From positions 19,349 through 83,348 of the IMG/VR virus record IMGVR_UViG_3300035670_000124: DNA of 64,000 nt; one strand, written 5' to 3'. Source of the DNA: a virus. The notes under the pieces were generated by a model. The model had not been told where the DNA came from. It made no database searches and saw only the letters and a list, made by a program, of their open reading frames with translations. The translations under genes and the position numbers were made by a program. Positions 1 through 64,000 of this stretch are shown piece after piece (positions within the stretch are counted from its first letter, which is position 1; every line of letters begins with the position of its first letter).

Positions 1-2
1 CT

Positions 3-455
3 ATTGGTGATGTTGATTTATCGGGAGTAAAAAAACAAACAGATCAAACTGTATATGGATTCACAAGAAGAGGTGAAGTTCAAGCTGGTGCCAGTAATTT
101 AGGTAGAGTGTATGGTGGTGGGCAGCAAGCAACTAACGATCCAACTGTAGTAGCACAACAAGTAGCTGCATATAATACACAACAACCAGCAACATATTCT
201 TCTCCAACAGCAAAAAGAAATATGTGGGAATCCAACCTATCACTAATCAAAAAACTTTCCAAGAGCAAGTCTCTCTCAGAAAGTGTTATTCATTTTTCTG
301 ATGAAAACTCTGTTACTATAAATAAAGGAACAGCAAAAAAAGTAATGAAGATTTACAATTCTCTCAACGAAGATAACAAGAAGAAAATCGAGAGAATGTT
401 GTCTGAAGATATTACATCATTCAAACAAGCAATCAATTTTATAGTTAGGCATTAA
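3..455 (+). CDS. C-terminal part of unrecognised protein upstream of the head-assembly genes
   Basis: The reading frame is open from the window edge, so the true start lies upstream. The visible ~150 residues begin with a Gly/Gln/Ala/Thr-rich stretch. They end in a charged helical region (about the last 75 residues) with many Lys, Ser and Glu. I do not recognise the family. It directly precedes a structural gene and the 67/68/21/22/23 head block, where T4-like phages place the portal gene 20. It could be a portal-linked or other virion protein. The LSE followed by Ser near the C-terminal region resembles a gp21 protease site, but this is weak. Confidence 0.6.
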   Translation: MGDVDLSGVKKQTDQTVYGFTRRGEVQAGASNLGRVYGGGQQATNDPTVVAQQVAAYNTQQPATYSSPTAKRNMWESNLSLIKKLSKSKSLSESVIHFSDENSVTINKGTAKKVMKIYNSLNEDNKKKIERMLSEDITSFKQAINFIVRH

Positions 456-456
456 T

Positions 457-978
457 ATGGCAAATTTACTAAGAGAACATAGAATTGTTGATACAAACAG
501 ACGAGCATTGATTAAGTTTGTTTGTGTTTCTGATGGCACACAATTTTCAAATGCCACACTAATAGATGTTTCAACATTAGCATATGCACTAAATGCCAAT
601 GGTTACATCATGACATCTGATACGGACCAAAAATCAACATACAGAACAACAATCAGCAGAATCAAGGGAGCAACTAACATTGGCCCAGATTCTACAGGAT
701 ACCTTAAATTACAGTGGCATGGTGATTCCAACTCAGAAATCATTGTAGTATCCAACGATTCATTTGATTATTCTGGTGAAGCATGGGGAGGAGTTGGTCA
801 CGGCACATTCCCAAATCCAGAGGCAAATAGTTCTGGCGATATTCTAATCTCTACTTATGGTATGAAAGCCAATGACAACTTTACTCTTTTCGTTGAAGTT
901 AGAAAAGAAAGCGGTGATTACGATCAAGGACAAACCGCAGACCCAGCAGCATTCAATAGAGGACCATACTCACTATGA
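457..978 (+). CDS. putative virion structural protein (173 aa)
   Basis: This is a complete gene starting one base after the previous stop, with the next gene overlapping its end by 4 bases (ATGA). The protein is rich in Asp, Asn, Ser and Gly with alternating hydrophobic residues, suggesting a beta-rich fold. It has no signal peptide or membrane segment. Similar proteins are, to my recollection, carried by T4-like marine phages between genes 20 and 21. The structural role is inferred from position. Confidence 0.6.
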   Translation: MANLLREHRIVDTNRRALIKFVCVSDGTQFSNATLIDVSTLAYALNANGYIMTSDTDQKSTYRTTISRIKGATNIGPDSTGYLKLQWHGDSNSEIIVVSNDSFDYSGEAWGGVGHGTFPNPEANSSGDILISTYGMKANDNFTLFVEVRKESGDYDQGQTADPAAFNRGPYSL

Positions 979-1277
979 AATTTATTCAAAACATCATAGA
1001 TAAAAACCTTATTGAAGCCAAAAAAGAATTTGACTTCAAAGTTGCTTCACTTGTCGAGTCTAAGTTGGAAGAAAAGAAAAAGATGATTTCTGCATTCCTC
1101 TATGAAGCAAAAAAAGATAAGAAAAAAGATGATGAAGAAGATGAGGAAGATAAGTCTAAAAAGACAGTAGAAGTTTCTAAAAAGGCAAATCGATCTAGTC
1201 TTGATAATGTGGCTGTATATAATTACCTGAAAAAGAAACGCAAGAAAATGAAATTGGCAGCGAAAAGAAGACAATAA
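975..1277 (+). CDS. 67: prohead core protein, gp67-like (100 aa)
   Basis: The protein has an N-terminal helix, then a Lys/Asp/Glu-rich tract (about residues 47-65), then a basic tail. T4 gp67 is a small, highly charged prohead core protein cleaved by the gp21 protease. Here LIE followed by Ala at residues 12-15 fits the gp21 cleavage rule (Leu/Ile-X-Glu). It lies immediately before a basic small gene and the protease gene, the T4 order 67-68-21. The assignment rests on composition, size, cleavage site and synteny rather than strong sequence identity. Confidence 0.55.
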   Translation: MKFIQNIIDKNLIEAKKEFDFKVASLVESKLEEKKKMISAFLYEAKKDKKKDDEEDEEDKSKKTVEVSKKANRSSLDNVAVYNYLKKKRKKMKLAAKRRQ

Positions 1278-1519
1278 TGGCACGAGTTAAATTAGTCAAA
1301 CTTAGAATTAGAAATGGACAAGTTCAAAGACGAAAGAAAGTGTCTAATGTTCCCGGCTATACTCTCCGTGGTGGCAAGATGACAAAAATGACTGTTGCTG
1401 AAAGACGCAATAGAAGACTCGGCCAAAAGAGAGCAAAGATTAAAAAAAGACCTAAAATGGCTAGAATCATCATGAAAAGAAAAAGGTCTATCCTCAAAAG
1501 AAAAAGATTAGGATTCTAA
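1277..1519 (+). CDS. very basic small head protein, position of gp68 (80 aa)
   Basis: The protein is 80 residues long, roughly half Lys/Arg, with a C-terminal run of Lys-Arg clusters ending RKRLGF. It overlaps the previous stop by one base and sits just before the protease gene, where T4 has gene 68 (prohead core). Small basic proteins of this type are common here in T4-like marine phages. A core or DNA-neutralising role is inferred. The ORF and its neighbours are secure, the function is not. Confidence 0.55.
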   Translation: MARVKLVKLRIRNGQVQRRKKVSNVPGYTLRGGKMTKMTVAERRNRRLGQKRAKIKKRPKMARIIMKRKRSILKRKRLGF

Positions 1520-1523
1520 ACAA

Positions 1524-2180
1524 ATGAAATTAATTTCAGAAGAAATCTCAGAGATCAAATATCTCATAGAAGACAATAAAGAAAGTGGTAAGAAGTCTTA
1601 TCATATTTCTGGCATCTTCATGCAAGCAGATCAAAAGAATAAAAACGGCAGAGTATATCCTTTTGCTACACTAAATAAAGAAGTAGACAGATACAACTCT
1701 GAGTATGTAAATAAGAATCGTGCATATGGAGAACTTGGTCATCCTGATAATCCAACGATCAATCTGGATAGAGTTTCACATATGATTACAAGTCTTCGTC
1801 CAGATGGAAATAATTTCATAGGCAAAGCTAAAATTGTAGATACTCCTATGGGAAATATAGTGAAAGGTCTATTAGACTCTGGTGCTAATTTAGGTGTTTC
1901 AACAAGAGGTGTAGGTTCACTAAAGCCACATAATGGTTATCAATTAGTTCAAGATGATTACAAACTTGCTACAGCAGCAGATATCGTCGCAGACCCTTCT
2001 GCTCCAAACGCATTTGTTGAAGGTATTATGGAGAACTACGACTGGTGGTTAGATAATCTTACTGGAAAATGGCACCAAAGATATGTCGAACAGACAAGAA
2101 AGCAAATAAAAACATTTTCTAGGAGACAAATTGAAGAAAAATCTCTTATATTGTTTGAAAATCTCATAAAAAGTATTTAA
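1524..2180 (+). CDS. 21: prohead core protein protease gp21
   Basis: This serine protease cleaves head proteins and the scaffold during prohead maturation. The conserved His lies in GELGHPD (about residues 70-76) and the nucleophilic Ser in LGVSTRG (about residues 126-132), spaced as in the T4 gp21/herpes-assemblin-like family. Length (218 aa) matches T4 gp21. The N-terminus contains possible self-cleavage sites (LISE, LIED). It is followed directly by a homing endonuclease gene and then by the scaffold gene 22. Confidence 0.92.
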   Translation: MKLISEEISEIKYLIEDNKESGKKSYHISGIFMQADQKNKNGRVYPFATLNKEVDRYNSEYVNKNRAYGELGHPDNPTINLDRVSHMITSLRPDGNNFIGKAKIVDTPMGNIVKGLLDSGANLGVSTRGVGSLKPHNGYQLVQDDYKLATAADIVADPSAPNAFVEGIMENYDWWLDNLTGKWHQRYVEQTRKQIKTFSRRQIEEKSLILFENLIKSI

Positions 2181-2181
2181 T

Positions 2182-2817
2182 ATGTATTATGTATATGCAC
2201 TAGTAGACCCTATTAATAATATTCCTTTTTACATCGGCAAAGGAAAGGGCGATAGAGCATATACGCATATTAATGGTAGAGATAAAAATAATTTGAAAAA
2301 ACTATCAACAATAAATAATATAAGAATGCTCGGTCACGAACCTAGAGTTACATATATTGTTGAAAATATAGATGATGAAAAATATGCATATGATCTAGAA
2401 TATCATATGATAAAAATTTGTCACAGTATGTTTGGAAAACATATCACGAATAGAGTTGGTGTAGACTTAAGACCTCCTTCTAGATTAGGTATACCAAATT
2501 CAGAAAAAGCAAAAGAAAAAATATCTAATGCTTTGAGAATGAGACGCAGACCTCCTATGACACAAGAGCAAAAAGATAAAATATCTGCTGCGAATATAAA
2601 CAAAAAGAAACCCGAGAGAAGTTCTAACCATAAAAAGAACATAGGAAACAGTAAATCTAAATGGTATATTATAACTTTTCCGGATGGACACAAAGAAGAA
2701 ATTTTTAATATGAATGAATTTTGTAGAATATATGAATTGTCACAGTCGCATTTATATTCTACTACAACTGGAAAAAGAAAACACCATAAGGGATTTTCTG
2801 CTATCTCAAAATTGTAA
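2182..2817 (+). CDS. GIY-YIG homing endonuclease with NUMOD motifs
   Basis: The N-terminal GIY-YIG nuclease module reads YYVYALVDP...PFYIGKGKGDR (residues 2-28). A conserved Glu (YDLEYHM) follows near residue 73. Two NUMOD3-like segments (SEKAKEKISNALRMRR, TQEQKDKISAANINKKKP) and a C-terminal helix-turn-helix-like NUMOD1 region would bind DNA. The start lies one base after the gene 21 stop with no convincing ribosome site, so translational coupling is likely. It is an insertion between genes 21 and 22. Confidence 0.9.
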   Translation: MYYVYALVDPINNIPFYIGKGKGDRAYTHINGRDKNNLKKLSTINNIRMLGHEPRVTYIVENIDDEKYAYDLEYHMIKICHSMFGKHITNRVGVDLRPPSRLGIPNSEKAKEKISNALRMRRRPPMTQEQKDKISAANINKKKPERSSNHKKNIGNSKSKWYIITFPDGHKEEIFNMNEFCRIYELSQSHLYSTTTGKRKHHKGFSAISKL

Positions 2818-2821
2818 GAAT

Positions 2822-2829
2822 TATAAATA
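2822..2829 (+). promoter_or_regulatory. T4-type late promoter for gene 22
   Basis: A perfect TATAAATA late -10 element lies 27 bases before the gene 22 start codon. Transcription would begin about six bases downstream. It would be read by RNA polymerase carrying gp55, which is encoded in this window, with the gp45 clamp. Confidence 0.85.
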
Positions 2830-2855
2830 CTAAAATAAAAAAGGAGTTAACTATA

Positions 2856-4100
2856 ATGGCTAAGTCATTAACAGAAACAGCAAAGCAGATTCTAATGAAA
2901 GAATCTGATGATCCTACGCCAGATCGTGGTGCAAAGTCTATGACACCTAATATGCAGACATTACATCCCGGTTCAAGGTCCGTAGAAGGCAGATTTGCTA
3001 ATCCTGGATCAAATGCTCCCGGTGGTGCAGAAGCTGCTGAAGATTTGGGTCCAGCATTGGTAAACAATACAGATGTTCCACCTTCAGCCAAGGCTGCTGC
3101 AAAGATGGGTAAAGATAATTCTCGTTCTGCCCAATCTGCCGTTCCTGCTGAAAAACCAACACAACAGGCATCAATTATGGAAGACGAAGAAGTAGAAATT
3201 TCTGAAGAACTAGAAGCATTCATCAACGAGATGATTGAAGAAGGTTACTCAGAAGATGAGATTGCAGAAGCAATTGCTGAAAACTTTGAAATCGTAGAAG
3301 AAAAAGACGAAGACGAAAAAGAAGATGAAAAAGAAGACAAGAAAGAAATGGACGAGTCTTCACATATGAATAAAGAAACAATGAAAGAGCACGTTGATGC
3401 CCTTCTTGCTGGTGAAAACCTATCAGAAGATTTCCGTGCCAAAGCTGAAACAATCTTTGAGTCTGCCGTTCTAACACGAGTCCAAGAAGAAGTTTCTGTT
3501 CTTGAAGAAGCATATGCAAAATCTCTTGAAGAAGAAGTTTCTGCTATCATGGAACAACTTACAGAACAAGTCGATTCATATCTATCATATGTTGTCGAAC
3601 AATGGGTAGCTGAAAATGAAGTTGCCATTGAAACAGGTCTTCGCACAGAAATCACCGAAGAATTTATTTCTGGCCTTAAGACACTATTTGCAGAAAACTA
3701 CATTGATGTTCCAGAAGACAAAGTATCTGTAGTTGAAGAACTAGGCTCAAGAGTTGAAGCACTAGAAAACCAACTCAACGAAGAGATTTCCAAGAATGTT
3801 GAACTAACAAAAACACTTAACGAATCTCTCAAGCACGAAATCATCTCTAATGCATGTGAAGGTCTAACAAACACAGAAGCTGAGAAACTACTAACTCTCG
3901 CTGAAAATGTAAACTTCACATCACCAGACGAGTTTGCTGGTAAAGTAGCCACCCTCCGTGAAGGCTATTTCACTAAGCCAGTGAATAGACTAGACGCACT
4001 TGATCCAGTAGAACCATCAGATGGAAAAGTGTTAACTGAAGAATTGAGTGGCCCAATGGCTGCTTATGTAAGAACTTTAGGTAAAAAATTACCAAGATAA
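2856..4100 (+). CDS. 22: prohead scaffolding core protein gp22
   Basis: This is the major scaffold protein of the prohead, degraded by gp21 after assembly. The 414-residue protein is strongly acidic and helical. It has a Glu/Asp/Lys block near residues 148-170 and long coiled-coil-prone segments after residue 200. LTE followed by Thr at residues 5-8 fits a gp21 site, as do further I/L-X-Glu sites. It has a good ribosome site (AAGGAG) and lies directly ahead of the capsid gene. Position and composition make the call firm although sequence identity to T4 gp22 is low. Confidence 0.88.
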   Translation: MAKSLTETAKQILMKESDDPTPDRGAKSMTPNMQTLHPGSRSVEGRFANPGSNAPGGAEAAEDLGPALVNNTDVPPSAKAAAKMGKDNSRSAQSAVPAEKPTQQASIMEDEEVEISEELEAFINEMIEEGYSEDEIAEAIAENFEIVEEKDEDEKEDEKEDKKEMDESSHMNKETMKEHVDALLAGENLSEDFRAKAETIFESAVLTRVQEEVSVLEEAYAKSLEEEVSAIMEQLTEQVDSYLSYVVEQWVAENEVAIETGLRTEITEEFISGLKTLFAENYIDVPEDKVSVVEELGSRVEALENQLNEEISKNVELTKTLNESLKHEIISNACEGLTNTEAEKLLTLAENVNFTSPDEFAGKVATLREGYFTKPVNRLDALDPVEPSDGKVLTEELSGPMAAYVRTLGKKLPR

Positions 4101-4128
4101 TAAAAACCCTATAAGGAGAATAACAAAA

Positions 4129-5469
4129 ATGTATCTTTCAGAAGCCCTAGAAAATAAGTGGTCCCCAGTTCTCGACCACGACGGTCTTTCAAAAATTAAA
4201 GACCCATATCGTCGTGCAGTTACTGCTATCATTCTTGAGAACCAAGAAAAAGCAATGGCTGAAGAATCACGCCAACTAAATGAAACCGCACCAACAAATG
4301 CTGGTGGTGGTCTTGGTTCAGGCACAAACATTGCTGCATACGATCCAATTCTTATCTCACTAGTTCGTCGTGCACTACCAAACCTCATTGCTTATGACAT
4401 CTGTGGTGTTCAGCCTATGACTGGTCCAACAGGACTAATTTTCGCAATGCGTTCACGTTACAAGAATCAAACTGGCACAGAAGCACTATTCAACGAAGCA
4501 AATACTGCTTTCTCTGGTACAAATGCTCTCGGTGCTAATGGTAACGTCCGTGGTTCATTTGCCAACACAAACCCAGTTTTTGCTCTAGGTGACGACGACG
4601 TTTATGGCTATGGCCGTGGCATGACAACTGGTCAAGCAGAAGCACTCGGTGACGTTTCAACAAATCAATTTGCTGAAATGGCATTCAACATCGACAAGGT
4701 TACTGTTACTGCCCGTAGCCGTGCTCTAAAAGCAGAGTACACAATGGAACTAGCACAAGACCTCAAAGCAGTTCACGGTCTTGATGCAGAAACCGAACTA
4801 GCTAACATTCTTTCAACAGAAATTCTTGCTGAAATCAATCGTGAAGTAGTTCGTACAATCTATTCTTCTGCTACAGTTGGTGCACAATATGGTGTTACAT
4901 CTGCTGGTACATTCGATCTTGATACAGATTCAAATGGCCGTTGGTCAGTTGAAAAGTTCAAAGGTATGGTTTTCCAAATCGAACGTGAATGCAACGCTAT
5001 TGCTCGTGCAACACGTAGAGGGAAGGGCAATACCCTAATCGTTTCTTCAGACGTTGCTTCTGCTCTTGCAATGGCTGGTGTTCTCGATTATACACCTGCT
5101 CTACAAGCCGATCTAGTTGTTGACGACACAGGTAATACCTTTGCTGGCACACTACATGGCCGAATCAAAGTTTATATCGATCCATATTTCGGTGGTTCCG
5201 CTAATGGCGATGAACTCTGCACAGTTGGTTATAAAGGTACATCACCTTATGACGCTGGTCTATTCTATTGCCCATACGTTCCACTACAAATGGTTCGTGC
5301 AATCGGTCAAGACACCTTCCAACCAAAGATCGGCTTCAAAACCCGTTATGGTATGGTTGCTAACCCATTTGCTACTGCTGCTGGTGATGGTGCTGTTGCT
5401 CCACGTAACACCAATGCCAACAACGCAAACATCTACTACAGAATTTTCAGAGTCCGTAACCTCACATAA
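4129..5469 (+). CDS. 23: major capsid protein gp23
   Basis: This protein forms the hexamers of the T4-like head. The 446-residue protein contains the conserved stretch from residue ~80 on (LVRRALPNLIAYDICGVQPM, then TGLIFAMRSRY). A gp21 cleavage site, Leu50-Asn51-Glu52 followed by Thr, would remove the N-terminal delta region. Codon use is more biased (GGT, CGT, ATC, AAC) than in neighbours, as expected for the most abundant protein. A ribosome site AAGGAGA precedes the start and a strong intrinsic terminator follows. No separate gene 24 is visible here. Confidence 0.97.
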   Translation: MYLSEALENKWSPVLDHDGLSKIKDPYRRAVTAIILENQEKAMAEESRQLNETAPTNAGGGLGSGTNIAAYDPILISLVRRALPNLIAYDICGVQPMTGPTGLIFAMRSRYKNQTGTEALFNEANTAFSGTNALGANGNVRGSFANTNPVFALGDDDVYGYGRGMTTGQAEALGDVSTNQFAEMAFNIDKVTVTARSRALKAEYTMELAQDLKAVHGLDAETELANILSTEILAEINREVVRTIYSSATVGAQYGVTSAGTFDLDTDSNGRWSVEKFKGMVFQIERECNAIARATRRGKGNTLIVSSDVASALAMAGVLDYTPALQADLVVDDTGNTFAGTLHGRIKVYIDPYFGGSANGDELCTVGYKGTSPYDAGLFYCPYVPLQMVRAIGQDTFQPKIGFKTRYGMVANPFATAAGDGAVAPRNTNANNANIYYRIFRVRNLT

Positions 5470-5500
5470 TTCTGTTAATAATAAGAACAATAAAATACTA

Positions 5501-5527
5501 AAGAGGGGAGAAATCCCCTCTTTTTTT
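5501..5527 (+). terminator. intrinsic terminator after gene 23
   Basis: A 7-bp perfect stem (AGAGGGG pairing with CCCCTCT) with loop AGAAAT is followed by a run of T. It closes the head-gene transcript, and a new late promoter starts 8 bases further on. Confidence 0.93.
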
Positions 5528-5534
5528 GTGGTTT

Positions 5535-5542
5535 TATAAATA
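5535..5542 (+). promoter_or_regulatory. T4-type late promoter
   Basis: A perfect TATAAATA sits just after the gene 23 terminator and 31 bases before the next start codon. It would restart late transcription of the structural genes at 5574-8738. Confidence 0.85.
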
Positions 5543-5573
5543 TACATGATAACTCAAAATAAGAGATGGTATA

Positions 5574-6875
5574 ATGGCACAATTTAGAAAAGACACATAT
5601 CGTTATCTTCCACAAGAAACTACTATATTTGAAGCAGTTATGTTGGCAGATCAATATGGTAATTTAGTCGGTGCAGCCAATCCTTCAGGCATGGCTGTAG
5701 ATGCCTTTGGTCGTGCAAGAGTTTCAACACCACTAACATTATTTGATTCACAACATCGTTATGACCCAAACGGTAAATTTCATACTGCCAATACTGGTGG
5801 TGGAACATATTCATATACTGCAAATACTGCTGCATTTTCAATGAGTGTTAATACTTCATCCGGAGCAGAAGTTATTCGTGAAACTAGAAGGGTGTTTGCA
5901 TACCAGCCAGGAAAATCTCTACAGATTCTACAAACATTTATTATGAATCCTGCAAAAGAAGGATTGAGACAAAGAGTTGGATACTTTGATACTAGAAACG
6001 GAATATTCTTGGAACTTGATGGTTCAACATTATCATTTGTCAAAAGAAGCAATTCTACAAGCACACCAACTGATACTCCAGTTGAACAAGCAGATTGGAA
6101 TTATGATAAATTAGATGGAGCAGGTCCATCCGGTTTGACATTAGATATTACCAAAGCACAGATTATGTTTATTGATATTGAATGGCTTGGTCTTGGAACA
6201 GTTCGTTGTGGGTTTGTTATCAACGGTCAATTGATTCATTGTCATTCATTCCATCATGCAAATATTGTAGATGGTCCATATATGACTACTGCTTGTCTTC
6301 CAGTTAGACTTGAAATTACAAATACCGACACAACGGCAAACAATTCTACTCTCAAACAAGTATGTTCTTCTGTAGTGTCAGAAGGCGGTTATGAATTAAG
6401 AGGAAAGCCAAGATCAATCGGAACCCCTGCAAATTCTGTCATTGATATGGCAACTGCTGGTATATGGTATCCAATAGTTTCAATACGATTGAAAGCAGAC
6501 CAATTAGATTCTATTGTGATTCCAACAAACATTTCATTCCTTGCAGAAGGAAATAATGGTAGAGCCAAATATGCTCTGATCTCTGGTGGAACACTTGGCG
6601 GAAATACCGTATTCACATCTGCTGCATCAGATTCTCCTGTAGAATATAATATGGTAGCAAATTCTATCTCTGGCGGAACTGTTGTTCAACAAGGTTTAGT
6701 AGGAATAACCAATCAAACATCTGCATTAGTATCATTAGACAAAGATGCTCTTTTCAAATATCAGCTATCAAGAAATGGTCTGACAAATACACCAGAAGTT
6801 CTAACACTTGCAGGAATGGCAGGAACTGCTGGTGATGATGCTTCAGGAACAATAGATTGGGAGGAAGTAACATAA
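5574..6875 (+). CDS. putative virion structural protein (433 aa)
   Basis: The protein is large, beta-rich, and high in Gly, Thr, Asn and Ser. It has its own late promoter between genes 23 and 3. I recognise no catalytic motif, signal peptide or membrane segment. The region DTRNGIFLELDGSTLSFVKR and the many alternating hydrophobic strands suggest a carbohydrate-binding or fibre-like fold of the jelly-roll type. Similar proteins occur, from memory, in marine T4-like phages as virion components. A head decoration or whisker-like function is possible but not shown. Confidence 0.6.
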   Translation: MAQFRKDTYRYLPQETTIFEAVMLADQYGNLVGAANPSGMAVDAFGRARVSTPLTLFDSQHRYDPNGKFHTANTGGGTYSYTANTAAFSMSVNTSSGAEVIRETRRVFAYQPGKSLQILQTFIMNPAKEGLRQRVGYFDTRNGIFLELDGSTLSFVKRSNSTSTPTDTPVEQADWNYDKLDGAGPSGLTLDITKAQIMFIDIEWLGLGTVRCGFVINGQLIHCHSFHHANIVDGPYMTTACLPVRLEITNTDTTANNSTLKQVCSSVVSEGGYELRGKPRSIGTPANSVIDMATAGIWYPIVSIRLKADQLDSIVIPTNISFLAEGNNGRAKYALISGGTLGGNTVFTSAASDSPVEYNMVANSISGGTVVQQGLVGITNQTSALVSLDKDALFKYQLSRNGLTNTPEVLTLAGMAGTAGDDASGTIDWEEVT

Positions 6876-7114
6876 TTATTCTTCGCAAAAAAGAACTCAT
6901 ATTAGTAGGCGTAATATATTATATACCAGACTACACTAATCTACTAAATGAATTTTATTGGCAGTGTGAAGACATTGTTCCAGATATGCCAAGAGTGCAT
7001 AAGTTTCTAAACTACTGGAAAGATAATATTGATGCAGTAATCAAAGAAGTTCAAGTGAGTGTTGGTAATACTTCAGAATATGTCAATGCTGACTTTTATA
7101 AGGTAATCAACTAA
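6857..7114 (+). CDS. small conserved hypothetical protein (about 80 aa)
   Basis: The frame runs past the previous stop and overlaps its end. The conserved-looking part begins at VGVIYYIPDYTNLLNEFYWQ and is aromatic and acidic. No ATG exists near the ribosome site. The only standard starts are TTG at 6857, which contains the Shine-Dalgarno-like GGGAGG itself, or a rare ATA/ATT codon at 6872/6875 placed correctly behind that site. The start is therefore unsettled. It ends with TAATG overlap into the next gene. Function unknown. Confidence 0.55.
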   Translation: MGGSNIIILRKKELILVGVIYYIPDYTNLLNEFYWQCEDIVPDMPRVHKFLNYWKDNIDAVIKEVQVSVGNTSEYVNADFYKVIN

Positions 7115-8220
7115 TGTTAAGATTCAAAGAATACACATACCTGACAGAAGCAAGAGCCAAGGATATTATAGAAAAATATCCTCACTTATCTGAACTTCCA
7201 AAGAAACATCTATCTTCATATGGTGAATGGTTAGGTAAAAATATTCCTCCAGATGCAGATATGAAAGAAGTAGCAAAGACAATAGAAGACTTTCATTCTG
7301 TAAAAGACATCATGCACAAAGATGACAGAGACATTAACTCATATGAAAATTATGATAGTTTGAGTAAAAATGTGACGTTTCACTTGAGAAAAAGAGAGTT
7401 TAAGAAACAACAAGAAAATGCTGTTGTTCCCGTCCATGAAAGTGATAATATCAAAGTAAATAGAGTTGATACCAAAGAAGCATGTATCAAAAATTATGGT
7501 GGAGGAAAGACTAATTGGTGTGTTGCTGCCACAGGTAAGGAAAATGCTTTCGAGCATTATAGGGATGCAAATGCCGAACCGGGTGAAAGAAATCATATGT
7601 ATACTATCCATACACCATCAGGAGTATATGCCTATCATGAAGGTGAAGGCGGTATAGCAAGAGATTCAAGAGATAATGAAGTTAGTTTACTTGATCTTAC
7701 CAAAAAACATCCAGAACTGAAAGATATTCCTGCACTTAAAAAATCAAAATATGGTAAATTATTTGAAGATGAAGATAGTCTTCGCACATATATGAAAAAA
7801 TCTCCTGGTACATCTGATGCATCTAAAAGAATTAAAAGAAGAATCGTAGAAGGCTCAGAAACACTCGCACATGAGTTTATAGACCATCCATCAGATGATG
7901 TAAGAGCAGCAGCAGCCAAATGGGAATCTGTTGCCGACAAATATATGAATCCAGGTAAAGGTATGTTTTTCACCAAGAAACCAGAAAGATCGCCAACAGT
8001 TCTTGCTGCAATAGCCAATCATCATCCCGAACATGCAGAAGTTTTACATAAACATCCTGATGAACAAGTGCGTGCAGCAGCAGCAAGCCATTCACATATT
8101 GCAGAAAAATTGCTAGATAACAGAGAAAATGATCCTCTAGTATTAGCCACAATAAAATATCACCATCGAGATTTATGGGACTGGCATCCAAATGGCAAAG
8201 AAGCAAATATGAGGAAGTAA
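7114..8220 (+). CDS. putative packaged internal virion protein with YGxGTxWC-type module
   Basis: The first 13 residues (MLRFKEYTYLTEA) look like the T4 capsid-targeting sequence of internal proteins, with LTE|Ala at residues 10-13 fitting gp21 cleavage. A central module reads CIKNYGGGKTNWCVAAT (about residues 124-140) followed by an aromatic/Gly-rich stretch. The last ~130 residues hold HPEHAEVLHKHP-type helical repeats like leucine-rich-variant/HEAT units. A paralog with the same layout is at 52609-53592. I infer a protein injected with the DNA. The enzymatic role of the Tyr/Gly/Trp/Cys module is unknown. Confidence 0.55.
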   Translation: MLRFKEYTYLTEARAKDIIEKYPHLSELPKKHLSSYGEWLGKNIPPDADMKEVAKTIEDFHSVKDIMHKDDRDINSYENYDSLSKNVTFHLRKREFKKQQENAVVPVHESDNIKVNRVDTKEACIKNYGGGKTNWCVAATGKENAFEHYRDANAEPGERNHMYTIHTPSGVYAYHEGEGGIARDSRDNEVSLLDLTKKHPELKDIPALKKSKYGKLFEDEDSLRTYMKKSPGTSDASKRIKRRIVEGSETLAHEFIDHPSDDVRAAAAKWESVADKYMNPGKGMFFTKKPERSPTVLAAIANHHPEHAEVLHKHPDEQVRAAAASHSHIAEKLLDNRENDPLVLATIKYHHRDLWDWHPNGKEANMRK

Positions 8221-8738
8221 TGTCAAATCAATCAGTATTAACTAAGATTCCAGAAAACACCAGTTTTCTACAAGCAACTAAATTTACATTCTCGTTTCCT
8301 ACAATGCCTTTCTTGCGGTATTTTGCTCAAACGGCAGAAATTCCAGGCATATCAACATCACCAGTTCAGGTGCCTTCACCATTTGCCAATATGTTTAGGC
8401 ATGGTGATACATTGGTATATGATCAATTTAATATAACAGCAATCGTAGATGAAGACCTTAGAACATGGGAAGAAACTCATGATTGGTTGGTAGCATTAAC
8501 CAAACCACAAGATTACGCTCAGTATATTAGATTCTATAACGAACAAAAGACGCCATATCATGATGCAGTCCTGACGATCAATACAAACTCTAATATACAG
8601 AATATACGTATCTTATTTAAGAACTGCCATCCATATGCTCTATCTGGTATTCAGTTTGATACCAAAAACAATGCTGATAATACTATTGTCATGGATGTGA
8701 CATTTAGGTATGACTTTTTTGAGATACAAAGACTATAA
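8220..8738 (+). CDS. 3: tail completion / sheath stabiliser protein gp3-like
   Basis: The start is the ATG overlapping the upstream stop (TAATG), with GAGGAAG before it. The protein has tail-tube/terminator-like features: FTFSFPTMPF near the start, then EIPGIS, then DEDLRTWEETHDWLVALTKP (about residues 76-95), then a C-terminal beta pattern. T4 gp3 has the same DE-L...W-L core. In T4-like cyanophages gene 3 sits between 23 and uvsY, as here. Its last bases overlap the next late promoter. Confidence 0.72.
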   Translation: MSNQSVLTKIPENTSFLQATKFTFSFPTMPFLRYFAQTAEIPGISTSPVQVPSPFANMFRHGDTLVYDQFNITAIVDEDLRTWEETHDWLVALTKPQDYAQYIRFYNEQKTPYHDAVLTINTNSNIQNIRILFKNCHPYALSGIQFDTKNNADNTIVMDVTFRYDFFEIQRL

Positions 8739-8741
8739 ATA
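8734..8741 (+). promoter_or_regulatory. T4-type late promoter for GIY-YIG gene
   Basis: A perfect TATAAATA overlaps the gene 3 stop codon. The predicted start site (about six bases downstream, near 8747) coincides with the first base of a conserved hairpin. Confidence 0.8.
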
Positions 8742-8746
8742 GAAAT

Positions 8747-8800
8747 GTAGGTCACGATGCTACCAACATCTACCTACCCTAATGCTAAACAGGAGCACCA
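8747..8800 (+). promoter_or_regulatory. structured mRNA leader of GIY-YIG gene (copy 1)
   Basis: Outer stem GTAGGT (8747-8752) pairs with ACCTAC (8772-8777). Inner stem GATG (8756-8759) pairs with CATC (8767-8770), with a CAC bulge on the 5' side. A second hairpin TGCT/AGCA (8783-8786 with 8794-8797) holds the ribosome site AGGAG. The copy at 53992-54041 keeps the fold with different bases, so the pairing is supported by covariation. Confidence 0.75.
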
Positions 8801-8803
8801 GCC

Positions 8804-9404
8804 ATGTCTATTTATAAATCAAATTCATTAGAGTTCTATGTCTATGCATATCTTCGTGAAGATGGCACACCATATTATATCGGCAAAGGTAGAAATAAAA
8901 GATTGTTTAAAAAAGGGAAAAAGGAATCTATTAGCATCCCAAAAGAGAAATCAAGGATTATTATATGCGAATCAAACCTAACTGAACTTGGTGCTTTTGC
9001 TTTAGAACGCAGATTAATTCGTTGGTATGGTCGTAAAGATAATGGAACTGGGATATTGAGGAATAGAACAGACGGTGGTGATGGAACTTCTGGATATAGA
9101 ATGACAGAAAAACAAAAAAATAATATGAAAGGTAAAAACACTCAAGGTCTTAAAAATTATCATAGGAATAATCCAGATAAAAATCCAATGCGTATCCCGG
9201 CGATAAAGGATAGAAGGTAAAAAAAGATCAGAATATTATAAAAATAATCCAGATAAAAATCCAAGCAAACGCAAAGATGTAAAAGAAAAACAAAAAAATA
9301 AAAGGATTAAGTATTGGTCTGACGAAAAAAATAGAATACTACAATCACTAAGAATGAAAAAATATCACGAAGAAAAAAGAAAAAATTCAAAGATTATGAC
9401 TTGA
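8804..9404 (+). pseudogene. GIY-YIG homing endonuclease, frameshifted
   Basis: The first 138 codons encode a GIY-YIG nuclease ([43 protein letters not shown]), paralogous to 54048-54623. A TAA at 9218-9220 ends this frame just before a run of seven A. The +1 frame then continues without a break to TGA at 9402-9404 with an expected basic tail (KKRSEYYKNNPDKNPSKRK...). A one-base indel therefore probably broke the C-terminal DNA-binding part. The nuclease domain is intact and a short product could still be made. Confidence 0.8.
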
Positions 9405-9428
9405 CACATAATAATAATCCTTTATAAT
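9401..9428 (+). promoter_or_regulatory. sigma70-type promoter for uvsY
   Basis: TTGACA (9401-9406) and TATAAT (9423-9428), both perfect, are separated by 16 bases. The start would lie near 9435, upstream of the AGAGGA ribosome site of uvsY. It allows early transcription of the recombination genes by unmodified host polymerase. Confidence 0.9.
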
Positions 9429-9456
9429 GAATATTATTTTATAGAGGATTATAAAT

Positions 9457-9909
9457 ATGAAACCACCAGTCACAATAGATACCCTATCTGAAGAATGGCT
9501 AAATGATTCTCCAGTTGATACTACCGATCCTACAAGAGAATTGAGTAGAATACCCAACCTTCATTCAAAATACCTCAACATACTATCCCATCATAACCTA
9601 ATAGTCAAGAAGTTATCATATGAATATAATACTCTCAAGAAAGTGAAGATTGAGTATTATATGGGTGATTTGAATAATCCAGAAGACTTGAAAGAATATG
9701 GTTGGGAACCACAGATGAAGAAGATAATGAGGCAGGATATTCCATCGTATCTTGATTCTGATGATGACCTAAATAAAATTCTAATCAAAAAAGTTATTCA
9801 TCAAGAAATAGTAGACTATTGTGATAGAGTATTGAAAGAATTAAACAATAGAACTTTTCAGTTGAGCAACATAATCAAATGGGAAATGTATCTTAATGGC
9901 AGAGGCTGA
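9457..9909 (+). CDS. uvsY: recombination mediator UvsY
   Basis: UvsY loads UvsX recombinase onto gp32-coated single-stranded DNA. The 150-residue helical protein matches the family in its middle: LHSKYLNILSHHNLIVKKL, then KVKIEYYMGDLNN, then a basic MKKIMRQDIPSYLDSDDDL stretch. It is slightly longer than T4 UvsY (137 aa) because of an N-terminal extension. The neighbouring uvsW start overlaps its end by 14 bases, the usual uvsY-uvsW pair. Expression is from the strong promoter just upstream. Confidence 0.9.
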   Translation: MKPPVTIDTLSEEWLNDSPVDTTDPTRELSRIPNLHSKYLNILSHHNLIVKKLSYEYNTLKKVKIEYYMGDLNNPEDLKEYGWEPQMKKIMRQDIPSYLDSDDDLNKILIKKVIHQEIVDYCDRVLKELNNRTFQLSNIIKWEMYLNGRG

Positions 9910-11365
9910 TGTAATAATAAAAAATGAAAACGAAGTCTTTGTCACTATACAGTGTGACGAATCAATATCTTATGAGCTTAGAGATTATTTTACTTTAACT
10001 ATTCCGGGGGCTCAATTCACACCACAATTTCGTGCTCGTCTTTGGGACGGAAAGATAAGATTGTGGGATGTTAGAAATCGTAGGATATACCGAGGACTTA
10101 TCCAACATATTATATCATTCTGTAAAAGTCGTAATTATACATACAAATATGATGATTCCACAACATCATTTTCATTGAACGAAGCAAATAAATTCATTGA
10201 GACAATAGGTCCAAAATATCAGCCAAGAGATTATCAGGTTGAAGCATTCGTTCATGCTGTCAGATCAAAAAGAGCATTGTTACTGTCACCAACAGCATCA
10301 GGAAAGTCTTTGATTATCTATTTGATGCTTAGACATTTTCTTGAGACTGAAGAACGAGGTCTTATTATTGTTCCCAACATATCTCTGGTAGAGCAATTAT
10401 ATTCAGACTTCAAAGATTACTCTGAACTAAATGGTTGGAATGTTGAGGATAATGTCCATAGAATATACCAAGGCCAGGACAAAGATACCAACAAAAGAGT
10501 AACCATTTCTACTTGGCAATCATTACACAAACTCCCTCCCAAATACTTCAAGAAGTTTGGATTTGTCATCGGTGACGAAGCACACCAGTTCAAAGCAAAA
10601 TCTCTAACAGACATCATGACATCTCTCACTAATGCCAAGTATAGAATTGGTACTACAGGCACACTTGATGGTACAAAAACACACAAACTTGTTTTGGAAG
10701 GACTATTTGGTTCGGTCCATAAAGTCATTACTACCAAAGAGCTTATGGACCAGAAACACGTTGCTGATTTCAAGATTAAATGCCTTCTTCTCAAACATTC
10801 AGATGAAAGCTGTAAGTTGGCAAGAAATTATACATATCAACAAGAAATAGAATATCTTGTTCTCAATGAAGAAAGAAATAAATTCATATCCAATCTATCA
10901 TTATCATTGAATGGTAATACTCTTATATTATATCAGTATGTAGATAAACATGGGTCTATATTATATGACATGATAAATAGTAGAGCCAAGGATAGAAAAG
11001 TATTTTTTATTCATGGTGATGTGAATGTAAATGTTCGTGAAGAAACACGAAAGATTGTAGAATCTGAAACAGATGCTATAATCATTGCTTCATATGGAAC
11101 ATTCTCTACAGGAGTTAATATAAAGAATCTACATAATGTAATATTTGCCAGCCCATCTAAATCAAGGATTAGAAATCTGCAATCAATTGGTAGAAGTCTC
11201 AGAAAATCTGATACCAAAACAGAAGCAACATTATTTGATATTGCAGATGACCTACGCTATCGTAAAAAAGAAAACTATACTCTCAAACACTTTTCTTCAC
11301 GTATTCAAATCTATTCTGAAGAAAAATTCTCATTCAAAATCTATAAGATACAATTGAAAGGCTAA
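9896..11365 (+). CDS. uvsW: RNA-DNA/branched-DNA helicase UvsW
   Basis: UvsW is a superfamily 2 helicase that unwinds R-loops and stalled forks, ending origin-dependent replication and driving recombination-dependent replication. It has an N-terminal DNA-binding domain (residues 1-100), Walker A SPTASGKS (about 137-144), the DEAH-type box GDEAHQF (about 227), TGTLDG (motif III region) and QSIGRSLR (motif VI) near residue 430. Length (489) is close to T4 UvsW (503). Confidence 0.96.
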   Translation: MAEADVIIKNENEVFVTIQCDESISYELRDYFTLTIPGAQFTPQFRARLWDGKIRLWDVRNRRIYRGLIQHIISFCKSRNYTYKYDDSTTSFSLNEANKFIETIGPKYQPRDYQVEAFVHAVRSKRALLLSPTASGKSLIIYLMLRHFLETEERGLIIVPNISLVEQLYSDFKDYSELNGWNVEDNVHRIYQGQDKDTNKRVTISTWQSLHKLPPKYFKKFGFVIGDEAHQFKAKSLTDIMTSLTNAKYRIGTTGTLDGTKTHKLVLEGLFGSVHKVITTKELMDQKHVADFKIKCLLLKHSDESCKLARNYTYQQEIEYLVLNEERNKFISNLSLSLNGNTLILYQYVDKHGSILYDMINSRAKDRKVFFIHGDVNVNVREETRKIVESETDAIIIASYGTFSTGVNIKNLHNVIFASPSKSRIRNLQSIGRSLRKSDTKTEATLFDIADDLRYRKKENYTLKHFSSRIQIYSEEKFSFKIYKIQLKG

Positions 11366-11370
11366 TACAC

Positions 11371-11823
11371 ATGACCCAGCCAGAACCAATCTCATCTTCT
11401 GTTAAATTTATCAGACTCAATACAGGTGAAGATTTAGCGTCTGAAGTAGTTTACTATAAAACAGATGATGATGAATACTATGTTCTACTGAATCCATTAA
11501 AAATTGTATATTCTGTGAGTCAATCAAGACCAGGATATCTAAGTCTATCTCTACTACAATGGGTTCTACCAGAGATTTGCTCTAAACAAGAATTTACAAT
11601 CTATCCAAATGATATTCTCACTATGTCAGATGCATCTGATGAAATGGATAATTATTATTGGGAATCACTAACCAAATTGACATATCTAGAACAAGAAAAG
11701 TCTTCCAAGAAAGCAATGGAAGATATTGATGATATGTTTGATGTTGAAGTAGATGACTCAGAATTATCGTATGTTAAAGAAATGCTTGAAGAAATTAAGA
11801 ATGGTAAGAGGAAATTACACTGA
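11371..11823 (+). CDS. conserved hypothetical, Sm-like N-terminal fold (150 aa)
   Basis: The first ~90 residues (VKFIRLNTGEDLASEVVYY, then VLLNPLKIVYSV, then LQWVLPE) share a pattern with the 104-residue protein at 38695-39009: a short strand with GE-(L/I) then a strand, NPL, and a WVL/WAEF segment. This looks like a small Sm-like beta barrel. The C-terminal 50 residues are acidic and helical. It follows uvsW closely. The function is not known. Location among replication genes suggests a nucleic-acid role. Confidence 0.6.
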   Translation: MTQPEPISSSVKFIRLNTGEDLASEVVYYKTDDDEYYVLLNPLKIVYSVSQSRPGYLSLSLLQWVLPEICSKQEFTIYPNDILTMSDASDEMDNYYWESLTKLTYLEQEKSSKKAMEDIDDMFDVEVDDSELSYVKEMLEEIKNGKRKLH

Positions 11824-12104
11824 TGGCAGTCAAGAATCAATACCTAGATGTTAATGATACTAATAATGATTTTGGTTTTACATTCTCTGATGAAGATGAA
11901 ATTGTAGCATCACATACTCAATACTCTTCCTTGCAGGAAGAAGTAGATGATCTTAGGAAAAGATTACATGCAGTAAATGCTATCTTTACTCCACTACTAG
12001 AGAACTTGGCTAAAGACCCATCTAAACCTATGATTAAATGGCCTAACAGAGCAGAAGTAATTGATAAGCAGATGAAGAAGCTAAAGTCACTAACTGATGT
12101 ATAA
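11823..12104 (+). CDS. conserved hypothetical protein (93 aa)
   Basis: The start overlaps the previous stop (TGATGG). The protein has an acidic N-terminus (FGFTFSDEDEIVAS) and a helical coiled-coil-like middle (LQEEVDDLRKRLHAVNAIFTPLLENL). It ends with IKWPNRAEVIDKQMKKLKSL. Such small proteins are common between uvsW and gene 55 in T4-like cyanophages. It is probably cotranscribed with uvsW. Confidence 0.6.
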   Translation: MAVKNQYLDVNDTNNDFGFTFSDEDEIVASHTQYSSLQEEVDDLRKRLHAVNAIFTPLLENLAKDPSKPMIKWPNRAEVIDKQMKKLKSLTDV

Positions 12105-12122
12105 TAGTAACTAATAGTATTC

Positions 12123-12151
12123 ATTGAAGGGCTGACATAGCCATTATATAG
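12123..12151 (+). promoter_or_regulatory. putative sigma70-type promoter for gene 55
   Basis: TTGAAG (12123-12128) and TATAGT (12146-12151) are spaced by 17 bases in the gap ahead of gene 55. It is a weaker match than the other promoters, but the position is right. Confidence 0.5.
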
Positions 12152-12181
12152 TGCTTGTCAAGGTTGTCAAGAGGAAAATGT

Positions 12182-12745
12182 ATGAAACAGAAGAAAAAAG
12201 TGAAATATGTAGATAATGAAAGATTCTATCAAGAAATCATTGCATACAGAAAAAAACTGGAAGAATATAGAGCATCAGGTAGGAATGAAGAACCAAGGAT
12301 GCCAGACTATATCGGTGAATGTATCTGGAAGATTGCAGATCGTTTATCCATGAAGCCCTGCTTTGTGAATTACTCATACAGAGATGAAATGGTTTCAGAC
12401 GGCATAGAAAACTGCATTCTATACTTCAAGGATTATAATCCTGCTATCGGTCAGAACCCTTTCGCATACTTTACACAGATCATCTACTATGCTTTTCTTC
12501 GTCGTATAAGTAAAGAAGAGAAGAATCGATATATAATCTATAAGAATTTTCAAGAGACAATGACACAACTTTATGAGTCTAAAGATTCTGAAGATGGACA
12601 GTTGATTTCTTCCACACTATATGATAACATACATCAGTTTATGAGAAAGTTTGAGAAGAAAGAAGAACTTAAAAAAGAAAAGCGTAAGAATGCGAAAGTA
12701 GGCTTACAGAAATTTTATGAGGAAGACAATGGAAAGAGAGAGTAA
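12182..12745 (+). CDS. 55: late-transcription sigma factor gp55
   Basis: gp55 directs host RNA polymerase to TATAAATA late promoters, of which several lie in this window. The motif NYSYRDEMVSDGIENCILYF followed by NPFAYFTQIIYYAFLRRI (about residues 68-113) is the hallmark of the family and matches T4 gp55 closely. I start it at the ATG behind AGAGGAAA, giving 187 residues (T4: 185). An upstream in-frame TTG is less likely. The C-terminus is highly charged. Confidence 0.96.
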   Translation: MKQKKKVKYVDNERFYQEIIAYRKKLEEYRASGRNEEPRMPDYIGECIWKIADRLSMKPCFVNYSYRDEMVSDGIENCILYFKDYNPAIGQNPFAYFTQIIYYAFLRRISKEEKNRYIIYKNFQETMTQLYESKDSEDGQLISSTLYDNIHQFMRKFEKKEELKKEKRKNAKVGLQKFYEEDNGKRE

Positions 12746-12929
12746 TATTCCGTTTCAGGTTCAGCACTTAATTCGTGAGATGTTGAACCGCGATGATAAT
12801 GTATATGTTCGTGGTAATTATAGAATGAGGCTTGATGAAATTCGCAGAGAGTTAGATAAAGCAATTCGTAAGTATGATGACGAAGTTGCTATGGCAAATA
12901 TGGGGAAGACCAAGAAAAGAAGGGCATAA
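12729..12929 (+). CDS. small conserved hypothetical (66 aa)
   Basis: It overlaps the end of gene 55 and the start of gene 47. The ATG at 12729 is preceded by GAGGAAG and so is preferred over the one at 12717. The protein is charged and helical (PFQVQHLIREMLNRDDNVYV, then RLDEIRRELDKAIRKYDDEV) with a KKRRA tail. The tight overlaps suggest translational coupling between 55 and 47. Function unknown. Confidence 0.6.
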   Translation: MERESNIPFQVQHLIREMLNRDDNVYVRGNYRMRLDEIRRELDKAIRKYDDEVAMANMGKTKKRRA

Positions 12930-14002
12930 TGACAAAAATTGCTATGATTACTGATACCCATGCTGGCATTAGAAATGACAGCATGGTTTTTCATGACTAT
13001 ATGAAAAAGAACTATGATTGGTTCTTTTCTATTATTGACGATCAGGATATCAGGACAATCGTCCATCTTGGTGATTTATTTGACAGGAGAAAATATGTCA
13101 ATTATCTAACATCAAAAAGAATCCGTGAAGATTTTCTTTTACAGGTTGAAAATAGAAACCTTGATTGCCATATCATAGCAGGGAACCATGATGTGTTTTA
13201 CAAAAACACCAATGATATCAATGCGTTGAGTGAAATGGTAACTGGTAGATATAAAGGAATCAATACCTATATCAATGCAACGGAAATCAATGTGAATGGA
13301 ACAGATATTCTTCTGCTTCCGTGGATTTCCGATGATAACCACGAACAGTCATATAAACTGATTGAGAACAGTAAATGTGATGTTGTCATGGGACATCTGG
13401 AACTAAACGGGTTTGAGATGTTCAAAGGAACTGTATCTAATCATGGTGTAGATAGAAAGGTTTATGATAAATTTGATCTTGTATTTTCAGGTCACTATCA
13501 TCACAAATCTTCTGCCAAGAACATTCATTATATTGGTGCTTTTGCAGAATTTATTTGGTCTGATTATAATGATCCTAGAGGATTCACTATTTTTGATACT
13601 AATACAAGAAAGTTTGAGTTCTATCAGAGCCCATATAACATTTTTCAGATGATTGTGTATGATGATGTTAAGACAAAGGATATACTAAATGAAATCAATA
13701 AAACAGACTATAGCAAGTATTCAAATGTTTATGTTAAGGTTATATGTATCAACAGGACAAATCCTTATGCGTTTGATACCCTGATTGACAAAATACACAC
13801 AGTCTCACCAATTGACATATCAATAATAGAAGATGTTTCATTTCTGGATGAATCAGAAGATATTGTTGAAGGAATACAGGATACCAGAAGTATCATTGAC
13901 GCATACATCAACAACTTGACTCTGCCTGTAGATAATGATAAGATGAAAAAGTTTATGAGAGACATTTATACTGAAGCAGTATCCTTGAAACATATTGAAT
14001 AA
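12929..14002 (+). CDS. 47: recombination endonuclease subunit gp47 (Mre11/SbcD-like)
   Basis: This metallophosphoesterase nuclease partners with gp46 to resect DNA ends for recombination-dependent replication. Mre11 motifs are present in order: DTHAG (residues 8-12), GDLFDRR (~48), AGNHD (~83), GHLE (~155) and GHYHHK (~186). The 357-residue length matches T4 gp47 (339). Gene 46 would follow directly but an endonuclease gene intervenes. Confidence 0.95.
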   Translation: MTKIAMITDTHAGIRNDSMVFHDYMKKNYDWFFSIIDDQDIRTIVHLGDLFDRRKYVNYLTSKRIREDFLLQVENRNLDCHIIAGNHDVFYKNTNDINALSEMVTGRYKGINTYINATEINVNGTDILLLPWISDDNHEQSYKLIENSKCDVVMGHLELNGFEMFKGTVSNHGVDRKVYDKFDLVFSGHYHHKSSAKNIHYIGAFAEFIWSDYNDPRGFTIFDTNTRKFEFYQSPYNIFQMIVYDDVKTKDILNEINKTDYSKYSNVYVKVICINRTNPYAFDTLIDKIHTVSPIDISIIEDVSFLDESEDIVEGIQDTRSIIDAYINNLTLPVDNDKMKKFMRDIYTEAVSLKHIE

Positions 14003-14008
14003 TGGAGA

Positions 14009-14059
14009 TTGGCTATTCTTACATTTGAAAAAATTAGGTGGAAGAACTTATTTTACTAA
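14009..14059 (+). pseudogene. remnant of the original gene 46 start
   Basis: After a GGAG ribosome site, TTG at 14009 opens a 16-codon frame that includes ILTFEKIRWKNLF and then stops. It aligns with the start of the present gp46 (IIFQKIRWKNFLS). The simplest reading is that the homing endonuclease inserted just inside gene 46 and supplied a replacement start, leaving this stub. Confidence 0.75.
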
Positions 14060-14060
14060 A

Positions 14061-14089
14061 TAGTGTTTCCACTAAGAAAGGGAACACTA
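14061..14089 (+). promoter_or_regulatory. hairpin covering the endonuclease ribosome site
   Basis: TAGTGTTTCC (14061-14070) pairs with GGGAACACTA (14080-14089), ten pairs with one T-G wobble and a nine-base loop. The right arm contains the Shine-Dalgarno-like GGGA and abuts the ATG at 14090. It should lower translation on read-through transcripts. Confidence 0.7.
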
Positions 14090-14560
14090 ATGAAAACGTG
14101 CACTCAATGTAAACACGAAAAACCAACATCACAATTTCGCATTTTAAGAAAAAATAAAAATGGAAGTAATCTTTATAGAGGTAAATGTGATGATTGCTAT
14201 AATGAACATTATAGAAAAAAATATCATAAATTGACATTAGAAGAAAAAAAAGTTAAACAAAAAAGAAATAATCAACGCTGGTCTCCTGAAAAAAGAAAAG
14301 ATTATAAGCTACAAAAAAATTTCGGTATAACACTTGATCAGTTTAAAATTATGTTACAGAATCAAGATAATAAATGTTATATTTGCAAAAAAAATATTTT
14401 GGATTGTGGTCATGTGGATCATTGTCATAAAACAGGAAAGGTTAGGAAAATATTATGCCGTAATTGCAATACAGGAATAGGTCTTCTCAGAGAAGATGTG
14501 TCAATATTATACAACTGTATTTTTTATTTGAGGGAACATGATAATTTTTCAAAAGATTAG
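14090..14560 (+). CDS. HNH homing endonuclease of the endonuclease VII type
   Basis: The N-terminal zinc-binding motif is CTQCKHEKP with a later CDDC. The C-terminal endonuclease-VII domain reads FGITLDQFKIML...CYICKK, HVDHCHKTGKVRKILCRNCN (about residues 106-128). The ATG at 14090 is chosen because the protein aligns from MKTCTQCKHEKP and an upstream in-frame ATG lies inside a hairpin. It overlaps the gene 46 start by 23 bases and sits between genes 47 and 46. It is a mobile insertion, not a replication gene. Confidence 0.88.
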   Translation: MKTCTQCKHEKPTSQFRILRKNKNGSNLYRGKCDDCYNEHYRKKYHKLTLEEKKVKQKRNNQRWSPEKRKDYKLQKNFGITLDQFKIMLQNQDNKCYICKKNILDCGHVDHCHKTGKVRKILCRNCNTGIGLLREDVSILYNCIFYLREHDNFSKD

Positions 14561-16256
14561 ATGGAAGAATTTTCTTTCAACTGGCAACATATGGACTGAA
14601 ATATGCCTTGACGATACTCCAAACACACTAATCATAGGAAACAATGGTGCAGGTAAGAGCACATTACTAGATGCTCTTACCTTTTCTTTGTTCGGCAAAT
14701 CTTTTAGGAATATAAACAAATCAAATCTTATCAATTCTGTAAATGGTAAAGATTGTGTAGTAGAGATTGAATTTAATACTCATGGTAAGAAATATAAAGT
14801 CATAAGAGGTATCAAGCCTACTGTTTTTGAAGTGTATTGTGATAACAAACTGTTGAATCAAGACTCTGCGACAAAAGATTACCAGGATAATCTGGAGAAG
14901 TTCATCCTTCGTATGAATTATAAGTCCTTCACTCAGATTGTTATTCTAGGATCAGCATCATTTACACCATTTATGCAATTATCTGCTGCTGATCGTAGAC
15001 TTGTTATTGAAGACCTACTGGATATTCAAATCTTTTCTGTTATGAATAGTATTGCCAAACAGAAGTTGTCTGACAATAAAAGTAAATTGGAAAAGAATAG
15101 AATAGAAAGTCTCGGTAAAAGTGAAACTTGCGATCACATAAAGAGAACAATAGAGTCTTTGAAGCAAAATGATGATCAGAAACTAAAAGAACTGGAACAC
15201 GAAAGGGTAAGATATGAAAAAGCTATTAAAAAGATCAATGAAGAGATTCAAGGTTTGGATGATCAAAGAAATGAGATACTCCAGCAAACAACATCTTATA
15301 AGAATCTAAAATCACGACATACCAAATTAATATCACTAAAATCACAAATAGAAACTAATCACAAAAAGCAATCTTGCGAATTATCATTTTTTGAGAAACA
15401 CGACAATTGTCCAACTTGTAAACAGGCAATAGACGAAACATTTAAGTCTAATAAAGTCGATTCACTGACAAATAAGATCGTAGACCTTAATGATGGTATA
15501 TCCAAGATTGTTTCTGAGATAGATTCATGTGTTCTTCAGATAGAAGTCATTGAGAATAAACTAGAAACTATTAATAAACTATCCAATCAAATTTCACAGC
15601 ACAAGTATAAAAGCAATCAATTTTCAGAAGAAGTAAGCAAACTTCAAAAAGAAATGGATTCTCTATCAAAATCAAACTCACTGCTTGAGAATAATGAAAA
15701 TGATCTACTCAAAATACAAAATGAAATTGCAACTCTTGAAAAAGAAAAAGAATCTTTATTGAACGAAAAGTTGTATATTGAAACCTCCGTCAATCTACTA
15801 AAAGATGGTGGGATCAAGACCAAAATTATCAAGCAGTATCTTCCCACGATCAACAAACTTATCAATAAGTATTTGACTCAGATGAATTTTTCAGTAAATT
15901 TTAATATTGATGAGAATTTCAAGGAAACTATCAAATCACGGTATCGTGATGAATTTGCATATCAAAACTTCTCTGAAGGCGAAAAAATTAGAATTGATCT
16001 TGCATTACTATTCACTTGGAGAGAAATATCGAAAATGAGAAGTAGTGTTTCAACAAATCTTTTGATCTTCGATGAAATATTTGATGGTTCATTGGATGAT
16101 TCTGGAACAGATGAATTTTTGAAAATAATGTGGTCTTTAATTGGAGATTCTAATGTATTTGTTATTAGTCATAAGCACGATCAAATGACAGATAAATTCA
16201 AAAGAACAATTAAATTCAGTAAGAAAAAGAACTTCAGTGTTCTGAGTGCACCTTGA
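14538..16256 (+). CDS. 46: recombination endonuclease subunit gp46 (Rad50/SbcC-like)
   Basis: This is the ABC-type ATPase partner of gp47. Walker A IGNNGAGKST (about residues 33-42) is followed by long coiled coils (~180-420) interrupted by a zinc-hook CPTC (~290). The signature NFSEGEKIRIDLAL (~478) and Walker B LLIFDEIFDG (~515) complete it. Length 572 is close to T4 gp46 (560). The start codon lies inside the upstream endonuclease gene, which appears to have donated the first codons. Confidence 0.95.
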   Translation: MIIFQKIRWKNFLSTGNIWTEICLDDTPNTLIIGNNGAGKSTLLDALTFSLFGKSFRNINKSNLINSVNGKDCVVEIEFNTHGKKYKVIRGIKPTVFEVYCDNKLLNQDSATKDYQDNLEKFILRMNYKSFTQIVILGSASFTPFMQLSAADRRLVIEDLLDIQIFSVMNSIAKQKLSDNKSKLEKNRIESLGKSETCDHIKRTIESLKQNDDQKLKELEHERVRYEKAIKKINEEIQGLDDQRNEILQQTTSYKNLKSRHTKLISLKSQIETNHKKQSCELSFFEKHDNCPTCKQAIDETFKSNKVDSLTNKIVDLNDGISKIVSEIDSCVLQIEVIENKLETINKLSNQISQHKYKSNQFSEEVSKLQKEMDSLSKSNSLLENNENDLLKIQNEIATLEKEKESLLNEKLYIETSVNLLKDGGIKTKIIKQYLPTINKLINKYLTQMNFSVNFNIDENFKETIKSRYRDEFAYQNFSEGEKIRIDLALLFTWREISKMRSSVSTNLLIFDEIFDGSLDDSGTDEFLKIMWSLIGDSNVFVISHKHDQMTDKFKRTIKFSKKKNFSVLSAP

Positions 16257-16277
16257 GGTATGCTAAATTGCATACCT
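16256..16277 (+). other. hairpin after gene 46
   Basis: A perfect 8-bp stem (AGGTATGC with GCATACCT) and a six-base loop start on the gene 46 stop codon. No T-run follows, so it may protect the mRNA 3' end or act as a Rho-assisted terminator. A TATAAT at 16309-16314 further on could serve the next gene, but I see no well-placed -35. Confidence 0.5.
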
Positions 16278-16353
16278 GGTATGTGATAATTGATGTTGCA
16301 TTCTATCATATAATGTCGTAATATGGTGTTCAATCGTTGATGGAGGTTATTCG

Positions 16354-18513
16354 ATGACTGCTGCACCTATCAGTTTTGAAATCAAATCTCAGTTGGCTAA
16401 GCTCTTGGCAACTGAAAATATTACTATGCGACATAATCCTTCAGCACGAACGGCATATTTTGATATCAAAGATCGGCTTCTTGTTCTGCCCGTATGGCAT
16501 AACATTTCCGAAGACTTGTATGATATGCTTGTCGTGCATGAAGTTGGCCATGCACTTGATACACCCCCCGATGCTTGGGAAACTGGCATCGAAACTATTG
16601 CTTATTCTAAGCATGGTCCAAACGCATCTGATAAGCAAAAGAATAACATCAAGGATTTCTTGAATGTTATTGAAGATGCACGCATCGATAAGCGGCAAAA
16701 ACGTCGTTATCCCGGCTCTAAGCGTAACTATGTTGTCGGTTACAAGGAACTGCATGATAAAAATTTCTTTGGTGTAAAGGATCGGGATATCGATTCTTTG
16801 CCACTGATTGATCGTGTCAACATCTTCTTCAAGAATGGTGCACAATATAATATCAAGTTCTCCGATGCTGAAAAGGCGTTTGTTACACGCATTGAGAATG
16901 CTGAAACATTTTCCGATGTTATTAGCATCGCTAGTGATATGTATTCTTATGGTATCGAAGAAAAGAAGCAGGCTCCTTCTATGGCGATGAATATCGAAGA
17001 TTCTGATGAAGAATCTGACGGTATGGAGTTTGACGAAGATTCTGATTCCGATTCTGATTCCGATTCTGATTCTGACTCTGATTCTTTTTCTGAAGATTCA
17101 GATGATTCTGAAGATTCAAAATCTAATAGTGGCACACCTTATAGCGGTGAACCTATTGACGAAACAGAAGAACAGAAGTCTCCACATTCTGACGAAGAAG
17201 ATACTGCTGAAAGTTTGACCGAACGTGCGTCAAAGAGTTCTCAGGATAGGATTATCAAGAGTGAAAATGTCGATTATGTCTATGTGGATATTCCTGAGTT
17301 CGTGCATTCTAACATTGTCGATGATTACAAAGTCGTTCTCAAAGAATGGAAAGATAATCTCGAATATCGTAAGAAAGTTGGTTATATCACGAATGATATG
17401 ACCCGTATTCTTCGTGAAGATTTGGCTAAGTTCAAGACGCAAGAAAAGGCTGCTGTTTCCTTTATGGTCAAGGAATTTGAGCAAAAGAAGGCTGCCGATT
17501 TGTATTCTCGGACTTCTATTGCCAAGACTGGAGTGCTTGATATGAATAAAATTCATTCATACAAGTATAATGAGGATTTGTTCCGTAAAATGTCGGTCGT
17601 GTCCGAAGGTAAGAATCATGGCTTTGTCATGCTTCTTGATTGGTCTGGTTCTATGCATGAGAATATCAAAGAAACAATGAAGCATCTTTTCAGTCTAGTT
17701 ATGTTCTGCAACAGGATTCAGGTTCCGTTTGAAGTCTTTACCTTCCGCTCTATATGTAGTTCTGACGATGCCGGTACTAAAGTGCAGGTTATTAACAAAG
17801 ACCCTAATAGTGGCATCTTTATGCATAAGTTCAAGCTGCGTAATATTCTTTCGTCTAGGATGAATCTTGCTACTCTAAATGAAGCAATGTTTCATCTGTG
17901 GAGTATGGCAAACGGAGGGCATTATGCCAACGAACCTATGTCAGATACTCCGCTGAATCAGGCCATTCTTTCTCTTGATAAGATCGTGCTTGATTTCCAG
18001 AAGAAGAATAAGTTGCAAATTGTCAATACGATTGTTTTGACCGATGGTGCATCTAATTATTGGTCGGTCAGGACGAATATGCCTCGTTCTGTTAGTAGGA
18101 AACAGGTTCTCATTCTTACTGACACCAAGACAAAGAAGGTGTATTATCCAGTTAGTAACGACTCCAACACCGATATTTGTCTGCGAGTGCTTAAAGACAG
18201 GACTAGGTGCAATCTGGTCGGATTCTTTCTCTACTCTGGTAACATATACAATATTTCGTATATGTTTAGTTCACAAACGATTGCAGCCAATACTACAAAG
18301 TGGAAGAATGACGGTTTCTTTGGAGTGACGAGTGCCGGTTATGATGAATACTACATTATGAATGTCGCAAAGTTGAAGTTTCAAAACGACAATCTAAAGG
18401 TAGATTCTAAAATGACTAAATCTCGAATTGCCAAAGAGTTCACTCGTTTTACAAACAAAAAAACTGTAAATCGAGTTCTCCTATCGAAATTTGTCGATAG
18501 GATTGCTAAATAA
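16354..18513 (+). CDS. CobT-like protein with HExxH metallopeptidase and VWA domains
   Basis: The N-terminal domain holds a zinc-peptidase motif HEVGHAL (His62-Glu63...His66). A Ser/Asp repeat linker spans about residues 223-260. The C-terminal von Willebrand factor A domain has a MIDAS motif DWSGS (429-433) and TDGAS (~565). The domain plan resembles the CobT subunit of cobaltochelatase and MoxR-partner VWA proteins. The next gene is the matching CobS-like AAA+ ATPase. A chelatase or protein-remodelling pair is likely. Actual cobalt insertion is doubtful because no CobN subunit is seen. Confidence 0.82.
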   Translation: MTAAPISFEIKSQLAKLLATENITMRHNPSARTAYFDIKDRLLVLPVWHNISEDLYDMLVVHEVGHALDTPPDAWETGIETIAYSKHGPNASDKQKNNIKDFLNVIEDARIDKRQKRRYPGSKRNYVVGYKELHDKNFFGVKDRDIDSLPLIDRVNIFFKNGAQYNIKFSDAEKAFVTRIENAETFSDVISIASDMYSYGIEEKKQAPSMAMNIEDSDEESDGMEFDEDSDSDSDSDSDSDSDSFSEDSDDSEDSKSNSGTPYSGEPIDETEEQKSPHSDEEDTAESLTERASKSSQDRIIKSENVDYVYVDIPEFVHSNIVDDYKVVLKEWKDNLEYRKKVGYITNDMTRILREDLAKFKTQEKAAVSFMVKEFEQKKAADLYSRTSIAKTGVLDMNKIHSYKYNEDLFRKMSVVSEGKNHGFVMLLDWSGSMHENIKETMKHLFSLVMFCNRIQVPFEVFTFRSICSSDDAGTKVQVINKDPNSGIFMHKFKLRNILSSRMNLATLNEAMFHLWSMANGGHYANEPMSDTPLNQAILSLDKIVLDFQKKNKLQIVNTIVLTDGASNYWSVRTNMPRSVSRKQVLILTDTKTKKVYYPVSNDSNTDICLRVLKDRTRCNLVGFFLYSGNIYNISYMFSSQTIAANTTKWKNDGFFGVTSAGYDEYYIMNVAKLKFQNDNLKVDSKMTKSRIAKEFTRFTNKKTVNRVLLSKFVDRIAK

Positions 18514-18520
18514 AAGAGTG

Positions 18521-18570
18521 CAAGCGGATGAAATATTCCGCTTGACTTCAACTTTCCTATGTGCTAAGAT
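18521..18570 (+). promoter_or_regulatory. hairpin overlapping a sigma70-type promoter for the CobS-like gene
   Basis: CAAGCGGA (18521-18528) pairs with TCCGCTTG (18537-18544). The right arm overlaps the -35 TTGACT (18542-18547), followed after 17 bases by TAAGAT (18565-18570). The arrangement could end the upstream message and start the next one in a minimal space. Confidence 0.65.
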
Positions 18571-18602
18571 ACATCATAATCGAGATATGAAAGGACTTCG
18601 TT

Positions 18603-19805
18603 ATGGCTAAGACTGTGGATCGGCAACCCTTCTTTGATGCGGTGAAGGCTGAATTTGGTGATATCAATATCGTTTCGCGTAAGCAAATCACCTATGTTTG
18701 TGAAAAGCATAATATCAAGTTTCCAACTTGGTTCACTAATGATTCTTCACGCCGTTCTGGCCGTGGAATGTATATGATTAACATCCCTGTAACTGCACCA
18801 ATGCCTGTTGCCGTTTCTAAAATTGTTAATGAAACTGTTGAGACTGATTCTAAAATGGAGGTTGCCATGGCTCTTGCTGCCGTTCCCCTTAATACGAGTA
18901 CCGTCGATACAGTTTCACTCATTCCTACCAAGGCCGAAGGTTATGTTCCCTTTGGAAACTTTGCCGATGTTCGAGCAATCGTAAAGTCTTCTCGTTTCTA
19001 TCCCATGTATATTACCGGCCTTTCTGGTAACGGTAAAACCATGATGGTTGAACAGGTTTGTGCTATTGAAAAGCGTGAGTGTATTCGTGTCAATATCACA
19101 ATTGAAACTGATGAGGATGATTTGATTGGTGGTTTCCGTCTTATTGACGGTCGGACAGTATGGCAAAACGGTCCTGTTATTCATGCAATGGAGCGTGGTG
19201 CAATTCTTCTTCTCGATGAGGTCGATCTTGGCTCAAACAAACTTATGTGCCTACAGCCTGTTCTTGAAGGTAAGCCAATCTTCCTGAAGAAGATTAACAA
19301 GTTGATTACTCCTGCTAAGGGTTTCAATGTAATTGCTACTGCAAATACCAAGGGTAAAGGTTCTGAAGACGGTCGTTTCATCGGCACGAATGTTATGAAC
19401 GAAGCATTTCTTGAGCGTTTCTCTGTGACTATGGAACAAGAATATCCTCAAGAGAAGATTGAAAAGAAGATTCTTACAAACCATCTTCTTTCTCTGACTG
19501 CGATTGATTCTAATGATACCGATTATATCAATCGTCTGGTATCTTGGGCTGATGTTATTCGTAAGTCATTCAACGAAGGTGCTGTGTCTGAAATCATTTC
19601 TACTCGACGCCTCGTTCACATCTGTGAAGCATATGTTATCTTCAAGAAGAATCGTGAGAAGGCAATCAATCTCTGCCTAAATCGGTTTGACGTTGATACT
19701 AAAAACTCTTTCATGGATTTGTATAAGAAGTTGGACGAAACAATCAATCCACTACCAACCGGAAGTGCTGCTGAAACGCCAAAGACTGATGAAGTTGCTT
19801 TCTAA
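18603..19805 (+). CDS. cobS: CobS-like MoxR-type AAA+ ATPase
   Basis: An AAA+ ATPase with Walker A GLSGNGKT (residues 139-146), Walker B ILLLDEVDLG (~199-208) and sensor region NVIATANTKGKGSEDGRF (~242-259). The first ~110 residues form a DNA/partner-binding domain. CobS-like genes are frequent in T4-like cyanophages. Here it follows a CobT-like VWA gene, the expected partner. It would energise remodelling by the VWA/peptidase protein. A strong intrinsic terminator follows. The symbol reflects family naming, not proof of cobalamin synthesis. Confidence 0.85.
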   Translation: MAKTVDRQPFFDAVKAEFGDINIVSRKQITYVCEKHNIKFPTWFTNDSSRRSGRGMYMINIPVTAPMPVAVSKIVNETVETDSKMEVAMALAAVPLNTSTVDTVSLIPTKAEGYVPFGNFADVRAIVKSSRFYPMYITGLSGNGKTMMVEQVCAIEKRECIRVNITIETDEDDLIGGFRLIDGRTVWQNGPVIHAMERGAILLLDEVDLGSNKLMCLQPVLEGKPIFLKKINKLITPAKGFNVIATANTKGKGSEDGRFIGTNVMNEAFLERFSVTMEQEYPQEKIEKKILTNHLLSLTAIDSNDTDYINRLVSWADVIRKSFNEGAVSEIISTRRLVHICEAYVIFKKNREKAINLCLNRFDVDTKNSFMDLYKKLDETINPLPTGSAAETPKTDEVAF

Positions 19806-19811
19806 TAAATC

Positions 19812-19840
19812 AAAGGTGGCTGATGAAGCCACCTTTTTTT
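19812..19840 (+). terminator. intrinsic terminator after CobS-like gene
   Basis: AAGGTGGCT (19813-19821) pairs with AGCCACCTT (19827-19835) around loop GATGA and runs into a T tract. Confidence 0.93.
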
Positions 19841-19888
19841 ATACTATATAGAGATGTGGCCTTCACTATTATAAGGAGTGAATAAAGA

Positions 19889-20707
19889 ATGGAACTACAG
19901 ATTAAAGCAGAAGACCTAAGAAAGAATAGATTGTTTGTTGCTACACCTATGTATGGTGGAAATTGTAATGGACTGTATATGAAATCATGCCTTGACCTTC
20001 AAGGTTTGTGTATGCGATATGGTATTGAAGTGCGATTCTCCTTCCTGTTTAACGAATCTCTGATTACTCGTGCTCGAAACTATTTGGTTGATGAGTTTCT
20101 ACGTTCAGGTTTTACTCATCTACTTTTCATCGATTCGGATATTAATTTTGACCCCAACGATGTTGTTGCTCTACTTGCACTAGATAAAGATATTATTGGC
20201 GGACCATATCCCAAGAAATCTATCAACTGGAAAGCAGTCTGGAACGCATCTAAGAAACTACTATCAAACCCAGACTTTGATGAATCCAAGTTCAATCCTG
20301 GCGAACTTGAAGGTGTGACAGGTGAATATGTATTCAATGCTGTTCCCGGCACAAAACAATTCAAGGTTACAGAACCACTTGAGGTTATGGAAATTGGCAC
20401 AGGCTTTATGATGGTAAAGCGTGCTGTATTTGATAAATTCAAAGAGGAATACCCTCATCTTAACTACAAACCAGATCATCTAGGTCAAGCAAACTTTGAT
20501 GGATCACGATATATTCACGCATATTTTGATACTGTAATTGACCCAGATTCTCATCGTTATCTATCGGAAGATTATATGTTTTGTCAATATTGGCGAGCAA
20601 TTGGTGGTCAAATCTATCTATGTCCGTGGATGAAAACCGAACACGTTGGAACATATGGTTTCAAAGGTGATCTTCCAAAGATTGCGGCAATTACCGGAAG
20701 CATTTGA
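19889..20707 (+). CDS. GT-A fold glycosyltransferase (Anp1/Mnn9-like)
   Basis: The protein begins LFVATPMYGGNCNGLYMKSC, carries RARNYLVDEFL and a DSD metal/nucleotide motif in HLLFIDSDINFDP (about residues 74-86). IIGGPYPKK and GTGFMMVKR (~172) follow, typical of this phage glycosyltransferase family. A WMKTEHVGTYGF segment lies near the end. It would transfer a sugar from a nucleotide donor. The acceptor (phage DNA, protein or host surface) is unknown. A ribosome site AAGGAG precedes it. Confidence 0.82.
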   Translation: MELQIKAEDLRKNRLFVATPMYGGNCNGLYMKSCLDLQGLCMRYGIEVRFSFLFNESLITRARNYLVDEFLRSGFTHLLFIDSDINFDPNDVVALLALDKDIIGGPYPKKSINWKAVWNASKKLLSNPDFDESKFNPGELEGVTGEYVFNAVPGTKQFKVTEPLEVMEIGTGFMMVKRAVFDKFKEEYPHLNYKPDHLGQANFDGSRYIHAYFDTVIDPDSHRYLSEDYMFCQYWRAIGGQIYLCPWMKTEHVGTYGFKGDLPKIAAITGSI

Positions 20708-20731
20708 TATTTGTTACAGCGGAGATTTAGA

Positions 20732-21370
20732 ATGATTATTGGACTAGTGGGATTTGCTGGTGCCGGAAAAGGAACCGTTGCCGACACTCTCGTTGAAAAG
20801 TATGGCTTTGCTAAACTATCATTTGCCGATTCTCTCAAGGATGCTGCTTCTTCTATCTTCGGATGGGAGAGGCATCTACTTGAAGGTGATACTGATGAAA
20901 GTCGTGCATTCAGAGAAACGCCGGATAAGTTTTGGACGAATCGTTTAGGATATGATTTCACGCCAAGACGAGCACTCCAGACTTTGGGTACTGAAGCATG
21001 TAGAGATGTTTTTAATACCAACATCTGGATTTATTCGCTGGAACGGAAACTTCTAAAGCATAAAAATGTGGTTGTTGCTGATGTTAGGTTTGATAATGAA
21101 ATCGACTTTATCAGGACTATGAGAGGATTTGTTGTCCGTGTTGTGCGTGGTCCCGATCCACATTGGTATCAATTAGCAATGAATGCTAACCATTCCACCA
21201 ACTACAAATATCAAAAAGAACTGAAAGCTTTGGGTATTCATTCATCAGAAACTTCTTGGATCGGCACTCCATTTGACTATGTGCTTGACAACAATGGTAG
21301 TAAGGCAGAACTTGTTGCCCATGCAGATCATATGCTAAAAATTTTCCAAGGCCCTATCAAAAACCCTTGA
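20732..21370 (+). CDS. 1: deoxynucleoside monophosphate kinase gp1-like
   Basis: It phosphorylates dNMPs to dNDPs for phage DNA synthesis. P-loop GFAGAGKGT lies at residues 6-14. The LSFADSLKD, RALQTLGTEACR and VVVADVRFDNEI segments match the phage dNMP kinase family. I use the ATG at 20732 behind CGGAG (212 residues) rather than an upstream TTG. Its stop overlaps the -35 of the gene 45 promoter. Confidence 0.88.
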   Translation: MIIGLVGFAGAGKGTVADTLVEKYGFAKLSFADSLKDAASSIFGWERHLLEGDTDESRAFRETPDKFWTNRLGYDFTPRRALQTLGTEACRDVFNTNIWIYSLERKLLKHKNVVVADVRFDNEIDFIRTMRGFVVRVVRGPDPHWYQLAMNANHSTNYKYQKELKALGIHSSETSWIGTPFDYVLDNNGSKAELVAHADHMLKIFQGPIKNP

Positions 21371-21395
21371 TTTTTCAGGACAGCCGTCGTATAAT
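21367..21395 (+). promoter_or_regulatory. sigma70-type promoter for gene 45
   Basis: TTGATT (21367-21372) and a perfect TATAAT (21390-21395) are separated by 17 bases. The -35 overlaps the stop codon of the kinase gene. Confidence 0.8.
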
Positions 21396-21425
21396 GGTTG
21401 TCCGCTTGAATAAGGAGACTTTATT

Positions 21426-22082
21426 ATGAAACTATCCAACACGGTTCTAACCGTTCTCAAAAACTTCTCTACAATCAATTCAGGCATGGTAATTCGTCCC
21501 GGTAAAGTTCAGAAAACCATTTCTGCTGACAAGAGTATTCTTGTTGAAGCATCATTTGAGGATGCAGACTTTCCATCAAAGTTTGGTATCTATGATCTCA
21601 ATCAGTTTCTTGGTAATGTCACGACATTGACTAATCCAGACTTGACTTTCCAAGATAAGTTTGTTGTAATGGATGATGGCTCAACCAAGTTGAACTATTA
21701 TTCATGTGCACCAGAATTGATTGATACGCCACCAGATAAAGAGTTGGTGATTGATTCTCCAATCGTAACATTCACTCTACACAATACAGTTTTGGCTAAA
21801 CTTCTTCGTCTATCTTCAATGAATAATCTATCAAATCTAACATTTGAAGGTGGTAATGGTGAATTAACTATCAAGGTCCATGAGAAGAAGAACGATACAT
21901 CAAACTTTGCGTCTCATAAGATTTCGGATTATGATGGTGATAGTTTCACCGCAATCTTCAAAACAGAAAATTTGAAGATGATTCCAGGAGATTATGAGGT
22001 TCAAATTAAGGATAAGGCGTTTGCAACTTTCACATCAACCAACGGCAACATCAAATACTTTGTTGCACTAGAAACACCATAA
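21426..22082 (+). CDS. 45: DNA polymerase sliding clamp gp45
   Basis: Trimeric processivity clamp for gp43 and co-activator of gp55-dependent late transcription. The start MKLSNTVLTVLKNFSTINSG and the segment FPSKFGIYDLNQFLGNV (about residues 47-63) are typical of T4-like clamps, and the 218-residue length equals the family (T4: 228). A good ribosome site (AAGGAG) precedes it. It leads a run with dsbA-like, 44, 62 and regA. Confidence 0.95.
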   Translation: MKLSNTVLTVLKNFSTINSGMVIRPGKVQKTISADKSILVEASFEDADFPSKFGIYDLNQFLGNVTTLTNPDLTFQDKFVVMDDGSTKLNYYSCAPELIDTPPDKELVIDSPIVTFTLHNTVLAKLLRLSSMNNLSNLTFEGGNGELTIKVHEKKNDTSNFASHKISDYDGDSFTAIFKTENLKMIPGDYEVQIKDKAFATFTSTNGNIKYFVALETP

Positions 22083-22092
22083 GGAGTATATT

Positions 22093-22377
22093 ATGTCAGG
22101 AATGGGTCATAACCAAAATGTGATGAACGTAAATTCACTATCATCTGAACAAAAGCAACAACTCAAGAAGGGTATTCAGGAACTTGATGATTCTATGACC
22201 CGAGTTGCTGCCGAACGAGAACTACAGAAAGAAGCAATTGCTGATCTGGCGGAAAAGTTGGGTCTTGATAAGAAACTAATTCGTCGTATGGCAAAGGTTC
22301 ATCATAAGGCAAACTTTTCTTCTGAAATGGAAGAAAACAAGATGTTTGAAGAATTTTATGAAGGAGTTCTAAAGTGA
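22093..22377 (+). CDS. DsbA-like small dsDNA-binding protein (94 aa)
   Basis: The C-terminal half (LAEKLGLDKKLIRRMAKVHHKANF, then MFEEFYEGVL) resembles T4 DsbA, a small dsDNA-binding protein linked to late promoters, which has the same L-LD-K-F/I-R...YHKxN...E-YE pattern. The N-terminal half is polar. In T4 dsbA lies next to gene 33, so the position here differs. Its stop overlaps a relic gene 44 start. Moderate confidence. Confidence 0.55.
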   Translation: MSGMGHNQNVMNVNSLSSEQKQQLKKGIQELDDSMTRVAAERELQKEAIADLAEKLGLDKKLIRRMAKVHHKANFSSEMEENKMFEEFYEGVLK

Positions 22378-22409
22378 GCGAGTTATTTTCTTCTTGTTTT
22401 TGGAACTAA
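22374..22409 (+). pseudogene. remnant of the original gene 44 start
   Basis: GTG at 22374, seven bases after AAGGAG, opens MSELFSSCFWN and stops. MSELF resembles the start of T4-like gp44 proteins (MSE/MTE-LF-x-EKYRP), while the present gene 44 begins with MSENKEFLFTEKYRP 640 bases later. The intervening GIY-YIG gene appears to have inserted after the first codons. Confidence 0.6.
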
Positions 22410-22958
22410 TCTATACCAATCTTCATATTTAGGACTATCTAATCTTTTTCGTACAGAATATTTGCCACGATAGTAATTCTCCGCATCTGTGATGGAATTG
22501 AAAAGATTGCCTTCACAGATGCAAGGATTATTTAAAGATTTACTTATTTTTATATTTTTTCCACGTTTTTTCCCAAAATTCGGATTATCTTTACCACGTT
22601 TACCATACATTGGGTTTTTTTCGCCCTTTGTGCTTTCACTTATCTTTTTTCTTGTGTCTTCTGTGATAAAAATAAATGTATTTCCGCCATCACCGCCTCC
22701 TGTCATGTTATATCTAGGTTTTAGGGATTCTATATGATGACATTCTCGTAAATTTAGTTGAGAATTTTCAACAGTCTCTAAATTTTCAATTATAAAATTG
22801 ATTTCACCATATTTTCTTATTGCTCTATATAAATGAGTGTCTACACCATATCTAGATTTATATATATGTTGCCGCATCCTTTCTTCTATGGTTTTTATAG
22901 TCTTTCCTACATAAATATCTTGCGTAATCATATTTTTTATGATATAAATGTGTCCCAT
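22383..22958 (-). CDS. GIY-YIG homing endonuclease on the opposite strand
   Basis: The start (ATG ending at 22958) follows GGTGGAG by six bases. An in-frame GTG at 22970 is less likely. GHIYIIKNMITQDIYVGKTIKTIEERMRQH gives the GIY-YIG core (residues 2-31). NUMOD3 motifs ([23 protein letters not shown]) and a C-terminal RKRL DNA-binding part follow. It is inserted between the dsbA-like gene and gene 44 and points against them, with no promoter that I can define. Confidence 0.88.
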   Translation of the reverse strand: MGHIYIIKNMITQDIYVGKTIKTIEERMRQHIYKSRYGVDTHLYRAIRKYGEINFIIENLETVENSQLNLRECHHIESLKPRYNMTGGGDGGNTFIFITEDTRKKISESTKGEKNPMYGKRGKDNPNFGKKRGKNIKISKSLNNPCICEGNLFNSITDAENYYRGKYSVRKRLDSPKYEDWYRLVPKTRRK

Positions 22959-23013
22959 GTAATTCTCCACCGTGAACTATCGTCCTATTATTTATTATAA
23001 AGGGTATTTTAAC

Positions 23014-23958
23014 ATGAGCGAAAATAAAGAGTTTCTATTTACGGAGAAGTATAGGCCCAAGACTGTTTCGGAATGCATTCTTCCTGAAAGGCTGAAAAAG
23101 GTCTTTCAGGAATATGTTAATTCCAAGACAATCCCAAACTTGATGCTGACTGGTACTGCCGGAGTAGGTAAAACTACTGTGGCTATTGCTATGTGTGAAG
23201 AAATTGGCATCAATTATCTATTCATTAACTCGTCCGAAGAAAGGGGTATTGATACTCTAAGAACCAAAATCAAGAATTATGCTTCAACAGTTTCTCTTGT
23301 TGGTGGTCGTAAAGTCATCATTCTCGATGAGGCTGATTATATTACACCAGAAGCACAAGCAGGGTTGCGAGGTGCAATTGAAGAATTTTCTGCCAACTGT
23401 ACCTTCATCTTTACTTGTAACTTCAAATCTCGTCTGATTGATGCTCTACATTCAAGGTGTTCTGTAATTGACTTTACTTTGGTGAATGGTGAACGGCCAA
23501 AAATGGCTGCACTATTCTTCAAGAGACTTGGCGAGATTTTAACAACAGAGAATATTCAGTATGATAAGCAGGTTCTAATCAAGATTGTAGAGAAGTTCTT
23601 TCCAGATTATCGTAGGACATTGAATGAACTGCAACGATATGCTGGTTCCGGTTCTATTGATGCTGGAATGATTGCTCAAATCACAGATGTCAAGAATCTG
23701 TCTGATTTGATTAAGAATCTAAAAGAAAAGAACTTTGGTGGTATGCGTAAATGGGTTGTCGTAAATTCCGATATTGATCCTGCACGAATCTTTCGTAAGA
23801 TTTATGATGGTCTGTATGAGTATATGAAGCCCGAAAGTATTCCGCAGGCAGTAGTGATTATTGCTCGGTATCAGTATCAAAGTGCATTTGTTGCTGACCA
23901 AGAGATTAATCTTGTTGCCTGTCTAACTGAAATTATGGTAGACTGTGAGGTGAAATGA
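23014..23958 (+). CDS. 44: clamp-loader large subunit gp44
   Basis: AAA+ ATPase that with gp62 loads the gp45 clamp. EKYRPKTVSECILP at the start, Walker A GTAGVGKTT (about residues 46-54), Walker B VIILDEADYI (~101-110) and the SRC arginine-finger motif in LHSRCSVIDF (~145) are all visible. Length 314 matches T4 gp44 (319). I start at the ATG behind AAAGGG, since upstream in-frame codons translate the intergenic region. The first codons look replaced by a homing-endonuclease insertion. The stop overlaps gene 62 (ATGA). Confidence 0.95.
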   Translation: MSENKEFLFTEKYRPKTVSECILPERLKKVFQEYVNSKTIPNLMLTGTAGVGKTTVAIAMCEEIGINYLFINSSEERGIDTLRTKIKNYASTVSLVGGRKVIILDEADYITPEAQAGLRGAIEEFSANCTFIFTCNFKSRLIDALHSRCSVIDFTLVNGERPKMAALFFKRLGEILTTENIQYDKQVLIKIVEKFFPDYRRTLNELQRYAGSGSIDAGMIAQITDVKNLSDLIKNLKEKNFGGMRKWVVVNSDIDPARIFRKIYDGLYEYMKPESIPQAVVIIARYQYQSAFVADQEINLVACLTEIMVDCEVK

Positions 23959-24365
23959 CAGACACATTCAAAGACATTATCCCATCAATTCTACAAACCA
24001 AAGAACCTGTAATCACAGAAGAAAACGAAAGGGAATATAACCCTTTCGTTGTTAATCGTGCTTTATCACAGCATTATGATTGTGCTCTATATGCCAATCA
24101 GATGAATCTGTATCCAAACACAGATAAACTTTTACAATATCACTATTATCTAAATACTATACGGTCATACAAAAGACCGTATCAGAAGTGGCACAAGAAA
24201 GATGTTATAGAAGATTTGGATGCCGTTAAAGAATATTACAACTATTCTTATGACAAAGCCAAAGATGCACTACGAGTTCTTTCTGGTGAACAACTTAATG
24301 AAATTAAGAAGAAACTTGATAAAGGTGGTATAAATGATAAACTTAAACGATCTCGTAGAAGTTAA
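23955..24365 (+). CDS. 62: clamp-loader small subunit gp62
   Basis: Helical partner of gp44. Features are NPFVVNRALSQHYDCALYANQMN (about residues 29-51), LLQYHYYLNTIRSYKRPYQKW and YYNYSYDKAKDALRVLSGEQ, which match the gp62 family. It is shorter (136) than T4 gp62 (187), as in cyanophages. It overlaps gene 44 by 4 bases and regA by 32, so all three are probably translationally coupled. Confidence 0.9.
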   Translation: MTDTFKDIIPSILQTKEPVITEENEREYNPFVVNRALSQHYDCALYANQMNLYPNTDKLLQYHYYLNTIRSYKRPYQKWHKKDVIEDLDAVKEYYNYSYDKAKDALRVLSGEQLNEIKKKLDKGGINDKLKRSRRS

Positions 24366-24744
24366 TCTTCAAGAGCCTGATGATTTTTTGAAGATTAGAG
24401 AAACATTGTCTAGGATTGGTGTTGCGTCTCGAAAAGATAAGACTCTATATCAATCTTGCCATATTTTACACAAACAAGGCAAATATTATATCGTCCACTT
24501 CAAAGAAATGTTTTTACTAGATGGTAAAAGCTCAGACTTCACGGAAGATGATAAAGCAAGAAGAAATACTATTGCCAATCTTCTTCATGAGTGGGAATTG
24601 CTAGATTTGGTAGATGAGAGTAAAACTCAATCTCCAGTGGCAACACTAAGTCAAATCAAAGTTATTTCTCATAAAGAAAAGTCTGACTGGAAACTTGTTA
24701 CTAAATATACCATAGGTAAAAAGAACAAAGAAACTGTCAACTAA
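24334..24744 (+). CDS. regA: translational repressor RegA
   Basis: RegA binds start regions of early mRNAs such as 44 and 45 and represses translation. The match is clear: PDDFLKIRETLSRIGVAS and LYQSCHILHKQGKYYIVHFK at about residues 14-60, and DWKLVTKYTIG at the C-terminus. 136 residues compared with 122 in T4. The start lies inside gene 62, in the classic 45-44-62-regA order. Confidence 0.96.
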   Translation: MINLNDLVEVNLQEPDDFLKIRETLSRIGVASRKDKTLYQSCHILHKQGKYYIVHFKEMFLLDGKSSDFTEDDKARRNTIANLLHEWELLDLVDESKTQSPVATLSQIKVISHKEKSDWKLVTKYTIGKKNKETVN

Positions 24745-24755
24745 CAGAGGACACA

Positions 24756-24926
24756 ATGTTTGACAAAATCAAAATTTGGGTAGTTTCCACTTATGAAAAA
24801 GTGAAAGAAAATATGCCAAAGATTGACCTAAAGCAGAACAAGAACGTAGATGTTACTTGGAACAATGACGGTCAACCAGAATTTAAAGAAAAAGAAAAGA
24901 AGAAGACTCCCCGCAAGAAAAAGTAA
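24756..24926 (+). CDS. small basic protein (56 aa)
   Basis: ATG follows CAGAGGA. The protein has an amphipathic N-terminus (MFDKIKIWVVSTYEKVKENM) and a Lys-rich tail ending TPRKKK. It sits between regA and the dUTPase gene. I do not recognise a family. Confidence 0.5.
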   Translation: MFDKIKIWVVSTYEKVKENMPKIDLKQNKNVDVTWNNDGQPEFKEKEKKKTPRKKK

Positions 24927-24939
24927 GTGAAAGGAAATT

Positions 24940-25473
24940 ATGATGGCTGTGAAATTGTCTATGTATAAAACTCATCCTGATATTGTATTACCTGAATTTT
25001 CAACCAAGCAATCTGCTTGTTTTGATATCGCATATCAAGGTGCAGGTAAACAATGGTATTCGGGATATAATGAGACCAATAAACCTTTTACCAGAAATAC
25101 ACCGAAAGGTGATGTATTCGTTAATGCTGGTGAAAGGGTTATGGTTCCTACAGGACTCATTCTAGATATTCCTGAAGGATATTCTGTAAGACTTCACGCA
25201 AGATCAGGTCTATCACTCAAACGAGGAATCGTTTTAGCAAACAGCGAAGCAGTAATTGATTCTGACTATGTAGATGAGCTAATGGTTCTTCTATATAATA
25301 GGTCAACTGTTGGTATGTGGGTTAGAAATGGTGATAGGATTGCCCAAGGCGAATTAGTAAAACAAGAGAAGTATGATATTGTTGAAACTGTGAATAAGCC
25401 AGAATTAAAAGCAAATCGTGTTGGCGGATTAGGTTCTACAGGAGTTAGTAATGCTAAAAAGCCTAAAACTTGA
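24940..25473 (+). CDS. dut: dUTP diphosphatase
   Basis: Hydrolyses dUTP to dUMP, keeping uracil out of DNA and feeding dTMP synthesis. Trimeric dUTPase motifs are in order: SACFDI (motif 1, residues ~25), ARSGLSLKRGI (motif 3 with Ser, ~88), NSEAVIDSDYVDELMVLLYN (~101-120), GDRIAQGEL (~130) and a C-terminal GGLGSTG Gly-rich arm. 177 residues. The C-terminus overlaps the next gene. Confidence 0.93.
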   Translation: MMAVKLSMYKTHPDIVLPEFSTKQSACFDIAYQGAGKQWYSGYNETNKPFTRNTPKGDVFVNAGERVMVPTGLILDIPEGYSVRLHARSGLSLKRGIVLANSEAVIDSDYVDELMVLLYNRSTVGMWVRNGDRIAQGELVKQEKYDIVETVNKPELKANRVGGLGSTGVSNAKKPKT

Positions 25474-25732
25474 TGAAATTTATGTAACCAAGCCTACCAC
25501 AATTAATGTGTATGGTGGGGTTAAGATTCATATTGATGATAATAATGAAATCACTGTTGAGGGTCATAGTAAACTAAAATTTACTACTGACTCCGACATT
25601 GAATTTGATGGTAAAAATATCAACCTTCAAGCACAAGAAAATGTATATATTGGTGCCGGTAAACACATCGTTGAGCAGGCACCAAGGATTGATTTTAACC
25701 CAGAATATGATAAAAGTGGATATAAGAAATAA
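25451..25732 (+). CDS. small beta-helix-like protein, probable baseplate spike component (93 aa)
   Basis: Short alternating strands (INVYGGVKIHID, EITVEGHSKLKFTT, DIEFDGKNINLQAQENVYIG) resemble the triple beta-helix of T4 gp5/VgrG spikes. It starts inside the dUTPase gene and directly precedes a PAAR tip gene with one base of overlap. I infer a small spike or spike-adaptor protein. It is too short to be full gp5 and has no lysozyme domain. Confidence 0.6.
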   Translation: MLKSLKLDEIYVTKPTTINVYGGVKIHIDDNNEITVEGHSKLKFTTDSDIEFDGKNINLQAQENVYIGAGKHIVEQAPRIDFNPEYDKSGYKK

Positions 25733-26052
25733 TGCCAGGGGCACATAGAGACACAGACAAGAGAAAATGTGGAGCTGCCACAGAAGTATTTGGAAATTCT
25801 ACAGTATTTGTTAATAATTTACTATGGGCAGTTGAGGATGATGTGTGCGATCATGGTGGAGGTAGGTTGAAACCTGTAACCGGACCGCCTAGCATATATG
25901 TAGAGAATAAATTTATTATATGTGCCATAGGAGACACCACTAAAGAAATAGATTTAAAATTACATCCGCCTGGAGTGAATGATCCTAAAGGTCGATCATC
26001 AGATACTTTCGTATATGGTTCCAGTGGTGGAGGAACGGGAGCAGTATCTTGA
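25732..26052 (+). CDS. 5.4: PAAR-domain spike tip protein, gp5.4-like
   Basis: PAAR proteins form the sharp, zinc-binding point of the membrane-piercing spike. The sequence has the early MPGAHRDTDKRKCG...G...VFVNN pattern, a CDHGGG motif (residues ~41-46) and repeated I/V-strand turns with Pro-Pro. Length 106 is near T4 gp5.4 (97). It follows the beta-helix protein and overlaps the next gene. Confidence 0.85.
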   Translation: MPGAHRDTDKRKCGAATEVFGNSTVFVNNLLWAVEDDVCDHGGGRLKPVTGPPSIYVENKFIICAIGDTTKEIDLKLHPPGVNDPKGRSSDTFVYGSSGGGTGAVS

Positions 26053-26381
26053 CTTTCTATGTAAATGAAATAGTCAGAGTTCGAAATTCCACTGCTAGAG
26101 TTAGATATTATGATGCTAACTCTAGCACACTTATACTAATGGATATTCGAGGCGAAATTAAATCCGGAGACACTGTAACAGGTGATGAATCTGGTGTAAG
26201 ATTCACTTTTAATACATTTAATATTTCAGATGAAATAGATTTACAAGATTATGAGAATTATTTAATTGAAAATGATAATATTTTAATATGTCTCGATAGT
26301 GGAGCATATGTTGCAACAGATGCTCACTTTAATGGGCTTCCCTCCCAAGATTATCAAAGAACATATTTCATCACATTATAA
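26049..26381 (+). CDS. tail or fibre-associated protein, unrecognised (110 aa)
   Basis: The likely start is TTG overlapping the PAAR stop, with a GGGAG site eight bases ahead. The protein is beta-rich (VNEIVRVRNSTARVRYYDANSSTLILMDIRG; GDTVTGDESGVRFTF), like small domains in tail-fibre proteins. Its place between the spike tip and tail fibre supports a tail role. No specific family recognised. Confidence 0.5.
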   Translation: MTFYVNEIVRVRNSTARVRYYDANSSTLILMDIRGEIKSGDTVTGDESGVRFTFNTFNISDEIDLQDYENYLIENDNILICLDSGAYVATDAHFNGLPSQDYQRTYFITL

Positions 26382-26393
26382 GGAAATTTTTAT

Positions 26394-29300
26394 ATGCCTG
26401 TTTCAATATCAAATTTAACATCAACTTGGGCAAATTCTTATTTTAATTATATAGGACTAGGATTGAATGTAAATGCTACAGAATATAATGAAAATTCTAG
26501 CATAATAAAATTTTCAATAAATGATGATGAAAAACTAAAACTTTCCCCAAACGGAACACTATATGTAAATGGAATATCTTTAACAACCCAAACAACTGAA
26601 CTTGCAGAGTTGGCATATGATAAAGCCAACTCTGCTTACGATATTGCAATTATAGGTGGTGGTGAAATTTCTGTTGTGACAATTGCTGCATACGATAAAG
26701 CCAATGCTGCTAATTTGTTAGCATATAATACCGGAATAGGTGCTAATGCATTTACTTCTGCTACAATTGCTGGTGCTAATACTGCCGTAGGTGCTGGTGC
26801 TAATGCATTTACTACATCCACTAACACATTCTTAAGATCAGTTATAGCAGGTGCTAACACAGCAGTAGGTGCTGGTGCCAATGCATTTACCACATCCACT
26901 AACACATTCTTAAGATCAGTTATTGCTGGTGCAAATACTGCCGTAGGCACTGGTGCTAATGCATTTACCACATCCACTAACACATTCTTAAGATCAGTTA
27001 TTGCTGGTGCTAATACTGCCGTAGGTGCTGGTGCTAATGCATTTACTTCTGCTACAATTGCTGGTGCTAATACTGCCGTAGGTGCTGGTGCAAATGCATT
27101 TACCACATCCACTAACACATTCTTAAGATCAGTTATTGCTGGTGCTAATACAGCAGTTGGTGCTGGTGCCAATGCTTATGCTGCATCAGTTGGTGCTGGT
27201 GCTAATGCTTATCTATTATCAGTTATTGCTGGTGCAAATACTGCCGTAGGCACTGGTGCTAATGCTTATGCTACAGCAACATTTTTACCTTCAAGTTCAT
27301 ATACAGCATCAGACATATTAACCAAAATAAAAACTGTTGATGGTTCTGGTTCTGGATTAGATGCTGATACGGTAGACGGAATCCAAGCTGCGAGTTTCTT
27401 ACGAAGTGATGCTGCTGATACTGCAACTGGTGACATAACACTAAAATCTGGTACATTTACTAACTATTCATCAACTAATACTGATATAACAGGTTTGATA
27501 CCCGGTTCAACTGGCGGCGGACTGATTTACGCACCAAGCAGTGCACACTTAATTATCGGTTTGAGGGAAAATGATGTGAATGATAGTTTTGCTATCATTT
27601 CAGGTGGCGGAAATTATTCTACTGATATAACTTATGATACAGTTGTTGCCAGATTCCTCTCTAATGGTAACTCACACTTTGGCGGAAATATTACAGTCAC
27701 TGGCACAGTAGATGGCCGTGATATTGCAACAGACGGCACAAAACTTGATGGAATCGAATCTGGTGCAACTGCCGATCAAACTGCATCAGAAATCCTATCT
27801 GCACTATTGACAGTTGATGGTGTTGGTTCAGGTCTAGATGCTGATTTGCTAGATGGATATGCAGCAAGCGTAGGTTCAACATCTGGACCAGCAGATACCA
27901 TTGTTCTAAGAAACTCAAGTGGCGATGATTATCGTCGTTATGGTTTCGCATCATATTTTAATATGAGTCATTCAGTTACCACACGATCTTCTGAGACAGT
28001 GTTTTTCTCATCCACTGATTCGTATATAAGAAAAAATGATGCAACTGGTATGAGGGCATCATTAAATGTACCAACAAGAACTGGTGGTGATGCATCTGGA
28101 ACTTGGGGAATATCTATTACAGGTGATGCGGGAACATTAGATGGGCTTGATAGTACTAGTTTTTTGAGAAGTAATGCAAGTGATGTATTTAGTGGTGGGG
28201 TGTTACAAGTATACAATGATTCTGCTATTGATATAACCAATACAGGACAAATAAATGGCCTTCAGGTATATCAGCCAACAGCAGGTGCTGATGCATTAAT
28301 AACCTTTCATGTAGGTGGTGACTATGCGTTTCATTTTGGATTGAGCGGTGATGATAATCAACTTTCTGTTGGAGGTTGGTCAATGGGTGCTAACAAGTAT
28401 AAAGTTTGGCACGCAGGAAATGATGGTTCTGGTTCAGGTCTAGATGCTGACACATTAGATACATATCAAGCATCAGATTTTCCTAGAAAAACAGAAAATG
28501 CGACTATAAGTGGAGATTGGATTTTTAACGAAACGATCAACTTTAATAGTACAACTGCAACATCTCTGTCAACAGGTGCTGCATGGTTTTCAGGTAGCAG
28601 TGGTGCTATTTTACTCGACAATGGAGGTCATAAAAGAATTTCTTGGAATGATGGTGGCGGAAACTTTAATATTAGAGCCGGACACTATTTCAATGGATCT
28701 GTAATAGCTGCAAAGGGAACCAACGAATCTGACGGTGGGGCAGTGGCTTTAGTAATGTCTAGTGATTCGGCTGCTGGGGTTTTTAGTGTATCTGTAGCAC
28801 CAATAACTGTCGCAGGACAAACAATTTCTTCATGGACAAATACGTTAAAGGTAGATACTACTGCTACTAGTGCAGGTGCCGGTGGATTGAAATATAATGA
28901 GGCACAAGTTTGGCACGCAGGAAATGATGGTTCTGGTTCAGGTCTAGATGCCGATTTACTTGATGGAGAACATGGATCATATTATTCTCCTTTAACAATC
29001 ACACAGCTTGCATATGATAAAGCCAATTCTGCTAATTTACTTGCTTATAATACCGGAATAGGAGCTAATGCTTATTCTACTGCAACATTTTTAGCCAAAA
29101 CTGGCGGAATTATTAATGGAACATTAGAAGTAGGTGGAACATCAGTTTCGGGTGCTGAGGGTGGTGAAATTAGATTTACTAAAGCCCCCACTTCTACTTT
29201 GTCTGGCAGCAGCATTGTTTTGGATAATAATGGAAATAATATAAGAATTTTTGAAAGTGGTGGTACATTTAGGGGATATACATTTGATTTATCTACGGCC

Positions 29301-30542
29301 GGGGCTGGAGCAAGCACGACATTATTAAATAGTACAAATCTTTGGTCTACCATGAATATGGTAAATGTTAAAAGTTATGGTGCAATTGGAAATGGTTCTA
29401 ATGATGATACTTCTTCTATAAATTCTGCCATTGCATATATAAATTCTAACGGAGGAATATTATATTTCCCAAAGGGAAATTATAAAGTAACTTCTGCATT
29501 AACTTCTATAACTAAAGGAGGCATAAAAATTGTAGGTGATGGTATAGGTAATACCGTAATAACTCCAGTTGGAACATTTACATTATTTACTATTGGTGGA
29601 ACATCAACCAGAGTATATTGGATGAATATTGAAAATATTTATATATATGGACTAAATCACACAGGAATAGTTTTCAATTTAGATCATACACAGGGAATTT
29701 CTTTTTATAATGTATTTCTTGATAATTGTTACAACCCTGTTAATATGAGACAAGTTCATAATACAACATTTGAAGATTTCTATTGTGAAAATATTCGCGG
29801 AAATTATGGTATGAAAATATATGCTTCAGGCTCAACTAGAAATAGTACTACAGAAAGATCGGATATATTAAATCTAGAAAGGGTTATATTAGCTGGAAAT
29901 AATTCTGCCGGAAGTTCTCACGCTAATAGTTGCAAGTTATTGCATATAGATGGGTTTATTGCATCCATATATATGGATAAGGTTCAGTTATTAAGAGGCC
30001 ACACTGGAATATATTGTGTAAATTCTCCAGGATTACCATACGGATCATATCCACAATTTATTCAAGGGCAAAATTTGGATTTGGAGTTTAATTATTATAA
30101 TGCAGCGTATATTTCACATCTAGAAGGATTAAACATAACTAATTTATATTGTCATGGTGCAGTCACTGACATTGGTATGAATTTTGGTACGAATACATCT
30201 GGAATTAGACTGTCTAATGGTAAAATAGCCGGACATGCCGCATTTGGAGCGGTATTTAATGGAACTGGTATTGGATTGACCGATATTGATGTATATAATA
30301 ACGGAACTGCCGTTCCAAATGGTTATGATGGGATATATTTGTCTTCGACAGTAAATGGTTTTCAGATGATTGGTGGTTCCGCTGGAAAAGCACCTTGGTT
30401 TTCATACACAGAGACTCAAAGATATGGAATAAACATATCATCAGGTGCGGCAAGGTCTCAACTTATAGGAGTTAGGTTAAACGGAAATGCTACTGGAACA
30501 TACTTTGGATCAGCAACAACATCCGGTTTGGTGACATCATAA
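26394..30542 (+). CDS. long tail fibre with repeats and pectate-lyase-like domain (1382 aa)
   Basis: Residues ~60-300 hold Ala/Gly/Asn-rich tandem repeats (IAGANTAVGAGANAF...). Residues ~310-870 hold fibre-type repeats around DGSGSGLDADTVDG and WHAGNDGSGSGLDAD. Residues ~980-1382 start with VKSYGAIGNGSNDDTSSINS...YFPKGNYKV, the classic opening of a right-handed beta-helix of the pectate-lyase/tailspike kind. It probably binds or cleaves a host surface glycan. The repeats invite recombination and length change. It has a good ribosome site (AAGGAAA). Confidence 0.88.
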   Translation: MPVSISNLTSTWANSYFNYIGLGLNVNATEYNENSSIIKFSINDDEKLKLSPNGTLYVNGISLTTQTTELAELAYDKANSAYDIAIIGGGEISVVTIAAYDKANAANLLAYNTGIGANAFTSATIAGANTAVGAGANAFTTSTNTFLRSVIAGANTAVGAGANAFTTSTNTFLRSVIAGANTAVGTGANAFTTSTNTFLRSVIAGANTAVGAGANAFTSATIAGANTAVGAGANAFTTSTNTFLRSVIAGANTAVGAGANAYAASVGAGANAYLLSVIAGANTAVGTGANAYATATFLPSSSYTASDILTKIKTVDGSGSGLDADTVDGIQAASFLRSDAADTATGDITLKSGTFTNYSSTNTDITGLIPGSTGGGLIYAPSSAHLIIGLRENDVNDSFAIISGGGNYSTDITYDTVVARFLSNGNSHFGGNITVTGTVDGRDIATDGTKLDGIESGATADQTASEILSALLTVDGVGSGLDADLLDGYAASVGSTSGPADTIVLRNSSGDDYRRYGFASYFNMSHSVTTRSSETVFFSSTDSYIRKNDATGMRASLNVPTRTGGDASGTWGISITGDAGTLDGLDSTSFLRSNASDVFSGGVLQVYNDSAIDITNTGQINGLQVYQPTAGADALITFHVGGDYAFHFGLSGDDNQLSVGGWSMGANKYKVWHAGNDGSGSGLDADTLDTYQASDFPRKTENATISGDWIFNETINFNSTTATSLSTGAAWFSGSSGAILLDNGGHKRISWNDGGGNFNIRAGHYFNGSVIAAKGTNESDGGAVALVMSSDSAAGVFSVSVAPITVAGQTISSWTNTLKVDTTATSAGAGGLKYNEAQVWHAGNDGSGSGLDADLLDGEHGSYYSPLTITQLAYDKANSANLLAYNTGIGANAYSTATFLAKTGGIINGTLEVGGTSVSGAEGGEIRFTKAPTSTLSGSSIVLDNNGNNIRIFESGGTFRGYTFDLSTAGAGASTTLLNSTNLWSTMNMVNVKSYGAIGNGSNDDTSSINSAIAYINSNGGILYFPKGNYKVTSALTSITKGGIKIVGDGIGNTVITPVGTFTLFTIGGTSTRVYWMNIENIYIYGLNHTGIVFNLDHTQGISFYNVFLDNCYNPVNMRQVHNTTFEDFYCENIRGNYGMKIYASGSTRNSTTERSDILNLERVILAGNNSAGSSHANSCKLLHIDGFIASIYMDKVQLLRGHTGIYCVNSPGLPYGSYPQFIQGQNLDLEFNYYNAAYISHLEGLNITNLYCHGAVTDIGMNFGTNTSGIRLSNGKIAGHAAFGAVFNGTGIGLTDIDVYNNGTAVPNGYDGIYLSSTVNGFQMIGGSAGKAPWFSYTETQRYGINISSGAARSQLIGVRLNGNATGTYFGSATTSGLVTS
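26745..27280 (+). repeat. tandem repeats inside the tail-fibre gene
   Basis: Several near-identical units encode IAGANTAVGAGANAF followed by TTSTNTFLRSV (26 residues, 78 bp). Shorter units lack the second part. Synonymous differences (GCT/GCC/GCA, GTA/GTT) show that copies are drifting while the protein repeat is kept. Confidence 0.85.
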
Positions 30543-30551
30543 AAAATATAC

Positions 30552-30582
30552 TTGACAACTCAATAAAAATGTATTATAAATA
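30552..30582 (+). promoter_or_regulatory. combined early and late promoter of hsp20
   Basis: TTGACA (30552-30557) lies 17 bases before TATAAA (30575-30580), a host-type promoter. The same bases form a perfect TATAAATA late element (30575-30582). The ~90-base leader that follows can form an ATAAGG/CCTTAT helix. Confidence 0.8.
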
Positions 30583-30673
30583 GTGATGTTGGGGATAAGG
30601 TTATTGCGTACCTCAACTCTGTCTTGCCTTATAGGGAGACAATATAATAACTTGCTAACATAGGAGTTAAAAA

Positions 30674-31153
30674 ATGATGACAAGCGTAAATCTATATGAT
30701 CCATTCGGCTTCACTAATGTATCGAAAGGAACAGTTGGTTTTGATGATATGATCAAAAAACTGTCTTCTATTAGTGAAACCCTTCCCAAAATTTCCACAT
30801 ATCCTCCTTACAATATTCGTAAGACTGGTGAAAATACATATGTGATTGAAATCGCTGTTGCCGGATTTGGACAACAGGATATTGAAATTGTTATGGAAGA
30901 CGGAACATTGACAATCAAAGGTCAAGTGAATAGTGACGAAGATTCTGAGTTCCTATTCAAAGGAATTGCGGATCGTGCATTCACACGCAAATTTACTCTT
31001 GCTGATACAGTAGAAGTAAAGAATGCTGACCTAATCAACGGTATGCTTAAAATCTGGTTGGAACGATTCATTCCAGAAAATAAGAAACCAAAGAAGATTG
31101 AAATTGGTTCTAAGGAGGAGTCTTCTGCCGAAAAAAAGTTATTGACCGAATAA
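30674..31153 (+). CDS. hsp20: small heat shock protein Hsp20
   Basis: The alpha-crystallin domain begins near residue 38 (YPPYNIRKTGENTYVIEIAVAGF) with the DGTLTIKGQ strand (~75-83), AFTRKFTLADTVEV and the conserved NGMLKIWLER (~122-131). Holdase chaperones of this type are common in T4-like cyanophages and probably protect abundant late proteins. Two ATG codons are adjacent, and the first follows TAGGAG well. It has a promoter read both early and late and a strong terminator. Confidence 0.95.
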   Translation: MMTSVNLYDPFGFTNVSKGTVGFDDMIKKLSSISETLPKISTYPPYNIRKTGENTYVIEIAVAGFGQQDIEIVMEDGTLTIKGQVNSDEDSEFLFKGIADRAFTRKFTLADTVEVKNADLINGMLKIWLERFIPENKKPKKIEIGSKEESSAEKKLLTE

Positions 31154-31169
31154 AATCATTTATAAGTAG

Positions 31170-31196
31170 GAGAGGGTGGTGACACCCTCTCTTTTT
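31170..31196 (+). terminator. intrinsic terminator after hsp20
   Basis: GAGAGGGTG (31170-31178) pairs perfectly with CACCCTCTC (31183-31191) around loop GTGA, followed by five T. A TATAAGTA resembling a late promoter lies immediately before it (31161-31168). Confidence 0.93.
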
Positions 31197-31212
31197 ATTA
31201 TAGGAGGGCAAA

Positions 31213-32520
31213 ATGCCTGTAATTGACGCAAAGGTGGAACTACAAAAGTATCTGGCTTCCACTAATCATTTCAAAGGTAAGATCAACGGAAAATTCAAAG
31301 AAGACACATATCAAGCAATTCGTGATGTGTTGAAGAATGATGAGAATGTTGATGCAAAAACATGGGATAATGCAAGACTAATTATTGCTGGTGAACAGCT
31401 TCTGTATAAATCAATGGACATTGAAGTTGGTAATATCGATGGTCTAATTGGTCCTTCTACAGAACATGCAAGAGAACTATTCAAAGCCAAAGTAACATTG
31501 TCATCAAGAGCCAAAGCAGAAGAAAATCATTCTGTCAAACTAAAGCCTGAAGAATATTATGCCAAAATTTACACATCATTGTTTACGATGGCAAAACTAA
31601 AAGATGTAGAAAATCCTGAAATTATCGCACATCTTGGAGCAGCACAAAACTGTCTTGAGACTGGTTATGGTAAATCTATGGTTGGTAATAATGCCTTTGG
31701 TATCAAAGGTGAAGGGCCAGCAGGTTCAAGAATTGCATGGACTAATGAAGAAGTCAATGGTAAGATGATTCGTGTTCAGCAAAAGTTTAGGGCATACAAT
31801 AATCTTGATGAATCTTGTGGTGATTATTTGGACCTTCTGATTAACAATGATCGTTATTCCAAACTATTTCAAGCCAAAACTGTAGAAGAAGCAATCAAAA
31901 TTCAAGGCACAACAGGGTATGCAACTGCTTCAGATTATGCAAAAACCCTATTGAAAATCCACACTAAATATTCAAAATTGATTGGTAAAAGTGATTATCT
32001 TGAACCAATTGTTGTAAAAGTAAATGAGCCTGTGAAGGTTAATGTTCAACCAAAAAGAGCATGGCCGAGACAAAGCGAATGTATGAGATTCTATGGTGAG
32101 CCTGGATCAAATCAAGTTAAGTGTAATGTTCCATTCACTATGGTTCTTGCATGGGATACCCGATCTAAACTGACTTCATATACTTGCCATAGATTAGTAA
32201 AAGAGCCTATGGAAAGAATCTGGAATCGTACTCTAGAACATTATGGATATGACAAGATTGTTCAACTTCGGTTACACTACTTTGGTGGTTGCCTAAATGT
32301 TCGTAAGATGCGTGGTGGTTCTGCATGGTCAATGCACTCATGGGGAATTGCGGTGGATATCGACCCAGATAGAAATTCTCTAAGAACCCCTTGGAAAAAG
32401 GCCCAAATGAGTAAACCAGAATATGAGCCATTCGTTCAATTTTGGTATGATGAAGGATTTATCAATTTAGGTAAAGAGAGAGATTTTGACGCTATGCACT
32501 ACCAAGCGGCTTTGCTATGA
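31213..32520 (+). CDS. modular endolysin: glucosaminidase plus M15 peptidase
   Basis: Residues 1-95 look like a peptidoglycan-binding module. Residues ~110-260 form a FlgJ-type N-acetylglucosaminidase domain (IIAHLGAAQNCLETGYGKS...NNAFGIKGE, then FRAYNNLDESCGDYLDLL). Residues ~340-435 form a VanY/M15 zinc peptidase with SMHSWGIAVDID (zinc His and Asp) and a final DAMHYQ zinc His. No signal peptide is present, so a holin or membrane route is needed. Two cell-wall activities in one protein are unusual for a T4-like phage. Alternatively it is a virion-associated hydrolase. Confidence 0.87.
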   Translation: MPVIDAKVELQKYLASTNHFKGKINGKFKEDTYQAIRDVLKNDENVDAKTWDNARLIIAGEQLLYKSMDIEVGNIDGLIGPSTEHARELFKAKVTLSSRAKAEENHSVKLKPEEYYAKIYTSLFTMAKLKDVENPEIIAHLGAAQNCLETGYGKSMVGNNAFGIKGEGPAGSRIAWTNEEVNGKMIRVQQKFRAYNNLDESCGDYLDLLINNDRYSKLFQAKTVEEAIKIQGTTGYATASDYAKTLLKIHTKYSKLIGKSDYLEPIVVKVNEPVKVNVQPKRAWPRQSECMRFYGEPGSNQVKCNVPFTMVLAWDTRSKLTSYTCHRLVKEPMERIWNRTLEHYGYDKIVQLRLHYFGGCLNVRKMRGGSAWSMHSWGIAVDIDPDRNSLRTPWKKAQMSKPEYEPFVQFWYDEGFINLGKERDFDAMHYQAALL

Positions 32521-32906
32521 GTTGGGAAAGATATTATATAAAATCATTTGAAAGTAAAATTTCACCAGAGCCAAATACAGGATGTTGGCTCTGGTTAGGA
32601 AATGTATTAACAAAAAGAAACGGATATGGGGTTTTTACCCATAGACCTAGTGGTATGATAATGCAGAGAGCCCATAGAGTTAGTTGGAAAATATATAAGG
32701 ATCATAATATTACAGAATCTCATCATGTTTTACATAAATGTGATAATCCGTTATGTGTAAATCCAGAACATTTATTCATCGGAAACCAAAGAGATAATAT
32801 GAAGGATATGGCAACTAAAAAGAGACACACATACGGCAAAAATCATCCAAAATATATACATGGTAAATATATAGGATGTAACAGAAATCCTAAGTATCAT
32901 TTATAA
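32517..32906 (+). CDS. HNH homing endonuclease (HNH_3 type)
   Basis: ISPEPNTGCWLWLGNVLTKRNGYG then AHRVSWKIYK...HHVLHKCDNPLCVNPEHLFIGNQRDNMKDM is the typical phage HNH_3 layout, with HH and C-x4-C-N-P-x-HL. 129 residues. It overlaps the endolysin stop by 4 bases (ATGA), so it probably relies on coupling. It is an insertion between endolysin and glycan genes. Confidence 0.9.
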   Translation: MSWERYYIKSFESKISPEPNTGCWLWLGNVLTKRNGYGVFTHRPSGMIMQRAHRVSWKIYKDHNITESHHVLHKCDNPLCVNPEHLFIGNQRDNMKDMATKKRHTYGKNHPKYIHGKYIGCNRNPKYHL

Positions 32907-32921
32907 TTAGAAGGGATTATT

Positions 32922-33677
32922 ATGAAATTGAAAATTGAAAAATCTGTGGTTGTGATTACTCCCACTATTGGACTCCCTGATCTAACAAAAGCAGTAGAAT
33001 CTGTTAGATCACAGTCTTATAAGAATATCAAACATCTTCTTGTTGTTGATGGACCGGAATACTATGATAAGGTCAATCAATTAATGAGTAAGAATGAAGA
33101 AGCCTTTGAATATACTATTACTACTTGCACACCTACTAATGTTGGTGGTAATGGGTTTTACGGTCATCGTGTATATGCTGCATATCCACATCTGGTAAAT
33201 GAAGATTATGTACTATTTCTGGATGAAGATAATTGGTGGGATCATGATCATGTCACAACTCTTGTTGATAAGATTGAAACTGATGATCTAGAATGGGCAC
33301 ATTCACTAAGAAAAGTCTATATTCATCCAGAGAAACTTCTTGCATACGATAACTGTGAGAGTATTGGACGTTGGCCGATTTGGTTCACCAAAGATAAGAC
33401 CGAGCAGTTTTTAGTAGACACATCATCATACTGCTTCAAGAGAGAATTTCTAATTCAGGTATGTAATCTCTGGCATTGGGGTTGGGGTGGAGATAGAAGA
33501 TTTTTTATGCTTATCAAAAATATGGCTAAGTTTGATACCACTGGTATGCACACACTAAACTATAGACTTCCTGATATGGAAAAGGCATACGGTGGCGATT
33601 ATTCATTTTTTGAAAAAGGTAATGCTGAAATGTTTAAGCAATATGGTGGAGGATATCCGTGGCTATCAAAGATTTAA
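32922..33677 (+). CDS. family 2 glycosyltransferase
   Basis: VVVITPTIGLPDLTKAVESVRSQSYKNIKHLLVVDGP (residues 9-45) is a GT2 nucleotide-sugar binding core. FLDEDNWW (~104) provides the DxD-type metal site. 251 residues, no membrane segment. First gene of a run of glycan genes reaching 38492. It shares 19 bases with the next gene. Confidence 0.85.
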   Translation: MKLKIEKSVVVITPTIGLPDLTKAVESVRSQSYKNIKHLLVVDGPEYYDKVNQLMSKNEEAFEYTITTCTPTNVGGNGFYGHRVYAAYPHLVNEDYVLFLDEDNWWDHDHVTTLVDKIETDDLEWAHSLRKVYIHPEKLLAYDNCESIGRWPIWFTKDKTEQFLVDTSSYCFKREFLIQVCNLWHWGWGGDRRFFMLIKNMAKFDTTGMHTLNYRLPDMEKAYGGDYSFFEKGNAEMFKQYGGGYPWLSKI

Positions 33678-34558
33678 TTATCGGTAATGCAACAAACTAT
33701 ACTTGGAATGACTTAAAGTATTGGGTCAATTCTATCAAGAAGACTGGATTTGATGGTGATGTTGTTCTTACAGGAACAAACATGACCAAGGAAACAATTG
33801 ATAAACTCACAGAAATGGGTGTGGAGTTATCATTATATGGTACACAGAAAGATAATGGTGATGTGGTTGCTCCAACGAACAATGCACCTCATGTAGAAAG
33901 ATTTTTCTATCTTTGGAATGCACTACACACAACAAAAACACAGTATCGATATGTAATCACAACAGACACAAGAGATGTTGTTTTTCAACAAAATCCTACT
34001 GACTGGTTGGTTGACAATCTGTATATGTATAATCTGGTTGCTTCATCCGAAGGCATGAGATATAAAAATGAACCTTGGGGTAATCAAAATCTCATGGAAA
34101 CATTTGGACCATTCTTTCATAATTTGTTGAAGGATAAGCACATCTATAATGTTGGAATCATTGCTGGTGAATTTCTTACAGTAAAAGGGCTCATGCTACA
34201 TATTTTCCAAATGTCTATCAATAGACCAATTCCTATTGTAGATCAGGCAGTATATAACTTTATTATTGATAATCCACCATTTTCAACTGAAACATTCTTG
34301 ACCAACAATTCTGATGCTTGGGCTATTCAACTTGGAACAACTCTTGAAGCAGTAAAAGCCGGTAGCGGTGATATTGGGTTGAATTTTGGTGCCGACCCCA
34401 CCAAACAAATGATGTATCAAATGAACTATGAAGATAATCAGCCTAAGTTTGATTCTGGTGTGGTGAAAACTTATGATGGTAAACCATTTGCCATTGTTCA
34501 TCAGTATGACAGAATCCCAAGCCTCAAAGCAGAAATTGAAAGAATTTATGGAGAATAA
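33659..34558 (+). CDS. putative nucleotide-sugar glycosyltransferase (299 aa)
   Basis: GTG start behind GGTGGAGGA. The segments DVVLTGTNMTKETI, VERFFYLWNAL, YVITTDTRDVVFQQNP (a DTRD motif near residue 104) and NVGIIAGEF resemble GT-A type enzymes that modify surface glycans. It overlaps the preceding GT2 gene. Donor and acceptor are unknown. Confidence 0.7.
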   Translation: MAIKDLIIGNATNYTWNDLKYWVNSIKKTGFDGDVVLTGTNMTKETIDKLTEMGVELSLYGTQKDNGDVVAPTNNAPHVERFFYLWNALHTTKTQYRYVITTDTRDVVFQQNPTDWLVDNLYMYNLVASSEGMRYKNEPWGNQNLMETFGPFFHNLLKDKHIYNVGIIAGEFLTVKGLMLHIFQMSINRPIPIVDQAVYNFIIDNPPFSTETFLTNNSDAWAIQLGTTLEAVKAGSGDIGLNFGADPTKQMMYQMNYEDNQPKFDSGVVKTYDGKPFAIVHQYDRIPSLKAEIERIYGE

Positions 34559-34559
34559 T

Positions 34560-35090
34560 ATGGATTTGATGATGGACCCAACTTTATTTACAGTAGAGCA
34601 ATCTAAACAAATGGGTATTTGGCCCCCTTCGGATGTTGTCGGAATTGGTATCATGCCATATATCAAAAGGATGAGAGGGGGTGATCTAAGAATCCTAGAT
34701 GTTGGTGTAGATAAGGGTGATAATGCAGTATATATGTTAGAGTCTGATTCTGGAATGGTTCCTAAAATTTTCATGATTCATGGTGTTGTATCTGAAGATG
34801 CTCCACCAGAACATGAATATATACTCAAGAAGAATACAAAAGACTTTGATAGATTTACTACTTTAGAATTTAAAGACAAATATGATGCTGTATGTGTAAA
34901 TTCAACACTAAAAAATCTTGACAAACAGATGGAAAAGTATTATAGTATGGTCAAGTCTAATGGTATTTTTTGTGGTAACAACCATGATGAAATCTATGTA
35001 AAAGAATCTTTGGCTAAATTTAGACGATCTAATAAAATTGGAACACCTATTATGGTGTCAAATGGTTGTTGGTTCTGGTACGTGAGGTAA
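34560..35090 (+). CDS. methyltransferase-like protein (176 aa)
   Basis: Start chosen at the ATG after GGAG, directly after the previous stop. GGDLRILDVGVDKGDNAVYML (~36-56) is a class I methyltransferase SAM-binding loop of altered form. YDAVCVNSTLKNLDKQMEKYYSMVKSNGIFCGNNHDE fits the later strands, as in the methyltransferase at 36210. It may be a degenerate or specialised sugar methyltransferase. Confidence 0.6.
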   Translation: MDLMMDPTLFTVEQSKQMGIWPPSDVVGIGIMPYIKRMRGGDLRILDVGVDKGDNAVYMLESDSGMVPKIFMIHGVVSEDAPPEHEYILKKNTKDFDRFTTLEFKDKYDAVCVNSTLKNLDKQMEKYYSMVKSNGIFCGNNHDEIYVKESLAKFRRSNKIGTPIMVSNGCWFWYVR

Positions 35091-35092
35091 TT

Positions 35093-36172
35093 ATGAAAAA
35101 AACTGCACTTGTTTTAGGAGCCGGTGGATTCATCGGCTCACATATGGTAAAAAGACTGAAAGATGAAGGATATTGGGTAAGAGGTGTAGACCTCAAATAT
35201 CCTGAGTTTGGAAAAATTCATGCAGATCATTTTATTATTCGTGATCTTCGTGATACTCGTGAAGCGTATGAAATCCTACGATTTGCTGGATGCGAACGAA
35301 ATCCCTATCAAACATTCAATCTTATGTTTGATGTTCCCTTTGATGAAATCTATCAATTTGCTGCTGATATGGGCGGTGCCGGATATATTTTCACAGGAGA
35401 ACATGATGCTGATGTAATGCACAATTCAGCAATGATCAATCTAAATGTTCTGGATGGCGTTGTACGTCAACATCTCGGACAGATTACTAGAACAACACCA
35501 ACCAAGATTTTCTATTCTTCGTCAGCTTGTATGTATCCAGAACATAATCAAATGGACCCAAATGCACCAGATTGTCGTGAAGATACTGCATATCCAGCCA
35601 ATCCAGATTCTGAATATGGTTGGGAAAAGCTATTTTCAGAACGCCTATATTTCGCATATAGCAGAAACTATAACATTCCAGTTCGTGTTGCACGTTTCCA
35701 CAATATCTATGGTCCAATGGGAACATGGCAAGGAGGCAGAGAAAAAGCACCTGCTGCAATTTGCCGTAAGGTAATTCAATCAGATGGCACAATTGAGGTT
35801 TGGGGAGATGGTGAGCAAACAAGGTCGTTTTTGTATATTGATGATTGTATTGATGCTGTACGTCTTCATATGGAGTCTGATTTCAGCGGCCCTGTAAATA
35901 TTGGGTCAGAAGAAATGGTTACGATCAATCAACTTGTTGATATCGCAAAGTCTATTGAAAGAAAGAATAATGTAGAGATTAAGTATGTCGATGGTCCTAC
36001 AGGTGTTCGTGGAAGAAATTCCCATAATGAACTTATCAAAAAAGAGCTTGGTTGGGAACCTAAGTATTCTCTCAAAGATGGCATTGAGAACACATATAAT
36101 TGGATAAAAAGTCAGATTGATAATGAAGCCAATGCTAAGACTAAGGCACGTCAACATTTTTGGGTATGCTGA
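35093..36172 (+). CDS. GDP-mannose 3,5-epimerase
   Basis: Short-chain dehydrogenase/epimerase with NAD motif GAGGFIGS (residues 9-16). AADMGGAGYI, the active-site SSACMYPE with Cys146, Tyr175 and Lys179 of YGWEK, and FHNIYGP.GTW.GGREKAPAA.CRK follow. These match, from memory, the plant enzyme's signature and catalytic residues almost exactly. The reaction turns GDP-D-mannose into GDP-L-galactose or GDP-L-gulose. A GDP-sugar-using GT10 enzyme lies two genes on. Start ATG follows GAGG. An upstream TTG start is rejected. Confidence 0.88.
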   Translation: MKKTALVLGAGGFIGSHMVKRLKDEGYWVRGVDLKYPEFGKIHADHFIIRDLRDTREAYEILRFAGCERNPYQTFNLMFDVPFDEIYQFAADMGGAGYIFTGEHDADVMHNSAMINLNVLDGVVRQHLGQITRTTPTKIFYSSSACMYPEHNQMDPNAPDCREDTAYPANPDSEYGWEKLFSERLYFAYSRNYNIPVRVARFHNIYGPMGTWQGGREKAPAAICRKVIQSDGTIEVWGDGEQTRSFLYIDDCIDAVRLHMESDFSGPVNIGSEEMVTINQLVDIAKSIERKNNVEIKYVDGPTGVRGRNSHNELIKKELGWEPKYSLKDGIENTYNWIKSQIDNEANAKTKARQHFWVC

Positions 36173-36209
36173 TCTTTTTGATATTAATTATTAAACAAAG
36201 GAAAATATT

Positions 36210-36770
36210 ATGAACGACGATGTTTTTATATACAGTTCAAGCGGTAGACTACCTAATGGGCACGGAATCTCTGGATATGGCATAGGAAATTTGATTAAAA
36301 ATATGACCGATCCAGTTGGATGTGAAATTGGAGTTGAAAGAGGATATACGACAGAATATTTTTTGAGAGTCAATAAAACAACAAAAATTTACTGTATCGA
36401 CCCTTTTGCAAATTATATTGACTGGAACGGTGAAAATAAGAATGAGAGAGATATGGTATACAAAGAGTTCCTACAGAGGATGTCTCCATTTAGTGATAGG
36501 GTTAACATTATTAAAAAATATTCAGATGATGCAGTTAATGATGTTCCCGACAATTCTTTAGACTTTATTTTCATTGACGGCCTACATACATATGAACAAG
36601 TCACCAAAGACATGCAAAATTATTATGATAAGGTGAAATCTGGTGGAATTTTTTCAGGCCACGACTTCAGTTTGATAGATTGTATTAATCGAGCAGTTAA
36701 AGACTTTGCAAAAACAAAAGGAAAAGAAATTCTAACAACAGAGCACGACGTTTGGTATTGGTACAAATAA
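36210..36770 (+). CDS. class I methyltransferase (186 aa)
   Basis: VGCEIGVERGYTTEYFL (residues 32-48) is the SAM-binding glycine loop with an acidic residue. IYCIDPFANY gives strand 2, LDFIFIDGLHTYEQVTKDMQNYYDKVKSGGIFSGHDF the later core. This is the Methyltransf_24 type often found in glycan clusters, so an O-methyltransferase acting on a sugar is likely. Confidence 0.82.
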   Translation: MNDDVFIYSSSGRLPNGHGISGYGIGNLIKNMTDPVGCEIGVERGYTTEYFLRVNKTTKIYCIDPFANYIDWNGENKNERDMVYKEFLQRMSPFSDRVNIIKKYSDDAVNDVPDNSLDFIFIDGLHTYEQVTKDMQNYYDKVKSGGIFSGHDFSLIDCINRAVKDFAKTKGKEILTTEHDVWYWYK

Positions 36771-36785
36771 TTATAGGTGATACGC

Positions 36786-37640
36786 ATGATAAAGATAGGA
36801 TTTGCAGATTTTGGAATGACGCCAGATTGGTTTATGGGTATATTAAAACAAAAATATGATGTTGTTAGAGATGACGACAATCCACATATATTGATATTTG
36901 GTGATGAGAATTTCGGTAATAAGAATGAACAATATGATCCCCAAAAAGTATTTAAAGTTTTTGTTACAGGAGAAAATAGGAGATTTTGGAATTATAAGTG
37001 TCATGCTGGTATAACTTTTGATCATATTGATGACAGTCGTCATTTCAGAATGCCTCTATATATACATGAAATATACTCTCTAACCAAAGAACAAGGATTT
37101 TATGATATTGATAATTTCCCTCCTCCAAAAGATAAAACCGGATTTGCAACTTTTGTAGTCAGTAATCCATACTCTGAAAAACGCAATCAATTATTTGGTC
37201 TCATCAATGAATATAAAAAGGTTGATAGCGGAGGTCCACTTTTCAATAATATAGGCTATAAATTATCAAGATTGACCAGAGATAAGATAGAATTTCTTGA
37301 AACTAGAAAATTCAATTTGGCGTTTGAGAATAGTAGTTATGCTGGATATGCTACAGAAAAAATATTACATTCTTTTTATGCTAGAACAATTCCTGTGTAT
37401 TGGGGAAGCCCAACAATAGATTTAGATTTTAATCCAGATGCTATGATTAACTGGCATGATTATCGTGATGATACTAAATTTTTAGAAAGAATAATTGAAG
37501 TTGACAACAATGATGAGTTGTACTATAATATGTTAAGTCAGCCTATGTTCAGGAATAACAGGCCCAACAAATATATGGATATGAATATCTTCTTAGATTG
37601 GTGGGATAATAGCATAATGTCGAGGATTCGCTTTCTATAA
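36786..37640 (+). CDS. GT10 alpha-1,3-fucosyltransferase-like enzyme
   Basis: The C-terminal half holds the GT10 donor-binding signature FNLAFENSSYAGYATEKILH (about residues 178-197), followed by FYARTIPVYWGSP. GT10 enzymes use GDP-L-fucose. Some accept GDP-L-galactose, the likely product of the epimerase at 35093. No fucose-synthesis genes are visible here. I use the ATG at 36786 behind AGGTGA. The acceptor is unknown. Confidence 0.87.
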   Translation: MIKIGFADFGMTPDWFMGILKQKYDVVRDDDNPHILIFGDENFGNKNEQYDPQKVFKVFVTGENRRFWNYKCHAGITFDHIDDSRHFRMPLYIHEIYSLTKEQGFYDIDNFPPPKDKTGFATFVVSNPYSEKRNQLFGLINEYKKVDSGGPLFNNIGYKLSRLTRDKIEFLETRKFNLAFENSSYAGYATEKILHSFYARTIPVYWGSPTIDLDFNPDAMINWHDYRDDTKFLERIIEVDNNDELYYNMLSQPMFRNNRPNKYMDMNIFLDWWDNSIMSRIRFL

Positions 37641-37664
37641 TTTTCTTAAAAAGGATGTAATATC

Positions 37665-38492
37665 ATGAGTGATATAACAATTGTAACGGCCTTCTTTGAT
37701 ATAGGAAGGTCTAATTGGAATAAAACTATACACAATGTCGAAACTCCACATTACATTCCAAGGTCAACAGAATTATATTTTAGTTATTTTGAAAATTTAT
37801 CTAAAATGAAAAATGATATGATCATATTTTGCGATGAACAAAATGTCAATCGTATTGAAAATATCAGAAAAAATAATGCACCCGAATCAAATACTACGGT
37901 GATTTCTACAAATTTTCAAGAAACAGTAAAGAATATGAAGCCTACTATAGAAAAAATTCAAAGGCAACCAGAGTATTATAAATTTGTTGACGACCCACGT
38001 ATGCCGGAGTATTGGAATGCTGATTATGTTTTGGTAAATTATATGAAAACAGATTTCGTTAATCATGCATATGATAATGCGATTATCAAGACAAATTTGG
38101 CTGCTTGGTTAGACTTTGGATATGTCAGAAATCCTGAAATGTTACCCGATACTCTTTTATGGGAATATGATTTCGATTCAGATAAAATGCACTATTTTAT
38201 TAAACGGCCTATGGATTTTGGACGGCCAATATTTGATATTGTGCGAACAAATTCAGTATATATCATGGGATGTCACATTGTAGGCGGTAAAGACCCTTGG
38301 TTAAAACACAAACATATGAATATGAGGTCTATGGGCTCTCTTTTAGACTGTGGGTTGGTTGATGATGATCAAACAATTCTTTTGATGAATTATAGAGCAA
38401 ATCCTAAAATGTTTGATCTACATAAGATAGATATACAGAATGAGAATTGGAAAGAGTGGAATGTTGTTATGAAAAATTTTAATAGGAGATAA
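37665..38492 (+). CDS. HtrL/YibB-like glycosyltransferase-fold protein
   Basis: ITIVTAFFDIGRSNW at residues 4-18 is the HtrL/YibB family opening. LAAWLDFGYVRNPEMLPD (about residues 145-162) and the VGGKDPWLK region agree. The family is found in surface-polysaccharide clusters and is thought to transfer sugars. It ends the glycan cassette. The stop overlaps the next start by one base. Confidence 0.75.
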   Translation: MSDITIVTAFFDIGRSNWNKTIHNVETPHYIPRSTELYFSYFENLSKMKNDMIIFCDEQNVNRIENIRKNNAPESNTTVISTNFQETVKNMKPTIEKIQRQPEYYKFVDDPRMPEYWNADYVLVNYMKTDFVNHAYDNAIIKTNLAAWLDFGYVRNPEMLPDTLLWEYDFDSDKMHYFIKRPMDFGRPIFDIVRTNSVYIMGCHIVGGKDPWLKHKHMNMRSMGSLLDCGLVDDDQTILLMNYRANPKMFDLHKIDIQNENWKEWNVVMKNFNRR

Positions 38493-38695
38493 TGATGAAC
38501 TTAACTGAAATGGTTGTTCTTGAAACAGACTTTATTCAACGTGCATATGACAACAAATGGGAAAAAGTTGTCAAGATTATGGACACTGAAAATGGATACA
38601 CATATCGTAATGAGAATGGTGTATCTGTAACACTAATTCCCGAGAAATGGGTAACTGTCGATGTAATCGACTATATGGCGGAGATTGTAGACTAA
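38492..38695 (+). CDS. small conserved hypothetical (67 aa)
   Basis: Short acidic protein (LTEMVVLETDFIQRAYDNKWEKVVKIMD; EKWVTVDVIDYMAEIVD). It overlaps genes on both sides by one base (a second ATG follows at 38495). It precedes the Sm-like protein and DNA polymerase. No family recognised. Confidence 0.5.
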   Translation: MMNLTEMVVLETDFIQRAYDNKWEKVVKIMDTENGYTYRNENGVSVTLIPEKWVTVDVIDYMAEIVD

Positions 38696-39009
38696 TGACA
38701 AAAAATATTAAACTGGTTAGACTAATCAATGGTGAAGAAATTCTATGTGAAGTGGTATCTGATGTAGGATTTCAAGTTACGGTCAAGAATCCTCTTAGGG
38801 TTGTTGTGATTCCAAACAAATCGAATCCAAACAGCCCAACAGTTGGTCTTGCACCGTGGGCAGAATTTTCGGACGATGAGGCGTTTTTGCTTGAAAAATC
38901 TCATGTTCTTGCTATAATGAACCCTGTGAAAGAGTTTGTGTCTCAGTATAATTCAACATTCTCTGGAATCATTACTCCAACAAGCGGACTACTTTTACCA
39001 CAAGGATAA
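38695..39009 (+). CDS. Sm-like conserved hypothetical before DNA polymerase (104 aa)
   Basis: Start at the ATG of a TAATG overlap. KLVRLINGEEILCEVVSDVGFQVTVKNPLRVVVIP is an Sm-like five-strand pattern, followed by WAEFSDDEAFLLEKSHVLAI. It is a likely paralog of 11371-11823. It lies three bases before gene 43, so a link to replication or mRNA control is plausible. Confidence 0.65.
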   Translation: MTKNIKLVRLINGEEILCEVVSDVGFQVTVKNPLRVVVIPNKSNPNSPTVGLAPWAEFSDDEAFLLEKSHVLAIMNPVKEFVSQYNSTFSGIITPTSGLLLPQG

Positions 39010-39011
39010 AA

Positions 39012-40517
39012 ATGACAAAGACATTCTACACAAATGTTCAGACTTATGGTTCAAAAATTCTTTACCGAGGTGTTGAAAATGGTAGAAAAGTAAGAGGTAG
39101 AGTGGGGTATAATCCCACTCTATTTGTTTCATCAAACAAGCCCACAAAATATACCACAATTTATGGTGAATATGTAGATAAGATTGAACCCGGCAGTATC
39201 AGAGACTGTCGGGATTTTGTCGATAAGTACAGTGAAGTTGAAAACTTCAAAGTATATGGTATGCAGAAGTATGAGTATGCGTTCATTTCTGATCAGCATC
39301 CAGATGATGTTGAATGGGATAAAGACTATATTAATATCTGCAATATTGACATCGAGGTAGGCTCGGAAAATGGTTTTCCTGAGCCCGAAACTGCATATGA
39401 ACCTATTACTGCCATCACATATAAGATGGGTGATACCTATATCGTCTTTGGTTGTGGAGATTTCCACAATACTAGAGATGATGTTAAGTATATCAAATGT
39501 GCGAATGAAATCGATCTAATCAAGAGATTCATTGATGAATGGTCGGGCAATTATCCAGACATCATCACGGGATGGAACGTGAAGATGTTCGATATTCCAT
39601 ATCTTGTGAATAGAATTACCAAGTTGATGGGAGAAGACTTTATGAAAAGACTTTCCCCTTGGAATACTGTATATGATAGAATTACCAATTTCAGTATGGG
39701 CAGACAGTCCAAGACATACACAATTCTAGGCATTTCTTGTCTGGATTATATTGAACTATATCAAAAGTATGCTCCTTCTGGAAAGTCTAGGGATTCATAT
39801 AGACTTGATAACATCGCACATATTGAACTGAAAGAGCGTAAGTTGTCATATGAGGAATATGGGAATCTTCATACTCTTTATCGTGACAATTTTCAACTGT
39901 TCATTGAGTATAACATCAAGGACGTTGAACTGATCGAGAGGCTTGATGACAAACTAAAACTATTAGAACTTGCCCTAACTCTAGCATATGATTCCAAGAC
40001 CAATTATGATGATGTATTCACACAGGTTAGAATGTGGGATGCTCTCATCTATAATCATCTCAAGAAAAACAATGTTGTAATTCCTCCTGTTCGCAAAAAC
40101 AGTAAGAATGCAGCATATGTTGGAGCATATGTTAAAGAACCTATCATCGGCCTACATCATTGGATGGCATCCTTTGATTTGAACTCTCTATATCCACATT
40201 TGATTATTCAATACAACATATCACCAGAAATGTTTATTGAGCCTGATAAGTATAACCATAACATGAGGGATATTATCAGTCAGGGCATTACTGTAGATAG
40301 AATGTTGGAGAAAGAAATTGATACATCAGGTCTGCCTAAAGAATCTGTTACGCTGACTCCAAACGGACAATTCTTCCGTGTGGATAAGCAAGGATTTCTT
40401 TCTAAGATGATGGAAGATATGTATAATGATAGAACTGTATATAAAAAGAAAGCGATTGAAGCGAAGAAAGACCTAGAGAAAGTTATGGCGGAGATTAATC
40501 GTCGCAAAAAAGTATAG
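39012..40517 (+). CDS. 43A: DNA polymerase gp43, N-terminal part (43A)
   Basis: This half carries the 3'-5' exonuclease domain (CNIDIEVG, ~113-120; GWNVKMFDIPY, ~196-206; YNIKDVELIERL ExoIII, ~302) and palm motif A FDLNSLYPHLII (~396-407). It stops at MAEINRRKKV before polymerase motif B, in the fingers. The rest of the polymerase is encoded at 41308-42403 after a homing endonuclease gene. Two peptides would have to assemble, as reported for Aeromonas T4-like phages with 43A/43B. Confidence 0.93.
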   Translation: MTKTFYTNVQTYGSKILYRGVENGRKVRGRVGYNPTLFVSSNKPTKYTTIYGEYVDKIEPGSIRDCRDFVDKYSEVENFKVYGMQKYEYAFISDQHPDDVEWDKDYINICNIDIEVGSENGFPEPETAYEPITAITYKMGDTYIVFGCGDFHNTRDDVKYIKCANEIDLIKRFIDEWSGNYPDIITGWNVKMFDIPYLVNRITKLMGEDFMKRLSPWNTVYDRITNFSMGRQSKTYTILGISCLDYIELYQKYAPSGKSRDSYRLDNIAHIELKERKLSYEEYGNLHTLYRDNFQLFIEYNIKDVELIERLDDKLKLLELALTLAYDSKTNYDDVFTQVRMWDALIYNHLKKNNVVIPPVRKNSKNAAYVGAYVKEPIIGLHHWMASFDLNSLYPHLIIQYNISPEMFIEPDKYNHNMRDIISQGITVDRMLEKEIDTSGLPKESVTLTPNGQFFRVDKQGFLSKMMEDMYNDRTVYKKKAIEAKKDLEKVMAEINRRKKV

Positions 40518-40544
40518 CAGACAAAATAATACTAAATACCTCTG

Positions 40545-40559
40545 TTCCGAAAGCGGGAG
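40545..40559 (+). promoter_or_regulatory. hairpin over the ribosome site of the Vsr-like endonuclease
   Basis: TTCCG (40545-40549) pairs with CGGGA (40554-40558) around AAAG, covering Shine-Dalgarno GGGAG. A longer-range helix AATACT (40528-40533) with AGTATT (40558-40563) could cover the same site. Confidence 0.6.
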
Positions 40560-40565
40560 TATTTT

Positions 40566-41330
40566 ATGCCAAATCAAAATAGTCATATCACCAAAATTGT
40601 TAATTTGAACATAAAACAAATTGAAAAAATGCTTATTGAAGGATTCAGTGTAAGTGAGATTTCCAAATCACTAAGTTTGCCTTATGCCGCTATTTATAAC
40701 GGCATAAGAAGGCATAATATGTCACATTTTGTTAGTGTGAGTAAAAATGGAAAATCAAAAACTTCTAAGCAGTATCATGATCGCATTCAAAAATTTGATT
40801 ATGATACATTAAAAGAAGAATATATTGATAATAAATTAAATTTATATGAAATTGCTGATAAGTATGATATGAGTGCATCATCTGTTTTTTTATATATGAA
40901 AAAACTTGGTGTTGATACAAGGTCCAAAAGAGATGCGTCTCTTTTGATGTATGAGAAGAAACCGGAAATAAAAGATATTCTTCGTCAATTAGCATTCGAT
41001 GGCGTAACAGGTATTCATAATAAAAATTTTAATAGAAGAGAAACCTCGATTGAGAGGTCTTTCGAAAAATTTTGCCAAGAAAATAATATATCATTCATTA
41101 AACAATATCAAATTAATGGTGAAGGACACAGATATGATTTTTTGGTATTAGATAAACTTCTTATAGAACTTGATGGAGTATTTTGGCATAGTACAGATAA
41201 ACAGAAGATGTTGGATGAAGAATATAATAAACTTGCAATCCAACACGGTTATGATATAATTAGATTTACGGATATAGAGATTAAAAAAACGAAAGGGAAA
41301 TGTTTTGATGCAGTTAGAAAATTTATCTGA
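40566..41330 (+). CDS. Vsr/EDxHD-type homing endonuclease inside the DNA polymerase locus
   Basis: The N-terminal half carries two helix-turn-helix-like repeats (GFSVSEISKSLSLPYAAIYN; LNLYEIADKYDMSASSVFLY). The C-terminal half is a Vsr-like PD-(D/E)xK nuclease: YDFLVLDKLLIELDGVFWHS (~190-209) then IIRFTDIEI. It resembles the I-Bth0305I/MobE group. It lies between the two polymerase parts and overlaps the start of 43B by 23 bases. It is the probable cause of the split. Confidence 0.87.
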   Translation: MPNQNSHITKIVNLNIKQIEKMLIEGFSVSEISKSLSLPYAAIYNGIRRHNMSHFVSVSKNGKSKTSKQYHDRIQKFDYDTLKEEYIDNKLNLYEIADKYDMSASSVFLYMKKLGVDTRSKRDASLLMYEKKPEIKDILRQLAFDGVTGIHNKNFNRRETSIERSFEKFCQENNISFIKQYQINGEGHRYDFLVLDKLLIELDGVFWHSTDKQKMLDEEYNKLAIQHGYDIIRFTDIEIKKTKGKCFDAVRKFI

Positions 41331-42403
41331 CAGTGAATTAGAAGAACTTAAGCATATTCTTGAAATGAAAATTGCAAGGTATAATAACCTGCAATTGGCT
41401 AAAAAGGTGTGTCTTTAACTCGGCATATGGATCAATTGGTAATGAATATTTTAGGTTTTATGATATTCGTCAGGCAACAGCAATTACCACATCAGGGCAA
41501 TTGTCAATTCGATGGATTGAAAAGAAAATTAATCAATACCTAAATAAAATACTGAACAGCAATAAGGATTACATCGTTGCATCGGATACTGACTCAATTT
41601 ATATTGTATTTGATGAACTTGTTAGGCAGACTATTAAAAAACAGAATCATTCTGCTTCAACAAAATCGATTATCGCATTCTTGGATAAGGTATGCGAAAA
41701 TAAAATTCAACCATTTATTAACGATTCTTATGATGAACTTTATAGATATACTAATGCGTATTCTCAAAAGATGATCATGAAGCGTGAAGCCTTGGCAGAT
41801 AAGGGTATCTGGACTGCCAAGAAAAGATATGTTATGAATGTGTATAATAATGAAGGCGTAGAGTATGCCAAACCAGAACCAAAGGTTATGGGTCTTGAAA
41901 TGATTAAGAGTTCTACACCATCCGCGTGTAAGGATAAACTATGGGAAGCATTGGATATTATTCTAAACAAAAGTGAGGCAGAACTTATCGACTTCATTCA
42001 AGATTTCAAGGCAAAATTTAGAAAGCAGAATCCAGCAGATATTGCTTTTCCAAGAGGTGTAAATGGACTAGATAAATATTCCAGGGTTGATAAAGGAATA
42101 CCCATTCATGTGAGAGGGTCATTACTTTATAACAAACTTGTGGCTATGAAAAAGCTGGATAAGAAGTATCAACTTATCAAGGAAGGTGAAAAGATCAAAT
42201 TTATCTATCTCAAAGAACCAAATACCGTTAAATCTAATATCATCTCATTCCCACAAACTATTCCAGAAGAATTTGACTTGACAAAATATATCGACTATGA
42301 TATACAGTTCGAGAAGTCGTTTGTTGAACCACTCAAAATTATTCTTGACTCTATTGGGTGGAAGACGGAAAAAACTTCATCCCTCGAAGCATTTTTCTCT
42401 TGA
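41308..42403 (+). CDS. 43B: DNA polymerase gp43, C-terminal part (43B), probably read through a +1 frameshift
   Basis: From ATG 41308 (behind AAAGGGAA) the frame encodes LSDSELEELKHILEMKIARY, then NNLQLAKKVCL, and hits TAA at 41416. The +1 frame continues exactly with NSAYGSIGNEYFRFYDIR, giving the intact motif B (K-x2-L-N-S-x-Y-G). Motif C ASDTDSIYI and the thumb domain to LEAFFS follow. The shift site CTT TAA C preceded by AAGGTG mimics the RF2 recoding site. Without a shift, translation could only begin at a TTG (41372) and would lack part of motif B. Confidence 0.82.
41404..41419 (+). other. candidate +1 programmed frameshift site in gene 43B
   Basis: The order AAG GTG TGT CTT TAA C parallels the E. 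coli prfB site AGG GGG TAT CTT TGA C: a Shine-Dalgarno-like element, three bases, a slippery CTT and an in-frame stop followed by C. A slip of tRNA-Leu from CUU to UUU restores the polymerase frame. Confidence 0.6.
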
Positions 42404-42428
42404 CATCCGACCAACCATCGGTTATACT
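42400..42428 (+). promoter_or_regulatory. sigma70-type promoter for the tRNA genes
   Basis: TTGACA (42400-42405), 17 bases, then TATACT (42423-42428). It overlaps the 43B stop codon and starts transcription about 15 bases before the first tRNA. Confidence 0.88.
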
Positions 42429-42447
42429 TCTCGGACACTAAAGAAAC

Positions 42448-42523
42448 GGACCTGTAGCATAACGGTTAATGCCAATCGCTCATAACGGTTCAGATGGGGG
42501 TTCAAATCCCTCCGGGTCCACCA
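42448..42523 (+). tRNA. tRNA with anticodon CAU (tRNA-Met, or tRNA-Ile2)
   Basis: A full 76-base cloverleaf: acceptor GGACCTG with CGGGTCC, D stem GCAT/ATGC with GG in the loop, anticodon stem AATCG/CGGTT and loop CTCATAA, T arm GGGGG/CCCTC with TTCAAAT. CCA is encoded. The G1-C72 pair argues against an initiator tRNA. Whether C34 is modified to lysidine (Ile) cannot be seen. Confidence 0.93.
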
Positions 42524-42559
42524 TGCGAATGTAGTCCAACAGGTAGAGACAGCAGACTT

Positions 42560-43254
42560 ATACAATTTGAGCATATAGATAGGAAACTTCTATATGAATC
42601 TGGTCAAATTCGGTGAAACCTGTAAAATGGCAATACCGAGCTAAACAAAGTGCCTTCACTTCTTCTTATTTTTTCCACGATAAGTAGGAGTGAGAGCATG
42701 GCAATTAGGACACAAAAGACGGAGATTATTGAAGTTGTTGTTTTCGTTATCTCCGTCTATGTGATCTAATTCCAGAGGAATTGGTTCGTTTAGCCAAGTT
42801 GTTGAAGAACAGTTAGAACAAACTCGTTCTAATAAACCTTCTTCCAACAACCTGTTTTTGAGCTTAAAGGACGATATAGGATACTGGTTAGATAAGTAAT
42901 CCTTAATATCTCTTTTTGGGCCAAAAACTTGTCCTTTGGCCCATCCTTGTTGACTAAAGTGGGAAATGTCGATATTATACTTGGCAACGGCCTTGTGAAT
43001 GACTCGATAATTTCCTCCTTGACAAGAGATACCTAAAGTGATAAGTGCTTCTCGAATAGACCGAGAAGAAGATATAGCGTGTCGCAATTCTTCTTCTGTG
43101 TATCGATGTTTAACCATAGTTCCTCCTTTGGAAGTGTAGAGACTTGACGGCCAGTACCTAAGTATGGTAACATATATGGTAAAGATAAAGTCCAGACCAC
43201 AAACAGCCTATACCTATTTATGTATATTCTGGTAGTGAAAACTATAGTGGTATG
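42560..43254 (+). mobile_element. group I intron in tRNA(UAA), carrying an antisense HNH gene
   Basis: The intron is 695 bases long. The 5' site has CTT pairing with guide GAG at 42569-42571 (U-G at the splice site). Group I core elements appear in order: P-like AAATTCGGTGAAACC (ending 42620), Q-like GGCAATACCGAGC (42629 on), R-like GAGACTTGACGG (ending 43150), S-like AAGATAAAGTCCAGACC (ending 43198), and a terminal G at 43254. These and the position after U34 match, from memory, the cyanobacterial tRNA-Leu(UAA) intron. The HNH gene sits between Q and R, in the P6 region. Confidence 0.87.
42656..43117 (-). CDS. HNH homing endonuclease inside the tRNA intron, antisense
   Basis: The C-terminal HNH domain has CSNCSST, LELDHIDGDNENNNFNNLRL and CPNCHALTPTYRGK (two Cys pairs and DH...N...H). 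The N-terminal helical region (YTEEELRHAISSSRSIREAL, LITLGIS) probably binds DNA. ATG follows AAGGAGG ideally. Its orientation is opposite to the tRNA and intron, so expression cannot come from the tRNA transcript and must use an unseen promoter. It would spread the intron by cutting intronless tRNA genes. Confidence 0.9.
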   Translation of the reverse strand: MVKHRYTEEELRHAISSSRSIREALITLGISCQGGNYRVIHKAVAKYNIDISHFSQQGWAKGQVFGPKRDIKDYLSNQYPISSFKLKNRLLEEGLLERVCSNCSSTTWLNEPIPLELDHIDGDNENNNFNNLRLLCPNCHALTPTYRGKNKKK

Positions 43255-43311
43255 AAAATCTGCAAAGTGTGAGTTCGAATCTCACCATTCGCACCATAAC
43301 AGGAGAATGCA

Positions 43312-43392
43312 ATGAAACTTCTCGTCGGTCTTATTCTACTGTGTAATGTGATTCAAATTGGTCTTGTAGTTTATGTGACAACATTCCTGTGA
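43312..43392 (+). CDS. tiny membrane peptide (26 aa)
   Basis: ATG after AGGAGAATGCA. The peptide MKLLVGLILLCNVIQIGLVV... is a single membrane helix. It begins 15 bases after the tRNA 3' end. Function unknown. Confidence 0.45.
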   Translation: MKLLVGLILLCNVIQIGLVVYVTTFL

Positions 43393-43399
43393 GGTTAAA

Positions 43400-43483
43400 A
43401 TGAGCGATAAACTGATTCTGTATATCACAATCTTTTTCTTCTCGGTTTTATTGTTCATGGAAACCATGCTGTATCATCTATAA
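43400..43483 (+). CDS. tiny membrane peptide (27 aa)
   Basis: A 27-codon frame (MSDKLILYITIFFFSVLLFM...) with a ribosome site GAGG seven bases after the previous gene. Predicted single membrane helix. The stop codon lies in a late promoter. Function unknown. Confidence 0.45.
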   Translation: MSDKLILYITIFFFSVLLFMETMLYHL

Positions 43484-43486
43484 ATA
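43479..43486 (+). promoter_or_regulatory. T4-type late promoter next to a terminator
   Basis: Perfect TATAAATA. The expected start (~43492) is only ~9 bases before the intrinsic terminator at 43501, an odd order for driving the membrane-protein gene at 43542. Confidence 0.7.
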
Positions 43487-43500
43487 CTATGTTATCAACA

Positions 43501-43526
43501 ATGTGGGGAAATTCCCCACATTTTTT
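43501..43526 (+). terminator. intrinsic terminator
   Basis: TGTGGGGAA and TTCCCCACA form an almost loopless palindrome followed by six T. It separates the tRNA/small-peptide transcript from the next gene. Confidence 0.85.
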
Positions 43527-43541
43527 ATTTAGAGGGGGGTT

Positions 43542-44396
43542 ATGCAATACCTAGTATTATTCACTGGACTTGTATTATCTGGGGTTGCTGCATTTTTCAG
43601 CATTGTTGGTCTGACAGCAATCTTTTCAGGAGATTTCTGGTCCATTGTAATTATGGGAACTGCACTTGAAGTTGCTAAACTGGTAACAGTGTCTTGGTTA
43701 TATCACAATTGGAAAACCTGTCCGAATTTTGTAAGGACATATCTATCTATCACCGTAGCAGTTTTGATGCTTATTACTTCTATGGGTATCTTTGGGTTTT
43801 TATCCCGTTCACATATTGAACAACAACTTAAACTGAATACTGGTGTCGCAAACGAGATATCAGTCGTCAAAAGTAGAATGAAGGTCAAAGAAGATTCTAT
43901 CAAAGACATCGATAAGCAAATTCTTATGATCGATAATGCAGTTGAAAAACTGAATGAAAAGGGCAGGTCTAATGACTCATTAAAAGCATCTGGTCAACAG
44001 AGAAAGAATAGAGAAACCCTAGTAGAAAGTAAGAATACTGAAATCCTAGAACTATCTAAACTCAAAGAGCAATTAATCAAGTATGAATCTGAGTTTAGAA
44101 AGGTTGAGGCTGAAGTTGGTCCTGTAAAATATGTTGCAGAACTTGTGTATGGTGAATCTGACGAAAAAATCTTGGATAAAGCAGTAAGAATGGTGATACT
44201 AATCATCATATTTGTTTTTGATCCACTGGCAGTTTTGCTTCTTATTGCATATAATATCACACTAAATAACAAGGTTCCTGTCAAGAAATCCAAGAAAAAT
44301 TATGACGATTATAGTGATATGGAATATATCACGATTCAACCACAACCATATAAAAGACGTAGAAGCACCAAAAAGAAGGCTGAAGAACCATCATGA
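43542..44396 (+). CDS. membrane protein with central coiled coil (284 aa)
   Basis: Three hydrophobic segments in the N-terminal 95 residues (~3-28, ~33-52, ~68-88), a charged coiled coil (~95-210), then a further membrane helix (~222-245, VILIIIFVFDPLAVLLLIAY) and a basic tail. Similar proteins occur in T4-like marine phages with unknown role. Envelope modification or a lysis-timing role is possible. It overlaps the next small membrane gene by four bases. Confidence 0.65.
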   Translation: MQYLVLFTGLVLSGVAAFFSIVGLTAIFSGDFWSIVIMGTALEVAKLVTVSWLYHNWKTCPNFVRTYLSITVAVLMLITSMGIFGFLSRSHIEQQLKLNTGVANEISVVKSRMKVKEDSIKDIDKQILMIDNAVEKLNEKGRSNDSLKASGQQRKNRETLVESKNTEILELSKLKEQLIKYESEFRKVEAEVGPVKYVAELVYGESDEKILDKAVRMVILIIIFVFDPLAVLLLIAYNITLNNKVPVKKSKKNYDDYSDMEYITIQPQPYKRRRSTKKKAEEPS

Positions 44397-44515
44397 TACC
44401 TTTACCACTATACATTATATGGTTATGGATTTGTGAAATATTCAGTAGATATACAGGAACAATCGCCATAATTGCGATACTTGTAATCATGTATATCTTT
44501 TTGAGGAACGCATGA
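44393..44515 (+). CDS. small membrane protein (40 aa)
   Basis: It overlaps neighbours on both sides with ATGA. Two hydrophobic stretches (PLYIIWLWICEIF; TIAIIAILVIMYIFL) predict a membrane peptide. It could be holin-like by size, but this is only a guess. Confidence 0.5.
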   Translation: MIPLPLYIIWLWICEIFSRYTGTIAIIAILVIMYIFLRNA

Positions 44516-45138
44516 AATACTCTGGTCTAATATACAGAATTTATCATTGGTTGGCACAAATACCACCAATGATAAGATTCGAGACCAAAGACCCACTAAC
44601 ACCAGAAGAAAAGCAGAAAATAATAAATCTGCTTGCTTCTGGTTATTATATTATACTCACGGGCAACAACTATCATTTGTCAAGTCTATTTGTGAAGTTT
44701 ATGACTCTAATAAAATTAAAGAAGAAAACACGGTATAGTCATGTTCTAATGAATTGCGACTTTATGGAGAAACCAGAAGATGTTGGACGATTTAAGTTTA
44801 TGGAGGCTACTGTTGCTGGTGTTCATTACTCTACATTTGATGAAGTATTTGATTGTGATACTGTCTGCTTACTTTCCCCAACTCATATGAAGAATGAGAG
44901 ATGGACTGAAGTCATTGATGCTCTACTTAGATATAATGGCAGACCATACGATGATTTGTTTCAGTTGGCAGATCAAAACTATATTTCATGTGTAGAGTTA
45001 GTACGTATTGCCTTGATGGCAAATAACGAGTATAATGAGAACTTCGCAAAATTTGAAGAAATGATTATTCAAGAAGGTAATCTACTTCCTCAAATGTTTC
45101 GTGATTGCGAAGACTTCAAAGTTGTTTATGAAGTATAA
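44512..45138 (+). CDS. YiiX-like NlpC/P60 superfamily protein (208 aa)
   Basis: A permuted papain-like fold is suggested by His in RYSHVLMN (~residue 77), Glu in KFMEATVAGVHYS (~97) and catalytic Cys in YISCVELVRIAL (~162), the YiiX/YebB arrangement. Such enzymes hydrolyse amide or thioester bonds, sometimes in peptidoglycan or lipids. Preceded by membrane proteins and followed by uvsX. The substrate is unknown. Confidence 0.72.
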   Translation: MKYSGLIYRIYHWLAQIPPMIRFETKDPLTPEEKQKIINLLASGYYIILTGNNYHLSSLFVKFMTLIKLKKKTRYSHVLMNCDFMEKPEDVGRFKFMEATVAGVHYSTFDEVFDCDTVCLLSPTHMKNERWTEVIDALLRYNGRPYDDLFQLADQNYISCVELVRIALMANNEYNENFAKFEEMIIQEGNLLPQMFRDCEDFKVVYEV

Positions 45139-45162
45139 CAATCGGGAGATTCCGATTGATTT
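45139..45162 (+). terminator. weak terminator-like hairpin before uvsX
   Basis: CAATCGG (45139-45145) pairs with CCGATTG (45152-45158), loop six bases, then ATTTTC. The T-run is short, so it may attenuate rather than stop transcription. Confidence 0.45.
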
Positions 45163-45180
45163 TCAAAAAAGGAGAAACTT

Positions 45181-46230
45181 ATGTCAGATATGTTTGAAAC
45201 TCTAATGAAAGAGACTGGTAATGAATATGCTACAATTGCAGAAGATGGAATTGAAGCAGGTGATATTACAGGTTATATCTCAACAGGTTCATATTCACTA
45301 AATGCACTAATGTCGGGGTCTATCTATGGTGGATTTCCTGCAAACAAGGTTACTGCATTGGCTGGAGAACCATCTACCGGCAAAACATTCTATGCAATCA
45401 ATATTTGTAGAGAATTTCTAAAGTCCAATCCTACTGGTTTTATTTTCTATTTTGAGTCAGAGTCTGCAATCTCTAAGGAAATGTTGTCTGATAGAGGTGT
45501 AGATACAAAACGAATTGCAGTCATTCCAGTTGCAACCGTTCAAGAATTTAGGACACAAGCCATCAAAATCCTTGATAAGTATATGGAAAGAGAGAAAGGC
45601 GATAAGTCTGAAAAGCCACCTATGCTATTTGTTCTTGATTCTCTTGGCAATCTATCAACCGAAAAAGAAATTTCGGATATGACAGACGGCAAGGATACTC
45701 GTGATATGACACGAGCACAATTGATTCGTGGTGCATTTCGTGTTCTGACTCTCAAGTTGGGTAAAGCCAAAGTTCCAATGATTGTGACAAACCATGTGTA
45801 TGATGTTACTGGTGCATATGTTCCAATCAAAAAGATGGGTGGTGGTTCTGGTCTTGAATATGCAGCATCTACTATCGTGTTCCTATCCAAGAAAAAGGAT
45901 AAGACTGATAATGAAGTAACAGGTGCAATCGTTACTGCTGTTCTCAAGAAAGCCCGATTGACCATTGAAAATAAGAAGGTTGAGACTCTACTAGAATATA
46001 CTGATGGTCTTGATCCATATTATGGTCTATTAGAACTTGCTGAGAAGTTTGAAATCTTCAAGAAAGTTTCAACTAGATATGAACTACCTGATGGAACAAA
46101 AGCATTTGAATCAACTATCGTCAAGAATCCAGAAAAGTATTTCACCAAGGAAGTCCTTGACATTATTGACGAAAAATGTAAGAATGAGTTCCTGTATGGT
46201 AAAACTAATGTCATGGAGGCAGTAGAATGA
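45181..46230 (+). CDS. uvsX: RecA-like recombinase UvsX
   Basis: Forms presynaptic filaments for strand exchange. Walker [10 protein letters not shown] (about residues 61-69), [10 protein letters not shown], Walker [14 protein letters not shown] (~142-154) and MIVTNHVYD (~200) are the phage RecA family motifs. Length 349 vs 391 in T4. A ribosome site AAGGAGA precedes it. The next gene overlaps its end (ATGA). Confidence 0.96.
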
Positions 46231-46508
46231 TTCTCGGTGAAGACTATTCATTTCGTGATGATATCAAAGCGGATACGGTTCCCATTCAGATCAAAACAGG
46301 CGTATATAAAGATGTAGTTGTTCGATTTGACAACATTTCTGTCAAGGAAAATGATGATATGTCGGCAACTGTAAGTTTTGTTTATGAACTTGTTGAGATG
46401 GGAAATTTCACAGAAACTAAACTTAGGGCTGATGAAAATTTTCAAATTTATGCTGGTAAGATTCTAAACAGTCTTATTATGGAATCGCTAAACGAACCTG
46501 GGTGCTAA
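46227..46508 (+). CDS. small conserved hypothetical between uvsX and 41 (93 aa)
   Basis: Four-base overlap with uvsX and one-base overlap with gene 41. Beta-rich middle ([34 protein letters not shown]) and helical C-terminus. The position recurs in T4-like cyanophages. It probably acts with the recombinase/helicase, but nothing more can be said. Confidence 0.6.
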
Positions 46509-47878
46509 TGGAAATTGATAAAGTAATACTCAAAAATCTGTTGAGGAATGAAGAATATACTAGAAAGGCTCTACCCTTTCTAAAAGATGAATATTTCATG
46601 TCTGAAGATGACCGAGTATTATATCAGACAATTCGTGATTTCGTCCTCAAGTATAATACTCAACCAAATACAGATGCTATCATTCTTGAGGTAAATTCAA
46701 GGAATGGTCTGTCAGAAGAAGTGGTAAAGTCGGTCGGGAAAATCCTGGCCGACTTTTCTAATGATACAGAACAAACACATATTCAATGGCTTACTGATGC
46801 AACAGAGAAATTCTGTCAAGAAAAAGGCATTTATAATGCCATCATGAAGTCTATTGATATCATGAATAATAAGAATAGCACACTAACAAAAGGTGCTATT
46901 CCTCAATTGTTATCCGATGCACTTGCTATTTCATTTGATCCAAATGTGGGTCATGATTATCTTGAACAGTATGATGATCGGTTTGAGTATTATCATCGTG
47001 TTCAAGAAAAGATTCCATTTGATCTTGAATACTTCAATAAGATCACCAAAGATGGTCTGCCCAAGAAAACTTTGAATATTGCACTTGCAGGAACTGGTGT
47101 TGGTAAAAGTTTGTTTATGTGTCATGTGGCAGCATCTTGTCTCAATCAAGGCAAAAATGTTCTATATATTACCCTTGAACTTGCAGAAGAAGAAGTTGCC
47201 AAGCGTATTGATGCCAACTTGATGAATATCTCGTTTGAAGATTTGATGCAGTTATCTAAGCAAATGTATGAAAAGAAGGCCCTTGCTATCAAGAACAGAA
47301 CCAATGGTAAGCTCATCGTCAAAGAATATCCAACCGCTGGTGCATCTGTAGTTCATTTTCGTGCATTGCTAAACGAACTAAATCTTAAGAAGTCTTTCAA
47401 ACCAGATATCATTTTTGTTGATTATCTTAATATCTGTATGTCATCACGAATCAAACAAGGAAATGGAGTAAATTCATATACATATGTCAAGGCTATTGCC
47501 GAAGAACTTAGAGGGCTTGCAGTAGAAAATGAAGTTCCTCTAGTTAGTGCAACACAAACAACTCGATCAGGATTCGTTTCTTCTGACATTGGTCTTGAAG
47601 ATACCTCAGAATCATTTGGTCTTCCTGCAACAGCAGACTTTATGTTTGCTTTGATTTCATCGGAAGAACTAGATGCTCTGGGTCAAATCATGGTCAAGCA
47701 GTTGAAGAATCGTTATAATGATCCAACAGCCAACAAAAGATTTGTGGTAGGTATTGACAGGAGTAAGATGAAGTTGTATGATATCGAGGAGTCTGCTCAA
47801 AAGAATATCGTAGATTCAGGTCAGCAGGTAGATAATAAGCCATCGTTCAAAGATAAATTCAAAACCCTAAAGGTGTAA
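46508..47878 (+). CDS. 41: replicative DNA helicase gp41 (DnaB-like)
   Basis: Hexameric 5'-3' helicase of the primosome. N-terminal helical domain (VILKNLLRNEEYTRKALPFL), Walker A ALAGTGVGKSL (about residues 195-205), Walker B IIFVDYLNIC (~300-309) and the arginine-rich KNRYNDP (~400) are in order. 456 residues, like T4 gp41 (475). I use the ATG of the TAATG overlap rather than the TTG two codons earlier. Confidence 0.95.
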   Translation: MEIDKVILKNLLRNEEYTRKALPFLKDEYFMSEDDRVLYQTIRDFVLKYNTQPNTDAIILEVNSRNGLSEEVVKSVGKILADFSNDTEQTHIQWLTDATEKFCQEKGIYNAIMKSIDIMNNKNSTLTKGAIPQLLSDALAISFDPNVGHDYLEQYDDRFEYYHRVQEKIPFDLEYFNKITKDGLPKKTLNIALAGTGVGKSLFMCHVAASCLNQGKNVLYITLELAEEEVAKRIDANLMNISFEDLMQLSKQMYEKKALAIKNRTNGKLIVKEYPTAGASVVHFRALLNELNLKKSFKPDIIFVDYLNICMSSRIKQGNGVNSYTYVKAIAEELRGLAVENEVPLVSATQTTRSGFVSSDIGLEDTSESFGLPATADFMFALISSEELDALGQIMVKQLKNRYNDPTANKRFVVGIDRSKMKLYDIEESAQKNIVDSGQQVDNKPSFKDKFKTLKV

Positions 47879-47879
47879 A

Positions 47880-48119
47880 ATGAAATATACTGTATATTCT
47901 GTGAAAGATGATGACAATGCAATCCTTCATTGTGTTTGGGAGAATGATACTGAACAACTAATAAAATATTTTGCTTTTGAAGAAGATGCAGTAGAATATG
48001 CTAGGTTTTTAGAATTGGGCGGTGGATTTGATGGATTCACTCCAGCATTTATTACAAATGAAATTGATATGGAAAAGCTCGTAGATATTAACACTATTTT
48101 CTCAGATAATTTCGCATAA
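47880..48119 (+). CDS. small conserved hypothetical (79 aa)
   Basis: Acidic protein (YTVYSVKDDDNAILHCVWEN; FAFEEDAVEYARFLELGGGFDG). It begins one base after gene 41 and ends at the next promoter. Function unknown. Confidence 0.55.
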   Translation: MKYTVYSVKDDDNAILHCVWENDTEQLIKYFAFEEDAVEYARFLELGGGFDGFTPAFITNEIDMEKLVDINTIFSDNFA

Positions 48120-48128
48120 AAAAAGTGC

Positions 48129-48157
48129 TTGACTTTTATTTCATTGTAGGCTATACT
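48129..48157 (+). promoter_or_regulatory. sigma70-type promoter
   Basis: TTGACT (48129-48134), 17 bases, TATACT (48152-48157), in the gap before the SprT-like gene. Confidence 0.82.
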
Positions 48158-48179
48158 GTGACAATGAATGGAGAAGCAC

Positions 48180-48626
48180 ATGCAGATGTCTGTTCGTGGT
48201 AAGAACGAAAAACTTACCAAAAAAGAAACCAAGTCACTATTATCATTTCTGGGCCAAGAACTTCTTGGTCCTAAACTTGCCCCAAATGTTTATGTCGAGT
48301 TACACTTTCAACCACTAGAAGGTAATGTTTGGGGATTATGTAGTCCTACAGATTACGATTACAAAACACATAGAGACTTTGACATATGGATTTCACCTGA
48401 GATTTCTAAAAAAGAACAGATGAAGACAATATGTCATGAGATGGTTCATGTAAAACAGTATGCCCGTGGCGAACTCAAAGATTATAGTTACTGTAAGTTC
48501 AAGTGGAAAGGTGTCAAATTACTTATCACAGAAGATAAGGATTACTACACTGCACCGTGGGAAACTGAAGCAAATGAACTAGAATCGGTTCTCTATAACA
48601 AGTATAAGAAGCATCTGAAAGGATAA
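48180..48626 (+). CDS. SprT-like zinc metalloprotease (148 aa)
   Basis: ICHEMVHVKQYARGEL (about residues 82-97) contains the HExxH zinc site, and WETEANELE supplies the expected downstream Glu region. SprT/Spartan-type proteases act on DNA-protein crosslinks in cells. The role in phage is unknown. The start is the ATG six bases behind GGAG. The ATG at 48168 overlaps that site and is less likely. Confidence 0.78.
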   Translation: MQMSVRGKNEKLTKKETKSLLSFLGQELLGPKLAPNVYVELHFQPLEGNVWGLCSPTDYDYKTHRDFDIWISPEISKKEQMKTICHEMVHVKQYARGELKDYSYCKFKWKGVKLLITEDKDYYTAPWETEANELESVLYNKYKKHLKG

Positions 48627-48629
48627 ACA

Positions 48630-49097
48630 ATGTCTAATGTTATACCTTACCCGACTATGCCCAAAGGAAAGAGACCTTTGGGCATCAAGCATTCTCGTTA
48701 TATCAATATGCTATCCAAACTTGCAGCAGATGTTGTAACACCAGCAGTCAATAATGCTCGTCTTGCTGCATGTGTAGTATATAAGAATGATGTCGTGTCG
48801 TTTGGTGTGAATGAGATGAAATCGCATCCATTTCAAGCACGATATGGTAAGAACAAAGACTCTGTTTATCTTCACGCAGAAACTTCTGCTATCAAAAATG
48901 CACTTAAGTATATAACTCAGGATGAACTAGAAAATTCAACTCTCTATATTTGCAGGGTCAAGTATCACGATTTCACCAAGACCAAGATGATCTTTGGTCT
49001 GTCTAAACCGTGTCCTGGCTGTTTTAGGTGCATCAACACCTTCAACATCAAAAGAGTTATATATACACTTGACAATGAAGGGTATGCTATGCTATGA
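48630..49097 (+). CDS. cytidine/deoxycytidylate deaminase-like protein
   Basis: Zinc-deaminase motifs HAETSAIKNAL (His and catalytic Glu, ~residues 83-93) and CPGCFRC (~126-132, the Cys pair) are present, with the N-terminal core LAACVVYKNDVVSFGVNE. It may deaminate dCMP to dUMP for dTMP synthesis, together with the dUTPase here. The exact substrate is not certain. The 3' end contains the next promoter. Confidence 0.8.
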   Translation: MSNVIPYPTMPKGKRPLGIKHSRYINMLSKLAADVVTPAVNNARLAACVVYKNDVVSFGVNEMKSHPFQARYGKNKDSVYLHAETSAIKNALKYITQDELENSTLYICRVKYHDFTKTKMIFGLSKPCPGCFRCINTFNIKRVIYTLDNEGYAML

Positions 49098-49098
49098 T
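49069..49098 (+). promoter_or_regulatory. sigma70-type promoter inside the deaminase 3' end
   Basis: TTGACA (49069-49074), 18 bases, TATGAT (49093-49098), followed by AAGGAGA before the next gene. Confidence 0.75.
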
Positions 49099-49121
49099 TT
49101 GTCAAAATAAGGAGACTGAAA

Positions 49122-49307
49122 ATGTATAACACAAAAACTGTCACGTCATGGGTAGTTGAACGACAGGATGGCAAAGGTGATGTCAAGTTCAATATGTCAT
49201 TTGACAACTATGACGATGCATTAGATATGTTCAATGAACTAAAGGAGTTGCATGAAGATTCAACCATTTCAATTCATAAAAAACAACAGAAGTTACTTTT
49301 GGAGTAG
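49122..49307 (+). CDS. small hypothetical (61 aa)
   Basis: Starts behind AAGGAGACTGAAA. The sequence TSWVVERQDGKGDVKFNMSFDNYDDALDMFNELKEL looks like a compact alpha/beta domain. It overlaps the secreted nuclease gene by 56 bases in another frame. Confidence 0.55.
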   Translation: MYNTKTVTSWVVERQDGKGDVKFNMSFDNYDDALDMFNELKELHEDSTISIHKKQQKLLLE

Positions 49308-49713
49308 TATTATTTTACTATGGTTGGCAGTTCCTGCAATTGCCAACCCATACCCATATAAAGTTACCCGTGTTATTGATGGTGATACAATTGAGATTGA
49401 AGTAGATTTCCTTCCACCAGAATTGGGTAATAAACTAAAAGTTAGAATTTTGGGTGTGGATACAGCAGAAAAAGGAGGACTTGCTAAATGTGAGAAAGAG
49501 AAAAAGACTTCAGCAGATGCAAAGCATTTTGTTGAAGAAATGATTTCCAGGTCTTTGGATATCGCTGTAGAAATTAAGAAGTGGGACAAATATGGCGGCA
49601 GAGTATTAGGTGACATTGTATTGGATGGTAAAAAACTATCTGTCATTCTATTGGAAAACAACTTTGCTGTGTCCTATGAAGGTAAAAGAAAGATAAAGGA
49701 TTGGTGTAAATGA
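49252..49713 (+). CDS. secreted thermonuclease-like nuclease (153 aa)
   Basis: The N-terminus (FWSSIILLWLAVPAIANPYP) is a signal peptide with likely cleavage after AIA. The SNase fold follows: VTRVIDGDTIEIEVD (with Asp), RILGVDTAEKGG (catalytic Arg/Asp/Glu) and DKYGGRVLGDI (second catalytic Arg, ~residue 115). It probably degrades nucleic acid in the periplasm, perhaps DNA of competing phages. The start overlaps the previous gene, so either coupling or a later start must be considered. Confidence 0.82.
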   Translation: MKIQPFQFIKNNRSYFWSSIILLWLAVPAIANPYPYKVTRVIDGDTIEIEVDFLPPELGNKLKVRILGVDTAEKGGLAKCEKEKKTSADAKHFVEEMISRSLDIAVEIKKWDKYGGRVLGDIVLDGKKLSVILLENNFAVSYEGKRKIKDWCK

Positions 49714-50195
49714 AGAAACTACTTTTGGCTCTAACACTACTTGCAGTATCATCAACTTCAACACTTGCCGATGAATGGGCATCAAATTGGAGTTCTGGGA
49801 AACCATTTGCAAGGAGTGCAACAGTATCAGACGGGCAATTCACATTCAAGAAGACTAAGAAAACTCGTCCAGTTACAGTTCGGGATATTCCAATTGTTGG
49901 TGACATTGTTCGTGGTATGGAGCAGGGAATTGCTTCTTTTTATTGGCAACCACAAGGAGTTGCGTGTGGTGGTCGTTTCAATCCAGAAGCAATGACAGCA
50001 GCATCAAAACATTTGAAGTGTGGCACCAGAGTAAGAGTCACAAATAGAAATAATGGAAAATCTGTAGTTGTAACTATTAATGACCGTGGGCCATATATCA
50101 AAGGTCGTATCATTGATTTATCTAAAGCAGCGGCTCGCCAAATTGATATGATTAAAAATGGCGTAGTTCCTGTGACTGTAGAGGTTATTAATTAA
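49710..50195 (+). CDS. RlpA-like double-psi beta-barrel protein with signal peptide
   Basis: MKKLLLALTLLAVSSTSTLA is a signal peptide. The C-terminal RlpA domain has GIASFYW...GVACGGRFNPEAMTAASKHLKCGTRVRV, VTINDRGPYIKGRIIDLSKAAA (Asp of the lytic site). RlpA proteins are periplasmic lytic transglycosylases for peptidoglycan. Overlaps the nuclease gene by 4 bases. It may assist lysis or entry, or modify the wall of the infected cell. Confidence 0.85.
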   Translation: MKKLLLALTLLAVSSTSTLADEWASNWSSGKPFARSATVSDGQFTFKKTKKTRPVTVRDIPIVGDIVRGMEQGIASFYWQPQGVACGGRFNPEAMTAASKHLKCGTRVRVTNRNNGKSVVVTINDRGPYIKGRIIDLSKAAARQIDMIKNGVVPVTVEVIN

Positions 50196-50199
50196 TATG

Positions 50200-50257
50200 T
50201 CCCGCAAGGTAAAGAATTATGATATTATAAATATTCAACAAACTTTACCTTGCGGGA
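50200..50257 (+). promoter_or_regulatory. 15-bp inverted repeat with a late promoter in its loop
   Basis: TCCCGCAAGGTAAAG (50200-50214) is the exact reverse complement of CTTTACCTTGCGGGA (50243-50257). The 28-base loop holds TATAAATA (50226-50233), and the right arm covers the ribosome site of the next gene. Read-through RNA would hide that site. Late RNA starting near 50239 would lack the left arm. Confidence 0.88.
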
Positions 50258-50264
50258 GAATATT

Positions 50265-50993
50265 ATGAACTATATTAAAATATACAACTCTATTATCGAT
50301 AGGGCGTCTAAAAGAAATAAAACAAAAAATGACGGATTACACAGACATAGAATATTACCAGGGTTTGAAAACGGTTTATATGAAGAAAGTAACATTTGCC
50401 TTTTAACGAGAAAAGAGCATAGAATAATACACAAATTGAGGTGGAAAATTTATGGAAAATGGCAAGATTTATCTTCTTATGTTAAATTGGGCGGCAAAAA
50501 CTGTGACCCTTGGAATAAAGGGATAAAAACTGGCCAAATCCCTTGGAATAAAAATAAAAATACAAAATTTTTAGGTATGTCATATGAAGAAATATATGGC
50601 AAAGAAAAAGCATCTTACATAAAAGAAATGAGAAAGGATCAACTACAAAAATATAATCATTTACAAACAAAAATTGTCAAAGAAAAAAGAAAAAAATCTA
50701 TAATATCATATTATGAAAATAATGAGTCGAAATTGAAAAATGTTAAAAAAAGCGATGAAACTAAGAAAAAATTATCTATTTCTATGAAAAATAAGTCCCT
50801 GAAAGAAAGATGTAATTTGACAGATGAAGAATATGTTGCAGTTAAAAAAGAAATGTCACAGAGAGCAATGGGGAATAAAAGCACTAAAGGTAAAAAATGG
50901 TTTAATAACGGAAAGACAAATAGATTGTTTTTCCCGAACGAAGTTCCAGATTCCTCTTGGGAACACGGAAGAATAAAAATTATTGACAGCTAA
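50265..50993 (+). CDS. HNH/His-Me finger homing endonuclease with NUMOD motif
   Basis: The ATG behind GCGGGAG is preferred to 50250. GLHRHRILPGFENGLYEESN followed by LLTRKEHRIIHKLRWKIYG (residues ~28-67) is the phage His-Me/HNH mobile nuclease core. A NUMOD3-like SDETKKKLSISMKNKS (~168-183) and a C-terminal KKWFNNGKTNRLFF segment would bind DNA. Its late-promoter/hairpin leader is typical of homing genes. It separates the RlpA gene from the following small genes. Confidence 0.82.
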   Translation: MNYIKIYNSIIDRASKRNKTKNDGLHRHRILPGFENGLYEESNICLLTRKEHRIIHKLRWKIYGKWQDLSSYVKLGGKNCDPWNKGIKTGQIPWNKNKNTKFLGMSYEEIYGKEKASYIKEMRKDQLQKYNHLQTKIVKEKRKKSIISYYENNESKLKNVKKSDETKKKLSISMKNKSLKERCNLTDEEYVAVKKEMSQRAMGNKSTKGKKWFNNGKTNRLFFPNEVPDSSWEHGRIKIIDS

Positions 50994-51011
50994 GCAATCA
51001 TATGGTATGAT
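50983..51011 (+). promoter_or_regulatory. sigma70-type promoter
   Basis: TTGACA (50983-50988), 17 bases, TATGAT (51006-51011), overlapping the end of the endonuclease gene and serving 51043. Confidence 0.83.
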
Positions 51012-51042
51012 GTGGATACTGTTGAACAGGAAAGGTACTAAT

Positions 51043-51261
51043 ATGACATTCGATGAAAAGATTGAGTATCTTCACCAACAATTAGAAGAGTTGGACGACG
51101 ATACAATTCCACATGATGAATTTGTCAGCCGACTTGGAGTTCTTCTGCAAGAAGTTGATGATCTGGCAAAAGAGGAAAATATTGTTGATGATGAAATTGA
51201 TGCTCAAATCAAAATTTCTCGTAAAGCAATTCACTCGTTAATGTCCCATACAATCCACTAA
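51043..51261 (+). CDS. small acidic protein (72 aa)
   Basis: ATG follows AGGAAAGG. Helical, strongly acidic protein (FDEKIEYLHQQLEELDDDTIPHDEFVSRLGVLLQEVDDLAKEEN). Its dedicated promoter suggests an early host-takeover factor. No family recognised. Confidence 0.55.
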   Translation: MTFDEKIEYLHQQLEELDDDTIPHDEFVSRLGVLLQEVDDLAKEENIVDDEIDAQIKISRKAIHSLMSHTIH

Positions 51262-51269
51262 ATCTCAAC

Positions 51270-51298
51270 TTGACATGCCAGCCGAATCGCTATATACT
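51270..51298 (+). promoter_or_regulatory. sigma70-type promoter
   Basis: TTGACA (51270-51275), 17 bases, TATACT (51293-51298), directly upstream of the secreted-protein gene. Confidence 0.85.
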
Positions 51299-51330
51299 TG
51301 TATCATTCGGTTGGTATGAAAGGATACACC

Positions 51331-51930
51331 ATGAAGAAGATTTTGACTTTTATCACGACTACTGCACTAACGATTCTTGCTGCTACATCGGCAGCATTCA
51401 GCCAAGAAAACCAACTATTTTTCCGACAAGCAGTTGGAACATGGGTTGTGATCGGCCATAAAGGCGATGATAATATTCGGCCAGCGTGTGTAATTGGCCG
51501 TGAATGGACTGATGGTTCATCTATGCAGTTAATCTTTGATCTTTCTGATGGAGAGTTTTATATTCGTGTTGAAAATACGGTCTGGGAAATTGGTGATCCT
51601 CCTGGCGAATATGGTAACAAGCCCGGCACAAATCCTGCCAAGATTGTATTCATCGGTGAACGCGGAACTTCAAATGCAGCAGTATATTACCAGTTGATTA
51701 CCAAGAATCTCTTGTTGATTCGGCACCTAAAAGGTGGTCCATTCCTCCGAGATTTTTCTGCGGCAGCAAAGTTTAAGATCATCATGCCTGGGAATATTCA
51801 GAATGTAGATATTGACCTAAACGACTCAAGTTCTGCTACTGAACTTCTAATGTCTTGCCTTGATACTTCAAAGAGTGTAAGGTTGAACGGTCCTAAAGAA
51901 ACGCCCAAGAAAAAGGAACAGGGAGCATAA
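51331..51930 (+). CDS. secreted protein of unknown function (199 aa)
   Basis: MKKILTFITTTALTILAATSAAFSQ is a signal peptide with likely cleavage after AFS. The mature part is beta-rich (VGTWVVIGHKGDDNIRPACVIGREW...IFDLSDGEFYIRV), with two Cys that could pair. The Trp/Cys pattern faintly recalls invasion-associated locus B proteins. Probably periplasmic. The start is the ATG before KKILTF, not the upstream in-frame codons. Confidence 0.65.
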   Translation: MKKILTFITTTALTILAATSAAFSQENQLFFRQAVGTWVVIGHKGDDNIRPACVIGREWTDGSSMQLIFDLSDGEFYIRVENTVWEIGDPPGEYGNKPGTNPAKIVFIGERGTSNAAVYYQLITKNLLLIRHLKGGPFLRDFSAAAKFKIIMPGNIQNVDIDLNDSSSATELLMSCLDTSKSVRLNGPKETPKKKEQGA

Positions 51931-51931
51931 T

Positions 51932-52078
51932 ATGCACCTAGAAAAGTATGATAAGTTGGTTAAACTTCTTCGTGATATCGAGAACCATACACTTGACAAG
52001 GAGCAGAAAGACCTGCTAAGATTGGCTCGTTCGATCATCGAAGAACACATCTACGATCAACTAGAAAAGAGGCTATGA
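51932..52078 (+). CDS. small helical protein (48 aa)
   Basis: Frame MHLEKYDKLVKLLRDIENHT...EEHIYDQLEKRL, charged and helical. It starts after GGGAGCATAAT, one base after the previous stop, and overlaps the next start. Function unknown. Confidence 0.5.
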   Translation: MHLEKYDKLVKLLRDIENHTLDKEQKDLLRLARSIIEEHIYDQLEKRL

Positions 52079-52188
52079 TGTTTCGTGATATGGTAGTTGC
52101 TATTGGATACCTAGCATATGCGGTGTATATTCTAGGTTTCTTCGGATTGGTTGCCGGTCTTGTTCTTATGGGGAATGGATATCTATGA
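52078..52188 (+). CDS. single-helix membrane peptide (36 aa)
   Basis: MFRDMVVAIGYLAYAVYILG...LVLMGNGYL is one long membrane helix. It overlaps genes on both sides. With the following lipoprotein it might form an envelope pair, though it is too short for a classic inner-membrane spanin. Confidence 0.5.
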   Translation: MFRDMVVAIGYLAYAVYILGFFGLVAGLVLMGNGYL

Positions 52189-52562
52189 TGAAAACTTTGA
52201 TTGCCGTGGCACTCTCGGTTGTTATGTCTGGTTGTGCTGTTACTGTAGCCAGAACAGAACGCCCAATCCACACAGAAACAGAATATCATCTGACAAATCA
52301 GAAGTTGGCATTCATCGAGTTCCACGAGTTCTTTGTCAAGAATCAAAATATGCCAAACTCTGAACCCTTGAAGAACCGTGCCACTGAACTAATGTTTAAG
52401 GCTGGTTTGTATCATGCTTGCCATAAGAAAACTGGCTGCTATCTGGTTTATGGAGACAAAAAGATTCGGTTTGAGAAAGAGATGATTTCAATTGAATCTT
52501 ATGGCACATTTACTTCGGTTGATGATGCTAATCTGGCAGCAAAGGTAATTTATGGAGCATGA
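52185..52562 (+). CDS. lipoprotein (125 aa)
   Basis: Lipobox VVMSGC (Cys at residue 17) after a short hydrophobic start, so the protein is lipid-anchored. The mature part is mixed charged (TERPIHTETEYHLTNQKLAF; HACHKKTGCYLVYGDKKIRF). Two ATG codons (52185/52188) are equally possible. Candidate outer-membrane spanin or exclusion protein, unproven. Confidence 0.65.
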   Translation: MMKTLIAVALSVVMSGCAVTVARTERPIHTETEYHLTNQKLAFIEFHEFFVKNQNMPNSEPLKNRATELMFKAGLYHACHKKTGCYLVYGDKKIRFEKEMISIESYGTFTSVDDANLAAKVIYGA

Positions 52563-52567
52563 ATATG

Positions 52568-52575
52568 TATAAATA
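52568..52575 (+). promoter_or_regulatory. T4-type late promoter
   Basis: Perfect TATAAATA 34 bases before the start of the putative internal protein at 52609, marking it as a late gene in an otherwise early-looking region. Confidence 0.82.
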
Positions 52576-52608
52576 ACCTTGCACAATCTTAATAGATGGA
52601 ATGGGTAA

Positions 52609-53592
52609 ATGTTAACTTTTAAACAATTTATTTCAGAACAATTAATTATTCTTGAAAATAGAATCGATTTTATCAAAAATCTATTTAAAAATATATCAAC
52701 AGAGCATGATCCATTAGGACAACATAAAGATTCCGATTCAATAGTCGATCATTTTGCAACTAATGCAGATCCAACAATAAATAAAGTTCATACCGAATGG
52801 ATCATGAATAGATATAAAGAAGGTTCTATAAAACAAGAAGATCATCCAAGAATTAGAGACATTTTAACCAAATTTAAGAGTCCTGCCATAAAAAATGAAC
52901 TGAAAAGTTCTGGCAGACCAACAGATATTAATAGATACCGATCATTATCCTCATTAGAGACAGCAATCCAACCTTACGCTGAAGTTAAGTCTGGTAAAGA
53001 AGAAAAGCGAGAAATTAAATCTGAAGGTGCAGATTTGGTGCATGATGATAAAGATTTTGGCGTAACAGTTCATCATATAAAAACAAAAGAGGCTTCTTGC
53101 TCATATGGAGCAGGAACAAAATGGTGTACTACTGGTACTAAAGATAATAAATTCGATGAACTTAAATGGGAAGGCCCTATACACATTATTCAACACCAGG
53201 GTCGAAAATATCAATTCCAGACTGCAACCAGAGAATTTAAAGATGAAAGAAATGTAAATGTTTCATTTGAAGATTTACATCCAGATATCCCAAAATCATT
53301 GGCTCAATCAAATCGACTAGAAATTTCGAAATTGAATCTTTATTTCGGTAATCCACATTACACATTATCGTCTGATACTGCTGGAAAACTATTATACGAT
53401 CCAGATTATAAGGTCAGAATGGAAGTGGCGAAGCACCCAGAACATGCTGAAAAACTAGTAAATGATAAACATTATATGGTCAGAATGGAAGTGGCGAAGC
53501 ACCCAGAACATGCTGAAAAACTAGTAAATGATGCGAGCTTAAGTGTTAGAGATCAAGCAAAATGGACATTAGATAATATTAATCATAAATGA
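52609..53592 (+). CDS. putative packaged internal virion protein with YGAGTKWC module
   Basis: The N-terminus MLTFKQFISE|Q has the capsid-targeting look and an ISE site for gp21. A module EASCSYGAGTKWCTTGTKDN (about residues 161-180) then GPIHIIQHQGRKYQFQ matches that of 7114-8220. The C-terminus holds 22-residue helical repeats VRMEVAKHPEHAEKLVND. Late promoter directly upstream. Inferred to enter the head and be injected. Biochemical activity unknown. Confidence 0.6.
   Translation: MLTFKQFISEQLIILENRIDFIKNLFKNISTEHDPLGQHKDSDSIVDHFATNADPTINKVHTEWIMNRYKEGSIKQEDHPRIRDILTKFKSPAIKNELKSSGRPTDINRYRSLSSLETAIQPYAEVKSGKEEKREIKSEGADLVHDDKDFGVTVHHIKTKEASCSYGAGTKWCTTGTKDNKFDELKWEGPIHIIQHQGRKYQFQTATREFKDERNVNVSFEDLHPDIPKSLAQSNRLEISKLNLYFGNPHYTLSSDTAGKLLYDPDYKVRMEVAKHPEHAEKLVNDKHYMVRMEVAKHPEHAEKLVNDASLSVRDQAKWTLDNINHK
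53412..53532 (+). repeat. 66-bp tandem duplication in the internal-protein gene
   Basis: A 55-base stretch starting at 53412 recurs without change at 53478. The period of 66 bases equals one 22-residue helical repeat. The lack of silent changes indicates a recent duplication. Confidence 0.9.
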
Positions 53593-53622
53593 TAATCAAA
53601 CCTAATTTATGGAGAATGACCG

Positions 53623-53841
53623 ATGAATCCGGTACTTGCCTTTTATATCGCATGGGTAGTTTGGATTTTTACTGCTTTGTGTGCTGTGATTACTAACTAT
53701 ATTTGGATTTTCAAACTACTAGTATCAGCAAAGGAAATTGGCAATCAAACATTATTACTTGCTATTGTATCAGGTGTTGTTCCACCAATTGGTGCAATTC
53801 ATGGCGTTTATATTTGGTTCAACGGATTTACAGGACTATAA
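53623..53841 (+). CDS. membrane protein (72 aa)
   Basis: Two membrane helices (FYIAWVVWIFTALCAVITNYIWIFKLL and LLAIVSGVVPPIGAIHGVYIWF) with a short polar link. Start after GGAGAATGACCG. Function unknown. It overlaps the next start by one base (TAATG). Confidence 0.6.
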   Translation: MNPVLAFYIAWVVWIFTALCAVITNYIWIFKLLVSAKEIGNQTLLLAIVSGVVPPIGAIHGVYIWFNGFTGL

Positions 53842-53945
53842 TGGAGTTTATAATAGTTTCAATTTTGGCATTATATCTCTATTTTGGATGCCTGATAATT
53901 GCAAAGACTTGTATTAAATATAACATATGGAACGATGATGAATAA
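53841..53945 (+). CDS. small membrane peptide (34 aa)
   Basis: MEFIIVSILALYLYFGCLII... is a single membrane helix followed by a polar tail. Coupled to the preceding gene by TAATG. Confidence 0.45.
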   Translation: MEFIIVSILALYLYFGCLIIAKTCIKYNIWNDDE

Positions 53946-53973
53946 AAATCTTTGATATAAAATTATAAAATTA

Positions 53974-53981
53974 TATAAATA
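53974..53981 (+). promoter_or_regulatory. T4-type late promoter for GIY-YIG gene
   Basis: Perfect TATAAATA. The predicted start near 53987 lies just before the conserved hairpin at 53992. Confidence 0.82.
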
Positions 53982-53991
53982 GGCATGTAAT

Positions 53992-54041
53992 GTGGTTCAC
54001 GAGACGGCAATCTCCAACCACCCTAATACTTACAGGAGTAT
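53992..54041 (+). promoter_or_regulatory. structured mRNA leader of GIY-YIG gene (copy 2)
   Basis: GTGGTT (53992-53997) pairs with AACCAC (54016-54021). After the same CAC bulge, GAGA (54001-54004) pairs with TCTC (54011-54014). ATACT (54026-54030) pairs with AGTAT (54037-54041) around the ribosome site. Same fold as 8747-8800 with compensating base changes. Confidence 0.78.
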
Positions 54042-54047
54042 CAGCAC

Positions 54048-54623
54048 ATGCCTATTTATAAATCAAATTCATTAGAGTTTTATGTTTATGCTTATCTTAG
54101 AGAAGATGGTACGCCTTACTATATTGGTAAAGGAAAATGTAATAGAGCATGGTTAAAGAAAAATAGAGATAAACAGAAACCACCAAAAAACAAATCAAGA
54201 ATTGTCATATGTGAGTCGAACTTAACTGAGTTAGGTGCTTTTGCCCTTGAACGAAGACTTATTAGATGGTACGGTCGTAAAGATAATGGCACTGGAATAT
54301 TAAGAAATAGAACAGATGGTGGCGAAGGTGGTTCTGGTTCAATCCGCAGTGTTGAAAGCAAAAAGAATTTATCAAAAATTAGAAAAGGTAAAAATTTGTC
54401 TGAAGAAACAAAGAAAAAAATATCAGAATCAACAAAAGGTAAGAAAAATCATTTTTTTGGAAAAAAACATTCAGAAGAAACAAAATTAAAATTAACAGGA
54501 AGAAAACTGAGTGAAGAAACAAAAAGAAAAATGTCCAGTTCAAAAAAAGGTATTATCCCATGGAACAAAGGGAAAATATTAAAACGAAAAGACGAATCTA
54601 GTAAAATAGAAACAATGACATGA
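54048..54623 (+). CDS. GIY-YIG homing endonuclease
   Basis: Intact paralog of the broken gene at 8804: [20 protein letters not shown] (residues 9-28), [20 protein letters not shown] (conserved Arg and Glu, ~60-80), [10 protein letters not shown], then three NUMOD3 repeats ([14 protein letters not shown] and similar). 191 residues. It starts with the same [11 protein letters not shown] and shares its leader RNA. It overlaps the lipase-like gene by four bases. Confidence 0.92.
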
Positions 54624-55234
54624 CAAATAAAAATCTTTTTTTATGCCATGGTGCATGGTGCACGCCATCTAGTTTCAATTATATAATTAAAAAAATTCTT
54701 GATGATAATAATATTGGTGCAATAAAATGTTTTTCATATGATTGCCAAACTGAATCTATAGAAAGTATTATTAGCAGGTCTAAAAATGAATTATATGAAT
54801 TGTCTAAAAATGGCTTAAAGACTGTAGTTGTGGGCCACTCATTGGGCGGCCTTTTTGCGTTGAGATTGTCTCAAAGACCATATGTTCAACATACAATCAC
54901 AATGGCATCTCCTTTATCTGGACTGGAATCTCTCAATCCATTCGTCCATTATTATATGATGTATGCCGCACCTATATTCAAACATCTAACGCCTTCATCA
55001 AAGTTTATTAAGTATCTTCACAAAAAAGACTATTCCAAGAATACTGTGGAGTGTCTTGTTGCATGTTCGGGATACAATCCAATGATTCCGGTCGAATCTG
55101 ATGGTGTTGTTCCATTAAAATCACAGTTGACATGGGCACCATCTGGTGCTAAGATCACGATGGTTGAGAAAAATCACTCGGAGATTCTACAGAGTCCCGA
55201 GGTGATATTGGCAATAGAAAGAGCATTGAAATGA
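54620..55234 (+). CDS. alpha/beta hydrolase (lipase-like, 204 aa)
   Basis: [15 protein letters not shown] (residues 4-18) supplies the oxyanion-hole region, VVVGHSLGG (~69-77) the nucleophile elbow. [12 protein letters not shown] (~165-176) and EKNHSEIL (~189) give Asp and His. It could cleave an ester or amide of host lipid or a small molecule. No signal peptide, so cytoplasmic. Confidence 0.8.
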
Positions 55235-55380
55235 CAAATGAAATTATTGAAAAATTTGCTATTCGTGTGGCATTGGGGAATAATGGTGGCAAGTGGTCAT
55301 CACATTATACCGAAGAACAAAAAGAGCATTGGCGACAATTTATCAAAGATTTGGTTCATGAAATTGAGGAAAATGGATGA
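55231..55380 (+). CDS. small hypothetical (49 aa)
   Basis: Four-base overlap with the hydrolase gene. [20 protein letters not shown]...RQFIKDLVHEIEENG, helical. No family recognised. Confidence 0.5.
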   Translation: MTNEIIEKFAIRVALGNNGGKWSSHYTEEQKEHWRQFIKDLVHEIEENG

Positions 55381-55523
55381 TTAATCCACGAAACATAGAA
55401 CCTTATATAATGTATATTGGATATCTTCATTACAACTACATATATTCTCCAATTAAAAAACTTTGGTTAAGATGGAAATATAGAAAAATGTCCGGTGAAG
55501 TAAGAAGGAAATATTTGAAATGA
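55377..55523 (+). CDS. small basic hypothetical (48 aa)
   Basis: Overlaps both neighbours by four bases. Aromatic and basic (YIMYIGYLHYNYIYSPIKKL, then RWKYRKMSGEVRRKYLK). Possibly membrane- or nucleic-acid-associated. Unrecognised. Confidence 0.45.
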   Translation: MINPRNIEPYIMYIGYLHYNYIYSPIKKLWLRWKYRKMSGEVRRKYLK

Positions 55524-55831
55524 CAGATAAGCCCGAGTTCAAAGTTGGTGATATTGTCCTTGAAAGGACTGATAATGGGGACTTGGATTCAAGGACATTG
55601 GGTGTTGTAGAAGTCGTTTTTGACAATAGTTTATCAGTTAGACCAAGACATGAACTATATGCAAGAACCTTCAGTGATGGAACCTATCATCTTTCAAAAA
55701 GTAGAGCAGTTCTTGCAGATGCTAGATTGGTATATTATCTATGGCAACTAGAATCTAAGTGGAAACGATTTGAAGACTTAGGCCAGTATTTTGGCAAGAA
55801 ACCAATGTATTTTGAGGAAACTAAAAAATGA
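55520..55831 (+). CDS. hypothetical protein (103 aa)
   Basis: Begins with a small beta-barrel-like segment (PEFKVGDIVLERTDNGDLDS; TLGVVEVVFDN) and a helical C-terminus (YYLWQLESKWKRFEDLGQYF). It belongs to a chain of genes linked by ATGA overlaps from 54620 to 56106. Function unknown. Confidence 0.5.
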   Translation: MTDKPEFKVGDIVLERTDNGDLDSRTLGVVEVVFDNSLSVRPRHELYARTFSDGTYHLSKSRAVLADARLVYYLWQLESKWKRFEDLGQYFGKKPMYFEETKK

Positions 55832-56106
55832 TTAAAACATATTATCAAATTTCAGGTATTAAATATAAAAAAACTTCTGGTGTCTTTGATGTTTTGTCTT
55901 CCAAAGAAAAAGGTGTTGTTGTTGGAACCGTTCGAATGATTGCTGGAGAACTTTTATATTGTTCTCAGGTTGATTATGGATACGATCCTGTAATTTGGAC
56001 CAAACCAATAGTTGATTGGAGATTGGTCAGTGTTGCCCAGTTGCCAGATGATGAAAAAAATATGATAAGAAACAAAATCTTATCGAGCAATTTTACACAA
56101 AACTAG
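55828..56106 (+). CDS. hypothetical protein (92 aa)
   Basis: Four-base overlap with the previous gene. Mixed alpha/beta sequence (TYYQISGIKYKKTSGVFDVL; VVVGTVRMIAGELLYCSQVD). Unrecognised. Confidence 0.5.
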   Translation: MIKTYYQISGIKYKKTSGVFDVLSSKEKGVVVGTVRMIAGELLYCSQVDYGYDPVIWTKPIVDWRLVSVAQLPDDEKNMIRNKILSSNFTQN

Positions 56107-56136
56107 AAAATGGAAATTATTGATAGGAGAAACAAA

Positions 56137-56460
56137 ATGACTGACGCTGAATGGGCAGAAAAATTATTACAAACTACACGAAAAATGACAATTGAAGAGA
56201 TATGTAGTGAAATGTATTGTCACCCCACTTCAATGCCTTATGGCACCAAAGAAGAAATCATTAGGCAAGTAAGAGAAACTTTAAGAAAATGTGAAGATGA
56301 TAGAACACATAAATTCAATTTATTATTGCCATATATTTTAATTTTTTATACACCCAACTCAAAGGAAACTGAAGATAATTCGGTTAGTTTTACTATTAAA
56401 AAAGCATTGTTGGATATCAATTTGTTATCAGAAGAATTGATTGCTGATATGAATGTCTAA
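56137..56460 (+). CDS. hypothetical protein (107 aa)
   Basis: ATG behind ATAGGAGAAACAAA, preferred to 56110. Helical, acidic (TDAEWAEKLLQTTRKMTIEE; TKEEIIRQVRETLRKCEDD) with a hydrophobic segment LLLPYILIFY. Its ribosome-site segment is repeated before the next gene. Confidence 0.5.
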   Translation: MTDAEWAEKLLQTTRKMTIEEICSEMYCHPTSMPYGTKEEIIRQVRETLRKCEDDRTHKFNLLLPYILIFYTPNSKETEDNSVSFTIKKALLDINLLSEELIADMNV

Positions 56461-56473
56461 TAGGAGAAACAAA

Positions 56474-56767
56474 ATGAATGAAATTATCACTGGCTCTTTC
56501 ACACTTCCTTACTATGACGGCAAAATGGCAGTACAAAAATCAAAAACGTCCTTTGTTGAATATCGTTTAATTGTTGTTGATCTAAGACAAAAAGAAACTC
56601 CCGATCATAATAGAATAATTTTTTCAACTGTGGAAACGATGGAAATTAAGGATTCCACTGATCTAAAAGAAGCAGCAATTCTGAGACATCTTAATGACTT
56701 ATCTAAAATTGAAAATATTAGTGAGATGAAGATTGATATTGTGAATGTTAATAGGTGGTATCTATAA
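56474..56767 (+). CDS. hypothetical protein (97 aa)
   Basis: ATG behind the same ATAGGAGAAACAAA segment as the previous gene. Alternating strands (ITGSFTLPYYDGKMAVQ; FVEYRLIVVDLR) and a helix. Unrecognised. Confidence 0.5.
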   Translation: MNEIITGSFTLPYYDGKMAVQKSKTSFVEYRLIVVDLRQKETPDHNRIIFSTVETMEIKDSTDLKEAAILRHLNDLSKIENISEMKIDIVNVNRWYL

Positions 56768-56774
56768 ACACTGC

Positions 56775-56816
56775 TTGACAACCGAGACCAGATGGTGTAG
56801 GATCATCTGGTCTTTT
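56775..56816 (+). promoter_or_regulatory. sigma70-type promoter interlaced with a terminator hairpin
   Basis: TTGACA (56775-56780), 17 bases, TAGGAT (56798-56803). GACCAGATG (56786-56794) pairs with CATCTGGTC (56804-56812) and is followed by TTTT, so the -10 lies in the loop of a terminator-like hairpin. Confidence 0.78.
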
Positions 56817-56832
56817 GATATTGGAGAACGAT

Positions 56833-57888
56833 ATGCGAAAACTTGCTTCTATTCGTCGTGTTGCAGAGATCAAGCCAATTGATGGTGCAGATGCCATTGA
56901 AGCCATTCGTGTTGATGGTTGGTGGTGTGTATCCAAAAAAGGTGAATTTCAGGTTGATGACCTATGCGTATTTTTTGAAATTGATAGTTTTTTACCAGTT
57001 CGTCCTGAATTTGAATTTCTTCGGAAGTCGTGCTTTCGGTCAACCAAGAACCTTGGTGATGGATTCCGTTTGAAGACCGTGAAACTTCGTGGTCAGATTT
57101 CTCAAGGACTTTGTTTGCCTTTAACAGTTGTTTTTGGAAGAGACTTTATGACTAATAATTGCAGTTCATATGTTTCGCCAATTGAAGGTGAAGATGTAAC
57201 AGAAATTCTCGGCGTTCAAAAGTGGGAAGTTCCTATACCTGCACAACTTGCTGGAACAGTAAAAGGCAATTTCCCTTCATTCATTCGTAAAACCGATCAA
57301 GAACGGATTCAAAATTGCTATAATGATCTGGTCAAGAAATATAAGGACGATTTGTTTGAGGCAACACTGAAACTTGATGGTTCATCGATGACCGTGTATT
57401 ATAACAATGGTGAGTTTGGTGTATGTTCCAGAAACCTTGAACTAAAGGAAACTGATGATAATACTTATTGGAAAGTTGCACGGAATTATAAATTTGAAGA
57501 AGTAATGAGGAAGTATGGCAAAAACATTGCTATTCAAGGTGAGTTAATGGGTCCGGGCATTCAAGGCAATCGTGAAAAATTACATTATCATGATTTCTAT
57601 GTGTTTGATATCTGGGACATTGACAAACAGTGTTATATTGGTCCTGATGAGAAACATAATACTCTAATGGATTTGGAAGACTTTATGGATGGTATTGATA
57701 TCAGCGTGGTTCCTTTTGTTGGTTATGATCATTATCTTAAAAATTATTCTTTTGATGAACTTTTAAAGTTGTCTGAAATTAAGTCGTTGAACAATCCAAT
57801 TGCCGAAGGTATTGTGTATCGTTCTCTTGAACATCCAGAAGTGTCGTTCAAGGTGATCAACAACCAATTCTTGATCAAGGAAGAGTGA
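56833..57888 (+). CDS. RNA ligase of the DRB0094/Rnl5-like type (351 aa)
   Basis: N-terminal OB-fold-like domain (~1-110: LASIRRVAEIKPIDGADAIE...CVFFEIDSFLP), then a nucleotidyltransferase domain with the KxDG lysine in ATLKLDGSSM (~182-191). GELMGPGIQGN and the C-terminal AEGIVYR...SFKVIN (motifs IV and V) follow. It seals RNA nicks, possibly countering host tRNA cleavage. ATG lies behind GGAGAACGAT. Confidence 0.87.
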   Translation: MRKLASIRRVAEIKPIDGADAIEAIRVDGWWCVSKKGEFQVDDLCVFFEIDSFLPVRPEFEFLRKSCFRSTKNLGDGFRLKTVKLRGQISQGLCLPLTVVFGRDFMTNNCSSYVSPIEGEDVTEILGVQKWEVPIPAQLAGTVKGNFPSFIRKTDQERIQNCYNDLVKKYKDDLFEATLKLDGSSMTVYYNNGEFGVCSRNLELKETDDNTYWKVARNYKFEEVMRKYGKNIAIQGELMGPGIQGNREKLHYHDFYVFDIWDIDKQCYIGPDEKHNTLMDLEDFMDGIDISVVPFVGYDHYLKNYSFDELLKLSEIKSLNNPIAEGIVYRSLEHPEVSFKVINNQFLIKEE

Positions 57889-57889
57889 G

Positions 57890-58765
57890 ATGAAAAATCT
57901 ATTCTTGAGAACTTGTAATGCTGATGGTACATCTCATAATAGATTTCAATGGAATCTAGAAATTGGTGGAATCACAGAATCTCCAGACTGGAATCCAGAA
58001 CCAGAATGTGGAGGTGGCCTTCATGGCCTTCTTCATGGCAAAGGTTATGGTGGTTATTTAAATTGGAATGATGATGCTTTATGGATGGTGTGTGACGCAC
58101 TAGGTCCAATCGTAGATATTGATGAAAAAATTAAAACTTCAAAGGCTAAAACCTTGTTTATTGGTAATAGAAAAGGTGCAACTGATTTCTTAATTGCCTC
58201 TGGCTGCAATCCTGTCGAAGTAGTTGGTGCTTTTATTATTGGTGGTGATTATTCAATTGTGACTGGTGGTAATTGGTCAACTGTAACTGGCGGTGATTAT
58301 TCAACTGTAACTGGTGGTGTTCGTTCAACTGTAACTGGTGGTGCTGGTTCAACTGTAACTGGTGGTGTTGATTCAACTGTGACTGGCGGTGATTATTCAA
58401 CTGTAACTGGTGGTGTTGATTCAACTGTAATTGGTGGTGTTGATTCAACTGTGACTGGCGGTGATTATTCAACTGTAACTGGTGGTGCTGGTTCAACTGT
58501 AACTGGTGGTGTTGATTCAACTGTGACTGGCGGTGATTATTCAACTGTAACTGGTGGTGCTGGTTCAACTGTAACTGGTGGTGTTGATTCAACTGTAATT
58601 GGTGGTGTTGATTCAATTATAACTGGTGAACATGGTTCAGCACTTTCTATCAAATGGTACGATAGTTTTAGACCAAGAATTACCGTTGCTTATGTTGGCG
58701 AAGATGGTATTGAACCTAATGTACCATATAAACTAGATGCAAATAGAAAGTTCGTGAGGGCTTGA
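57890..58765 (+). CDS. protein with GG-x-x-STVT beta-helix repeats (291 aa)
   Basis: N-terminal domain (~1-115) has GGGLHGLLHGKGYGGYLNW. Residues ~116-245 are about 16 tandem eight-residue units (GGDYSTVT, GGVDSTVT, GGAGSTVT). The end, AYVGEDGIEPNV then YKLDANRKFV, is shared with 61547-61903. The repeats should fold as a regular beta-solenoid, like ice-nucleation or YadA-head repeats. No signal peptide. Starts one base after the ligase stop. Confidence 0.7.
   Translation: MKNLFLRTCNADGTSHNRFQWNLEIGGITESPDWNPEPECGGGLHGLLHGKGYGGYLNWNDDALWMVCDALGPIVDIDEKIKTSKAKTLFIGNRKGATDFLIASGCNPVEVVGAFIIGGDYSIVTGGNWSTVTGGDYSTVTGGVRSTVTGGAGSTVTGGVDSTVTGGDYSTVTGGVDSTVIGGVDSTVTGGDYSTVTGGAGSTVTGGVDSTVTGGDYSTVTGGAGSTVTGGVDSTVIGGVDSIITGEHGSALSIKWYDSFRPRITVAYVGEDGIEPNVPYKLDANRKFVRA
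58236..58627 (+). repeat. 24-bp coding repeats
   Basis: About 16 head-to-tail units of 24 bases (GGTGGTGATTATTCAACTGT and variants) inside the previous gene. Higher-order copies are also repeated, pointing to unequal exchange. Confidence 0.92.
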
Positions 58766-58767
58766 AA

Positions 58768-59049
58768 ATGAAAAAGACTCTTGTTATTATCACTGCTGTA
58801 TCTGCTATGTTTCTTGCTGGTTGTGAAAACTGGTTGGCAAGAACTGGTCTTGGCACTGCATATATTGAAATTCCATGTGGAAGAAAGTTCGTTCATTCTT
58901 CTTGGAAAGATCAGGATAATTCTATCTGGTTTGCTCATCGATCAGCAAAGCCAAATGAAACCTTTGAAGAAATTGTATATCAACAATCATCTCCACTTGG
59001 AGTAATGCAGGGTAAAGTGGTGTTTCGTGAAAGGAAGTGTTTCGAATGA
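58768..59049 (+). CDS. lipoprotein (93 aa)
   Basis: MKKTLVIITAVSAMFLAGC is a lipoprotein signal with lipobox LAGC. The mature part has an even Cys content (PCGRKFVHSSWKDQDNSIWF ... RERKCFE). Start at the ATG before KKTLV. It overlaps the next gene by four bases. Envelope-located, function unknown. Confidence 0.65.
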   Translation: MKKTLVIITAVSAMFLAGCENWLARTGLGTAYIEIPCGRKFVHSSWKDQDNSIWFAHRSAKPNETFEEIVYQQSSPLGVMQGKVVFRERKCFE

Positions 59050-59495
59050 ATGATAATCCAATCGTCTGTCTAACTTCAGCATTGGCATCCGCACAATATA
59101 GGGATATGCCAAAGGTTAAAGATTCTCGCAGAAAAGTTGGCTCCGAACCATATAAAGGTCATAGGGCAAACATTGCAGAATATAAGAAATGGCAAAAGTC
59201 TGCATATGAAACATATGAACGAGATCATTTTGCAGATGAACTACATGTATGTACAATGTTCCTTCAAACATGGGGATCAACTGCTCTAGGATTTGGAGGA
59301 ATGGGAGGACAGGCACTTACATCCGCATATACAATTATCGTCTATTCAAACGTAACATTAACTTTTTGTGTATATTTTGGTGGAAGGTTTGCATATTCAT
59401 TAGATGATAAAACTATCGATATTGTCAAGTTTGATGAAGACGTTCGTTATAAAAACATGGCACCTGTTGCAGAAAAAGGTAGATATTTAAAATGA
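59046..59495 (+). CDS. hypothetical protein (149 aa)
   Basis: The centre reads HVCTMFLQTWGSTALGFGGMGGQALTSAYT, and the N-terminus is basic. A VYFGGRFAYSLD segment follows. Overlaps genes at both ends by four bases. Similar small proteins are frequent in phages, but I cannot name the family. Confidence 0.55.
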   Translation: MNDNPIVCLTSALASAQYRDMPKVKDSRRKVGSEPYKGHRANIAEYKKWQKSAYETYERDHFADELHVCTMFLQTWGSTALGFGGMGGQALTSAYTIIVYSNVTLTFCVYFGGRFAYSLDDKTIDIVKFDEDVRYKNMAPVAEKGRYLK

Positions 59496-59995
59496 AAATT
59501 CTATTTCTTGATGTTGATGGTCCTTTGATTCCTCTACGACTTCATGTTAGATCAGCAGAGAACACATATGGTTATGATAGATATGATGATAGGACTTATG
59601 TGTATGACAAACAGTTTATCAAAGAGTTGAACGAGCATTGTCCGCCACAAAAAATTCAAATTGTGTTTAATACTGCCCACAATGACAATCAAGGGGTAAT
59701 TGATGTTAAAAATTGTGCTATTAAAAACGGTCTAAATCCAGAGTTAATTCATCCAAATTATAAAACAAAGTTTCCATCTGTTATTGATGATAGATTATAT
59801 GCAATTAGAGATTGGTTGATGAACAATGTTCCACAGAATGTGGTTTGTAAATGGATTGTCGTTGATGATATTCCATTAAGATGTGGACCACATTTGGTGA
59901 ATGTTGATTTGAAAACTGGAATAACTGATAAGCATGTAATTACTATTTTTGATAGGTTTATGCATTCTAAAGATATTTCTTATGAAAGAAAATAA
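59492..59995 (+). CDS. HAD-like hydrolase (167 aa)
   Basis: MKILFLDVDGPLIPL holds the HAD motif I DxDG (Asp7, Asp9). IVFNTAHND (~residues 55-63) fits motif II, and WIVVDDIPL (~125-133) fits motif IV. Probably a small phosphatase or nucleotidase. The substrate is unknown. Confidence 0.72.
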   Translation: MKILFLDVDGPLIPLRLHVRSAENTYGYDRYDDRTYVYDKQFIKELNEHCPPQKIQIVFNTAHNDNQGVIDVKNCAIKNGLNPELIHPNYKTKFPSVIDDRLYAIRDWLMNNVPQNVVCKWIVVDDIPLRCGPHLVNVDLKTGITDKHVITIFDRFMHSKDISYERK

Positions 59996-60008
59996 AATAT
60001 ATTATATA

Positions 60009-60161
60009 ATGTTAGAATGTAAAAAATGCAATTGGAAATCTTCTCTGTTAAATCCAAAAGAATTGCAAGAATTGGGTGTTCCTTGGTATTGTGAAAATTG
60101 TGGAAACAGGGTTACACATTTTCATAAAGGAACTTTGGAAGAATTTGAAAAAAGTAATTGA
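60009..60161 (+). CDS. zinc-ribbon protein (50 aa)
   Basis: CKKCNWKSSLLNPKELQELGVPWYCENCGNRV gives two CxxC knuckles. An in-frame ATG at 59982 would add nine residues. Neither start has a clear ribosome site. The stop overlaps the next -35. Confidence 0.55.
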   Translation: MLECKKCNWKSSLLNPKELQELGVPWYCENCGNRVTHFHKGTLEEFEKSN

Positions 60162-60196
60162 CACCAATTAGATTTTGTGGTACAATACTACAGAAT
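60158..60196 (+). promoter_or_regulatory. sigma70-type promoter, duplicated cassette copy 1
   Basis: TTGACA (60158-60163), 17 bases, TACAAT (60181-60186), then ACTACAGAAT. The whole 39 bases recur unchanged at 60524-60562. Confidence 0.88.
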
Positions 60197-60212
60197 AGAG
60201 AAAGGGTGTGTG

Positions 60213-60527
60213 ATGATAACATATCATGCTAATTTTATGGGACCAATAAATTTTGAATGGTTTGAAAAAAGAGGTCTAGTCAAAAATGAAAATGGACGAA
60301 ATGTCATAACTGAATCATGGGGTGGTGGTAGAATAGATGTTTATGGTACAAATGAACCATATGGAATGGAAATATTACTGCCTATTATGGATGGTCTAAG
60401 TTTCTTAGGGTTTTCTCAATGGTTATGGAATTTCAAAACTGAAACTGTCTACACATTAGAACAATTAGTAGAAGAATATGAAAAGACCAATTCAAAAATA
60501 ATATGGGCACATCAAGTTTGGCCTTGA
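60213..60527 (+). CDS. hypothetical protein (104 aa)
   Basis: ATG after GAAAGGGTGTGTG. Aromatic, mixed fold (YHANFMGPINFEWFEKRGLV; WGGGRIDVYGTNEPYGMEIL; FSQWLWNFKTETVYTLEQL). Flanked by two identical promoters. The stop codon is part of the next -35. Unrecognised. Confidence 0.55.
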   Translation: MITYHANFMGPINFEWFEKRGLVKNENGRNVITESWGGGRIDVYGTNEPYGMEILLPIMDGLSFLGFSQWLWNFKTETVYTLEQLVEEYEKTNSKIIWAHQVWP

Positions 60528-60562
60528 CACCAATTAGATTTTGTGGTACAATACTACAGAAT
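60524..60562 (+). promoter_or_regulatory. sigma70-type promoter, duplicated cassette copy 2
   Basis: TTGACA (60524-60529), 17 bases, TACAAT (60547-60552), ahead of the broken phosphoesterase gene. Identical to 60158-60196. Confidence 0.88.
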
Positions 60563-60579
60563 CAAGAAAGGACATAGTA

Positions 60580-61500
60580 ATGAAAGGAAACATTATGGAT
60601 AAAGGAAGGAGGTTGGTCGGAGATAAGAAGCTAAAAGTTAGCTATGTCTCCGACCTTTAGCTTCACGCAGAGTTTTTGAACTATCCTAATCTTCATGATG
60701 ATCAGGGTGGAGATGTTCTTATTTTGGCAGGTGATATCTTTACTGCCAATATGGTTGCTCCACATCGTACTGATGCAGATTCAAAGAAGATTAAGAAGTG
60801 GTTGAACGGTCCATTCAAGGAGTTTATTTCCAAGTATCGACAGGTTCTGTATGTAATGGGCAACCATGAGCATTACTCTTCCATTTACAAGAATACTATT
60901 CCTGATATCAAGACATTCTTGACTAACAACAAGTTCAATAATATCATGGTAATGGAGAATGATTATCTAGATTTTGATGGTGTTCGGTTTATTGGTGCAA
61001 CTCTATGGACTGATTATAAGAAGGGTAATCCACTAACAATGGAGATTGTTGAGCGTGGAATGAATGATTATAACATGATTGGTCTTCATACTGTTGCGGA
61101 CATGAACTATTTCAATCGTAGGCATAACCGAAAGATCAATCCTCAGTTTATATTGGATGTTCATCTGGAGTCTGTTTCTTATATCTACGAGAAGGCAAAC
61201 GATACTGATCTTCCAGTAGTTGTTCTCACTCATCATGCACCAAGTTTCAAGTCTATCGATCCAGTTCATGTTTCTGGAGGAATTTATGGCACTGATGATT
61301 TGAATGGAGCATATGCTTCAGACTTGTCTTCTGTGATTCTGGATTCTCCTAATATCAAGTTCTGGATTCATGGACACACGCATCATACGGTAGATTATCC
61401 AATCGGAGAGTGCCGTATTCTCAGTAATCAGCGTGGTTATTCGTTTGAGGCATGTGCTCGACATTTTGGTGGCACAAAAAGTTTTGATATTGGGGCTTGA
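60580..61500 (+). pseudogene. metallophosphoesterase gene with an in-frame UAG in motif I
   Basis: From ATG 60580 the frame encodes ...KLKVSYVSDL, then TAG (60658-60660), then LHAEFLNYPN and the rest without a break. The expected motif I is SDLHAEF, so a six-base insertion (about 60656-60661) separates Asp from His and adds a stop. The remaining motifs are intact: AGDIF, GNHEHYS (~residue 60 after the stop), HHAPS and HGHTHH. Unless UAG is read through, the protein restarting near TTG 60676 lacks a metal ligand. Confidence 0.72.
60615..60664 (+). other. overlapping inverted repeats at the phosphoesterase start
   Basis: GGTCGGAGA (60615-60623) pairs with TCTCCGACC (60647-60655). GAAGCTAAA (60627-60635) pairs with TTTAGCTTC (60656-60664). 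AGCTAA (60629-60634) can instead pair with TTAGCT (60638-60643). The strong Shine-Dalgarno AAGGAGG ends right before the first arm. Confidence 0.7.
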
Positions 61501-61525
61501 CATCCCCAATATCATGTGCTATAAT
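61497..61525 (+). promoter_or_regulatory. sigma70-type promoter, cassette family member
   Basis: TTGACA (61497-61502), 17 bases, TATAAT (61520-61525), followed by ACTACAGAATCGGGAAAGG, the same downstream segment as in the duplicated promoters. Confidence 0.9.
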
Positions 61526-61546
61526 ACTACAGAATCGGGAAAGGGC

Positions 61547-61903
61547 ATGGCTATGGAATTTATGATCAACATTCGAGATGGTGAATTTGTTGCTTTTGGT
61601 GAAGGTCAAACCTATGAAGGCGATTCACATACGACTATTGTTGGTGGAAATAATTCAATTATCGAAAGCGGATATCTATCGAACATAACTGGTGGTCGTG
61701 GATCAGTTCTTGTTGGTGGTGATCGTTCGTTCGTATCTGGTGGTTATGGTTCGATGGTATCTGGTGGAATTGATTCTGTTTTGACTATCGATTATTTTGA
61801 TGGTAAAAGAGATCGAATTGCTATCGCATATGTTGGTGAAGACGGTATTGAACCTAATGTGATGTATAAACTTGATCGTGAAGCAAAGTTCGTGAAGGCT
61901 TGA
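61547..61903 (+). CDS. short beta-helix repeat protein (118 aa)
   Basis: ATG behind GAAAGGG. Imperfect repeats TTIVGGNNSIIESGYLSNIT, GGRGSVLV, GGDRSFVS, GGYGSMVS. The C-terminus (IAIAYVGEDGIEPNV then YKLDREAKFV) is nearly the same as in 57890-58765, so they are paralogs with a common C-terminal cap. Its own promoter lies upstream. Confidence 0.65.
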   Translation: MAMEFMINIRDGEFVAFGEGQTYEGDSHTTIVGGNNSIIESGYLSNITGGRGSVLVGGDRSFVSGGYGSMVSGGIDSVLTIDYFDGKRDRIAIAYVGEDGIEPNVMYKLDREAKFVKA

Positions 61904-61906
61904 CAA

Positions 61907-62053
61907 ATGAAACTTGCTTGGCTATGCTATGAACACGATGACAACTATCTGCTTGGTTATGATATAACAAGAGCAATCATCTTGTTTCAAGAACCAAGAA
62001 ACTTCCGGTATGCTAAAGTGGTTCAGATCGTCTATTCGGAGATTGTTGAATGA
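61907..62053 (+). CDS. small hypothetical (48 aa)
   Basis: Frame from the ATG three bases after the previous stop: MKLAWLCYEHDDNYLLGYDI...VQIVYSEIVE. It overlaps the next gene by four bases. Unrecognised. Confidence 0.5.
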   Translation: MKLAWLCYEHDDNYLLGYDITRAIILFQEPRNFRYAKVVQIVYSEIVE

Positions 62054-62424
62054 AACCTTTTATTCATGCTAAGTCCTCTGCACGAAAGTACGGAGGAAAA
62101 TATCAAGACTATTTGGATATCCATGAGTTCATGGATTCGTCCAAAGCAACTCTTGGTGACGTAAGACATCGAGCAATTCTCCATTCAACCTTTGGCTGTT
62201 ATATTGTTCAACAAATGTTTGGAAATGTTCGTACAAATTCTGATGGAAAGGATTATTCTACCAGAGATATTGCCGAAGATCATTGTATGGAAGACTTGGG
62301 ATTCATTCCTACAGTGGAGCATTGGCTTGGAAACATGAAGATTCAAGGTTGGATGGGCGGTCCAGCAAACAAGACTGAACGAGAGAAGCGTAAATTCATT
62401 GCAATGGAGACAGAAAATGTTTGA
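62050..62424 (+). CDS. conserved phage hypothetical (DUF6915-like, 124 aa)
   Basis: MKPFIHAKSSARKYGGKYQDYLDIHEFMDSSK... DVRHRAILHSTFG ... DIAEDHCMEDLGFIPTVEHWL is a pattern I recall in many phages and bacteria without known activity. His residues at HAK, RHRAILH and DH could bind metal. Overlaps neighbours on both sides. Confidence 0.65.
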   Translation: MKPFIHAKSSARKYGGKYQDYLDIHEFMDSSKATLGDVRHRAILHSTFGCYIVQQMFGNVRTNSDGKDYSTRDIAEDHCMEDLGFIPTVEHWLGNMKIQGWMGGPANKTEREKRKFIAMETENV

Positions 62425-62893
62425 TCTTAAGGAAATTCAAAAGCACCAACAAGAAATGAACGAGCAATTCGAAACACTGAAGAAAGAGTATCAAGAGAAA
62501 TCAAAGAAACTTTTTATCGAAGCGTTTAAACAATTTTTTGAACAAGTGCCTTCGATTAAAGCAGTAACATGGCAACAATATACTCCTTATTTTAATGATG
62601 GAGAAGCCTGTGAATTTGGAGTTGGCGAAAAGTATTTCTTGACGCAAAAGGGTCTCGAAGACTTCATGGACGAAGGTGGTTCATATGCCGAAGAATATGC
62701 TGCTGGAGAACAATCCTATTATGAATCACAATATAAAGAAGGTGTAACTCCAGAACATTTTGAAGCAATGAAAACTTTCGAAAAGTTTCTTTGTTCAATT
62801 GACGATGAAATATATTTGCATATGTTTGATGACCATTCATATGTTGTTGCAACTAAAGATGGATTCGAGGTAAATTCATTTGAACACGATTAA
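62417..62893 (+). CDS. hypothetical protein (158 aa)
   Basis: Helical N-terminus (LKEIQKHQQEMNEQFETLKK) and acidic C-terminus (GVGEKYFLTQKGLEDFMDEG). The ATG at 62417 is used rather than 62399. It ends just before an intrinsic terminator. Unrecognised. Confidence 0.55.
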   Translation: MFDLKEIQKHQQEMNEQFETLKKEYQEKSKKLFIEAFKQFFEQVPSIKAVTWQQYTPYFNDGEACEFGVGEKYFLTQKGLEDFMDEGGSYAEEYAAGEQSYYESQYKEGVTPEHFEAMKTFEKFLCSIDDEIYLHMFDDHSYVVATKDGFEVNSFEHD

Positions 62894-62897
62894 AGGC

Positions 62898-62999
62898 ATG
62901 TTGAAAGAACTGAAAGACATAACTCCACAAGGTTATGTCTTTTTCTTTTTTATGATTCTATTATTTTTGTTATTATTGAAGGATTATTTTTATGAATAG
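62898..62999 (+). CDS. possible tiny membrane peptide overlapping a terminator (33 aa)
   Basis: The frame MLKELKDITPQGYVFFFFMILLFLLLL... overlaps the next start. Its hydrophobic part is encoded by the T tract of a terminator, so it may be fortuitous. Confidence 0.25.
   Translation: MLKELKDITPQGYVFFFFMILLFLLLLKDYFYE
62914..62950 (+). terminator. intrinsic terminator
   Basis: AAGACATAAC (62914-62923) pairs with GTTATGTCTT (62932-62941) around TCCACAAG, followed by a T-rich run. Confidence 0.88.
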
Positions 63000-63288
63000 C
63001 TCATCTAGTTACGAACATGAATATAGAAAATGTGAATTGTATGGACGAACAGACTCTGAAAAACCTTATGGATTACTGAGAGTATTTTATGATGAACATC
63101 ATGTCGATGAACAATTCCAGAGAAAGATGATTCCTATAGAAGTCCCTCTTGAAAAATGGATACAGTATTTTAAAAAGAATCATAATATATTCGATCTTAA
63201 AGTCGTCATAACAAAATATAAAAATGTGACTCATACTACAACTGAAAATATTGAATATGTTATACATGGAGTTGTGGATAATGGATAA
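62992..63288 (+). CDS. hypothetical protein (98 aa)
   Basis: Starts behind GAAGGATTATTTTT. Charged, mixed fold (HEYRKCELYGRTDSEKPYGL; MIPIEVPLEKWIQYFKKN). It overlaps the next gene by eight bases. Unrecognised. Confidence 0.5.
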   Translation: MNSSSSYEHEYRKCELYGRTDSEKPYGLLRVFYDEHHVDEQFQRKMIPIEVPLEKWIQYFKKNHNIFDLKVVITKYKNVTHTTTENIEYVIHGVVDNG

Positions 63289-63481
63289 GTATAAAACATT
63301 TACTGGTTATATGTGTATGACCGACTTTGATGTTGAACTTGGAAAAGCAGTTGTTGAAATATATCCAACAGAAAAATCTGCATGGGAACACCGAAAATGT
63401 ATTGACGAGTGTGGTATGGTTATGGTAGAAGTAAGGATGAAAGAAGTGACGTTCTACCCAACTCCTAATTATGAGGACTGA
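63281..63481 (+). CDS. hypothetical protein (66 aa)
   Basis: ATG at 63281 is used rather than 63251. Sequence MDKYKTFTGYMCMTDFDVEL...AWEHRKCIDECGMVMVEVRM. Small alpha/beta protein of unknown role. Confidence 0.5.
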   Translation: MDKYKTFTGYMCMTDFDVELGKAVVEIYPTEKSAWEHRKCIDECGMVMVEVRMKEVTFYPTPNYED

Positions 63482-63484
63482 CAA

Positions 63485-63838
63485 ATGAAAATCGTACTAA
63501 ACAAGTGCTATGGTGGCTTTTCTCTGTCTCGTGAAGCCGTTCTTTTAGGCCGAGCGTTTTCAAATAATCCTAATTGGGGAGGCCCATGTATCAAAGGGGA
63601 TTCTTATAAAGACGGAGAAATTGTACCTTTTGATTATGGGTATATTAAAGATATCGAAAGAGATGATCCTATTCTAGTTCAGGTCGTGGAATATTTGGGG
63701 TCAAAAAAATCATCCGGAAGCTGTGCTAAATTAGAAGTTGAGGATATTCCAAAAGGAACTCTATATCGAATTGAAGAACATGATGGCTGGGAGAGAATTG
63801 AATGTTATTATGACGTTTCTTGGAAGGTAGCAGATTAA
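63485..63838 (+). CDS. conserved phage hypothetical (117 aa)
   Basis: MKIVLNKCYGGFSLSREAVL at the start and GTLYRIEEHDGWERIECYYD near the end form a pattern common in phage and bacterial proteins of unknown function. It overlaps the following phosphoesterase start by one base. Confidence 0.7.
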   Translation: MKIVLNKCYGGFSLSREAVLLGRAFSNNPNWGGPCIKGDSYKDGEIVPFDYGYIKDIERDDPILVQVVEYLGSKKSSGSCAKLEVEDIPKGTLYRIEEHDGWERIECYYDVSWKVAD

Positions 63839-64000
63839 TGTTTGTGATATCGGATACACATTTCTCTCACAAGAATATTCTTGTGTTTACAGATAAGAAT
63901 GGCAATAAAATTCGTCCAGGATTTAATGATCTGGATGAAATGAACGAAAGGATTATCGACAACTGGAATAAAACAGTTAAGCCAAACGATATTATTTACC
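63838..64000 (+). CDS. metallophosphoesterase, N-terminal part (runs off the window)
   Basis: MFVISDTHFSHKNIL contains the DxH metal motif (Asp6, His8) of small phage metallophosphoesterases. DEMNERIIDNWNKTVKPNDIIY leads to the expected GD motif just beyond the edge. Start by TAATG overlap. An intact relative of the broken gene at 60580. Confidence 0.8.
   Translation, partial: MFVISDTHFSHKNILVFTDKNGNKIRPGFNDLDEMNERIIDNWNKTVKPNDIIY

Follow-up and report, generated by a model that had tools for sequence, protein, structure and literature searches.

We have identified a perfect inverted repeat directly before a homing endonuclease gene of a distant T4-like phage, and we consider it likely, with a probability of about 0.8, that the RNA hairpin modelled from this repeat is a timing switch which holds the endonuclease gene off early and lets it be expressed late. 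The repeat encloses a late promoter element, and its 3' arm lies on the ribosome site of the gene. What has been directly established are the sequence elements, the gene for a gp55 homologue, the enrichment of the promoter element upstream of genes, the folds as predicted, and the fact that related genes repeat the arrangement. The mechanism class itself is already known. What is new here is that HNH homing genes repeat it with unrelated sequences, together with a family of GIY-YIG leaders.

The window, that is the whole stretch of 64,000 nucleotides that was analysed, comes from a virus contig of 83,348 bases. It carries T4-type genes for a head scaffold (2856), a major head protein (4129), UvsY (9457), a late sigma factor homologous to gp55 (12155..12745, plus strand; phrog_234, E 1.7e-53), UvsX (45181) and a gp41-like DnaB helicase (46502). 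At the DNA level the phage collection matched only in helicase-like stretches, with about 65-70% identity and mostly in cyanophages. Because of this restricted similarity and the T4-type genes that it carries, we regard the phage as a distant T4-like phage. The first-pass annotation had called it a distant phage, which holds for its distance from T4, as only helicase-like DNA is matched, but its genes still place it among the T4-like phages.

The hairpin and its promoters

The two arms of the repeat, TCCCGCAAGGTAAAG at 50200..50214 and CTTTACCTTGCGGGA at 50243..50257 (plus strand), are 100% complementary over 15 bp and are separated by a loop of 28 nt. With TATAAATA at 50226..50233 lying within this loop, the earlier description of perfect 15-base arms around a promoter-bearing loop is confirmed. 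The 3' arm overlies the GGGA of the Shine-Dalgarno sequence GGGAG (50254..50258, plus strand), whose last G falls just beyond the arm and which stands 6 nt before the endonuclease ATG at 50265. The predicted fold adds six outer pairs (about 50193-50198 with 50260-50265), which cover the spacer and the A of the AUG. The predicted fold energy of the read-through RNA is -30 kcal/mol, whereas shuffled sequences average -9.8 (z -7.2), and none of the 200 shuffles reached this value. With GGGA in the 3' arm, this agrees with the proposal that read-through RNA would fold over GGGAG. An RNA starting in the loop is close to shuffled sequence in its fold energy, with z values of about -1.0 and +0.3 for the two lengths that were folded.

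Perfect inverted repeats of 15 bp that enclose a loop of 3-60 nt are rare. The window has two of them (arms at 50200/50243 and at 53974/54046), both of which adjoin homing genes and contain TATAAATA, while 60 Markov shuffles of the window yielded 0. Inverted repeats of 12 bp are found seven times in the window, compared to a shuffle mean of 0.42. The hairpin site is represented by one metagenome contig; a second assembly spanning the site was looked for and none was found. An exact search of viral contigs with the 3' arm plus the following G returned six unrelated single-arm matches and no second copy of the hairpin. The search for relatives of the upstream rlpA-like protein returned one contig, which is 100% identical to the phage and ends before the hairpin site.

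T4 late promoters carry TATAAATA at -13 to -6 (PMC1524935) and require gp55 (PMC2988020), of which this phage has a homologue. In the contig, 10 of the 13 plus-strand copies of TATAAATA precede an ORF of 80 aa or more by 20-110 nt, where 10.9% would be expected from the share of the contig that such positions occupy. One copy precedes the head scaffold gene by 34 bases, and another precedes a virion structural gene by 39 bases. The placement of these copies supports the view that TATAAATA acts as a promoter element of this phage. The T4 spacing rule sets the predicted late transcription start at about 50239 (50237..50241, plus strand), 4 nt before the 3' arm, and late RNA would therefore be without the 5' arm. 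The gp55 gene, the computed enrichment upstream of ORFs and the T4 spacing rule all speak for the late promoter that had been proposed for the loop. Elsewhere in the window, at 30552-30582, a late TATAAATA overlaps a sigma70-like promoter (TTGACA-17-TATAAA) ahead of an Hsp20-like gene, which makes a dual early/late promoter possible at that site.

A candidate source of early RNA is a strong sigma70-like promoter, TTGACA-18-TATGAT, at 49069..49098 (plus strand). It precedes an SNase-like gene, an RlpA-like (DPBB/lytic transglycosylase) gene at 49710..50195 (plus strand; PF03330, E 5.3e-28) and the endonuclease gene. RNA from 49098 could reach the hairpin, since the next equally good promoter is only found at 50983 (TTGACA-17-TATGAT, 50983..51011, plus strand). 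This second promoter is that of the next gene, for which the search found no relatives, and it overlaps the end of the endonuclease gene. Between the promoter at 49069-49098 and the hairpin there is only a weak terminator-like match, at 49919-49936. Sigma70-like sites of this quality are found 14 times on the plus strand of the window, compared to 2.6 times on both strands of shuffled sequence. Three further sigma70-like promoters, at window positions 60158-60196, 60524-60562 and 61497-61535, are each followed by the same ACTACAGAAT, which suggests a repeated early-promoter cassette.

In the switch that we propose, RNA from the early promoter would run through the rlpA-like gene into the endonuclease leader. 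This read-through RNA would form the 15-bp hairpin, extended to about 21 bp, which would hide the ribosome site, and little endonuclease would be made early. Once the late sigma factor has been made, polymerase would start at TATAAATA in the loop, and the resulting RNA, beginning at about 50239 and lacking the 5' arm, would be translated. The start sites, the early read-through and the translational repression are the steps that we infer.

To express the strength of the switch as a number, we calculated what it costs in free energy to hold the start region (-14 to +3) open, both in the long RNA and in the predicted late RNA. For the 50265 gene this opening cost is 19.5 kcal/mol in the read-through RNA and 3.5 kcal/mol in the late RNA (z 7.4), and 0 of 50 shuffles of the upstream part were as extreme; the measure and its cut-off were fixed after some examples, including this gene, had been seen. 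The low predicted cost and the shuffle-like fold of the late RNA fit the earlier expectation that late RNA would be free. For T4 genes the cost falls from 14.3 to 4.9 kcal/mol for I-TevI, from 16.4 to 5.6 kcal/mol for segB, and from 15.3 to 4.7 or 1.9 kcal/mol for gene e. The truncated T4 I-TevIII, which has been reported to be hairpin-gated, gave no score at its annotated start, and T4 mobE, mobD and segG have no late motif at that position before the start. We also considered a late-motif hairpin at the 40566 homing gene, and rejected it as weak (8.4 to 7.0 kcal/mol).

Related HNH homing genes and rival explanations

An alignment search with this endonuclease and its relatives gave 80 loci. 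Genes in these loci were assigned to the HNH group by BLAST against the query set, and the group includes at least two genes (L124 and L015) which are not of the MNYxKIY type. Among genes whose start has a late motif no more than 60 bases away, the opening cost drops by at least 6 kcal/mol in 14 of 28 HNH-group genes versus 2 of 49 other genes (Fisher p 3.6e-6), where the other genes are drawn from the same loci as the HNH genes and are only in part late genes. The excess holds at cut-offs from 4 to 10 kcal/mol, with p values of 1e-6 to 3e-4 for cut-offs from 5 to 10. It is also seen when only the strict TATAAATA is accepted (10/17 HNH versus 0/18 other genes; p 1.1e-4) and when z > 3 is required relative to shuffles of the promoter's upstream sequence (9/28 versus 2/49; p 0.0013). 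The strongest of the non-homing controls is a 122-aa gene at 1759 of L125, with the motif CTAAATA and a start region that is buried in the long RNA only (18.1 to 1.4 kcal/mol).

The position of the late promoter varies among these leaders. It lies within the loop, for instance, at L156, L159, L182, L006 and L007, and at the edge of the stem or in the stem at L137 and L172. The 14 positive leaders have nearly no sequence similarity to each other, with two weak pairs above the 99.5% shuffle level. As they share almost no sequence, the arms appear either to be newly made at each site or to drift fast under a pairing constraint. The recurrence of the arrangement with unrelated arm sequences suggests that it has been selected for.

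Some of the individual loci have features of their own. At L159 (1544-3758) an HNH homing gene with its late promoter in the loop of a 13-bp hairpin is flanked on either side by one apparent half of a split intein, which belongs to a UvsX/RecA-like gene. The homing-gene hairpin of L156 (about 25-107) directly follows the apparent 5' half of a tRNA gene, which recalls T4 segB among the tRNA genes. In L126 an HNH homing gene is immediately preceded by the hairpin TAGGTACAC/GTGTACCTA, in the leader before 2501. No late motif could be recognised there, and it is possible that this homing gene is under another timing control.

The comparison with related loci also helps to weigh other explanations of the repeat. 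An unlikely one is translational coupling, in which ribosomes would restart at an ATG at 50197, melt the hairpin and re-initiate at the ATG at 50265, giving low early expression that depends on upstream translation. A short ORF of 23 codons plus stop (50197..50268, plus strand) does run across the hairpin; it starts 1 nt after the rlpA-like stop and overlaps the endonuclease start as ATGA, and coupling is one suggestion for T4 mobE, where the start overlaps the stop of nrdA (PMC2988022). However, an open frame of 23 codons is not rare by chance, and ATG 50197 is not preceded by a good ribosome site at normal spacing. L159 and L135 have the same geometry without an ORF across the hairpin, so coupling does not belong to the common design. 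The position of a strong stem directly after a stop codon would also suit a terminator or an mRNA-end or processing element of the upstream gene, with the late motif being incidental. We find this very improbable, given the 28 nt loop, the lack of a T run after the stem on either strand, the absence of the stem from the terminator-like sites, the placement of the 3' arm on the ribosome site and the enrichment of the arrangement at homing genes.

The repeat might instead be a DNA site, for example an operator through which the endonuclease represses its own late promoter, with RNA folding being secondary. There is precedent in I-TevI, and probably in I-TevII and I-TevIII, which bind operators overlapping their own promoters (PMC2988022). 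The arms described here lie outside the promoter, though, and homologous endonucleases have arms of unrelated sequence, as a conserved binding site would not, so that an operator also seems a very doubtful explanation. A chance repeat, or a chimeric assembly which created an artificial one, deserves mention as a single metagenome contig covers the site. Independent contigs with the same geometry, and the lack of any such perfect repeat in the shuffled windows, make this extremely unlikely. Among these readings we prefer the timing switch.

Known hairpin-gated genes

A hairpin over the ribosome site in early RNA, combined with a late promoter whose RNA omits the 5' half of the hairpin, has been described for I-TevI, I-TevII, I-TevIII, segB, Aeh1 mobE, gene e and soc (PMC2988022, PMC3014915). 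The statement of the first-pass annotation that T4 uses this logic for I-TevI and other homing genes is thus in line with the literature, and I-TevI and segB were recovered by our opening-energy measure. The 50265 locus has a homing endonuclease gene, a gp55-type late promoter and a late sigma factor in common with the class of I-TevI, segB and Aeh1 mobE. It is furthermore predicted to have a read-through RNA that buries the ribosome site and a late RNA that frees it. Our sequence and folding results support its membership of this known class of hairpin-gated late homing genes of T4-like phages.

The closest known systems each differ from the 50265 gene in some respect. For T4 I-TevI, too, a hairpin buries the ribosome site in early/middle read-through RNA, and late RNA is without the 5' half of this hairpin (PMC2988022, PMC3014915), but I-TevI is a GIY-YIG enzyme encoded in the td intron and its promoter overlaps the 5' arm, whereas the 50265 gene is free-standing and HNH-type. 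T4 segB is likewise a free-standing homing gene with a late motif and a hairpin over the ribosome site; it differs in being a GIY-YIG gene in a tRNA cluster, with the promoter variant CATAAATA and unrelated sequence. The mobE gene of Aeromonas phage Aeh1 is an HNH homing gene with a hairpin sequestering its ribosome site, a likeness that is taken from the description in PMC2988022, and it is inserted within nrdA. T4 gene e (lysozyme) is translated only late, by means of a promoter placed within a hairpin (PMC3014915), but it is a lysis gene with two late promoters and not a homing gene. While the late promoter usually overlaps the 5' arm in T4, the element at 50226-50233 is wholly within the loop. 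We therefore see a variation on the T4 logic here, and not merely the especially clean form of it that had been claimed.

GIY-YIG leaders and the endonuclease protein

Two GIY-YIG homing genes of the window each have an inverted repeat at their start, with TATAAATA located in its 5' arm and the start codon in its 3' arm. One is found at 8804..9220 (plus strand; GIY-YIG motif recognised by eye, phrog_15526 of unknown function, E 6.1e-22), with a leader at 8734..8816 (plus strand; 8733-8824 in its wider extent) that contains two inner hairpins. The other, which also has NUMOD3 repeats, is at 54048..54623 (plus strand), and its leader at 53974..54060 (plus strand; 53973-54068 in its wider extent) follows the same plan with a perfect 15-bp closing helix. 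A third such leader is located at 6967-7057 of the contig (L017). Relatives have in common about 70 bases in which the late motif is followed by a hairpin GTAGG..CCTAC with an inner GAGA..TCTC stem, and then, in order, by CTCTAAC, a small hairpin with AGGAG, CAGC and the ATG.

The alignment of 38 GIY-YIG leaders has 13 pairs, 12 of which show compensatory changes. A covariance model of the leader matches in Variovorax phage V45v66 and Pseudoalteromonas phage vB_Psh_XG4 and has no match in T4. Rfam 15 has no family at these leaders, and we found no description of them in open-licence papers. The leader could be a new RNA family, and it is possibly more novel than the hairpin switch of the 50265 gene. 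The late start is predicted to fall close to the first hairpin, and late RNA would be without the closing helix. The opening cost falls from 15.9 to 4.4 kcal/mol for the 54048 gene and from 5.8 to 3.7 kcal/mol for the 8804 gene. As the computed gain is large only for 54048, the GIY-YIG leader fits the same switch logic only in part.

Taking the HNH and GIY-YIG genes together, we lean somewhat towards the hypothesis that late-only translation is a general and repeatedly evolved property of T4-like homing genes. HNH genes would gain a new, unrelated hairpin at each locus, while the GIY-YIG family would carry a conserved, covarying and so far undescribed leader RNA. If this is true, the origin of a perfect inverted repeat at every newly occupied locus would need an explanation. 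The proposed switch of the 50265 gene would extend the early-off and late-on logic of T4 for selfish endonuclease genes to uncultured T4-like phages, and it lets timing be predicted from sequence alone. A simple scan for a late motif together with a start region that is buried only in the longer RNA could be used to look for late-gated genes in environmental phage genomes.

The protein encoded at 50265..50993 (plus strand) has 242 aa and an HNH-type N-terminus (phrog_655, E 4.6e-16), and is 24-36% identical to named and environmental relatives. A Pfam search with it gave no HNH match. In the alignment, the HHxxP motif of the relatives reads HRILP in this protein while N43, H52 and H56 are retained, so that the catalytic motif HH..N..H has lost one histidine. 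In colicin-type HNH nucleases the second histidine of HHxxP is the general base. With this residue replaced, the endonuclease activity may be lost or changed. With its leader intact, the enzyme may be catalytically altered or dead, and the regulatory switch may have outlived it.
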